DNA from: Candidatus Falkowiibacteriota bacterium
GTDB lineage: Bacteria; Patescibacteriota; Patescibacteriia; Patescibacteriales; UBA12465
Direction: 5' to 3'
NCBI GenBank assembly: GCA_009885285.1
Contig: VFKX01000014.1
Coordinates: 1 to 32,586, forward strand
Length of the DNA stretch: 32,586 nucleotides
Shown: in pieces, positions 1 to 32,586 of the stretch
Position numbering within the stretch: position 1 is the stretch's first letter
Layout: each line of letters begins with the position of its first letter
Notes under the pieces: generated by a model
Told to the model about the DNA's origin: nothing
What the model saw: only the letters and a program-made list of their open reading frames with translations
Databases searched by the model: none
Translations under genes and position numbers: made by a program

Positions 1-35
1 GAGTGCTACGCTCTAACCAGCTGAGCTACCCAGCC
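1..35 (-). tRNA. tRNA 5' part, probably Met or Ile2 (CAT), cut by window edge
   Basis: The minus strand shows a tRNA 5' half: acceptor strand GGCTGGG, D-arm GCTC...GAGC, anticodon-stem strand TAGCA, then C32, T33 and a first anticodon base C at position 1. The remainder lies outside the window. Anticodon CAT is inferred from the C34 start and from family resemblance, so the identity is tentative. Confidence 0.75.
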
Positions 36-59
36 AAATACCGGATTTAATCCGGTGTG

Positions 60-133
60 TGCGCCCGACAGGATTTGAACCTGTAACCCCTTGGTCCGAA
101 GCCAAGTACTCTATCCAGTTGAGCTACGAGCGC
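60..133 (-). tRNA. tRNA-Arg (TCG)
   Basis: A full cloverleaf is visible on the minus strand: acceptor GCGCTCG pairs with CGGGCGC (one G-T wobble), the anticodon stem CTTGG/CCAAG encloses loop CTTCGGA, and the T-arm loop is TTCAAAT. The anticodon is TCG. The discriminator is A and no CCA is encoded, so the end must be added by a CCA-adding enzyme. Confidence 0.95.
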
Positions 134-195
134 TAATAATAATACCCTAGCGGTCAGGATGCAAATTTCCTAAGGAATGCTCCAGGTATTATATT

Positions 196-483
196 TTATC
201 TATTGCCCTTTAAGGCTTGTTTAAGGTGATAACCAGTCTTAAACTTCGCTACTTTAACGGCCGGAATAGTGATTCGTTCGTTCGGCTTTTGTGGATTAAC
301 GCCGCCTCGAGCATAGCGGACCCGGGACAAGAAAGTTCCGAAACCGGCGATGGTCACTTCGCGGTCATTTTTTAATTCTTCCACAATTGTGCCGGTCAAG
401 ACGTCTAACATCTTTTCCGCTTGCTTTTTGTTGAGGCCCTCGACATCATGATGAATTTTGTCGATTAGTTGTGCCTTGTTCAT
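196..483 (-). CDS. hup: DNA-binding protein HU
   Basis: This 95-residue protein has the full length of the HU/IHF family. It starts MNKAQLIDKIH, followed by the helical dimerisation part and the GFGTF turn. The beta-arm region (about residues 54-76) contains RGGVNPQKPNERITIPA, with the proline that intercalates into DNA in this family, and the protein ends in the usual VKVAKFKTGYHLKQAL helix. HU bends and compacts DNA as a dimer in the nucleoid. It lies 70 bases downstream of RNase Y on the same strand and could share its transcript. No strong Shine-Dalgarno is visible before the ATG. Whether it is a homodimeric HU or an IHF-like variant cannot be decided, but HU is much more likely. Confidence 0.95.
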   Translation of the reverse strand: MNKAQLIDKIHHDVEGLNKKQAEKMLDVLTGTIVEELKNDREVTIAGFGTFLSRVRYARGGVNPQKPNERITIPAVKVAKFKTGYHLKQALKGNR

Positions 484-553
484 ATTTTTGTTTTAGCTTA
501 ATTTTTAAGCTCGATTACGCAAATAATGGGCTTTTTAAAGGCTTTTTTACTTG

Positions 554-2077
554 TTAGCGGGCATATTCGGTCACCCTCATTTCCCGGATAACATTAACCT
601 TAATCTCCCCTGGGTATTTTAACTCACTTTCTATCTTTTTTGCAATATCTCTAGCCAAATTGTGAGCCTTGAAATCGTCGACCTGGTCAGGTTGGACAAA
701 AACGCGCACTTCGCGGCCGGCCTGAATGGCATAAACTTTCTCAATACCATCGAAAGTCATGGCGATTTTCTCGAGTTCCTCTAAGCGTTGTAAGTAATTT
801 TCGTAATTATCTTTGCGGGCTCCTGGACGGGCAGAGGAGATGGCGTCGGCGACTTTAACGATAACAGAAATAAGGGTGGCCGGTTTATCATCGTGATGGG
901 TGGCAATTGGAGCGATGATTTCGGCAGGTAAATTGAATTTCTTGGCAATATCGCGACCAATCTCGGTATGATTTCCTTGAACCTCGTGATCGACGGCTTT
1001 GCCGATATCGTGTAATAAGCCGCCTTTCTTGGCTAAAGTGACGTCAGCGCCTAATTCTTCAGCTAACATAGCAGCTAAATGGGCGACTTCAATAGAATGC
1101 TTTAAAGCGTTTTGGCCATAGCTGGTGCGGTATTTTAAGCGGCCCAAGATTTGGACCAGCTTCGGATCAAAGCCGGCCACGCCGACTTCATACATTGCTT
1201 CTTCGCCAGCTTTCTTGATATCAATAGCAATATCTTTCTTGGCGTTTTCGACAGCATCTTCAATCTTGGTCGGATGGATGCGACCGTCCTTAATTAAATA
1301 TTCTAAAGTTTTCTTAGCGATATGACGGCGGATTAAGGAGAAACCGGAAACTGTGATGGCGTTCGGGGTATCATCAACGATGATTTCTACGCCGGTCATG
1401 TTTTCGATAGCCTTGATATTTCGGCCTTCGCGGCCGATAATGCGGCCCTTCATTTCATCGTTAGGCAATTCTACAGAAGTGGTGGTGAGTTCAACGGTGT
1501 AATTTGATACCATCCGCTGCATAGCCAGAGCCATGATATCTTTAGCCTTATCATTTAAAGTTTCTTCAGCAAAATTATCAAGCTTATTGACCCGGACCAT
1601 TAAGTCCTCGGTACTATTAGCTTCAATATTTTTCATCAGAATCTCTTTGGCTTCAGCTTGAGTTAATCGGGAGACGCTTTCGAGCTTGGCTTCCTGCTCG
1701 ACTTTAATATTCTTAATTCTCTCTTTGATCTCTTGAACCTCGTTGACTTTGTCAAACAGCTTTTGCTGTTTTTCTTGCAGGTCTAAAAGCTTCTGAGAGA
1801 AAGAGGTTTCTCTCTGCTCGAGTCTTTTTTGAAGATCGTTAATCTCATTGCGACGGGTTATTTCTTCACGCTTAGCTTCGTCGATAATTTTCAAGGCTTT
1901 GTCTTGGGCCTTTAAAAGCAGGTCTTTTTCCTTGGTTTTTGCTTCGTTGATGAGCTTGTCGGCTTTATCGGCGGCATTACTGATTTTGGAATTGGCAGAC
2001 TTTTTGTAGAAAAGATAGCCAACTAAAAAACCACCCGCAATAAAGACTACATACAAGACATAGTTCAAATATTCCAT
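554..2077 (-). CDS. rny: ribonuclease Y
   Basis: The protein (507 residues, normal for the family) has an N-terminal membrane anchor at about residues 5-24. A long charged coiled coil follows to about 190, then a KH domain with GRIIGREGRNIKAIE, then an HD domain with the metal-binding GGLLHDIGKAVDHE and THHDDKPAT. The C-terminus with GREVRVFVQPDQ is typical. RNase Y is a membrane-tethered endoribonuclease that starts mRNA decay. The ATG at 2077 is chosen because it opens directly into the anchor. It is transcribed toward the HU gene. The 378 bases upstream are non-coding and hold no convincing -35/-10 pair. Other RNA-decay genes (PNPase, KhpA, an NYN nuclease) occur later in the window but in a separate unit. 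Confidence 0.97.
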   Translation of the reverse strand: MEYLNYVLYVVFIAGGFLVGYLFYKKSANSKISNAADKADKLINEAKTKEKDLLLKAQDKALKIIDEAKREEITRRNEINDLQKRLEQRETSFSQKLLDLQEKQQKLFDKVNEVQEIKERIKNIKVEQEAKLESVSRLTQAEAKEILMKNIEANSTEDLMVRVNKLDNFAEETLNDKAKDIMALAMQRMVSNYTVELTTTSVELPNDEMKGRIIGREGRNIKAIENMTGVEIIVDDTPNAITVSGFSLIRRHIAKKTLEYLIKDGRIHPTKIEDAVENAKKDIAIDIKKAGEEAMYEVGVAGFDPKLVQILGRLKYRTSYGQNALKHSIEVAHLAAMLAEELGADVTLAKKGGLLHDIGKAVDHEVQGNHTEIGRDIAKKFNLPAEIIAPIATHHDDKPATLISVIVKVADAISSARPGARKDNYENYLQRLEELEKIAMTFDGIEKVYAIQAGREVRVFVQPDQVDDFKAHNLARDIAKKIESELKYPGEIKVNVIREMRVTEYAR

Positions 2078-2402
2078 ATAAGGGCGGCTGTCTTTAGAAG
2101 TTCGGTGGTGGTTTTAGGGCCTATTTAATTATTGAAAATATTGCAACCTCAGGGCTGAAATGCAGCTTATTTTAGAGGCGAGTAGCTACTCGCTTGATTT
2201 TTAGCTAATTTTAGATTAAAAACCAGGTTAAACATAAATGATGTGACACTCAAAAATAATTTTAGGGCTAGATTCCAGGGGTTAATTCTTTCAACAACTT
2301 CTAAAAACAGAACTAATTAATAATAATGTTAATTACAGGTTCACTTTAGCACTATTTTTAAGATTTGGGAAGAGCTGGGGCGGCTCCGGCAGATTTAACT
2401 GA
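2078..2402. other. Non-coding gap upstream of RNase Y
   Basis: This is the main part of a 378-base gap; the rest holds the terminator at 2403-2436. I found no open frame with a ribosome-binding site. The one notable element is a perfect 16-base palindrome at 2178-2193 (GCGAGTAG/CTACTCGC). On the plus strand a short T-rich tail follows it. It may be a weak hairpin or operator in the rny leader. Confidence 0.5.
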
Positions 2403-2436
2403 GTAATAAAAAAGAGATGCTTGGAGAGCATCTCTT
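2403..2436 (-). terminator. Rho-independent terminator of the FN3-like lipoprotein gene
   Basis: A 9-bp perfect stem (AAGAGATGC/GCATCTCTT) with a 7-base loop is followed on the minus strand by a T-rich run. It lies about 20 bases past the stop codon of the gene ending at 2456. Confidence 0.88.
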
Positions 2437-2455
2437 GGTGACGTAAATGATTTTT

Positions 2456-2914
2456 TTAGGGAGCTTTTAGAGTGGTGAACTCAATGTTGGCTCCGATTGT
2501 TTCTCCGGTCGAGTTTTTGGCCTTGATAGCGGCTAAATACTTGGTCTCGGGCTGTAATTCTTTGATCTTAATGGTAATGCGCACACTTTGACGGCCACTA
2601 TAGGTCGAATCCAGGTTATGCTTTTCCCATTGAATACTATCGGCCCGTGATAATTCAAACCAGACCTTAACAGCTTTGTCATTAGGGGTTACCGCTGCTT
2701 TTAATAGAGCTTCGCAATCCGTTATCGCATTGGCGCCATCTAGAATGACTATCGGATTAGAAGCGGTGATAACTGAGTCTTGATGGGAATTAGTAATAGT
2801 GTCTAGCGGTTCAAGATTCTCAACTAATTGTAGTTCGCAAGCAGAGGCTAAAAGCATCATCCCCAGAGAAATTGCAATGATAAAGGCAATCCAAAGTCTA
2901 AATAATTTTTTCAT
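2456..2914 (-). CDS. Exported, probably lipid-anchored protein with FN3-like domain
   Basis: The 152-residue product begins MKKLFRLW, then a hydrophobic segment (about residues 9-25) ending in LLASAC. This resembles a lipobox, with Cys26 as the possible lipid-attached residue. The mature part (about 50-150) has the signature of an extracellular fibronectin-III-like fold: a VTPNDKAVKVWFEL strand, then ITIKIKELQPETKYLAAIKA and NSTGETIGANIEFTTL, matching the L-x-P-x-T-x-Y and N-S-x-G...F-T-T pattern. It is probably a small surface adhesion or scaffold module, with no catalytic motif visible. It is monocistronic, diverges from infB and has its own terminator. A TTGACA lies about 80 bases upstream on the minus strand, but no good -10 could be fixed. 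Confidence 0.75.
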   Translation of the reverse strand: MKKLFRLWIAFIIAISLGMMLLASACELQLVENLEPLDTITNSHQDSVITASNPIVILDGANAITDCEALLKAAVTPNDKAVKVWFELSRADSIQWEKHNLDSTYSGRQSVRITIKIKELQPETKYLAAIKAKNSTGETIGANIEFTTLKAP

Positions 2915-3005
2915 GTTCTATATAGGTATTTGATTGTGAAAGAGCAAGCTGACTTGTCTTAATGTTGAAATATTGTCACATTATATTATATTTGTCAAAT
3001 TCTGG

Positions 3006-3034
3006 TTGACTAAAGACGAAAAACACCGTAATCT
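3006..3034 (+). promoter_or_regulatory. Probable promoter of infB-rbfA
   Basis: TTGACT at 3006-3011 and TAATCT at 3029-3034 are separated by 17 bases, 33 bases before the infB ATG. The -35 is near consensus and the -10 is weak, but the same TAATCT recurs before rpsT. Confidence 0.5.
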
Positions 3035-3066
3035 TAAAGAATAAGTAAACTTTTAATAAAAAGACC

Positions 3067-5040
3067 ATGAACATAACCGAATTAGCCAGAATTTTACGAA
3101 TCCCCCCTCAAGAACTGCGCGATTTGCTGCCTCAGCTCGGTTTTGCCATTGGCCAAAAGGCCATTAAGGTTGATAATAATACCGCCAAGAAGATTATTAA
3201 GGAATGGCCGTTCTTGCGCCGTCAATGGGAACAGAAAAAAATGGCAGCGGCTATGAAAAAGCAGGACGAGGTTTTACCGAAAGAGAAGAAGACAATCTCT
3301 GTTCCAAGGGTTATCACTGTTCGTGCTTATGCAGAATTAGCCGGCATCCCAGTTAACCGCGTTTTAGCAGAACTGATGAAAAACGGCGTTTTTACTTCCA
3401 TTAACGAAAAGATTGATTTTGACACTGCTTCTATTATTGGGGAAAATTTAAATTTAGATGTTCAGCTAGCCGAGGCTAAGGTTGAAGAAAATGATAAGGA
3501 GGATAAGAAGTTGGAAAATATTTTAGCGGGTGAAAAAGAAGCAGACATGCAAGATCGTCCGCCAGTCATCGTTGTCATGGGTCACGTCGATCACGGTAAG
3601 ACTAAATTATTAGATTCTATCCGCAGTACTGACGTAGTTGCCGGCGAAGCTGGTGGCATTACTCAGCATATTGGTGCTTATCAGATCATCCGCAAAAATC
3701 GGACTTTAACTTTTATTGATACTCCGGGGCACGAAGCTTTTACCGCTATGCGTAGTCGCGGCGCCAAGGTGGCTGATATTGCTATTCTTGTGGTAGCAGC
3801 TGATGACGGTGTGAAACCGCAGACCGTGGAAGCCTATCGCATTATTGAGGCGGCTAAGATCCCATTCTTAGTGGCTATTAATAAAATCGATAAGCCGGCG
3901 GCCGATGTTAATCGTGTTAAACAGGAATTATCAACTCAATTAAATATTACTCCGGAAGATTGGGGCGGCAAGACTATCTGCTCGCCGATTTCTGCTAAAG
4001 AAGGGACTGGTATTGAAGAATTATTAGACATGGTTCTATTGGTAGCGGAAACTGAAGGCGTAGCTTTAAAGGCCAACCCGAATACTGAGGCGGCGGGCAC
4101 AGTAATTGAATCAAACGTGGATAAAGCCGCTGGTCCTTTAGCTACTATTCTTGTTCAGAATGGGACCTTACGAGTCGGCGATCAGCTTTGCTTTAATGAA
4201 GTTGTCTATGGCAAAGTTAAATCTTTAAAAAATTATAAAGGCGAAGAAGTTAAGGAAGCTGGCCCGTCTAGCCCGGTTAAAATATTAGGCCTGAAGATTT
4301 CTCCAGCTGTCGGCGATATCTTAAATGTCGGCGAAGGCGAGAAGGTGAAAATTAGAAAAATAAAATCCAATTCTCAGAATGCTGATAACTTCTTAGTGGC
4401 AGGCGAGGAAGCCGGCGAAGATAAAATTCCGAAAGTTAACGTGGTGATTAAGACTGATTTTTTAGGATCAGCTGAAGCGATTGAAGAGTCTTTGATGAAG
4501 TTGAATAATGAAAAAGTTAAGGTTAAGGTTATTAGTAAGGGCTTGGGCTATATTACTGAAGGTGATGTTAAGCGCGCCGAAGACGCCGGCGCTAAAGTGC
4601 TCGGCTTTAATGTCCGTATGTCTCCAGCGATGGAAAATCTCGTTCGCGAAAAGCAAGTGACCGTCAAGATTTTTTCCATTATTTACGACCTGATTAAATA
4701 CATTAAAGATGAAATGCAATTACTCGTTAAGCCGGAAATCAACCGCATTGATTTGGGCCGCTTGAAAGTGCTCGCTGTCTTCAGAACCGAAAGTAATAGT
4801 CAGATTGTCGGCGGCAAAGTTCTCGACGGAATTTTGAAAAATAATAGCTTGGTGGCGGTGAAGCGCGGCGATGATTTTATCGTCTCCGGCAAGCTGACCC
4901 GGTTGCAGTCCGGTAAACAAGATGTGGATATGGTTGAGCAGGACACGGAAGCCGGCATTAAGTATGAAGGCAAGCCGCTCATCGTTGAGGGCGACATCTT
5001 GTATGTCTATCAAGAAGAGCGCGTAGTCGATAAAATATAA
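3067..5040 (+). CDS. infB: Translation initiation factor IF-2
   Basis: IF-2 (657 residues) is the GTPase that places initiator tRNA on the 30S subunit and promotes subunit joining. An N-terminal IF2_N-type helical region ([21 protein letters not shown]) is followed by a second such module near residue 80. The G domain starts at about 165 with G1 GHVDHGKT (from residue 172), G3 DTPGHE, G4 NKID and G5 SAK. Domain II and the C-terminal tRNA-binding domains ([27 protein letters not shown]) follow. It lacks the very long N-terminal extension of enterobacterial IF-2, so it is a short form. The rbfA start codon lies 3 bases after its stop, so the two are co-transcribed. This initiation apparatus must use the atypical initiator tRNA found at 17158-17230. 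Confidence 0.98.
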
Positions 5041-5043
5041 ACT

Positions 5044-5412
5044 ATGTCTAAAGTTCCACGTTTAAACGAAATGCTGAGAGAAGAACTAGCCGCGGTGATT
5101 AACCGAGAGGTTGGTTTGCCGAACGCTTTAATTACCGTCACTTACGTCGAGTGTAGCGAAGACTTGAAGCAGGCTCGGATTGGCGTTTCTGTTTTACCAG
5201 ACAACTTAGCTGGGACTGCTTTGCGCAAGTTAAGGTCAGAATCCGGTCAGATTGTCGGTCTTTTGCGCCAGCGGGTGAAGCTGCGCCGCTTGCCGAAATT
5301 CGTCTGGGAATTTGATGCCACCGAAAGGGAAGCGAGTAAAATTGAAAGATTAATTGCCGGTATTGATGAAGAGGATAATGAAGATAATGATGACGAGCGA
5401 CCGGGAATGTAA
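5044..5412 (+). CDS. rbfA: Ribosome-binding factor A
   Basis: This 122-residue protein matches RbfA in size and pattern: RLNEMLREELAAVINREV at the start, ITVTYVECSEDLKQARIGVSVL in the KH-like core, and LRQRVKLRRLPKFVWEFDATEREASKIERLI toward the end. RbfA assists late 30S maturation around the 16S rRNA 5' helix. A short acidic tail (EEDNEDNDDE) extends the C-terminus. It follows infB by 3 bases and is closed by a hairpin terminator at 5435, so infB-rbfA form one unit. Confidence 0.95.
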   Translation: MSKVPRLNEMLREELAAVINREVGLPNALITVTYVECSEDLKQARIGVSVLPDNLAGTALRKLRSESGQIVGLLRQRVKLRRLPKFVWEFDATEREASKIERLIAGIDEEDNEDNDDERPGM

Positions 5413-5434
5413 ACTATATTGGCGGTTAAATAAG

Positions 5435-5461
5435 AAGTCCAGCTAGTCTGGACTTTTTTTG
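5435..5461 (+). terminator. Rho-independent terminator after rbfA
   Basis: An 8-bp perfect stem (AAGTCCAG/CTGGACTT) with loop CTAGT is followed by a run of T. The next gene starts only 25 bases later, so read-through may supply part of its expression. Confidence 0.92.
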
Positions 5462-5485
5462 TTAAATCAGCTAGGATAATTGATT

Positions 5486-6493
5486 ATGAATTTAACAGAA
5501 AAGTTTCAATTTGCTTACGAAAAAATCCGCTCGTCCCGGCGGCTTTTAATCGTGAGCCATGTTTCTCCGGATGCTGACGCTCTGTCTTCAATCGGTGCGA
5601 TGATTGAAGTGGCGCGACCGCTCAGTTTGGATATTTCGGCCTATGCCGATAAGAAGCCAGTTGGTGCCTACGCCTTTATTCCGAATGAAGCTCTGGTTTT
5701 TTCCGAGCTACCTGAGAACTTGGAATTATTTGACACTATTATTATCCTGGATTGCGGCTCGATTGCGCGGACTGGTTTAGAATCTGGACTGAGAAAGATG
5801 ATTAAGGATAATAATGAAGGGAGGTTGATTAAGCGTCCGTTTATCATGGAATTTGACCACCACCAACCCCAGGAGGCCTATGCTGACTTAGAAATTCGTC
5901 TGCCGGAGAAAGCCTCGACAACAGAAATCATCTATCATTTCTTGAAAGCCAATAACCTGGAAATCACGAAGGAGCTAGCGAATTGCATTCTTATCGGTTT
6001 AATGACTGATACCGGGCATTTCATGCACGCCAATTCTTCCAAAGAGGCGATTGCTGTTTCTTCAGAAATGCTTTTGCGCGGCGCCTCCATTCCGAAAATT
6101 ATCAGCCACACGGTCAATAACAAGAGCTTTGGCTCGTTGAAAGTTTGGGGTCGGGCGATGGAGAATATGCATTTTAATACCGAGACAGGACTCGCCTCTT
6201 CTGGATTATCTGTTTCTGATTTGGAGGAGCTAGTCAGTGAAGACACTGATTTGGGTTTGGATATTTTCGGCGATATTGTTTCATTTCTTAGCCGCTTGGC
6301 GGATGTTAAAGTCGCGCTTTTGATGCGCGAGGAAGGCGGCCGGGTCAAGTGTAGTTTGCGGGCTAATGATGACGGGGCCGATGTTGAGGCGATTGCCAGA
6401 GGTTTTGGCGGTGGCGGACATAAGAAGGCGGCTGGCTTCTCCTTAGAGGGGAGACTGGCGAGAACTGAAAAAGGTTGGAAAGTTGTGAAATAA
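5486..6493 (+). CDS. nrnA: DHH/DHHA1 phosphoesterase (NrnA-like oligoribonuclease/pAp phosphatase)
   Basis: The 335-residue protein has the bipartite DHH fold. The N-terminal part carries SHVSPDADALSS (His25, Asp29, Asp31), ILDCGS (Asp89) and the name-giving DHH at 124-126, then MTDTGHF. The C-terminal DHHA1 part ends in GGGGHKKAAGF. These are the metal- and substrate-binding motifs of NrnA, which degrades short RNA oligonucleotides and dephosphorylates pAp. I choose the ATG at 5486 because AGGA (5473-5476) is well spaced from it; an in-frame TTG six bases earlier is less likely. Position after infB-rbfA matches the common bacterial order. Cyclic-dinucleotide phosphodiesterase activity cannot be excluded, but no membrane or sensor domain is present. 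Confidence 0.93.
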   Translation: MNLTEKFQFAYEKIRSSRRLLIVSHVSPDADALSSIGAMIEVARPLSLDISAYADKKPVGAYAFIPNEALVFSELPENLELFDTIIILDCGSIARTGLESGLRKMIKDNNEGRLIKRPFIMEFDHHQPQEAYADLEIRLPEKASTTEIIYHFLKANNLEITKELANCILIGLMTDTGHFMHANSSKEAIAVSSEMLLRGASIPKIISHTVNNKSFGSLKVWGRAMENMHFNTETGLASSGLSVSDLEELVSEDTDLGLDIFGDIVSFLSRLADVKVALLMREEGGRVKCSLRANDDGADVEAIARGFGGGGHKKAAGFSLEGRLARTEKGWKVVK

Positions 6494-6520
6494 AAAAACC
6501 ATCTTTTTATTAAAGATGGT
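6491..6520 (-). terminator. Terminator between convergent genes (nrnA / small unknown gene)
   Basis: A 9-bp perfect stem (ACCATCTTT/AAAGATGGT) with a 5-base loop. The minus strand has seven T directly after it, serving the gene ending at 6537. On the plus strand the tail is poor, so it may only partly stop nrnA transcripts. Confidence 0.88.
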
Positions 6521-6536
6521 CAATTTGATGCTGTTA

Positions 6537-6734
6537 TTAAAACATGATAAGTACTCCGTCACACATAGCGCTGCCCGTACTCTTGGTTGGGTAGGCTTCA
6601 TTGAAGTTCAGTTCAATCTCAGTTAGCCCTATTTGTTTTAAGCCTTTCATGGCTTCGCTGTAGAAATTTGCAGTTTGCAGAATTTCTGTGGCCATTTCTT
6701 CTACTTCTTTTCTGGCCTGAGTTTTTTCATCCAT
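6537..6734 (-). CDS. Small protein of unknown function
   Basis: I do not recognise this 65-residue protein. The N-terminal two thirds (MDEKTQARKEVEEMATEIL and on) look helical and acidic, and the tail is hydrophobic and Gly-rich (SAMCDGVLIMF). There is no signal peptide or membrane segment. Support for a real gene comes from its surroundings: a near-consensus promoter (TTGACT, 17 bases, TATTAT) upstream and a strong terminator directly after the stop. No good Shine-Dalgarno precedes the ATG. Confidence 0.65.
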   Translation of the reverse strand: MDEKTQARKEVEEMATEILQTANFYSEAMKGLKQIGLTEIELNFNEAYPTKSTGSAMCDGVLIMF

Positions 6735-6764
6735 GATTCTATATTTTTATAAAGTTCTAATGAA

Positions 6765-6793
6765 ATAATACAATTAATCTTATAATAAGTCAA
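6765..6793 (-). promoter_or_regulatory. Promoter of the small unknown gene
   Basis: On the minus strand TTGACT (6793-6788) and TATTAT (6770-6765) are exactly 17 bases apart, and the gene starts 30 bases downstream. It sits just after the trmD terminator, so the small gene is an independent unit. Confidence 0.78.
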
Positions 6794-6796
6794 GTA

Positions 6797-6827
6797 TTAA
6801 AAAAGACTCTAATTGCTTAAAGCCTTT
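6797..6827 (-). terminator. Terminator of trmD
   Basis: On the minus strand AAAGGCTTTAA and TTAGAGTCTTT pair over 11 bases (two G-T wobbles) around a GCAA tetraloop, followed by TTT. It lies 12 bases past the trmD stop. Confidence 0.75.
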
Positions 6828-6839
6828 TATATATGGGCA

Positions 6840-7511
6840 TTATTGCTTCTTCATCTCTCCCTCCCGCCATTCTTTTATCTTCTTATGATCTCCAGAGAGG
6901 AGGACTTTTGGTACCGGATATTTTTTCTTGTTGGCGATAAATATTTCAGGACGGGTATATTGTGGATATTCTAAAACACCAGTTTCTGAATGTGATTCCT
7001 CAATGATACTTTGCTTATTACCTAGAACTCCAGGCAGGAGGCGAGTAATGGAGTCAATGATTGTTAGGGCCGGTAATTCGCCGCCGGTTAGCACATAGTC
7101 GCCGATTGATATCTCTTCGTCAATAAACTTCTTGATGCGGGCGTCAACACCCTCATAGCGGCCACAGACGAAGATGACCTCATCCAGCTTGGAATACTTC
7201 TGAGCTAGGGCTTGGTTCCATTTTTGGCCGCTGGCAGACATCAAGAGAACCTTTCGTTTCTTCGGATTAACTTTCTTATTTGTTTTCTTGATAGCCTCCA
7301 GGGCTTTATAGAGTGGCTCAATTTTCATCAGCATGCCCGCGCCGCCGCCATAGGGCGTGTCATCGACAGTTTTATGGTTATCGGTCGTCCAATCGCGCAG
7401 ATTGTGAATTTTAAAGCTGGCCGCTTTTTTTTCTCGGGCCCGCTTTAAAATACTCTCATTGAGATAAGAGTCGAAGATGCCAGGGAAGATGGTTAAGAGA
7501 TGGAATTTCAT
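6840..7511 (-). CDS. trmD: tRNA (guanine-N1-)-methyltransferase TrmD
   Basis: TrmD methylates G37 of tRNAs that read CNN codons, using S-adenosylmethionine and a trefoil-knot SPOUT fold. The 223-residue sequence carries DDTPYGGGAGMLMK, VCGRYEGVDARI, the knot loop EISIGDYVLTGGE, and LPGVLGNKQSIIEESHS followed by LEYPQYTRPEIF. It ends with VLLSGDHKKIKEWR, the C-terminal tRNA-binding helix. It is only slightly shorter than the usual 240-250 residues. Unlike the common rpsP-khpA-rimM-trmD-rplS arrangement, it stands alone here, about 1.1 kb from khpA and rpsP, with its own extended -10 promoter and terminator. Confidence 0.97.
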   Translation of the reverse strand: MKFHLLTIFPGIFDSYLNESILKRAREKKAASFKIHNLRDWTTDNHKTVDDTPYGGGAGMLMKIEPLYKALEAIKKTNKKVNPKKRKVLLMSASGQKWNQALAQKYSKLDEVIFVCGRYEGVDARIKKFIDEEISIGDYVLTGGELPALTIIDSITRLLPGVLGNKQSIIEESHSETGVLEYPQYTRPEIFIANKKKYPVPKVLLSGDHKKIKEWREGEMKKQ

Positions 7512-7566
7512 ATGTTTAGTTCAGTACATTTGCGTATAAAGCCTTAAATTTAAGCCGAATATAGTA

Positions 7567-7594
7567 ATTATAGCATTGCTCGGCGTGATAACAA
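7567..7594 (-). promoter_or_regulatory. Promoter of trmD
   Basis: On the minus strand TTGTTA (7594-7589) and TATAAT (7572-7567) are 16 bases apart. TGC directly before the -10 gives an extended -10 element. The ATG is 55 bases downstream. Confidence 0.75.
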
Positions 7595-7721
7595 TGGTTC
7601 TAGGCAGTTTTGATGCTGTCTATATAAACGTTTTACTTTATGATTAATAACATATTATCTAATATTAAGCAAATAATCTATATAATCATGTTTATGAGCT
7701 TGTGATAAAACTAAGTCCTGA
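7595..7721. other. AT-rich spacer between divergent promoters
   Basis: The 323-base gap between trmD and the gene at 7835 contains the two divergent promoters. The stretch between them is AT-rich and I see no reading frame or strong hairpin in it. Confidence 0.5.
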
Positions 7722-7750
7722 TTGACAAATATGCTATCTTATGTTATAAT
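7722..7750 (+). promoter_or_regulatory. Perfect consensus sigma-70 promoter with extended -10
   Basis: TTGACA (7722-7727) and TATAAT (7745-7750) are separated by 17 bases, and TGT precedes the -10. This is the best promoter in the window. Transcription should start near 7757, giving a leader of about 78 bases before the ATG at 7835. Confidence 0.92.
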
Positions 7751-7834
7751 AAACCCAGATCATTTAAAAATTAATAGAGTCAGCCGAAAATCTATCAGAC
7801 AAAAAGAGTAGGCCAAACAAATAAATTTAGAGAA

Positions 7835-8431
7835 ATGAAAGCATTAGTTATTAAGACCAGGAGCGGAAGATTGCTCGTTAAACAAGGCAGTGATTATGGT
7901 TTTTTCCAAAATGGTATTCTATTAAGAAGAACATCGGAAATGTTCTGGAATGAGGCTTCAAATAATTGGTTCACGGTCACCTTGACTGGTGAGAAACGTA
8001 TTGAGATAATGCGTCCCAGGAAAAGAAAAACAGTTAATGGAATAGTCCTGGAAGAAAGAAAGGCTCGCGAGGTTCCTGTTAAAAAAATTACACCTGTTGA
8101 AGTAATAGAAATGGAAGGCACATTTATCTTTCCGGTTACATCAGATTGGGAAGTCATTAAGATTCTGACAGACTATGAAGAAAACTTTCAGTATGGTAAG
8201 TCTCTTGTAAAAGATACCTACTATCTGATTAGAATGAAAAACAACGAAAGTCAATACGGAAAAATCCCCTACATTGTGGATCAGTCAGATGTCTCTAACT
8301 ATCAAAATATTCCAAAACTGACATTTTTGGATGCACCTGAATTGCCGGGATGGTATGACGGTTGTCATCAGGCTTCTATAGTATTAGAGGCTCATCCGGA
8401 TTTTAATTTCTGTGCCAAGGATTTGGAATAA
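7835..8431 (+). CDS. Protein of unknown function under a very strong promoter
   Basis: I do not recognise this 198-residue protein. It has no signal peptide or membrane segment and is predicted cytoplasmic. The first 60 residues look beta-rich (KALVIKTRSGRLLVKQG; NNWFTVTLTGEKRIEIM). A basic patch follows (MRPRKRKT, EERKAREVPVKK), and the C-terminal third contains a WYDGCH motif and a second Cys near the end. GAGA four bases before the ATG is a weak ribosome-binding site. The gene is framed by a perfect consensus promoter and a perfect terminator, so it is probably abundantly expressed on its own transcript. It may bind nucleic acid through the basic patch, but that is only a guess. Confidence 0.8.
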   Translation: MKALVIKTRSGRLLVKQGSDYGFFQNGILLRRTSEMFWNEASNNWFTVTLTGEKRIEIMRPRKRKTVNGIVLEERKAREVPVKKITPVEVIEMEGTFIFPVTSDWEVIKILTDYEENFQYGKSLVKDTYYLIRMKNNESQYGKIPYIVDQSDVSNYQNIPKLTFLDAPELPGWYDGCHQASIVLEAHPDFNFCAKDLE

Positions 8432-8466
8432 GTGTAAAACAATTTTTCTTTAAGCTTTTTAGAACT

Positions 8467-8493
8467 AGGACAATCAATCGATTGTCCTTTTTT
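8467..8493 (+). terminator. Strong terminator of the unknown gene
   Basis: A 9-bp perfect stem (AGGACAATC/GATTGTCCT) with loop AATC is followed by TTTTT, about 35 bases past the stop codon. Confidence 0.93.
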
Positions 8494-8540
8494 ATTGCTT
8501 AACACTGTGTTCGTTTATCATAAATATGCCCATATATAAC

Positions 8541-8561
8541 AAAAAAGCCCTTGCGGGCCTT
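8541..8561 (-). terminator. Terminator of the rpsT-to-khpA block
   Basis: On the minus strand a GCCC/GGGC core stem with a GCAA tetraloop is followed by six T. It is 25 bases past the khpA stop and faces the plus-strand terminator at 8467. Confidence 0.82.
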
Positions 8562-8585
8562 TCTGTTTATTTTATCTTCTAAAGA

Positions 8586-8933
8586 TTAGATGTTTAAATC
8601 ATCAATAGCAGACATATCAATATCGTCGCGGCTAGTGTCGCGGACAGCTTCGTGAGATTCACGAGCTTCGTGACGGGCCGGACCCTCAGGGTCATAGATC
8701 TTCAAGTTAACGCGAGAGTTATTCTTAGCACCGATGATTTTGAGCAGGGTGCGGATTGACTGTGCGGTCTGACCTTTGCGTCCGATAACGTAACCCATGT
8801 CAGCCGGGTTAGTCTTGAGGGTCAATAAGACACCTCTTTCATCGATAGTCCGGTCTACGACTACGTCGTTAGGATTAGCGACAATGGCTTTTACCACCAT
8901 TTCCAGGAACTGTTTGTCTTCCATAGTTTTCAT
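8586..8933 (-). CDS. khpA: KhpA-type KH-domain RNA-binding protein
   Basis: This is a single KH domain: DKQFLEMVVKAIVANPNDVVV, then NPADMGYVIGRKGQTAQSIRTLLKIIG with the RNA-binding GRKG loop, then NNSRVNLKIYDPEG. An acidic tail follows, longer than in most KhpA proteins. In other bacteria KhpA acts with KhpB as an RNA chaperone. I place the start at the ATG at 8933 (MKTMEDKQ...), preceded by GAAAG. An in-frame GTG at 8960 would add nine residues, and an ATG at 8924 would remove three. It lies downstream of rpsP, as in most bacteria, and ends at a clear terminator. Confidence 0.9.
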   Translation of the reverse strand: MKTMEDKQFLEMVVKAIVANPNDVVVDRTIDERGVLLTLKTNPADMGYVIGRKGQTAQSIRTLLKIIGAKNNSRVNLKIYDPEGPARHEARESHEAVRDTSRDDIDMSAIDDLNI

Positions 8934-9070
8934 TCGTCTTTCGAATTTCTTCAGACTCACGTCCGTTTAAACTGAAAGAATTTTTATTAAATAACTGCCA
9001 CATCAGCAGCCTTATAACATCAATTATATCATTATCAGGTATCCTGTCAATTTACAATTTTTTGCTGGTA

Positions 9071-9481
9071 TTATTCAGCTTTTACTTCCTCAGTCGGAGC
9101 CTCGGCTACAACTTCTTCTTCTACCTTCGCAACTTCTTCAACTACTGGAGCAGCTTCACGAGCAGACTTCTTTTCAGCTTTCGCTTTTAATTGGCCTAAA
9201 CGTTTTTCGCTGGTCTTCTTAGCTTTAGAAGCGGAAGTCTTAGCGCCATCAATAATTTTCTTTTCAACTAAAAGGTTATTAATGGTATCAGTCATCTGAG
9301 CGCCTTTAGACAACCAGTACTTGATACGGTCAGCTTTGACAGCTAAGTCCTTGGAGTGAGGGTTATAGGAACCTAAGATTTCTAAAACATCACCATATGG
9401 ATCACGTCCTTTTTCAGAAATGATCACCCGGAACATTTTTTTGTTGGTCTTGCCAGTTTTTGCTAATTTAATTGCTAACAT
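9071..9481 (-). CDS. rpsP: 30S ribosomal protein S16
   Basis: The first 80 residues are classical S16: MLAIKLAKTGKTNKKMFRVI, GRDPYGDVLEILGSYNP, then DRIKYWLSKGAQMTDTINNLL. The protein continues to 136 residues with a Lys/Ala-rich then Glu/Val-rich tail, longer than the 80-90 residues of most S16. Such charged, low-complexity tails are often seen on ribosomal proteins of candidate-phyla bacteria. S16 is an early 30S assembly protein. It sits 84 bases after pnp and upstream of khpA on the same strand. Confidence 0.97.
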   Translation of the reverse strand: MLAIKLAKTGKTNKKMFRVIISEKGRDPYGDVLEILGSYNPHSKDLAVKADRIKYWLSKGAQMTDTINNLLVEKKIIDGAKTSASKAKKTSEKRLGQLKAKAEKKSAREAAPVVEEVAKVEEEVVAEAPTEEVKAE

Positions 9482-9565
9482 AAGATTTTTTTTCGGTATT
9501 ATTTTTATGGGAAAATAATAACTTATTCTTAAATAAAAGTCAATATCCAGAGTTTAACCGGTCGC

Positions 9566-11824
9566 TTAGAAGCGGCTCGGTCGGGCTGGACCGCTCGGAC
9601 GGCGATTACCGCCGAAACTTGGCCGGGATGTACCTCCGCCGAAGGAAGTGCCTGTGGATTTACCCTTTTCGGCTACCCAGAGAGGGGCATTATCCTCTAA
9701 TCCCTTCATGGTCAGGTTAACGCGGCCCTGGTCGTCGATTTCCTTGATCTTGACGCTGACGATATCGCCGACGGTCAGGAAGTCTGAAGGTTTTTCAACG
9801 CGGTAAGGAGCGAGTTCTGAGACATGGACCATGCCGTCCTGACTAGCATTAAGAGAGACGAAAGCGCCGAAGTCCAAAATACGGACGACTTTGCCTTTAA
9901 CAATCTCACCAGCTGCGAAGACATGCACAATTTCTTTGACCTGTCTGACGGCTTCATCAACCATAGCGGCATCAGTGCCGCAGATCATCACTAAGCCGGA
10001 ATCTTCAATGTCGATGCTGACGCCAGTTTCATCAATAATCTTGTTAATGATTTTGCCACCGGGACCAATGATGGCGCCGATCTTCTCAGGATCAATACTG
10101 AAGCTGATAAGACGTGGGGCGTATTTTGATAATTCAGCGCGGGGTTCAGCAATGGCTGATTTCAGGACGCCAAGAATCTGGTTTAAAGCGGCGCGTCCCT
10201 GAGTCAAGGTCTGAGCAATGATAGCATCATTTAAGCCAGTAGTTTTAGTGTCTAACTGAATAGCGGTTAAACCGAGTTCAGTACCGGTAATTTTGAAGTC
10301 CATGCCACCTTCACCATCTTCTAAGTCCTGGATGTCGGTTAAGACAGTCCACTCACTCATATCTTTGTTAGACGCTAAGCCCATGGCGATACCGACTACT
10401 GGGCGCTTAATTGGGACGCCAGCGTCCATTAAGGCTAAGGTTGAAGCACAAGTGGAAGCCATGGAAGATGAGCCGTTTGAGCCCATGGTTTCGCTGACAA
10501 CGCGGACAGTGTAAGGGAATTCTTCTTTTGTAGGGATGACTGGCATCAAAGCCTTTTCAGCTAAAGCGCCGTGACCGACTTCACGTCTGCCGGTACCGCG
10601 TAGCGGGGAAGCTTCACCGACTGAGTATGGCGGGAAGTTATAATGATGCATGTATCTCTTCTTGCTTTTGCCTTCTAAGCCTTCCAAAGATTGTTCTAAG
10701 CCGGGAGCGCCTAAAGTCAGGATAGACATGACTTGAGTCTCGCCTCTAGAGAAAAGGGAGGTGCCATGATCACGAGGCAGAATAGCTACTTCAGCGGTTA
10801 GGTTGCGGATTTCATCAATGGCGCGGCCATCAACACGGTGCTTATCTTTAAGAATAGCTTCGGTAATTTCCGTATCAATCATTTTCTCGACGAGTTTCTT
10901 AATGATAAAGCCGCGCTTGTCGCCAGCTAAGCCCTGGGAAATCAAATATGCTTCCAAGCCTTCTTTAATAGCGCCGACGGCCAACTTTCTTTCGCCTTTG
11001 GTATAATAATTCTTATCGAATAAAGTTTGTTTAATGTTTTCCTTTAACCAGGCAGCTCCAATTTCCAATAAGGCCTGTTTATCGGTTGCGGCCTGCATTT
11101 CTTCCGGAGTGCCAGCCTTCTTGTTATCACCGGCGATTTTTTTCGGGGTGACATTGGCTTTTAACTCATTAATTAAATCAATAGCACCCTGCATCTGGTC
11201 GCGGCCGGCGAGAATCGCCTTTAACATCACATCTTCTGGAACTTCATTGGCGCCCGCTTCAAGCATGATCACCTGGCCGGTTGTGCCGGCGACAATTAAA
11301 TCGAGAGTGCTCTTAGCTTGTTCTTCATAAGTCGGGTTGAAAACGAATTCACCTTCAATCATGCCGACACGAATACCGCCAATCGGTCCGTGCCATTTCA
11401 GGCCGGAGATAGATAAGACAGCGGAAGCGGCAATTAAAGCCACAATATCATAGTCATTTTCTTGATCGACAGCTAAAGTCGTGATAATAACCTGGATATC
11501 GCGCTTGTCCTCAGTTTCAAATAAAGGGCGGATAGTGCGGTCAATCATCCGGCCAGTCAGGATTGATTGGTCAGTTGGACGGCCTTCACGCTTAATCCAC
11601 TGGGATCCTTTGATAATACCAGCAGCATATAATTTTTCCTCGAAATCCACCATTAACGGGAAGAAATCGATGCCGTCCCGTTCAGTCTTGGACTGGACGA
11701 CAGTAGCTTGAACTACAGTCTCGCCATATTGGACCCAGACTGCAGCATCGGCCTGCAGGGCGATATGCCCTGTAGTAATAGTGAGAGGGCGGCCTAGCCA
11801 CTCTCCGGTAAATACTTTTTTCAT
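9566..11824 (-). CDS. pnp: Polyribonucleotide nucleotidyltransferase (PNPase)
   Basis: PNPase is a trimeric phosphorolytic 3'-5' exoribonuclease. The 752 residues hold the expected order: first RNase PH domain (about 1-230, with KREGRPTDQSILTGRMIDR), a helical linker, second RNase PH domain (about 325-560, with GGMDFKITGTELGLTAIQLD in the active site), KH (SIDPEKIGAIIGPGGKIINKI) and S1 (GEIVKGKVVRILDFGAFVSL). A Gly/Arg/Ser tail closes the protein and may add RNA affinity. A minus-strand TTGACC at 11893-11888 with a weak TATCTC 18 bases on could be its promoter, and the leader contains a small CTGTAT/ATACAG hairpin (11857-11872). It follows rpsO, as in many bacteria, with an NYN nuclease gene between. 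Confidence 0.98.
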   Translation of the reverse strand: MKKVFTGEWLGRPLTITTGHIALQADAAVWVQYGETVVQATVVQSKTERDGIDFFPLMVDFEEKLYAAGIIKGSQWIKREGRPTDQSILTGRMIDRTIRPLFETEDKRDIQVIITTLAVDQENDYDIVALIAASAVLSISGLKWHGPIGGIRVGMIEGEFVFNPTYEEQAKSTLDLIVAGTTGQVIMLEAGANEVPEDVMLKAILAGRDQMQGAIDLINELKANVTPKKIAGDNKKAGTPEEMQAATDKQALLEIGAAWLKENIKQTLFDKNYYTKGERKLAVGAIKEGLEAYLISQGLAGDKRGFIIKKLVEKMIDTEITEAILKDKHRVDGRAIDEIRNLTAEVAILPRDHGTSLFSRGETQVMSILTLGAPGLEQSLEGLEGKSKKRYMHHYNFPPYSVGEASPLRGTGRREVGHGALAEKALMPVIPTKEEFPYTVRVVSETMGSNGSSSMASTCASTLALMDAGVPIKRPVVGIAMGLASNKDMSEWTVLTDIQDLEDGEGGMDFKITGTELGLTAIQLDTKTTGLNDAIIAQTLTQGRAALNQILGVLKSAIAEPRAELSKYAPRLISFSIDPEKIGAIIGPGGKIINKIIDETGVSIDIEDSGLVMICGTDAAMVDEAVRQVKEIVHVFAAGEIVKGKVVRILDFGAFVSLNASQDGMVHVSELAPYRVEKPSDFLTVGDIVSVKIKEIDDQGRVNLTMKGLEDNAPLWVAEKGKSTGTSFGGGTSRPSFGGNRRPSGPARPSRF

Positions 11825-11946
11825 GTTTTTTTTGGCCTGGCCGCTAAATTACAGGACTGTATGGAGATACAGCACTATCTATTTAACGGTCAAGCTGATT
11901 ATTTTTCTTAATTTCTAATTTATATAAACAAACGCCCCCTCTACCA

Positions 11947-12447
11947 TTAGCGATAAAGGAGGAATTTTTTGTTCGCGCTTAAATCGGTAAAATCATCCGC
12001 TTCTTCAATCAATTTTGAAGAACAGGTTTTCCGGAAAGCCATAATTTCAACCAAACAACCCTTATTATTCTGCAAATAAGAGACTAGGGGTAAATAATCG
12101 CCGTCGCCCGAAACGATCACGATAACGTCGAGCTTATCGGCTAATTTAATGGCATCAATCGCGATACCCACATCCCAGTCGCCTTTTTTGGCGCCACCGG
12201 CAAAGATTTGCAGGTCCTTAACTTTAACCTCGAAGCCTTGCTGGCCGAGAGCCTCGATAAATGGAGCCTCTTCTTTATTTTCTGTCCGGATAGCATAAGC
12301 AGTGGCCCGGATGAGCTTCCGGTCGGCCACTGCTTTGGCTAATATTTCTTTAAAATTGGCTTTCTTATTATACAGATTTTTCGCCGAATGATACATGTTT
12401 GACACATCTACCAGAATTCCGACTCTTTGTTCCGTATGTTTTATCAT
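11947..12447 (-). CDS. NYN/LabA-type PIN-fold ribonuclease candidate
   Basis: The 166-residue protein matches the NYN (LabA, formerly DUF88) family. It opens with VGILVDVSNMYHSAK, where Asp14 and Asn17 are typical acidic-pocket residues, continues with KKGDWDVGIAIDAI, and has VIVSGDGDYLPLVSYL as the last acidic motif. PIN-like folds use such carboxylates to bind metal and cleave RNA. The family is linked to RNA processing, although few bacterial members have a known substrate. It lies between rpsO and pnp, both genes of RNA or ribosome biology, with 30 bases to rpsO, so it is probably co-transcribed and may act on RNA there. Catalytic activity is inferred from the residues only. Confidence 0.88.
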   Translation of the reverse strand: MIKHTEQRVGILVDVSNMYHSAKNLYNKKANFKEILAKAVADRKLIRATAYAIRTENKEEAPFIEALGQQGFEVKVKDLQIFAGGAKKGDWDVGIAIDAIKLADKLDVIVIVSGDGDYLPLVSYLQNNKGCLVEIMAFRKTCSSKLIEEADDFTDLSANKKFLLYR

Positions 12448-12477
12448 ATAATGATTATTTTTCTCTCTTTTTGATGA

Positions 12478-12852
12478 TTATTTGTCTTCTTCAACGACGT
12501 CTTCTTTAATTTCCTCGCCTTCTTCAACTTCAATATACTTTTTTTCTTTCTTTTTTTCTTCTTCATCCTCTTCAACTAATTTCTGGGCGATCTTTAATTT
12601 CAGTTTTTCAGCCAATTCCTTGAACTGTTCAGCGCTTTCTTTCTGCAAATATTTCAGTAATTTACGTCTTTCACTCACTTTCTTTAGTAAACCGCGGCGG
12701 GAAGAGAAGTCATGCTTATGCTTCTTTAAGTGTTCGGTTAATTCTTTGATTTCCTCGGTTAAGATAGCGATCTGAACCTGGGAAGAACCGGTGTCGGTGT
12801 CATGGACGCGGAATTTTTTGATGATTTTTTCTTTGCTTTTTTTGTCTAACAT
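12478..12852 (-). CDS. rpsO: 30S ribosomal protein S15
   Basis: S15 binds the 16S rRNA central domain early in 30S assembly. The core is clear: [29 protein letters not shown], then [33 protein letters not shown] place the start at the ATG at 12852 ([11 protein letters not shown]), which aligns with the usual S15 N-terminus. An in-frame ATG at 12912 would add 20 residues without family support. The usual S15 is near 89 residues; this one has about 124 because of a Lys/Glu-rich low-complexity tail. It follows rpsT and precedes the NYN gene and pnp. Confidence 0.95.
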
Positions 12853-12949
12853 AGCATTGATTCGCTCTATCCGAGAAACGGTTAATCGATCCGTATCCAA
12901 GAAAGAGTACATTATTTATTAAATTGCCTGTTTAAAGGCATAAAATCGC

Positions 12950-13210
12950 TTATTTTAAAGCGTTGATTTTTTTCATTAAACTAGATTTCTTGCGGGAAGC
13001 GGTATTTTTCTTGATAACGCCTTTTTTAGTAGCCTTATCAATAGCCTTGATAGTCTTAGAGTAGTCGATTTTAGCCTGTTTATCGCCGGCCTTGATCTGT
13101 TTTAGGCTGGTTTTAACGGAATCCTTGAGCTTGTTGACAGCTTTTTTGTTGGCTGCGCTTCTTTTAACCGCTTTACGCAGTTCTTTAGCAGCCGATTTCT
13201 TATTTGGCAT
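12950..13210 (-). CDS. rpsT: 30S ribosomal protein S20
   Basis: The 86-residue, Lys/Ala-rich helical protein begins MPNKKSAAKELRKAVKRSA. It continues with the S20 pattern of VKTSLKQI, IDYSKTIKAIDKATKKGVIKKNTASRKKSSLMKKI. The length is normal. S20 is a 16S rRNA binding protein of the 30S body. It is the first gene of the minus-strand block running through rpsO, the NYN gene, pnp, rpsP and khpA, and has its own promoter. Because it is short and biased in composition, the assignment rests on the conserved N- and C-terminal patterns, which fit well. Confidence 0.95.
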   Translation of the reverse strand: MPNKKSAAKELRKAVKRSAANKKAVNKLKDSVKTSLKQIKAGDKQAKIDYSKTIKAIDKATKKGVIKKNTASRKKSSLMKKINALK

Positions 13211-13247
13211 ACGGAATTTCTAAATTATTATTTATTAATATAAGTAA

Positions 13248-13276
13248 AGATTAACATAATAATAAACAAAAATCAA
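13248..13276 (-). promoter_or_regulatory. Promoter of rpsT and the RNA/ribosome block
   Basis: On the minus strand TTGATT (13276-13271) and TAATCT (13253-13248) are 17 bases apart, and TGT before the -10 gives an extended element. The rpsT ATG is 38 bases downstream. Confidence 0.65.
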
Positions 13277-13289
13277 GACTGGTTAATAT

Positions 13290-13319
13290 TTGGGAAAATA
13301 TCGCAGTTTAGTATATAAT
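13290..13319 (+). promoter_or_regulatory. Promoter overlapping the start region of the SGNH gene
   Basis: TATAAT (13314-13319) with a weak TTGGGA (13290-13295) 18 bases upstream. The expected transcription start falls at or next to the ATG at 13326, which would make the mRNA leaderless or nearly so. Confidence 0.6.
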
Positions 13320-13325
13320 GGTGAT

Positions 13326-14105
13326 ATGAATATGCCTAAAATCAAAAAAAGCCTAAAAATTGTAATTTTCACCTGTTTGGGTATTATTGTTCTGGCTGGC
13401 CTCGGATACTATTTAAATCGGAGTTATTCCTATATCTATCAGGTTATTGGAGATGCGAAATTAAGCCCGGTTGAAGATCAGGGCACTTATCTTATTAATA
13501 ACCCTAGTCATATGGCTACTTCCACTCTTTTTTACGTGGCTCTCGGCGATAGCCTGACTGCCGGAGTCGGGACTGAGAGTTATACTGAAATCCTGCCTTA
13601 TCGGCTGGCGGAAAAACTGACCGGGGCAGATAGGCAAGTGGAATTAAGTAATTTTTCTGTGTCTGGCATTACTACGGTCGACCTGGTTAATTATTTGGTG
13701 CCGAAAGCTATAAAAGCTCAACCCGAGGCCATAACAATTCTAATCGGTGTAAACGATATTCATAACATGGTTTTAGCTGATGAGTTCGCTAAGAATTACG
13801 AGGAAATGCTCAGCCGCTTAACTAAAGAAACAAAAGCTCAGATTTATGTCATTAGTATTCCTTTTATTGGTTCCGATAAGTTAATGTCGCCGTTTTATCA
13901 GACCCTGTTTGGTACGCGCACTCAGCAATTCAATGCTATTATAAAGAAATTGGCCGATAAGTATCAAGTTAAATATATTAATTTATACGGACCAACTGTT
14001 AAGCTTTTTAAGAGTTCTGGTAGTCATTATTCAGCAGATTTATTTCATCCTTCCGCCGCCGGTTATCAGCTTTGGGCGGATATAATTTATGATCATCTCA
14101 ATTAG
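13326..14105 (+). CDS. Membrane-anchored SGNH/GDSL hydrolase
   Basis: With the ATG at 13326 the protein has 260 residues. A signal anchor (about residues 9-30) puts the catalytic domain outside the membrane. SGNH motifs are complete: block I ALGDSLTAG with Ser76, a Gly in block II, block III GVNDIHN with Asn143, and block V DLFHPSAAGY with Asp238 and His241. The family cleaves or transfers acyl esters on lipids or polysaccharides. A TTG at 13290 is in frame but lies inside the promoter, so I reject it as start; ATG 13332 is a close alternative. The gene overlaps the following acyltransferase by 17 bases, so the two are translationally coupled and probably act on the same surface glycan. Confidence 0.9.
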   Translation: MNMPKIKKSLKIVIFTCLGIIVLAGLGYYLNRSYSYIYQVIGDAKLSPVEDQGTYLINNPSHMATSTLFYVALGDSLTAGVGTESYTEILPYRLAEKLTGADRQVELSNFSVSGITTVDLVNYLVPKAIKAQPEAITILIGVNDIHNMVLADEFAKNYEEMLSRLTKETKAQIYVISIPFIGSDKLMSPFYQTLFGTRTQQFNAIIKKLADKYQVKYINLYGPTVKLFKSSGSHYSADLFHPSAAGYQLWADIIYDHLN

Positions 14106-15207
14106 TAATCCGGTCCTGGCGACCGAAATTTTTTCCGCCATTCTTTTTCTGATCCTGCTTTTTTCGATGCGGTCGCGGCGAATCAGCGAGTGGCTACCCA
14201 CTTCACTAACTACTGAACTCAAAGGGGCGGCAATTCTTATGATTGTGATTTCCCATATCGGTTATTTTTTAGTAGATGACCACCGCTTCTTGTGGCCGCT
14301 ATCGATTATGGCCGGCGTCGGCGTCAATCTTTTTCTATTTTTGTCCGGCTTCGGTTTGACGGCTAGTAATTTACAGAAAGAATTAAGCGCTGGTAAATTT
14401 TACCAGCGTCGCCTCTTTAAATTATTAGTGCCTTTTTGGCTGGCGGTAGTAACTTTTTTGTTAACGGATTTTTTTATTTTAGGAAAAACTTATTCCTTGG
14501 CTTTTATTGGTCAGGCATTTGTCGGAATATTTAAGAGCGCTGACCTGTATCGCGATTTGAATTCACCGCTCTGGTACTTTACCTTTATTCTTATTTACTA
14601 TTTATTGTTCCCGATATTTTTTTCTAAAAAAAGATTGTGGCTGACTGCTCTCCTATTATTTATCGCCGGTGATGTTTTTGTCCGTATTAATCCGGCCTAT
14701 TTTAGTAATGTCATGCATCTGTACCGCGTTCATACTTTTGCCTTTCCTTTAGGCATCCTGGCTGCCTGGGCGGTTACAAAATTACCTAGTGCCAGTATTT
14801 TGGAAAAATTGTCTCAGGGCTGGCGAGCGGCGGGTTATTATTTACTAATCATGATTTCCTTAGCTGCTTTTGTGTATACTAATTTTAATTCCGGCATCGG
14901 CGAGAGCGCTACTAAAGAACAGTGGATGAGCTTGATGGCTGTCTTGGCGATTATTATTGTTTTTGTGATGAAGAAAAGGGAGTTCCGTTTATTCACCATT
15001 TTTGGGCTTTATTCTTATGAAATATATCTTTGGCATTGGCCGATTCTATATCGCTATGACGTTATTTATGGCCATATGCCGGCTTGGCTGGCGACGATTG
15101 TTTATTTAGTTTTATTTATCGGTATTGCCTGGTTGGTACAGAAAGTATCCAGCGGTATCTTTAATCTGGCTGGCCGGCTGATGAAGAAAGAGCCTATTAA
15201 ATGTTAA
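14089..15207 (+). CDS. Acyltransferase-3 family membrane protein (O-acyl transfer)
   Basis: This 372-residue protein is strongly hydrophobic with about 10 membrane spans. It fits acyltransferase-3 (OafA/OatA type): ELKGAAILMIVISHIGYF gives the K/R-x10-H motif (Lys45, His56), SGFGLTAS follows the third span, FYQRRLFKLLVPFW carries the basic R-R...K motif, and SYEIYLWHWPIL near the end is typical. These enzymes move acyl groups across the membrane onto sugars or peptidoglycan. Partnership with an SGNH domain is known from OatA-like fusions. Here the SGNH protein is a separate overlapping gene placed first. The specific acceptor cannot be read from sequence. Confidence 0.9.
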   Translation: MIISISNPVLATEIFSAILFLILLFSMRSRRISEWLPTSLTTELKGAAILMIVISHIGYFLVDDHRFLWPLSIMAGVGVNLFLFLSGFGLTASNLQKELSAGKFYQRRLFKLLVPFWLAVVTFLLTDFFILGKTYSLAFIGQAFVGIFKSADLYRDLNSPLWYFTFILIYYLLFPIFFSKKRLWLTALLLFIAGDVFVRINPAYFSNVMHLYRVHTFAFPLGILAAWAVTKLPSASILEKLSQGWRAAGYYLLIMISLAAFVYTNFNSGIGESATKEQWMSLMAVLAIIIVFVMKKREFRLFTIFGLYSYEIYLWHWPILYRYDVIYGHMPAWLATIVYLVLFIGIAWLVQKVSSGIFNLAGRLMKKEPIKC

Positions 15208-15233
15208 AAGCAGGCGAAAAAAAAGATAAATAA

Positions 15234-15265
15234 AAAAGCTCGCTTTTATTAGCGAGCTTTTGATT
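15234..15265. terminator. Bidirectional terminator between convergent genes
   Basis: A 10-bp perfect stem (AAAAGCTCGC/GCGAGCTTTT) with an 8-base loop and T-rich tails on both strands. It serves the acyltransferase on the plus strand and the exported-protein pair on the minus strand. Confidence 0.92.
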
Positions 15266-15281
15266 TTGTCGGTGCTTAAAT

Positions 15282-15878
15282 TTAATAATCCAATGATTCC
15301 TGGGACGCTTCATGGTTGCGGATGATGACAATATTTCTGTCAGTCCAGAAGCGATTATCCTCCCGCGAATAAACAGAGGCACAGAGGCTGCCGTCAAGCA
15401 ATTTAGCGACACTGATCATATAGTAGTCAGGGAAGTCTAAATCCAGACAAGTTAGGAATAGCGTCGATTTGTCAGATAAATATTGCGGATATTTTTTACA
15501 AAATGTGATTATCTGATTTTGTGACATTGCTCCTTCGCCGGGACGGTCAGTTAAGAAATCTAAGATTTGATTAAAGGTGCCGCCGGAAATTATTCGGTAT
15601 ACTTCAAGGCTGGCCTTCGGCGTGGCAGCATGCAGTTGGTTGAAACCGAGGTAGCTCAGATTTGCTGCAATCTCTCCGCGATTAGTGTCGGGCTGCTCAG
15701 TGCCAATAGCCAGATAAGGAAAAGTTTTTTTACTGGTAATTAAATCATCTTTCCCGTCCTGAGAGCTTAAGTGCACGTCTTTGTTAAAAGACAGCATCTG
15801 GGTTTCGACTTTGTTTTTTTGGCTGAAGCCGGTAATGGCCAGTCCAATCATGATTGCTAAAATGTAAAATTTTTTCAT
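15282..15878 (-). CDS. Exported protein, paralogue of its upstream neighbour
   Basis: I do not recognise the family. The 198-residue product has a clean signal peptide (MKKFYILAIMIGLAITGFSQ) with likely cleavage near residue 20. Its C-terminal half aligns with the product of the neighbouring gene: AMSQNQIITFCKKYPQYL (116-133) against AMTQEQIISICTMYPEWL (123-140), a shared G-x-F-x-Q before it, and SLCASV against CLSASV after it. A Cys before Y-P is shared. GGAGGAG with a 6-base spacer gives a very good ribosome-binding site. It follows its partner by 16 bases and ends at the shared bidirectional terminator. It is probably an extracytoplasmic protein, with the conserved half as its functional domain. 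Confidence 0.8.
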   Translation of the reverse strand: MKKFYILAIMIGLAITGFSQKNKVETQMLSFNKDVHLSSQDGKDDLITSKKTFPYLAIGTEQPDTNRGEIAANLSYLGFNQLHAATPKASLEVYRIISGGTFNQILDFLTDRPGEGAMSQNQIITFCKKYPQYLSDKSTLFLTCLDLDFPDYYMISVAKLLDGSLCASVYSREDNRFWTDRNIVIIRNHEASQESLDY

Positions 15879-15894
15879 TTTTTACTCCTCCATG

Positions 15895-16494
15895 TTAATT
15901 GCGTGAAATTTTAAAGGGAACGAAGACTCTATGCTTATCGCTGCCTTCGAATGTTTTCGATCCGCCCAGATGATTGACTGAAGCAGATAAGCAGTCAGCT
16001 TTAACGGTGATATTTACTACCAAGTAAGCCCCGTCCATTTTGATCAGGAACAGGTTCATGTATTCTTCTTGGCGCAGCCATTCAGGGTACATCGTGCAGA
16101 TGCTGATGATCTGCTCCTGAGTCATCGCTAAGTCATTGGTGTCATTGGTCAGAGAGACGAAATATTGCAGGAAATTTCCGTTGCCGCAGGTTTCGTAAAC
16201 CCTGAAGGTTGTTTTTTTGGTGGCGACTGATGGTTTATTCAGGTCCCAGTTTTTGAAGCTTGGACTGATGCCGGCCGTGAAGAGCATCTGGCTTTCGCCA
16301 ATTAGCATTTGGCCGCTGGCTGGTTCGATGGTTAGTTCGTAGCCGTCTGATATTAATCGCGGCGTGGGTGGGATTTTTTTTGCCTTTTCTGTAATCTTCT
16401 TTTCTGATCGTTTTTCAATCATTCTTTCTCCGTCAGTTCTTGCGTAGGCAAAGGTAATCACAAGTGCAATCAACAATAACCCAAATTTTTTCAT
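15895..16494 (-). CDS. Exported protein, paralogue of its downstream neighbour
   Basis: I do not recognise the family. The 199-residue product starts MKKFGLLLIALVITFAYA, a signal peptide with likely cleavage near residue 18. A basic, Lys-rich stretch (about 22-43) follows, then a domain of about 150 residues. The C-terminal part (about 98-175) is related to the second gene of the pair through G-x-F-x-Q, AMTQEQIISICTMYPEWL and LSASV. The N-terminal halves are not obviously similar, so the copies diverged long ago or took up different N-terminal regions. Upstream lies a minus-strand promoter with a perfect TTGACA. The Shine-Dalgarno is weak (AAAAG), in contrast to the strong one before the second gene. 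Confidence 0.8.
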   Translation of the reverse strand: MKKFGLLLIALVITFAYARTDGERMIEKRSEKKITEKAKKIPPTPRLISDGYELTIEPASGQMLIGESQMLFTAGISPSFKNWDLNKPSVATKKTTFRVYETCGNGNFLQYFVSLTNDTNDLAMTQEQIISICTMYPEWLRQEEYMNLFLIKMDGAYLVVNITVKADCLSASVNHLGGSKTFEGSDKHRVFVPFKISRN

Positions 16495-16550
16495 TTTTCT
16501 TTTTTTTAGTTATTAAATTGTAAAAGTTCTTCGCTAATTTAAACAAATAT

Positions 16551-16579
16551 ACCTTACAATAATTATTGATGTCTGTCAA
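16551..16579 (-). promoter_or_regulatory. Promoter of the exported-protein pair
   Basis: On the minus strand TTGACA (16579-16574) is followed after 17 bases by TAAGGT (16556-16551), a weak -10. A second TTGACA on the plus strand (16591-16596) faces away, forming an inverted repeat TGTCAAT/ATTGACA with a 9-base spacer. Confidence 0.5.
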
Positions 16580-16656
16580 TAGGGAGTTCATTGACATGAA
16601 TCGGATGCATGGTTTAACCTGTGATTAGTAAGTTAATAATCAAAGATGGAGGAATT

Positions 16657-16869
16657 ATGATAGAAATAGATGTGAAATCATTGGAGAAGATAATCGATGT
16701 GTATAATCCTAATATCAGCGAGGAAGCTCGGAAATTAGCAGATTCGCTAAGTAAATACGGATTTGTCGGTGAGGTGTCAATTAACTTAATAGTTAAGGTT
16801 GAGGATAAGGAAACTAGAGTCGAGGATGGAGTAGTAAAGAGATTTTTTAAATTTTGCTTTAAGCGCTAG
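16657..16869 (+). CDS. Small protein of unknown function
   Basis: I do not recognise this protein. The ATG at 16657 is chosen because GGAGG (16648-16652) lies four bases before it; an in-frame GTG at 16621 lacks such a site. The 70-residue product is charged and probably soluble. It has a helical first half (EIDVKSLEKIIDVYNP; EEARKLADSLSKYG), a short beta-like middle (GEVSINLIVKVEDKE) and a basic, aromatic tail (RFFKFCFKR). A hairpin terminator follows 33 bases after the stop. A strong Shine-Dalgarno and a terminator support a real gene, but its promoter is weak on paper. Confidence 0.65.
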   Translation: MIEIDVKSLEKIIDVYNPNISEEARKLADSLSKYGFVGEVSINLIVKVEDKETRVEDGVVKRFFKFCFKR

Positions 16870-16901
16870 CTGGAGTCCAGGTAGATGCCGCGTTAATATG
16901 G

Positions 16902-16931
16902 GGCCATACTTAAAATGTGTGGCCTTTTTTT
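16902..16931 (+). terminator. Terminator of the 70-residue gene
   Basis: GGCCATAC and GTGTGGCC pair over 8 bases with one T-G wobble around a 7-base loop, followed by seven T. Confidence 0.87.
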
Positions 16932-16963
16932 AAAACAAAAAACAACCAATGTAATTGATTGTT
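16932..16963 (-). terminator. Terminator of the tRNA operon
   Basis: On the minus strand AACAATCAA and TTGGTTGTT pair over 9 bases (one wobble), followed by TTTTGTTTT. It starts 9 bases past the tRNA-Pro 3' end. Confidence 0.8.
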
Positions 16964-16971
16964 TCCGTTTG

Positions 16972-17042
16972 TCGGGGCGCTGGGAATTGAACCCAGTCAG
17001 CATGCTCCCAAAGCATGTGTACTACCGGTATACGACGCCCCG
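16972..17042 (-). tRNA. tRNA-Pro (TGG)
   Basis: Acceptor CGGGGCG pairs perfectly with CGCCCCG. The anticodon stem CATGC/GCATG encloses TTTGGGA, giving anticodon TGG. The discriminator is A and no CCA is encoded. It is the last of four tRNA genes in the cluster. Confidence 0.95.
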
Positions 17043-17060
17043 TAATTCCTGCTTGCTATG

Positions 17061-17132
17061 TGCCCCGGGTCAGAATCGAACTGACGACACAAGGATTTTC
17101 AATCCTTTGCTCTACCACTGAGCTACCGAGGC
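17061..17132 (-). tRNA. tRNA-Phe (GAA)
   Basis: Acceptor GCCTCGG pairs with CCGGGGC (one wobble). The anticodon stem AAGGA/TCCTT encloses TTGAAAA, so the anticodon is GAA. The T-loop is TTCGATT. No CCA is encoded. Confidence 0.95.
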
Positions 17133-17157
17133 CTATTTTATTGTTAAAACAAGGATG

Positions 17158-17230
17158 TTGCGGGGGTCGGACTCGAACCGACGACCTCTAGGTTATGGGC
17201 CTAGCGAGCTGCCAACTGCTCTACCCCGCT
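17158..17230 (-). tRNA. Initiator tRNA-fMet (CAT) with C33
   Basis: Initiator features are present: an unpaired 1-72 position (A1 and A72), followed by GCGGGG pairing with CCCCGC, D-stem GAGC/GCTC with A11-T24, and anticodon CAT. Two features are odd. The anticodon loop reads CCCATAA, so the near-universal T33 is C. The anticodon stem CTAGG/CCTAG gives A29-T41 in place of the first of the three G-C pairs usual in bacterial initiators. The fold is otherwise regular and 73 bases long without CCA. It is the only initiator-like tRNA seen in this window. Confidence 0.93.
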
Positions 17231-17250
17231 ATTATTTATCTTGGCTCTAG

Positions 17251-17324
17251 TGGGCAATGGTGGATTCGAACCACCGACCTCAACATTATCAGTGTTGCGC
17301 TCTAACCAACTGAGCTAATTGCCC
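17251..17324 (-). tRNA. tRNA-Ile (GAT)
   Basis: Acceptor GGGCAAT pairs with ATTGCCC. The anticodon stem CAACA/TGTTG encloses CTGATAA, anticodon GAT, with the normal T33. It is the first tRNA after the cluster promoter. No CCA is encoded. Confidence 0.96.
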
Positions 17325-17341
17325 TTAAATTTACGAGTAAA

Positions 17342-17370
17342 AATATAACAAAGAATAAATAAAAAGGCAA
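17342..17370 (-). promoter_or_regulatory. Promoter of the Ile-fMet-Phe-Pro tRNA operon
   Basis: On the minus strand TTGCCT (17370-17365) and TATATT (17347-17342) are 17 bases apart, with TGT before the -10. The expected start, near 17335, lies about 10 bases before tRNA-Ile, so the four tRNAs need not depend on holA transcription. Confidence 0.8.
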
Positions 17371-17385
17371 GCGCTTAGAGCGAAC

Positions 17386-18351
17386 TTAGAGCGAAGAAAT
17401 CAGTAAGCTTAGCTCAGTTTTAATGTCCCCGTGTCCGGTTTTATTCAAAAAGTCCAAATGAATTAGGCGATTCAGGTAGTTTTTGAGACTCTCGGCGGTA
17501 AAGTTCCGGGCCTGGAGAGCCCCCTTTTTGGCGACGTAGGGGTGGATTTTTAAGCGGCTAGCCATGGCCGCCTGACTCATGTTTGCGTCTAGAGCATTTC
17601 TGATCTGTAAGAGAATCTTGAATTGGCGGGTCAGCATGGTTAGGAGGTATTCGTCGCTTAGCCCGGCGGCGTACTGCTCCTCTAAAAGACTGATAGCTAC
17701 TTTCTTGTTTTTGGAGCTGATGGCGTCAGTTAGACCGAAAATATTCTCATCATAAGCGCCGGGCACCATTTCTTTGATAAGGCGGAGACTGATGGCGGAA
17801 TCATCGTTGCTAAAAGATAATTTTTTTATTTCGGCAGCTATTTGCCACAAGTCACTGCCTGTTAAAGCAATTAGGAGACTGGCTTCAGAGGCCCCGATAT
17901 TTTTATCGTATTGGGCGACCTCTTTCTTAATGAAGGTGGCTAGCTGTGCTGGGGTCAGAGTTTTGAATTCTTGGGTATAGGGCTGGGCTTTCAAGAAAGA
18001 TAATAATTTTTTAGCGGCGCTCTTCAAAGATTTTTGCGCCTCAACATCATCATCATGAAAAATAAGGATATTATCGTCGCTCTTGGTAAATTTTTCCAGA
18101 TATAATGTCAGTTCGGTAAAAGTTTTTTCTGTCTTATTTTTGAAAATATTTTCAATGACTACAAATCTTTTTTTGACGAAGAGGGAGCCAGTATTTATCT
18201 GCTCGCTAATCTGGCCGAGGGTCGCGCTGGCGCCGTCGACCGAGCTGAAGCTATGCGAATCACGATCCACATCTTGGATAAATTTATTTTTTAGTTCATT
18301 GAGGAAACGGCGGGACCGGAAGGTGTCGGCGCCGTAAAGGGAAATAATCAT
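17386..18351 (-). CDS. holA: DNA polymerase III, delta subunit
   Basis: Delta is the clamp-loader subunit that opens the sliding clamp. The 321-residue protein begins with the family signature MIISLYGADTFRSRRFLNELK, where the LYG-x-D-x-F...R pattern starts the AAA+-like domain I. It continues with FVKKRFVVIENIF and IFHDDDVEAQKSL in place of a working Walker B. The helical C-terminal collar has GSDLWQIAAEIKKLS and DENIFGLTDAISSKN, then LTMLTRQFKILLQIR. No Walker A P-loop is present, as expected for delta. The start lies 3 bases after the murI stop, so it is the last gene of a murD-murI-holA unit. Confidence 0.94.
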   Translation of the reverse strand: MIISLYGADTFRSRRFLNELKNKFIQDVDRDSHSFSSVDGASATLGQISEQINTGSLFVKKRFVVIENIFKNKTEKTFTELTLYLEKFTKSDDNILIFHDDDVEAQKSLKSAAKKLLSFLKAQPYTQEFKTLTPAQLATFIKKEVAQYDKNIGASEASLLIALTGSDLWQIAAEIKKLSFSNDDSAISLRLIKEMVPGAYDENIFGLTDAISSKNKKVAISLLEEQYAAGLSDEYLLTMLTRQFKILLQIRNALDANMSQAAMASRLKIHPYVAKKGALQARNFTAESLKNYLNRLIHLDFLNKTGHGDIKTELSLLISSL

Positions 18352-18354
18352 AAC

Positions 18355-19206
18355 TTATAATTCGGTTAACACTGTTCGTGATAAATCATTAATAGTTCGG
18401 CCTAGAAATTTCTCGCCCATTAACTTGAAGCGTTCCGGGCTGTCGGTCGTATAGAATTTATAGGCCGGATGGGCTAACTGTGTCAACCCTAATTCCGGAT
18501 GGCGCTTTAGGTAAGAGTTTAAGCTACGGGAGATTATTTCTCCGGGTTGCGGCACCATTATCTGACGGCCCATGATCTGCTTGATTTGGGTATGCAAGAA
18601 GGGATAATGCGTGCAGCCGAGAATGAGGGCGTTGATTTGTTTTTCCTTTAGGGGGCGGAGATATTTTTTTAGAATCATTTTCGTTTCCGGTTTTTCGGCC
18701 CAACCCTCTTCGATTAAGGGAACTAGTAATGGAGTGCCCACCTGCTCAATTCTGAGACTCGGTTTTAACTTTTCCAGTTCCGATTTATAAGCATCTGATA
18801 ATATAGTCGCCTTGGTGCCAATGATGCCGACGGCTTTAATGTTCTTATCAGCCGTAATACTCTCAACGAGCGGCCGGATGACTCCGAGAATACGCCGACC
18901 GGGATAAGCGACGGGCAGGTATTCTTGCTGCAAACGTCGGAGCGCTTGAGACGATGCAGTATTACAGGCAATGATGATTAGGTTGCAGCCGACAGAAAAA
19001 AGGAAGTCGACTGCTTCGCGGGTATAATTATAGATAGTTGCTTGTGATTTCTCGCCATATGGCAAGCGGGCACTGTCTCCGAGATAAATATAATTATAGT
19101 CAGGCAAATCACGCAAGAAATATTTTAAGACTGTTAATCCGCCGAGGCCGGAATCAAAAACGCCGATAATGTTCTGGGCATCTTTTTTATTTACTGCCGC
19201 TGACAT
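18355..19206 (-). CDS. murI: Glutamate racemase
   Basis: MurI converts L-glutamate to D-glutamate for peptidoglycan. The 283-residue protein has IIGVFDSGLGGLTVLKYF with Asp18 and Ser19, then YLGDSARLPYGEKS, IIACNTASS with catalytic Cys81, and LILGCTHYPFL with catalytic Cys198 and His200. All expected acid/base residues are present. The start is the ATG at 19206; an in-frame ATG at 19344 would add 46 residues that only translate murD sequence in another frame. It overlaps the end of murD by 20 bases and feeds D-glutamate to the MurD reaction encoded just upstream, an apt operon partner. Confidence 0.97.
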   Translation of the reverse strand: MSAAVNKKDAQNIIGVFDSGLGGLTVLKYFLRDLPDYNYIYLGDSARLPYGEKSQATIYNYTREAVDFLFSVGCNLIIIACNTASSQALRRLQQEYLPVAYPGRRILGVIRPLVESITADKNIKAVGIIGTKATILSDAYKSELEKLKPSLRIEQVGTPLLVPLIEEGWAEKPETKMILKKYLRPLKEKQINALILGCTHYPFLHTQIKQIMGRQIMVPQPGEIISRSLNSYLKRHPELGLTQLAHPAYKFYTTDSPERFKLMGEKFLGRTINDLSRTVLTEL

Positions 19207-20530
19207 ATTTTTTAAATAAATCACCGCGCTCTTTATAATTTTTAAACAGGCCAAAGCTAGCGCAGGCAGTCGATAGGAGAATGACGTCGCCCGGAGCGCT
19301 ATTACGATTGGCCAGCTTAACGGCTGCCGCCATGCTGGTGACAATCTGAAATTTTGCCGGAGAAAAGCCGGCGGCGATGATGTTTTTTTGTAAACGCGGC
19401 GTGGCCTGGCCGTCTAACAAAACTAAGTATTTTACATACTGCTTGATTTTTTTGGCTAGCGGACGAAAATCCGCCCCTTTATCAGCTCCGCCGGCAATAA
19501 GAATTATCGGCTGAGCGAAAGATTGTAAGTCAAGGGCTGTACTTTCCGGCGTAGTGGAAAAGCTATTGTCAAAATATTTGACACCTTTTATTTCAGTGAC
19601 AAATTCTAGGCGATGTTCCAGGTTCGTAAAGCCGGCAATCGTTTTCTTATATGAGGCGGGTTTGATTTTTAAAAGATCGGCTATGTCAACGGCGGCCGCA
19701 ATATTCTGGCCGTTAAATTCTCCGACCAGGCGGGTCGGTAAAGAACTGGTCAAGAAGGGAAGGAGCTGGCTTTCTATTTTTGCTCCTTTCATTTTCTGGA
19801 CCAGGTTTTGGTTGATGACTAAATATTTATTATCAGCGTGTTTGGCGATTTGCAGCTTAGCTTGCCAGTAAGCGTTGAAGGAGCGGTGATAATTCGGATT
19901 ATTAGGGTCGGCAGGCGCTAAATGCTCTTTGAATAGGTTGGTTATGACTGCATAACGCGGGGAATGCTTTAAGTCCTCGAGTTGGAAGCTGGAAAGTTCG
20001 AGAACGACATAATCTGACGGCTTAATCTTATCTAAGAAGCTGAGCGGCGGGATACCGATATTGCCGCCGAGCCAGACTGTTTTTTTAGCGTCTTTTAATA
20101 TTTGATAAATCAGGCTGGCGGTCGTGCCTTTGCCTTTAGTGCCGGTCACGCCGATAATATTTTTTGAAGGGCAGAGTTCAAGAAAAAGGTCGAGCGGATT
20201 AATTAATTTTGTCCGTTTATTCTTCAGGGCGGCACGGACTCCAGGGCAGGCGATTGGCCAGCCGGGGGCACGGAAGAGTTGGTCGAATTGCCCTAGGTTC
20301 TTATTAAATGAAGTACCGAGTTGGAAGCTGATTTTTGAGTAGGCGGCTTTGACTGGTGGCAGCTTGGTAATGGGTCGCTGATCACAGATAGTTACATGTG
20401 CTTTGATGCGATGTTTTTCCAGCCAAGCTAAAAAGGCTTGGTTGTCCAGACCAAATCCGAGTAGGGCAATTTTCTGGCCCTGCAATTCCGCTATTTTGAT
20501 TTTATTGGCAGCTTTTATCATTCTCGACAT
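19187..20530 (-). CDS. murD: UDP-N-acetylmuramoylalanine--D-glutamate ligase
   Basis: MurD adds D-glutamate to UDP-MurNAc-L-alanine using ATP. The 447 residues show an N-terminal Rossmann-like part (KIALLGFGLDNQAFLAWL), the ATP loop GVTGTKGKGTTASL (about 127-139), VLELSSFQLED with the Mg/ATP-binding Glu, HSPRYAVITNLFKEHL, EHRLEFV and DNSFSTTPESTALDL in the C-terminal domain. The loop is GTKGKGTT, not the common GTNGKTT: it carries an extra Gly, as in folylpolyglutamate synthases. MurD is still the best call because of the C-terminal motifs and the murI neighbour. The first ATG is used; an ATG three codons later is equally possible. Confidence 0.95.
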   Translation of the reverse strand: MSRMIKAANKIKIAELQGQKIALLGFGLDNQAFLAWLEKHRIKAHVTICDQRPITKLPPVKAAYSKISFQLGTSFNKNLGQFDQLFRAPGWPIACPGVRAALKNKRTKLINPLDLFLELCPSKNIIGVTGTKGKGTTASLIYQILKDAKKTVWLGGNIGIPPLSFLDKIKPSDYVVLELSSFQLEDLKHSPRYAVITNLFKEHLAPADPNNPNYHRSFNAYWQAKLQIAKHADNKYLVINQNLVQKMKGAKIESQLLPFLTSSLPTRLVGEFNGQNIAAAVDIADLLKIKPASYKKTIAGFTNLEHRLEFVTEIKGVKYFDNSFSTTPESTALDLQSFAQPIILIAGGADKGADFRPLAKKIKQYVKYLVLLDGQATPRLQKNIIAAGFSPAKFQIVTSMAAAVKLANRNSAPGDVILLSTACASFGLFKNYKERGDLFKKYVSGSK

Positions 20531-20580
20531 TTATTAGCTTGTATGGTTAGATATTAACAGTTTTTTAAAAAAAGAAAACC

Positions 20581-21075
20581 ATGGAAAATAAAGAGGTTAA
20601 AATTAGCGACCGACTCAGGCAGGAGTTTCTGTCGCCTGAAGGCCGGATATTTTCAAAACGAGTCGGCATCAAGAGGGAAATACTGATAGTTTTAACAGTT
20701 GGGGCTTTGGTTTCAGCAGTAGTTATCATTATAATTTGCCTGGCGAACGGCTATTTGCTACCGATGACCGATAACGATATCCAGTCTTATAGTCGAATCA
20801 AGATTAAATATTCGATTCCTTTCTGGTGGAATATAGGCTTTGGTATCATTTGGACTTTTCAGCTTTACTGGATGTATATTTCTCCTTGGCTCGAAAAGCA
20901 AGTCGGAAAATTCATTAAGGTTTGTTTGATAGCAACGGTCTTTGTTGCCGGCCTGAGCTGCTCTATTATCTACGGAGGTATCTTTTATGGATTAATATTA
21001 TCCTTAACCTTTGTTACTTTATTGTGTTTTATGATTTTTACTTATCCCTGGATAATAAAAACTTTGTTCTATTAA
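20581..21075 (+). CDS. Small four-span membrane protein, unknown function
   Basis: I do not recognise this 164-residue protein. After a charged cytoplasmic start (MENKEVKISDRLRQEFLSPE), four hydrophobic segments lie at about residues 33-58, 82-102, 112-132 and 135-160. No catalytic motif or binding signature is visible. A short polar stretch (PMTDNDIQSYSRIKIK) separates the first two spans. The gene is divergent from murD, starting 50 bases away, and ends at a hairpin terminator. It is monocistronic. Homologues, if any, would have to be found by search. Confidence 0.75.
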   Translation: MENKEVKISDRLRQEFLSPEGRIFSKRVGIKREILIVLTVGALVSAVVIIIICLANGYLLPMTDNDIQSYSRIKIKYSIPFWWNIGFGIIWTFQLYWMYISPWLEKQVGKFIKVCLIATVFVAGLSCSIIYGGIFYGLILSLTFVTLLCFMIFTYPWIIKTLFY

Positions 21076-21088
21076 AAATGTCTTAATT

Positions 21089-21118
21089 AGCCGTGTTATA
21101 ATACGCGGCTTTTTTATT
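21089..21118 (+). terminator. Terminator of the membrane-protein gene
   Basis: AGCCGTG and CGCGGCT pair over 7 bases (one wobble) around an 8-base loop, followed by a T run that overlaps the polA stop codon. The minus-strand tail is weak, so it may serve polA only partly. Confidence 0.85.
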
Positions 21119-23897
21119 TCAGCTCACCCCAGCTATGACCAATATTGCCTTCGACAAGAATGGGTACGCGCATCTTCAGCCCGTTTTCCATGATGTTTTT
21201 TATTTTCGGCAGGTAATATTCAAGCTTATCTTTTTTTATTTCAAAGATTAATTCATCGTGCACCTGCAGAATCATGCGGATATCGTTCTCGTGGCCAGCG
21301 ATTAACTCGGCGATGCTTATCATGGCGATTTTAATCAGGTCGGCGGCCGTACCTTGGAGTGGAGTATTAATAGCCATGCGCTCGGCACTGCGGCGGATTG
21401 TTGGCATTGACGAATTTATTTCCGGTAAGGAGCGCTTGCGGCCGAAGAGGGTGATGGCGTAGCCGTTTTCTTGAGCTTCCTGGATTGAGGAATCCATCAT
21501 TTTTTTGACGCTTGGGTAAGCGATAAAATATTTTTTGATGAATTCGCTGGCTTGGGCATATGGTATGCCGGCTGCTTGGCTGAGGCCGTGTGGACCTTGG
21601 CCGTAGATAATGCCGAAGTTTGTCGCCTTGGCCTCTTGGCGCATTTGCTTCGTCACGTCCGCCAGAGGGATTTCGTTGATTTCGGCGGCTGTCGCTCGAT
21701 GAATGTCTAGTCCGTCATTAAATGCGGCAATCATTTTTTTATCTCCAGAAATATGGGCCGCTAAGCGCAATTCAATCTGGGAATAATCGAAACCAGCCAG
21801 CTCATAGCCTTTCGCGGCCACGAAGGCTTTACGAATCCTTTGTCCCTCTTCAGTCCGTGTCGGAATGTTCTGCAGATTCGGCTCGGCCGATGATAGGCGG
21901 CCAGTGGCGGCAACGGTTTGATTGAAACTGGTGTGGATGCGGCCGGTGAGCGGGTTGATCATTTTTGGCAGAGCGCTGAGATAAGTGGTCTGTAACTTAT
22001 TCAATTCTCGGTAGTCTTGGATGAAAGCAATAATAGGATGCAAATCATGCATTTTGATGAGTTCGTCTTCAGCCGTAGAGAAGCCGGTTTTTGTTTTCTT
22101 TAAGTTGTCAGTGGGTATTTCTAATTTTTCAAAGAGAACCTCTTTTAATTGTTTAGTGGAATTGATATTGAATTTTGAGCCGGCTAACTTATGTATTTCT
22201 TTTTCTAACTTTTCCAATTTTCCGGCCACTTCGGCACTTAATTTTTTTAGCGGCGCTGTTTCCATAATAATGCCGTTATTTTCCATGGCACCCAAAACCG
22301 GCACGAGCGGCATTTCAATCTTATGAAAAAGATCTGTCAGTTTTTCCTCTTTTAACCTTTTTGATAATTTTTCAACCAAGCGGCGGGTAAAATCTGCGTC
22401 CTCGCAAGAATAGCGGCTAACTTTATCAAGATCTAGCGCCTGAAAATCCAAGGTTAACTGAGCTGGTTGCGGATTAGCGGAGTCGCTCTTATTCATCTTT
22501 TCGTAGCCAAGTTCGGTAAAGGCTAAAGTGTCGAGGTTGTGTTGGCGGTTGGCCGGGTTAAGGAGGTAAGAGGCGATCATCGTGTCGAAATATAAGCCGT
22601 CCAGGCTAATACCTTTAATCTTTAAAATTCGCCAATCAAATTTTAGGTTATGGCCGTATTTTTTAATTTTTTTATTTTCGAGAATCGGGCGGAGCGCTTC
22701 TAAACGATCAGCAGTAATGGTAATAAAATATGCTTCGCCGTCTTTCCAGGAAAAACTGATGCCGAGCAGATTGGCGCTGATTGGATCAGGACTTGAGGTT
22801 TCGCAATCGAGAGCGAAAGCTTTTTGTTTTTGCAGCTTTTTTAGAAATGAGGCAAATTTTTTGTCTTCGTCGATTAATTCATAGGCAAATTTTTCAGCGG
22901 GCCGGCTTGAACCTGTACTCCCTTTGACTGTTTCTGTCTGAACTGATGACTGACTGCCATCTTCTTTATTCTCTTCTTTTTGGCCGTGCGCTTTATTTAA
23001 GGCATCGCGCACATCTTTAACTTTAGCTAACAGGGATTTGAAACCGAGTTCGCTAAATAGTTCGAGAACGGTCTCAAGTTGGAAAGAAGAAAATTCAGCA
23101 GCTTTTAAATCAAATTCAATCGGAGCTTGCAGATTAATGGTGGCCAGTTCTTGGCTTAAATATGCCTCAGACTCATGGGTTTTTAATAGCTCTAAAATTC
23201 TGGGTCTGATTTTTCCATCGTTCTTCTTGACGGCAGCGTAAACGCCATCCAGGGTTTGGAATTCTACTAATAAATCGCTGGCGGTCTTTTCGCCGATTCC
23301 TTTGACGCCCGGAATATTATCACTCACATCGCCCCGCAGAGCCTTATAGTCTATCACTTGAACAGGTAAAAGATTGTATCGCGCCTTGACTTCATTGGCG
23401 CCATACAAGACGCTGTCCGACAAGCCGCGGCTCATCGTATAAACCTTGGTTTTCTCGTCAATCAATTGCAAGGTATCAAGATCGCCGGTCATAATGATGT
23501 TTTCCAGGTCTTTGTACTTTTTTGTCTGTTCGCAGATGGTGCCGATCAAATCGTCGGCTTCATAGCCGTCGAGCTCAAAAATCGGGATATTGAAAGCAGT
23601 CGCTACCTTTTTGACATAAGGGATTTGTTCATAGAGCTCATCTGGCGCTTTCGTGCGGGTAGCCTTATAGGCGTCATAAACGAGATGGCGGAAGGTCGGC
23701 GCTTTGCGGTCGAGAGTTAGGACAACATACTCCGGATGAAATTCATTCAAGGCTTTTAATAAGAAGGAGGTAAAGCCGTAGACAGCATTAACCAGTTCGC
23801 CGTCTTTAGTTCTAAGAGTCGGCGGGATGGCATGAAAACTTCGATGAATCAGGGCATTGCCGTCAATAATGATAAGTTTGGGTTTTGATTTGGACAT
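21114..23897 (-). CDS. polA: DNA polymerase I with 5'-3' and apparently intact 3'-5' exonuclease
   Basis: The protein (927 residues) has all three Pol I modules. The 5'-3' exonuclease (1 to about 290) starts LIIIDGNALIHRSFHAI and includes FELDGYEADDLIGTI and LRGDVSDNIPGVKGIGEKTA. The proofreading domain (about 335-520) keeps the acidic residues: ALDCETSSPD (D-x-E), YGHNLKFDWRIL and YSCEDADFT (Y-x3-D). The family-A polymerase domain has TGRLSSAEPNLQNIPTR, motif A GFDYSQIELRLAAH, the O-helix RQEAKATNFGIIYG and motif C QVHDELIFEI. Many bacterial Pol I enzymes have lost proofreading; this one seems able to proofread. A weak extended -10 (TGTTAAAAT) lies about 20 bases upstream of the ATG. A small gene and its terminator lie further upstream. 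Confidence 0.97.
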   Translation of the reverse strand: MSKSKPKLIIIDGNALIHRSFHAIPPTLRTKDGELVNAVYGFTSFLLKALNEFHPEYVVLTLDRKAPTFRHLVYDAYKATRTKAPDELYEQIPYVKKVATAFNIPIFELDGYEADDLIGTICEQTKKYKDLENIIMTGDLDTLQLIDEKTKVYTMSRGLSDSVLYGANEVKARYNLLPVQVIDYKALRGDVSDNIPGVKGIGEKTASDLLVEFQTLDGVYAAVKKNDGKIRPRILELLKTHESEAYLSQELATINLQAPIEFDLKAAEFSSFQLETVLELFSELGFKSLLAKVKDVRDALNKAHGQKEENKEDGSQSSVQTETVKGSTGSSRPAEKFAYELIDEDKKFASFLKKLQKQKAFALDCETSSPDPISANLLGISFSWKDGEAYFITITADRLEALRPILENKKIKKYGHNLKFDWRILKIKGISLDGLYFDTMIASYLLNPANRQHNLDTLAFTELGYEKMNKSDSANPQPAQLTLDFQALDLDKVSRYSCEDADFTRRLVEKLSKRLKEEKLTDLFHKIEMPLVPVLGAMENNGIIMETAPLKKLSAEVAGKLEKLEKEIHKLAGSKFNINSTKQLKEVLFEKLEIPTDNLKKTKTGFSTAEDELIKMHDLHPIIAFIQDYRELNKLQTTYLSALPKMINPLTGRIHTSFNQTVAATGRLSSAEPNLQNIPTRTEEGQRIRKAFVAAKGYELAGFDYSQIELRLAAHISGDKKMIAAFNDGLDIHRATAAEINEIPLADVTKQMRQEAKATNFGIIYGQGPHGLSQAAGIPYAQASEFIKKYFIAYPSVKKMMDSSIQEAQENGYAITLFGRKRSLPEINSSMPTIRRSAERMAINTPLQGTAADLIKIAMISIAELIAGHENDIRMILQVHDELIFEIKKDKLEYYLPKIKNIMENGLKMRVPILVEGNIGHSWGELK

Positions 23898-23954
23898 ATT
23901 GTAATGATTTTAACATTTTTGCCGGGGAGCGACCAGCCCGGGCGACGGACAAGG

Positions 23955-24015
23955 GAATAATAAAAAAGGGCGCCATATTGGTACCCTTAAGTTTAGAAAC
24001 ATGGTTGGCGCCCTT
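23955..24015 (-). terminator. Terminator of the 41-codon gene, upstream of polA
   Basis: On the minus strand AAGGGCGCCA and TGGCGCCCTT form a 10-bp GC-rich stem with a 30-base loop, followed by TTTTTTATTATT. The stem begins within the stop codon of the small gene. It lies 58 bases before polA and could also act as an attenuator in a polA leader. Confidence 0.8.
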
Positions 24016-24139
24016 ATCCGGCCGAGGGGTCTTTATTATGCAAGCAATAATCATGCATGATTAACCCAAAAAGCGGGAAGAGGGAGTCTTGAAAAAGAAC
24101 GATTGCCGGTAAAATGAGGCAAAACAAAAATACTGTCAT
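24014..24139 (-). CDS. 41-residue membrane peptide (small protein gene)
   Basis: This short frame encodes a 41-residue peptide: MTVFLFCLILPAIVLFQDSL, then a second hydrophobic run (FPLFGLIM) and a polar tail with two His and a Cys (HDYCLHNKDPSAG). Residues 2-28 could form one membrane span. It has every signal of a gene: TTGACA-17-TATATT upstream, GGAGG eight bases before the ATG, and a strong terminator starting at the stop codon. It resembles no family I know. It could be a small membrane protein, a toxin-like peptide or a leader peptide for polA. No run of a single rare codon suggests classical attenuation. Confidence 0.7.
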   Translation of the reverse strand: MTVFLFCLILPAIVLFQDSLFPLFGLIMHDYCLHNKDPSAG

Positions 24140-24162
24140 AAGCGCTTCCTCCTTTTGCCTAT

Positions 24163-24191
24163 AATATAGGCCATGCTACCGGGGCTGTCAA
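24163..24191 (-). promoter_or_regulatory. Promoter of the 41-codon gene
   Basis: On the minus strand TTGACA (24191-24186) and TATATT (24168-24163) are exactly 17 bases apart. The Shine-Dalgarno GGAGG follows at 24152-24148. It diverges from the sugar-binding-protein gene. Confidence 0.85.
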
Positions 24192-24270
24192 ATTCATAAA
24201 TTAGATTTTAATATTAATCATAATATGATAAAATAATAAAAAAGGAATTAAAAAATCAATTATAAAAAGT

Positions 24271-25332
24271 ATGAACAAAAAAATTTTGATTGGCGCGGTA
24301 GCCATTTTAGTAGTGGCTGCAGCCGCAGGCGGATGGTTCTTTATGAAACCGAAACCGGCACCAGTAGCACAACAAGTACCACAAAGAGATATCTTAATCG
24401 GGTTCTCGATGGGTACTCTTCAGGAAGAGCGCTGGCAGCGCGATCGTGATGAATTTTTAAAGAAAGCGGATGAACTCGGTGTGGTCGTTGACTTGCAGGC
24501 CGCCAATAATAATGTCGAAACTCAGATTTCTCAGATTGAGGGCATGATTTTTAAAGGAGTGGATGTTTTAGTGATTGCTCCTCATGACGCCGATAAACTG
24601 ACGGCGGTGATTGATAAGGCGCATCAGGCTGGTATTAAAGTAATGTCTTATGACCGCTTAATCACTAAAGCCGATATTGATCTATATTTATCATTTGATA
24701 ATGTCAAAGTCGGCGAGTATCAGGCTACTTATATTTTACAGGCAGTCGCCGCTAAGATTGCAGCCGGCCAGAAAGTCAAGATTGCTTATATTGGCGGCGC
24801 TAAAACCGATAATAATGCCTTTTTATTTAAAAAAGGCGCTTTTAATATCTTGCAGCCGGCCATTGATAAGGGGCAGGTGGAGATCGTGGTGGATAAATTT
24901 AGCGACAATTGGGATCCGCAGAATGCTTATAAGAATTTGAAGGCATACTTGGACAAGAATGATGGCTTAATTGATGCAGTGGTGGCCGCTAATGATGGCA
25001 CAGCTTTTGGTTCAATTTCCGCTCTCAAGGAATATGGCTTGGATGGCAAGGTACCAGTGTCTGGCCAGGACGCAGAACTCTCGGCTATTAAAAGAATTAT
25101 CGCCGGCACTCAGAGCATGACTGTCTATAAACCGATTTCGAAGTTGGCGGCTGCCGGAGTCGAGCTGGCTATTAAATTAGCCGAGGGCGCACCGATTAAT
25201 TCAGTTAGTACGGTTAATAATGTTAAGATGGATGTGCCGTCTATTCTGCTCGAATCAATTGCAGTCACTAAAGATAATATCGATCAGACAGTGATGACTG
25301 ACGGATATTATAGCAGTAAGGATATCTACTAA
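24271..25332 (+). CDS. XylF-type periplasmic sugar-binding protein
   Basis: The 353-residue protein has an N-terminal hydrophobic signal or anchor (about 5-24) with no lipobox, a short Pro/Ala linker, then a type I binding-protein fold. It closely follows D-xylose-binding protein XylF: EERWQRDRDEFLKKADELG (52-70), AANNNVETQISQIEGMI, MSYDRLITKADIDLYLSFDN (125-144), KTDNNAFLF, AANDGTAFG, GQDAELSAIKRIIAGTQ and MTVYKPIS. XylF binds D-xylose in the periplasm, but the real ligand here could be another sugar or an AI-2-like molecule. No ABC ATPase or permease gene adjoins. A histidine kinase gene starts 10 bases later, so sensing is more likely than uptake. The upstream region is AT-rich with no clear promoter. 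Confidence 0.92.
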   Translation: MNKKILIGAVAILVVAAAAGGWFFMKPKPAPVAQQVPQRDILIGFSMGTLQEERWQRDRDEFLKKADELGVVVDLQAANNNVETQISQIEGMIFKGVDVLVIAPHDADKLTAVIDKAHQAGIKVMSYDRLITKADIDLYLSFDNVKVGEYQATYILQAVAAKIAAGQKVKIAYIGGAKTDNNAFLFKKGAFNILQPAIDKGQVEIVVDKFSDNWDPQNAYKNLKAYLDKNDGLIDAVVAANDGTAFGSISALKEYGLDGKVPVSGQDAELSAIKRIIAGTQSMTVYKPISKLAAAGVELAIKLAEGAPINSVSTVNNVKMDVPSILLESIAVTKDNIDQTVMTDGYYSSKDIY

Positions 25333-25342
25333 AAAAATCTCG

Positions 25343-27355
25343 ATGAAAACGATTAAAAGTAAAATAATTGTTGCTTTTTCAGCAGTGATTCTGACCATGA
25401 TTCTAGTGCTGTTGTTTGTCATGTATATTAACTTTAACCTGATTAATCAGTTTAACAGCGTTAACGAAAATATCGTTTTCGAGCAGGACCTAAAAGATAA
25501 CATAAATAATGTCGGTCAGGATTGGTATAACGGCTCTAAAAGCGGTGATTTCTCTAATTATTACGTCCGGGTGGCGAAGATTAAGAGCGTTCAATCTGTC
25601 CTGAACAATCGCTTTATTGGTTATGTGTCGAGCCAGGAAGTTAAAGTTGCGCATCGCAGTCTGAATAATTCTGTTACCTTAATTCTTCAAGATTTGGAAG
25701 AGGCTAGAAAAAATTTAAATAGAGAGGATCAAGCTCTGTCAGCGGCGGCGAACGCCTTAGAGATAAATATCAAACTGGGATTCGTCCAGCAGAACGTCAC
25801 AAATTTACTAGTTGCAGAAACAGGTAATATTGCCGAGATTACTCAGCATATCAAGCAACAGCATTTAAATGTTTTCACAATCGTGGGTTCGATAATTTTT
25901 ATAGTTTCCCTGGTTTTGGTAGTTTTATCACTCTGGTTTGCAAAAAAAATATCTGATCCGATCGTTAATCTGTCAAAAACTGCGAGAAAAATTAGCGACG
26001 GTGATTTGACGCTCAGTGTTAGTCAGAACTTGTTCAAGAAGAGGGACGAAATCGGTAGTTTATCGCGGTCTTTTGCTGCAATGATCGCTTCTTTGCGGGA
26101 AAAAATGGTGGCTCTGGAAAAATCCAGTCGGGACTTGGCTGGTAAAATGACTGAGCTGTCAAAAAATAATCAAGAATTGCAGAGCGCCCAGTCGGCCATC
26201 ACTAATGTGCTTGAGGATTCTCGATCCTTAGGCGAGAACTTAAAACAGGAGCGTGATCGGAGCGAAGCTATTATTTCTTCAATGGGCGAAGGCTTAGTAG
26301 TGGTTGATAAGGACAATAATATTATCATGGCCAATCCCGCCGCCGTTAGGCTTTTGGAAACGCCGGCTGAAAAGTTCATCGGTAAAAATATAATAGAGGC
26401 TATTCCTTTATTTATCGGCAACGACTTAATTGCGCTTGAGGACCATCCAATTATTATGGCGGTTAAGAGCAAAAAGACTATTATCTCGAATCTTGGCGAC
26501 GATTTATATTTATCAAAATCCAGCGGTCAGAAATTTTCTGTCTTTATGGTTTCTGCGCCCTTGTCTTTCGAAGAAGACAGCGGGGCTGTGGTCATGTTCC
26601 GTGATGCCAGTGAAGAAAAAGCTTTGGATGATGCGAAGATTGGCTTTATCTCCATCGCTTCTCACCAGCTGCGCACGCCGCTAACCTCCATTCGCTGGTT
26701 TTCCGAGATGTTGATGGATGGCGATGCCGGTGAGATTAATGGCGAACAAAAGGGCTTTGTTGAGCTGATATATAATGGCACGGAGCGCATGATAAATTTA
26801 GTTAACTTGCTTTTGCAGATTGCTCGCGTTGAAGCGGGGCGCCTGAAGATTATTCCGGTCATGATAGATTTTAAAAATACGACGAATGGCGTAGTGGCCA
26901 CCTTGAAAACAATTTTAGCAAACAAAGAACAGACGGTCGAAATTACGACTAATCCAACGCCATTACCGTCTATACCGATGGATCAAGAGGTTATCTGGCA
27001 AGTTATCCAGAACTTATTATCCAATGCTTCCCGTTATTCTCCGGTCAAGTCAGTTATCAATGTGGCCGTAATTAAGAAAGATGACCATATTGAGTACTCG
27101 GTGAAGGATAGCGGTATCGGCATTCCCGAGGAGTATCGGCCACGTATTTTTGAAAAGTTTTACCGTGCCGATAACGCCTTGAAGCTGGTGCCTGAGGGGT
27201 CAGGCCTCGGATTATCATTAGTAAAAATGCTGGTGGAAAGATGGGGCGGAAAAATTTGGTTTGAATCAGAAGAGGGAAAGGGAACCACTTTCTTCTTTAC
27301 TATTCCTTTTGCCGGCATGAAGCCGAAAGAAGGTGATGTGGGCCTGAAGGTTTAG
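25343..27355 (+). CDS. Sensor histidine kinase (extracellular domain, HAMP, PAS, HisKA, HATPase)
   Basis: The 670-residue kinase has a first membrane span (about 8-28), an extracellular helical sensor region of about 145 residues, a second span (about 177-200), HAMP (KKISDPIVNLSKTARKISDG, to about 255) and a coiled coil. A PAS domain follows (AIISSMGEGLVVVDKDNNII, about 310-420). The kinase core has phospho-acceptor His441 in IASHQLRTPL, N-box VIQNLLSNASRYS, G1 DSGIGIPEE, F-box FEKFYR and G2 GSGLGLSL, all intact. The preceding gene, 10 bases away, encodes a XylF-type binding protein, so the extracellular domain probably reads the liganded state of that protein, as LuxQ does with LuxP. A receiver gene follows after 35 bases. 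Confidence 0.95.
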   Translation: MKTIKSKIIVAFSAVILTMILVLLFVMYINFNLINQFNSVNENIVFEQDLKDNINNVGQDWYNGSKSGDFSNYYVRVAKIKSVQSVLNNRFIGYVSSQEVKVAHRSLNNSVTLILQDLEEARKNLNREDQALSAAANALEINIKLGFVQQNVTNLLVAETGNIAEITQHIKQQHLNVFTIVGSIIFIVSLVLVVLSLWFAKKISDPIVNLSKTARKISDGDLTLSVSQNLFKKRDEIGSLSRSFAAMIASLREKMVALEKSSRDLAGKMTELSKNNQELQSAQSAITNVLEDSRSLGENLKQERDRSEAIISSMGEGLVVVDKDNNIIMANPAAVRLLETPAEKFIGKNIIEAIPLFIGNDLIALEDHPIIMAVKSKKTIISNLGDDLYLSKSSGQKFSVFMVSAPLSFEEDSGAVVMFRDASEEKALDDAKIGFISIASHQLRTPLTSIRWFSEMLMDGDAGEINGEQKGFVELIYNGTERMINLVNLLLQIARVEAGRLKIIPVMIDFKNTTNGVVATLKTILANKEQTVEITTNPTPLPSIPMDQEVIWQVIQNLLSNASRYSPVKSVINVAVIKKDDHIEYSVKDSGIGIPEEYRPRIFEKFYRADNALKLVPEGSGLGLSLVKMLVERWGGKIWFESEEGKGTTFFFTIPFAGMKPKEGDVGLKV

Positions 27356-27390
27356 GTATTTAATTTAATCACTTATAATAACTGGAATCT

Positions 27391-27786
27391 ATGTCAAACG
27401 AATTGAATGGCAATGAAAAAAAGACCATCTTAGTAGTTGAGGATGAAGAGTCGTTGCAGCTGGCCATTAAAACTAAGCTGAAGGCCTCGCCGTATAAGTA
27501 CGTGTCAGCCAGGACAGCCGAGGAGGCGATTGAGCTTTTGAATGGTGGATTAAAACCAGATTTAATCTGGCTAGACTTATTAATGCCTGGTATGGGCGGT
27601 CTGGCGTTTTTGGAAAAGATTCGAACAAATAAGGAATGGAGCGCTTTGCCTGTGGTTATCGTTTCGGTTTCAGCCGGAGCAGAGAAAATTCGTCATGCTT
27701 TTGAACTTAATGTTGTTGATTATATTGTGAAAAGCCAGTATAGACTCGAAGATATTATTAGTAAGATTAACGGCTTTATTTCCTAG
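27391..27786 (+). CDS. Single-domain response regulator (CheY-like receiver)
   Basis: The 131 residues form one receiver domain: acidic pair in VVEDEE (Asp18, Glu19), phospho-acceptor Asp62 in IWLDLLMPGMGG, Ser in IVSVSAG and Lys in YIVKSQ. No DNA-binding or enzymatic output domain follows, so it must act by protein contact or in a phosphorelay. It lies 35 bases after the first kinase gene and is its likely partner. A TATAAT at 27374-27379 leaves only a few bases before the ATG, so it might also be transcribed alone with a very short leader, but no -35 supports that. Confidence 0.94.
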   Translation: MSNELNGNEKKTILVVEDEESLQLAIKTKLKASPYKYVSARTAEEAIELLNGGLKPDLIWLDLLMPGMGGLAFLEKIRTNKEWSALPVVIVSVSAGAEKIRHAFELNVVDYIVKSQYRLEDIISKINGFIS

Positions 27787-27795
27787 AGATTTGTA

Positions 27796-27824
27796 TTGAC
27801 ATTTATTTAAAAATAGGTTAAGCT
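27796..27824 (+). promoter_or_regulatory. Internal promoter before the second receiver gene
   Basis: TTGACA (27796-27801) and TAAGCT (27819-27824) are 17 bases apart. The -35 is perfect and the -10 weak. It sits in the 81-base gap between the two receiver genes and would uncouple the downstream genes from the sugar-sensing kinase. Confidence 0.55.
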
Positions 27825-27828
27825 CCAA

Positions 27829-27850
27829 GCGTCTCCGTTTCTGGAGGCGC
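27829..27850 (+). promoter_or_regulatory. Hairpin in the leader of the second receiver gene
   Basis: GCGTCTCC and GGAGGCGC pair over 8 bases (one wobble) around GTTTCT. No T run follows. Instead the ribosome-binding site AGGGG starts on the next base, so the hairpin is well placed to affect translation or mRNA stability. Confidence 0.5.
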
Positions 27851-27867
27851 AGGGGTAAGCATATGTT

Positions 27868-28263
27868 ATGGCCCTTACAAAAGCTTTAAAAAAAGAAAAA
27901 AATAAAGACATTCTTATTATTGAGGATGACATTTATCTAGTCGAAGCCTATCAGCGAAAATTTCAGAAGGAAGGGCTGGAGGTTAATGTTATTTCCGATG
28001 GCCGGACAGCTTTAGCTGTTCTTGATCAGGCACCACCCAGTTTAGTATTACTAGACCTGATGTTGCCTGGCGTCAGTGGGCTCAGTATCCTGGAGGCAAT
28101 CAAGAAGAATGACCGCTGGAAAAATGTGCCGGTCATTATTCTTAGTAACTTGGGTCAGCCTCAGGATGTTGATAAGGCCTTGGCAGCCGGCGCGGCTGAC
28201 TTCATGATTAAGGCTAACGTCAAGCTCGGCGAAATCATTGAGAGGGTGAGAAAATTCCTTTAA
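27868..28263 (+). CDS. Single-domain response regulator (CheY-like receiver)
   Basis: The 131-residue receiver carries IIEDDIYLVEAY (Asp20, Asp21), phospho-acceptor Asp63 in LLDLMLPGVSG, Ser in IILSNLG and Lys in FMIKANV. No output domain is present. A basic N-terminal extension (ALTKALKKEKNKD) precedes the fold. The ATG at 27868 is used; AGGGG at 27851-27855 is 12 bases upstream, slightly far. It is separated from the first receiver by a possible promoter and a leader hairpin, and from the next gene by a weak terminator, so it may be regulated apart from both. Which kinase it serves cannot be decided. Confidence 0.94.
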   Translation: MALTKALKKEKNKDILIIEDDIYLVEAYQRKFQKEGLEVNVISDGRTALAVLDQAPPSLVLLDLMLPGVSGLSILEAIKKNDRWKNVPVIILSNLGQPQDVDKALAAGAADFMIKANVKLGEIIERVRKFL

Positions 28264-28286
28264 GCCCCTATAAAATCAATTCAATT

Positions 28287-28310
28287 AACGTGCCGAGTAG
28301 GCACGTTTTG
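28287..28310 (+). terminator. Weak terminator after the second receiver gene
   Basis: An 8-bp perfect stem (AACGTGCC/GGCACGTT) with loop GAGTA is followed by TTGATAT, a poor T run. It probably gives partial termination before the methyltransferase-acyltransferase gene. Confidence 0.6.
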
Positions 28311-28359
28311 ATATATTGGAATGTTCATTAATAACTAAATAAAAGAAAGGAAATAGACA

Positions 28360-29703
28360 ATGGAAAAAAGTAAAACTGGATTAGTTAAAAAAAGGAAAGC
28401 GGAGGCCGCGGGCTTCTGGAATTTCTACGCTAGAATTTATGATCTTCTTAATACTTTCAGTCCCTATATTAAGATGCAGAAGGCGGTTATCAAGAGTTTG
28501 CAGCTGATAAACAATCTGACTATTATTGATGCCAGTTGTGGTACCGGCAATACTTTAAAGCGTCTACTGGTTAGTCGAAAAGAATATTTCGGGCTGAAGC
28601 TTGTTGGCTTGGATTTCTCTCGAGCCATGTTACAGCGGGCCAAAAAGAAACTGGCCGGAATTGCTCAACTTAGACTATGGTTAGGGAATTTCGATAATTT
28701 ACCTGAACCGAATACGTGTCCGACTGAAGGTGAGAAGCTGACTCAGGACGAGGCGCTGGGATTTGGAAAAAAATATGATCGCATTATTTCAGTTAACAGC
28801 TTGTATATCAGTCCGAACCCTCAGAAAACACTGAGGCATTGGTATGAATCCCTGGAGGATGGTGGCTTGGCTGTTATTGCTAACCCCTTCGTCCCTAAGC
28901 TGGGTCCAATTTGGCGGGAATTCTTTATGAGTCTGTGGCGTGATAAGAATGTTAAGGATTTAATGGTCTTCATTCTTCTCTCTCCGGCCTGGTTGACACT
29001 GACTGCTATCAATGTTTGGATTGCTTATCAAGGCAGGAAAAATGTTTATCATTTTCTTGAGCCGGAAGCTTTAGAAGCGCTGGTAATAGCGGCTGGATTT
29101 AAAGTTTTGAGCAGAGAGTTGATATATGGCGGCGGTTCAGTTTTGCTCTGCTTGCAGAAAGAAACCGGGTCCGCAATTCGTCGCGCTCAGACGCCGTCAG
29201 AAATTGAAGAAGTATACAGATTAAGGTATACTGTATACTGTGAAGAGATGAAGAGCGTAGACTCAGCATTATTTTCTAATCGACAGGAAATTGATTGCTT
29301 TGATTTATATGCAATTCATTTTATTGTCCGTGATGGTGATGAAATTGTTGGCTCCGCCAGGGTTATTACAGACTCAGGTATGGGATTTCTTTTGGAAGAA
29401 TTTTTTTGCCTTCCAGTTGAAATAAGCAATCAAGCAGTTAGAAAAAAAACATTGGAAATTTCGCGCGTTGCATTAATACCAGAGTACAGAGGGGGAGGGT
29501 ATTTCATAGAATTAATGTCGGAAGTTGTATGTTATGGTAATAGTCATGGGTACTTCTCTTATATCGGTGTATCAACTGCTAGGATATGGAATACATTTAT
29601 TAAAAACAAATGGCGGATTGCTATTTGGGATTCCTATATAGAGTATCATAATACAATTTCATGCCCGGCGATTATAAGCCGGCCGATTAAATCACATGAG
29701 TAA
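28360..29703 (+). CDS. Fusion: SAM methyltransferase + LuxI/FeeM-like N-acyltransferase
   Basis: The 447-residue protein joins two enzymes. Residues about 18-267 form a class I methyltransferase with motif I IIDASCGTGNTLKRLL, then LVGLDFSRAMLQRA and a late YGGGSVLLCLQ strand. Residues about 272-447 form a GNAT-like domain of the autoinducer-synthase group: VYRLRYTVYCEE (Arg289), EIDCFD (Asp312, Asp315), IVGSARVI (Arg334) and LEISRVALIPEYRG (Glu366, Arg369). These match LuxI/EsaI catalytic positions Arg24, Asp45, Asp48, Arg68/69 and the E-x-x-R pair; LuxI Trp34 has no clear match. Relatives also include FeeM and exosortase-linked acyltransferases, so the product may not be a homoserine lactone. 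AAAGG nine bases before the ATG is a fair Shine-Dalgarno. It overlaps the next kinase gene by 8 bases. Confidence 0.85.
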   Translation: MEKSKTGLVKKRKAEAAGFWNFYARIYDLLNTFSPYIKMQKAVIKSLQLINNLTIIDASCGTGNTLKRLLVSRKEYFGLKLVGLDFSRAMLQRAKKKLAGIAQLRLWLGNFDNLPEPNTCPTEGEKLTQDEALGFGKKYDRIISVNSLYISPNPQKTLRHWYESLEDGGLAVIANPFVPKLGPIWREFFMSLWRDKNVKDLMVFILLSPAWLTLTAINVWIAYQGRKNVYHFLEPEALEALVIAAGFKVLSRELIYGGGSVLLCLQKETGSAIRRAQTPSEIEEVYRLRYTVYCEEMKSVDSALFSNRQEIDCFDLYAIHFIVRDGDEIVGSARVITDSGMGFLLEEFFCLPVEISNQAVRKKTLEISRVALIPEYRGGGYFIELMSEVVCYGNSHGYFSYIGVSTARIWNTFIKNKWRIAIWDSYIEYHNTISCPAIISRPIKSHE

Positions 29704-31780
29704 CTTAGTAATTTTCATTTTAATTCTGCAGATTCTGGTTTTCATTGTGAACTCATTTTTAGGCATTCTGGTGTTTCAATCAGAATCTAAATCTCGGTTC
29801 AATATTCTTTTCTGTGTCTTTACGCTGAGTTTAGCACTCTGGAACTTAGCATTATTTTTTACAATCGCAGCAATAGGCGGGCCCGTTATGCAACTTTGGT
29901 GCAGTCGGCTCGCCTTTTCTTTTGGTGTTATTCTCTTTAACAGTTTTTTATACTTTGCTTCTATTTACCCGAATGTCACTCGGGTTAGACTTTGGCTCGA
30001 TATTGTTATTGGACTTGGAACCGCGGCTATTTTCTACCTAACCCTGACTCCGTCTCTTATTAAGGGCAACATTGTCATTATTAACGGTGCTATTACTGGT
30101 GAGGTTGGCGCCTTGATGCCGATTTTTAGTCTATATCTCCCTTTGTTTATCATTATTAGTTTAGTGACTTTAATATGGAAGCTTTTTAAGTATAGAGGTG
30201 TAGTTAGGGTGAGAATCTGGTATACGCTGATTGGTTTTGTTTTTTTTGCCGTGCCGATGATTATTACCAATCTCATCTTGCCAATCTTCTTTGGTAACTT
30301 CAGTTTGAATAACTTAGGCCCGATCTTCTCCTTGCCAATGGTCGCCACCATCGCTTATGTTATGGTGCGTCACCGTTTCATGGGTATTCGCCAGGCTGTG
30401 GCTCGCTTAGTCACGTATTTTTTTGTCATTACCTTCTTAGGTTTTTTCTATGCAGCCGGCGTCTGGGTTATGACCGCCTTGATTGTTAAAGGGTCTGGCG
30501 TTATGGATAACCTCTGGGTCTCCATCCTATTTGCGGTCGTCGCCTCTTTCTCGTTTCAGCCGCTTCGCTCCTCGTTCGAGAAGACGACTAATCGGATGTT
30601 CTATCAGCATCATTATGACGGCAATCGGCTCTTGTACAATTTGGCTTTGATTATGTCTTCCAGTCTCCGCTTAAAAGATTTGACCAGCGGCTTAATCAAT
30701 CAGATTATGTCAGAAATGCATATCGCACGCGGCGCTTTCATTTTAGTCGGCGATAAGAGGATTTCGCATTTGAGCTATGGCGGATACGAGCAGGAGCCGG
30801 TATTTACCGAAAAGGAATTAAGCAGTCTGGCGAGTCAATCTAAAATAGTTATCTTTGATGAGTTACCGGAGAATTCTTTAAAGAAAGTGATGCGCGATTT
30901 ACGCATCAAAGCCTTGCTTCCTCTACGGACCAAGAAGGCTCATAATAATATCCTAATTTTGGGAGAAAAACTTTCCGGCGAGCCGTACAGCGTCCAGGAT
31001 GTAAGTCTCTTGGAAGTATTCGCCCCTTCAGCTGCGGTAGCTATTAATAACACAGTTAGCATTGAGCAGATTATCCGCTTAGATGATTTGAAGTCAGAAT
31101 TCATTACTGTCGTTTCGCACCAGCTGCGCACGCCACTATCTGTTGCCCGCTGGAATTTCGAATTACTGCTCGACGGTTCATTCGGTGAGATTAATAAGGA
31201 AGTGAAGAACTTCGCTACAACGACCTATCAGGCCGTTATGGATCTTAATAAGGGGTTGAACAACTTGATGCTGTCTTTGGAGATTGAAGAAAACAAGCTG
31301 ATTATCAAGTTTGATGCTGTAGACTTTAGCCGGGATATTATCGATGAGGTTCTTAAATCATGCCAAAAAGAATTGGCCTTTAAAGGCATTACTGTCGATA
31401 AAAGCTTTGGCTTCAAAAAGGAAGTTAAGATCGATAGTCGTAAAATCCTGGAGGCCGTTAAAGCTCTTTTGAGTAATGCGATTGAGTATTCGCCGGCCGG
31501 ATCAAGAATTAAGATAACCACCTCTTTACTGAGAAAGGATAAGGGTAACGAATTACTGTTTACTATCTGTGATCAGGGCAGCGGCATTCCGGAAGAGAAT
31601 AAGAAATTTATTTTCCAGAAATTTTTCCGCGGTGAGATGGCGAAAAAAATTTCGCCGAATGGCTTCGGCCTCAGTCTTTTTATTGCTCGGTCGTTTGTCG
31701 AGTCTCATGGAGGTGTAATCTGGCTGGAGAATCAGAAGACCCCGGGCGCCGCTTTTAGTTTTACTTTACCGTTAAAATAA
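29696..31780 (+). CDS. Multi-spanning GAF sensor histidine kinase
   Basis: The 694-residue kinase begins with about eight hydrophobic segments (roughly residues 3-285), resembling the N-terminal 7TM region of histidine kinases. A GAF-like domain (about 315-455, with LNLALIMSSSLRLKDL-like entry and LLPLRTKK) leads to the HisKA phospho-acceptor His475 in VVSHQLRTPL. The ATPase has N-box LLSNAIEYSP, G1 DQGSGIPEE, FQKFFRG and G2 NGFGLSLF. The start codon lies inside the 3' end of the methyltransferase-acyltransferase gene (ATGAGTAA overlap) and has no Shine-Dalgarno of its own, so translation is coupled. Membrane-embedded sensors suit hydrophobic signals, which fits an acylated product of the upstream gene. 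The layout also recalls the PrsK kinase of exosortase systems. Confidence 0.93.
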   Translation: MSNLVIFILILQILVFIVNSFLGILVFQSESKSRFNILFCVFTLSLALWNLALFFTIAAIGGPVMQLWCSRLAFSFGVILFNSFLYFASIYPNVTRVRLWLDIVIGLGTAAIFYLTLTPSLIKGNIVIINGAITGEVGALMPIFSLYLPLFIIISLVTLIWKLFKYRGVVRVRIWYTLIGFVFFAVPMIITNLILPIFFGNFSLNNLGPIFSLPMVATIAYVMVRHRFMGIRQAVARLVTYFFVITFLGFFYAAGVWVMTALIVKGSGVMDNLWVSILFAVVASFSFQPLRSSFEKTTNRMFYQHHYDGNRLLYNLALIMSSSLRLKDLTSGLINQIMSEMHIARGAFILVGDKRISHLSYGGYEQEPVFTEKELSSLASQSKIVIFDELPENSLKKVMRDLRIKALLPLRTKKAHNNILILGEKLSGEPYSVQDVSLLEVFAPSAAVAINNTVSIEQIIRLDDLKSEFITVVSHQLRTPLSVARWNFELLLDGSFGEINKEVKNFATTTYQAVMDLNKGLNNLMLSLEIEENKLIIKFDAVDFSRDIIDEVLKSCQKELAFKGITVDKSFGFKKEVKIDSRKILEAVKALLSNAIEYSPAGSRIKITTSLLRKDKGNELLFTICDQGSGIPEENKKFIFQKFFRGEMAKKISPNGFGLSLFIARSFVESHGGVIWLENQKTPGAAFSFTLPLK

Positions 31781-31799
31781 TTTACATCGACTTTATATG

Positions 31800-31831
31800 C
31801 AAAAGACCGGTTAATATCGGTCTTTTGATTT
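31800..31831. terminator. Bidirectional terminator between kinase and hemerythrin genes
   Basis: A 10-bp perfect stem (CAAAAGACCG/CGGTCTTTTG) with an 8-base loop. The A and T ends of the stem supply U runs in both directions. The flanking genes converge here. Confidence 0.85.
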
Positions 31832-31840
31832 CCTAAAATT

Positions 31841-32254
31841 TTAGAATAAGCCGTGAGCATTAAAGAAATCGGAATATTCCTGATCAACGTTATTGATGTG
31901 CTGAATCCACCAGTCCTGGAGGAAGCGGCGCAAGCTTTGAGAAATTTCTTCCCGTGTCTCGACGCTTGAGGCTACCAAGAACTGACTCTCGAAATCTTGG
32001 ACAATGCCGCGGTAATAGTCATGGATCTTTTTGTGGACTCCGCCTTGATCGTATTGCAGTTCAAGAAAATGTTTCTCTTCGGTGGCTAAATGATAGTCGG
32101 CGTAATTGACTAATTCCTTAATGACCGCTCTGAGGTCGTCAGCTTCACTGGCTTGGATTTTGAATAGTTTATTGATGATTTCGACTAATTTTTTATGTTG
32201 CTGGTCGAGCTCTTTCACATTAACAGAGTGGATGTCGTTCCACTTGATAAGCAT
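31841..32254 (-). CDS. Bacteriohemerythrin
   Basis: The 137-residue protein is a single four-helix hemerythrin domain that binds O2 at a di-iron centre. All seven usual ligands are present: His20 (LDQQHKKL), His55 and Glu59 (YHLATEE), His74 and His78 (VHKKIHDYY), His119 and Asp124 (IQHINNVDQEY). It starts LIKWNDIHSVNVKELDQQH, typical of the family. No signal peptide or signalling domain is attached, so it is cytoplasmic and may store, deliver or scavenge oxygen. An extended -10 (TGCTATACT) lies upstream. It converges on the last kinase gene and is not co-transcribed with the signalling genes. Confidence 0.96.
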   Translation of the reverse strand: MLIKWNDIHSVNVKELDQQHKKLVEIINKLFKIQASEADDLRAVIKELVNYADYHLATEEKHFLELQYDQGGVHKKIHDYYRGIVQDFESQFLVASSVETREEISQSLRRFLQDWWIQHINNVDQEYSDFFNAHGLF

Positions 32255-32286
32255 ATGTTTCTGGTTAGTTTATTTATATCATTTAT

Positions 32287-32315
32287 AGTATAGCAAAGTC
32301 CGGGCCATGATTGAA
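32287..32315 (-). promoter_or_regulatory. Probable promoter of the hemerythrin gene
   Basis: On the minus strand TATACT (32292-32287) preceded by TGC gives an extended -10. A weak TTCAAT lies 17 bases upstream. The ATG is 32 bases downstream. Confidence 0.45.
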
Positions 32316-32322
32316 TGATGGT

Positions 32323-32586
32323 CTCGCTTCTGCCTAGTTCGAATCCCTCGGTTGCGAATCTCTAAATAAAAAGACCTGACATTCGTCAGATCTTTTTATC
32401 TAGTGGACCCCAAGGGATTTCCGCCTCGCAACACTAAGTGTTGCTCGTTGTCCTGAGGCAGCGCTGAATGCCTCCTATAGTCGCATTCATCGGCGCTCAG
32501 CTGCTATTTCGCACTGCGAAATATTGCCTCGCTTCTGCCTAGTTCGAATCCCTCGGTTGCGAATCTCTAAATAAAAAGACCTGACA
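32323..32586. repeat. Hairpin-rich direct repeat, 205-base period, running off the window
   Basis: Bases 32323-32381 recur exactly at 32528-32586, a 59-base match with offset 205 that is cut only by the window end. The unit is non-coding and highly structured. It has a terminator-like hairpin at 32368-32397 (13-bp stem, one mismatch), an 8-bp hairpin at 32428-32444, a two-part stem at 32460-32497, an 8-bp hairpin at 32506-32522, and GAGGCA (32455-32460) pairing with TGCCTC (32525-32530) around the last two. Parts resemble tRNA T-arms: AGTTCGAATCC on the plus strand and AATCCCTTGGGGTCCACTA on the minus strand. It may be a tandem array, a mobile non-coding element or degraded tRNA-derived sequence. 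Confidence 0.85.

Follow-up and report, generated by a model that had tools for sequence, protein, structure and literature searches.

Cytidine 33 in the initiator tRNA of a Falkowbacteria-type Patescibacterium: a conserved and apparently tolerated substitution

The DNA examined here, a stretch of 32,586 nucleotides referred to as the window, contains an initiator tRNA gene in which the canonical uridine at position 33 is absent and cytidine stands in its place. The gene probably encodes the single working initiator of its genome. C33 is genuine and inherited; this exchange of one pyrimidine for another, seen in the initiator only, would be nearly neutral. Real and conserved, it looks like a change that is tolerated, not like a novel mechanism of translation initiation.

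The initiator tRNA gene and its cluster

The gene spans 73 nt on the minus strand (17158..17230) and reads, from 5' to 3', AGCGGGG TA GAGC AGTTGGCA GCTC G CTAGG CCCATAA CCTAG AGGTC GTCGG TTCGAGT CCGAC CCCCGC AA. Rfam RF00005 matched 17230-17158 (-) at full length, without truncation and with 58.4 bits; the ARAGORN call agrees, and the cloverleaf is both the minimum free energy fold and the centroid fold. Alignment with E. coli metZ places no Watson-Crick pair at position 1-72 (A1xA72, also evident from the Rfam match) and a purine-pyrimidine pair at 11-24 (A11-T24). These are the two features from which the first-pass annotation had claimed initiator identity, and together with both prediction programs they confirm, at the DNA level, that the gene encodes a bacterial initiator tRNA-Met(CAU).

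The same annotation had reported two deviations from the usual initiator, C33 and A29-T41, and the metZ alignment bears out both. The anticodon loop, CCCATAA, occupies positions 32-38 (17193..17199, minus strand), with the bases C32, C33, C34, A35, T36, A37 and A38, so that C33 is its second base. The anticodon stem is formed by CTAGG at positions 27-31 (17200..17204, minus strand), which contains A29, and by CCTAG at positions 39-43 (17188..17192, minus strand), which contains T41. Its lower pairs are A29-T41, G30-C40 and G31-C39, leaving the run of three consecutive G-C pairs (29-41, 30-40 and 31-39) incomplete at 29-41. Three G-C pairs at this place are typical of initiators but variable. 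Since A-T also stands at 29-41 in 32/36 initiators of the family, the three pairs are not a strict requirement, and the gene stays a bacterial initiator tRNA.

In most respects the molecule resembles its E. coli counterpart. It shares with metZ a 1-72 mismatch with A72, A11-T24, the GAGC/GCTC D stem and the CAU anticodon, as well as C32, A37, A38, G30-C40 and G31-C39. Unlike metZ, it has C33 rather than U33, A29-U41 rather than G29-C41 and A1xA72 rather than C1xA72; its D loop is one base shorter, and the gene does not encode CCA.

The initiator is the second of four tRNA genes called on the minus strand by ARAGORN and Rfam, in the order Ile-fMet-Phe-Pro: tRNA-Ile(GAU) comes first (17251..17324), tRNA-Phe(GAA) follows the initiator (17061..17132) and tRNA-Pro(UGG) is last (16972..17042). 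A promoter-like site with an extended -10 lies on the same strand just upstream of tRNA-Ile (17342..17370), and such sites are no commoner than chance. The same cluster occurs in named Falkowbacteria contigs, which identifies the source of the window as a Falkowbacteria-type Patescibacterium.

Conservation of C33 in the genome and the family

The genome of the window comprises 1.43 Mb in 118 contigs and is 95.3% complete; of its 43 tRNA matches, about 40 were read at position 33. All the others among these carry T33, the single elongator tRNA-Met included, and only the initiator deviates. No second initiator was found in this 95.3%-complete, 118-contig genome, and the gene in the window, with its CAU anticodon, is thus the sole initiator-type tRNA found there. 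As a separate observation, the genome has a tRNA-Ile with the anticodon UAU (L002, G000:C69:6-79), and a lysidine-type tRNA-Ile(CAU) was not seen among the roughly 40 tRNAs read; most bacteria differ in this respect.

Relatives were compared at positions 33 and 29-41, as the first-pass annotation had proposed, in 39 genomes of the family. All 36 initiators found there have C33, and all 38 elongator tRNA-Met genes found in the same genomes have T33. The stem pair varies: A29-T41 is present in 32/36 initiators and G29-C41 in the remaining 4/36. In these genes C33 is fixed across the family and the 29-41 pair is variable. The recurrence of the same C in every family initiator, together with the shared cluster in named Falkowbacteria, indicates that C33 is neither chance nor misassembly. 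Both findings that the annotation had named as fatal to its proposal, T33 and a canonical second initiator elsewhere in the genome, are absent from these data.

Distribution of C33 among bacteria

The sample of the class comprised 154 genomes, and initiators were typed in 113 of them: 75 have C33, 37 have T33 and one has both. C33 is the majority state in the class. One class genome (G516) has two different initiators, one with C33 and G31-C39 (contig C1:121905) and one with T33 and a G31-T39 wobble (contig C2:83576). Across the phylum, where 380 genomes were searched for an exact C33 pattern and the matching T33 pattern, the former occurred in 40 genomes and the latter in 175 (40/215 with C33); the class of the window accounts for 24 of the 40 and eight further families for the other 16. 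In the Saccharibacteria class, C33 was found in 7/115 genomes.

Beyond the phylum, a scan of species genomes yielded at least 116 C33 initiator stretches. Among the matches listed are Weissella, Leuconostoc inhae, Convivina intestini and Periweissella fabaria, each represented by a type strain or isolate, and Phycisphaerales with complete chromosomes. Further matches come from assemblies of Elusimicrobia, Omnitrophota, Erysipelotrichaceae, Saccharibacteria, Christensenella, Dependentiae and other groups. Two initiator genes are present in each of Weissella halotolerans, W. minor and W. uvarum, every one of them with C33. Within the Lactobacillaceae, C33 occurs in a minority, and Fructilactobacillus lindneri (L086) carries one C33 and one T33 initiator gene as neighbours (6646-6721 and 7250-7325). 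Matches in Nocardioides and Prevotella were not counted as C33 lineages because both metagenome bins also contain a T33 initiator, nor was a Ferruginibacter match, which is a single contig of a metagenome-assembled genome.

In Weissella, Leuconostoc, Phycisphaerae and Elusimicrobia, as in the window, C33 sits in a bacterial initiator that is often the only kind in its genome. Weissella and Phycisphaerae keep G29-C41, unlike the A29-T41 of the window, whereas the Elusimicrobia C33 initiators share A29-T41 but mostly have T1 with A72. In five of the Elusimicrobia genes (L042, L060, L108, L139 and L148) this T1 and A72 are pairable and replace the usual 1-72 mismatch.

The first-pass annotation had called C33 very unusual in bacteria. 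This does not hold, given its majority in the class and its recurrence in many phyla, cultured lactic acid bacteria included; the trait is recurrent rather than unique and more widely spread than had been supposed. The open-licence literature searched yielded no description of a bacterial initiator with C33; compilations of tRNA genes may include examples.

Changes at position 33 and the 29-41 pair

The states observed at position 33 require at least 12 changes on a tree built from the 16S genes of 75 typed class genomes, compared with a mean of 22.8 and a minimum of 15 when the labels were shuffled 300 times. Fewer changes than the shuffled mean, yet still a dozen, mark position 33 as inherited but labile. 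Near sisters may differ in state, as with G110 (T33, T29-A41) and G210 (C33, G29-C41). In supported independent pairs, C33 tends to accompany a purine at 29, and T29 to accompany T33 (about 4.4 to 0 of 9 pairs, median p 0.125). Position 33 may accordingly be under some constraint. A general rule coupling 33 to 29-41 was rejected: the association is suggestive within the class, but Saccharibacteria have C33 with T29-A41. Several T33 initiators of the class, including those of G439, G518, G436, G432, G434, G533 and others, have T39, so that the anticodon stem has a G31-T39 wobble at its base.

A probably near-neutral substitution and its alternatives

The known roles of position 33 offer a rationale for a change confined to initiators. 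Acceptance in the A site and translocation have both been tied to the U-turn (PMC11231383). In the P site of the E. coli ribosome, the tRNA has its U-turn held by Lys129 and Arg130 of uS9, with Arg130 stacking on base 33 (PMC7550191). Pairs 29-41 and 30-40 are contacted from the minor groove by G1338 and A1339, and G1338 touches the 2'-OH of nucleotide 41 (PMC11497404). Elongator tRNAs would need U33 because the U-turn is required for A-site decoding and translocation. The initiator would enter the P site directly and on its way in skip the steps that the U-turn serves, which may explain why C33 is tolerated in initiators alone. The 30S subunit would hold the initiator anticodon loop in decoding shape through 16S 1338/1339 on the stem, 790, 966, 1400 and the C-terminal Lys-Arg of uS9, whose Arg could stack on either C33 or U33. 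Initiators would then be free to drift between U and C at position 33. The A29-U41 pair would be a mild change as well; it remains Watson-Crick and its purine stays in the same strand, so that G1338 should still make its contact in the minor groove.

Near-neutrality is favoured by the restriction of C33 to initiators, its repeated and reversible change, its wide recurrence, the existence of isolates with C33 only (Weissella) and the unchanged partners described below. It is opposed by the fixation of C33, rather than a scattered occurrence, inside large clades, a pattern that selection would equally give, and by the association of C33 with purine 29 (about 4.4 to 0 of 9 pairs).

Selection could also have acted on C33 as an anti-elongation feature, making the initiator a poor A-site substrate without the U-turn uridine, perhaps where other barriers are weak. 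The restriction to initiators and the repeated origin, extending to metazoan initiators (PMC9023262), agree with this, as does the importance of U33 for A-site function and translocation (PMC11231383). It is nevertheless unlikely, since the other barriers look intact in the window's initiator tRNA (the 1-72 mismatch, A11-T24 and the two remaining G-C stem pairs), most bacteria manage without C33, and switches between C33 and T33 are common in the class. A related proposal, also improbable, is that position 33 is an evolvable switch coupled to 29-41, with C33 kept mainly where the 30S grips the stem strongly, as an extra barrier to elongation. If so, U33 would be a requirement of elongators and not of tRNAs universally.

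The first-pass annotation had favoured altered start-codon selection, with C33 and A29-U41 accompanied by matching changes in the 30S subunit or initiation factors. There are precedents: in E. coli, small changes in the 30S grip on the stem can shift start-codon discrimination (PMC11497404), and in mycoplasmas unusual stems are accompanied by altered rRNA, uS9, uS13 and IF3 (PMC10568206). The initiator of Mycoplasma pneumoniae has an AU/GC/GU anticodon stem, in which A29-U41 was already reported, and thus, like that of the window, begins the three conserved pairs with A-U (PMC10568206). Unlike it, the window initiator keeps G-C at 31-39, and its relatives keep the Lys-Arg end of uS9 and 16S 1338/1339.

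Possible partners, 16S rRNA and uS9, were compared in relatives, both those with C33 and those with T33. Positions 790, 926, 1338 and 1339 are identical throughout, and 1400 is identical save in one T33 genome (G418); the C-terminal end of uS9 is Lys-Arg in both groups. Position 966 seemed at first to differ, with G in 14/15 C33 genomes and non-G in 7/12 T33 genomes among the first 27 scored, but the association disappeared once 79 genomes were scored (Fisher p 0.23) and did not hold on the tree (about 1.9 pairs agreeing, about 1.2 disagreeing), and the coupling was dropped. Among 16S 790, 926, 966, 1338, 1339 and 1400 and the uS9 tail, no partner adapted to C33 was found in the relatives, and changes in P-site 16S and the uS9 tail alongside the unusual initiator, as in mycoplasmas, are absent from them. 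The suggestion of adapted 30S contacts thus finds no counterpart in these molecules. With C33 also coexisting with a full G-C stem in Weissella, altered start-codon selection is quite unlikely. As a gauge of start-codon usage, the Shine-Dalgarno excess gave a very weak signal in the T33 genome G110 and in the C33 genomes G210, G123, G250 and G353.

A conversion of the genomic C33 to U, or its hypermodification, in the mature tRNA would be compatible with evidence drawn solely from DNA, but it is very unlikely, as editing would have to take place in many lineages to account for the wide spread and the frequent flips. We know of no C-to-U editing at position 33 of bacterial tRNA, which further counts against conversion. 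Finally, an assembly of 118 contigs and 95.3% completeness might raise the suspicion of an error in sequencing or assembly, or of a pseudogene whose canonical counterpart lies elsewhere. This is extremely improbable, since C33 stands in 36/36 initiators found in the family, in many independent assemblies and in isolate genomes, and since no second initiator was found in the genome of the window.

Significance

U33 is usually called universal in tRNA, and metazoan initiators are the exception known to us. A recurrent bacterial C33, fixed in whole families, would constitute a natural experiment on the role of U33, placing it in the A site and translocation rather than in the P site. The metazoan tRNA-iMet is similar in combining C33 with a CAU anticodon in the initiator only (PMC9023262). 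Unlike it, the window initiator has a bacterial body, a 1-72 mismatch, A-U at 29-41 and an independent origin. Furthermore, C33 occurs in lactic acid bacteria that are easy to grow and have close relatives with U33, which provides material testable in culture. Comparisons at hand include Fructilactobacillus lindneri, in which the two forms coexist, and Weissella set beside Lactobacillaceae with T33. The effect of C33 may prove to be nil, which would limit its importance.

Further observations on 16S rRNA genes of the class

Position 966 is normally G in bacteria, as m2G966, and U in archaea and eukaryotes. It is A in 28/80 class genomes, for instance in the 16S genes L160, L162, L178 and L181 (E. 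coli numbering), and T in a single genome (G418). Its changes on the tree are recurrent and independent of tRNA position 33. The usual RsmD product, m2G, is impossible on an A at this position. Position 1340, which adjoins the 1338/1339 P-site clamp, is T instead of A in the C33 genomes G123, G353, G210 and G137 (families f5 and f6). Several class 16S genes, such as L179, L180, L181 and L169, exceed 1.6 kb in span on E. coli coordinates and may contain insertions or introns.
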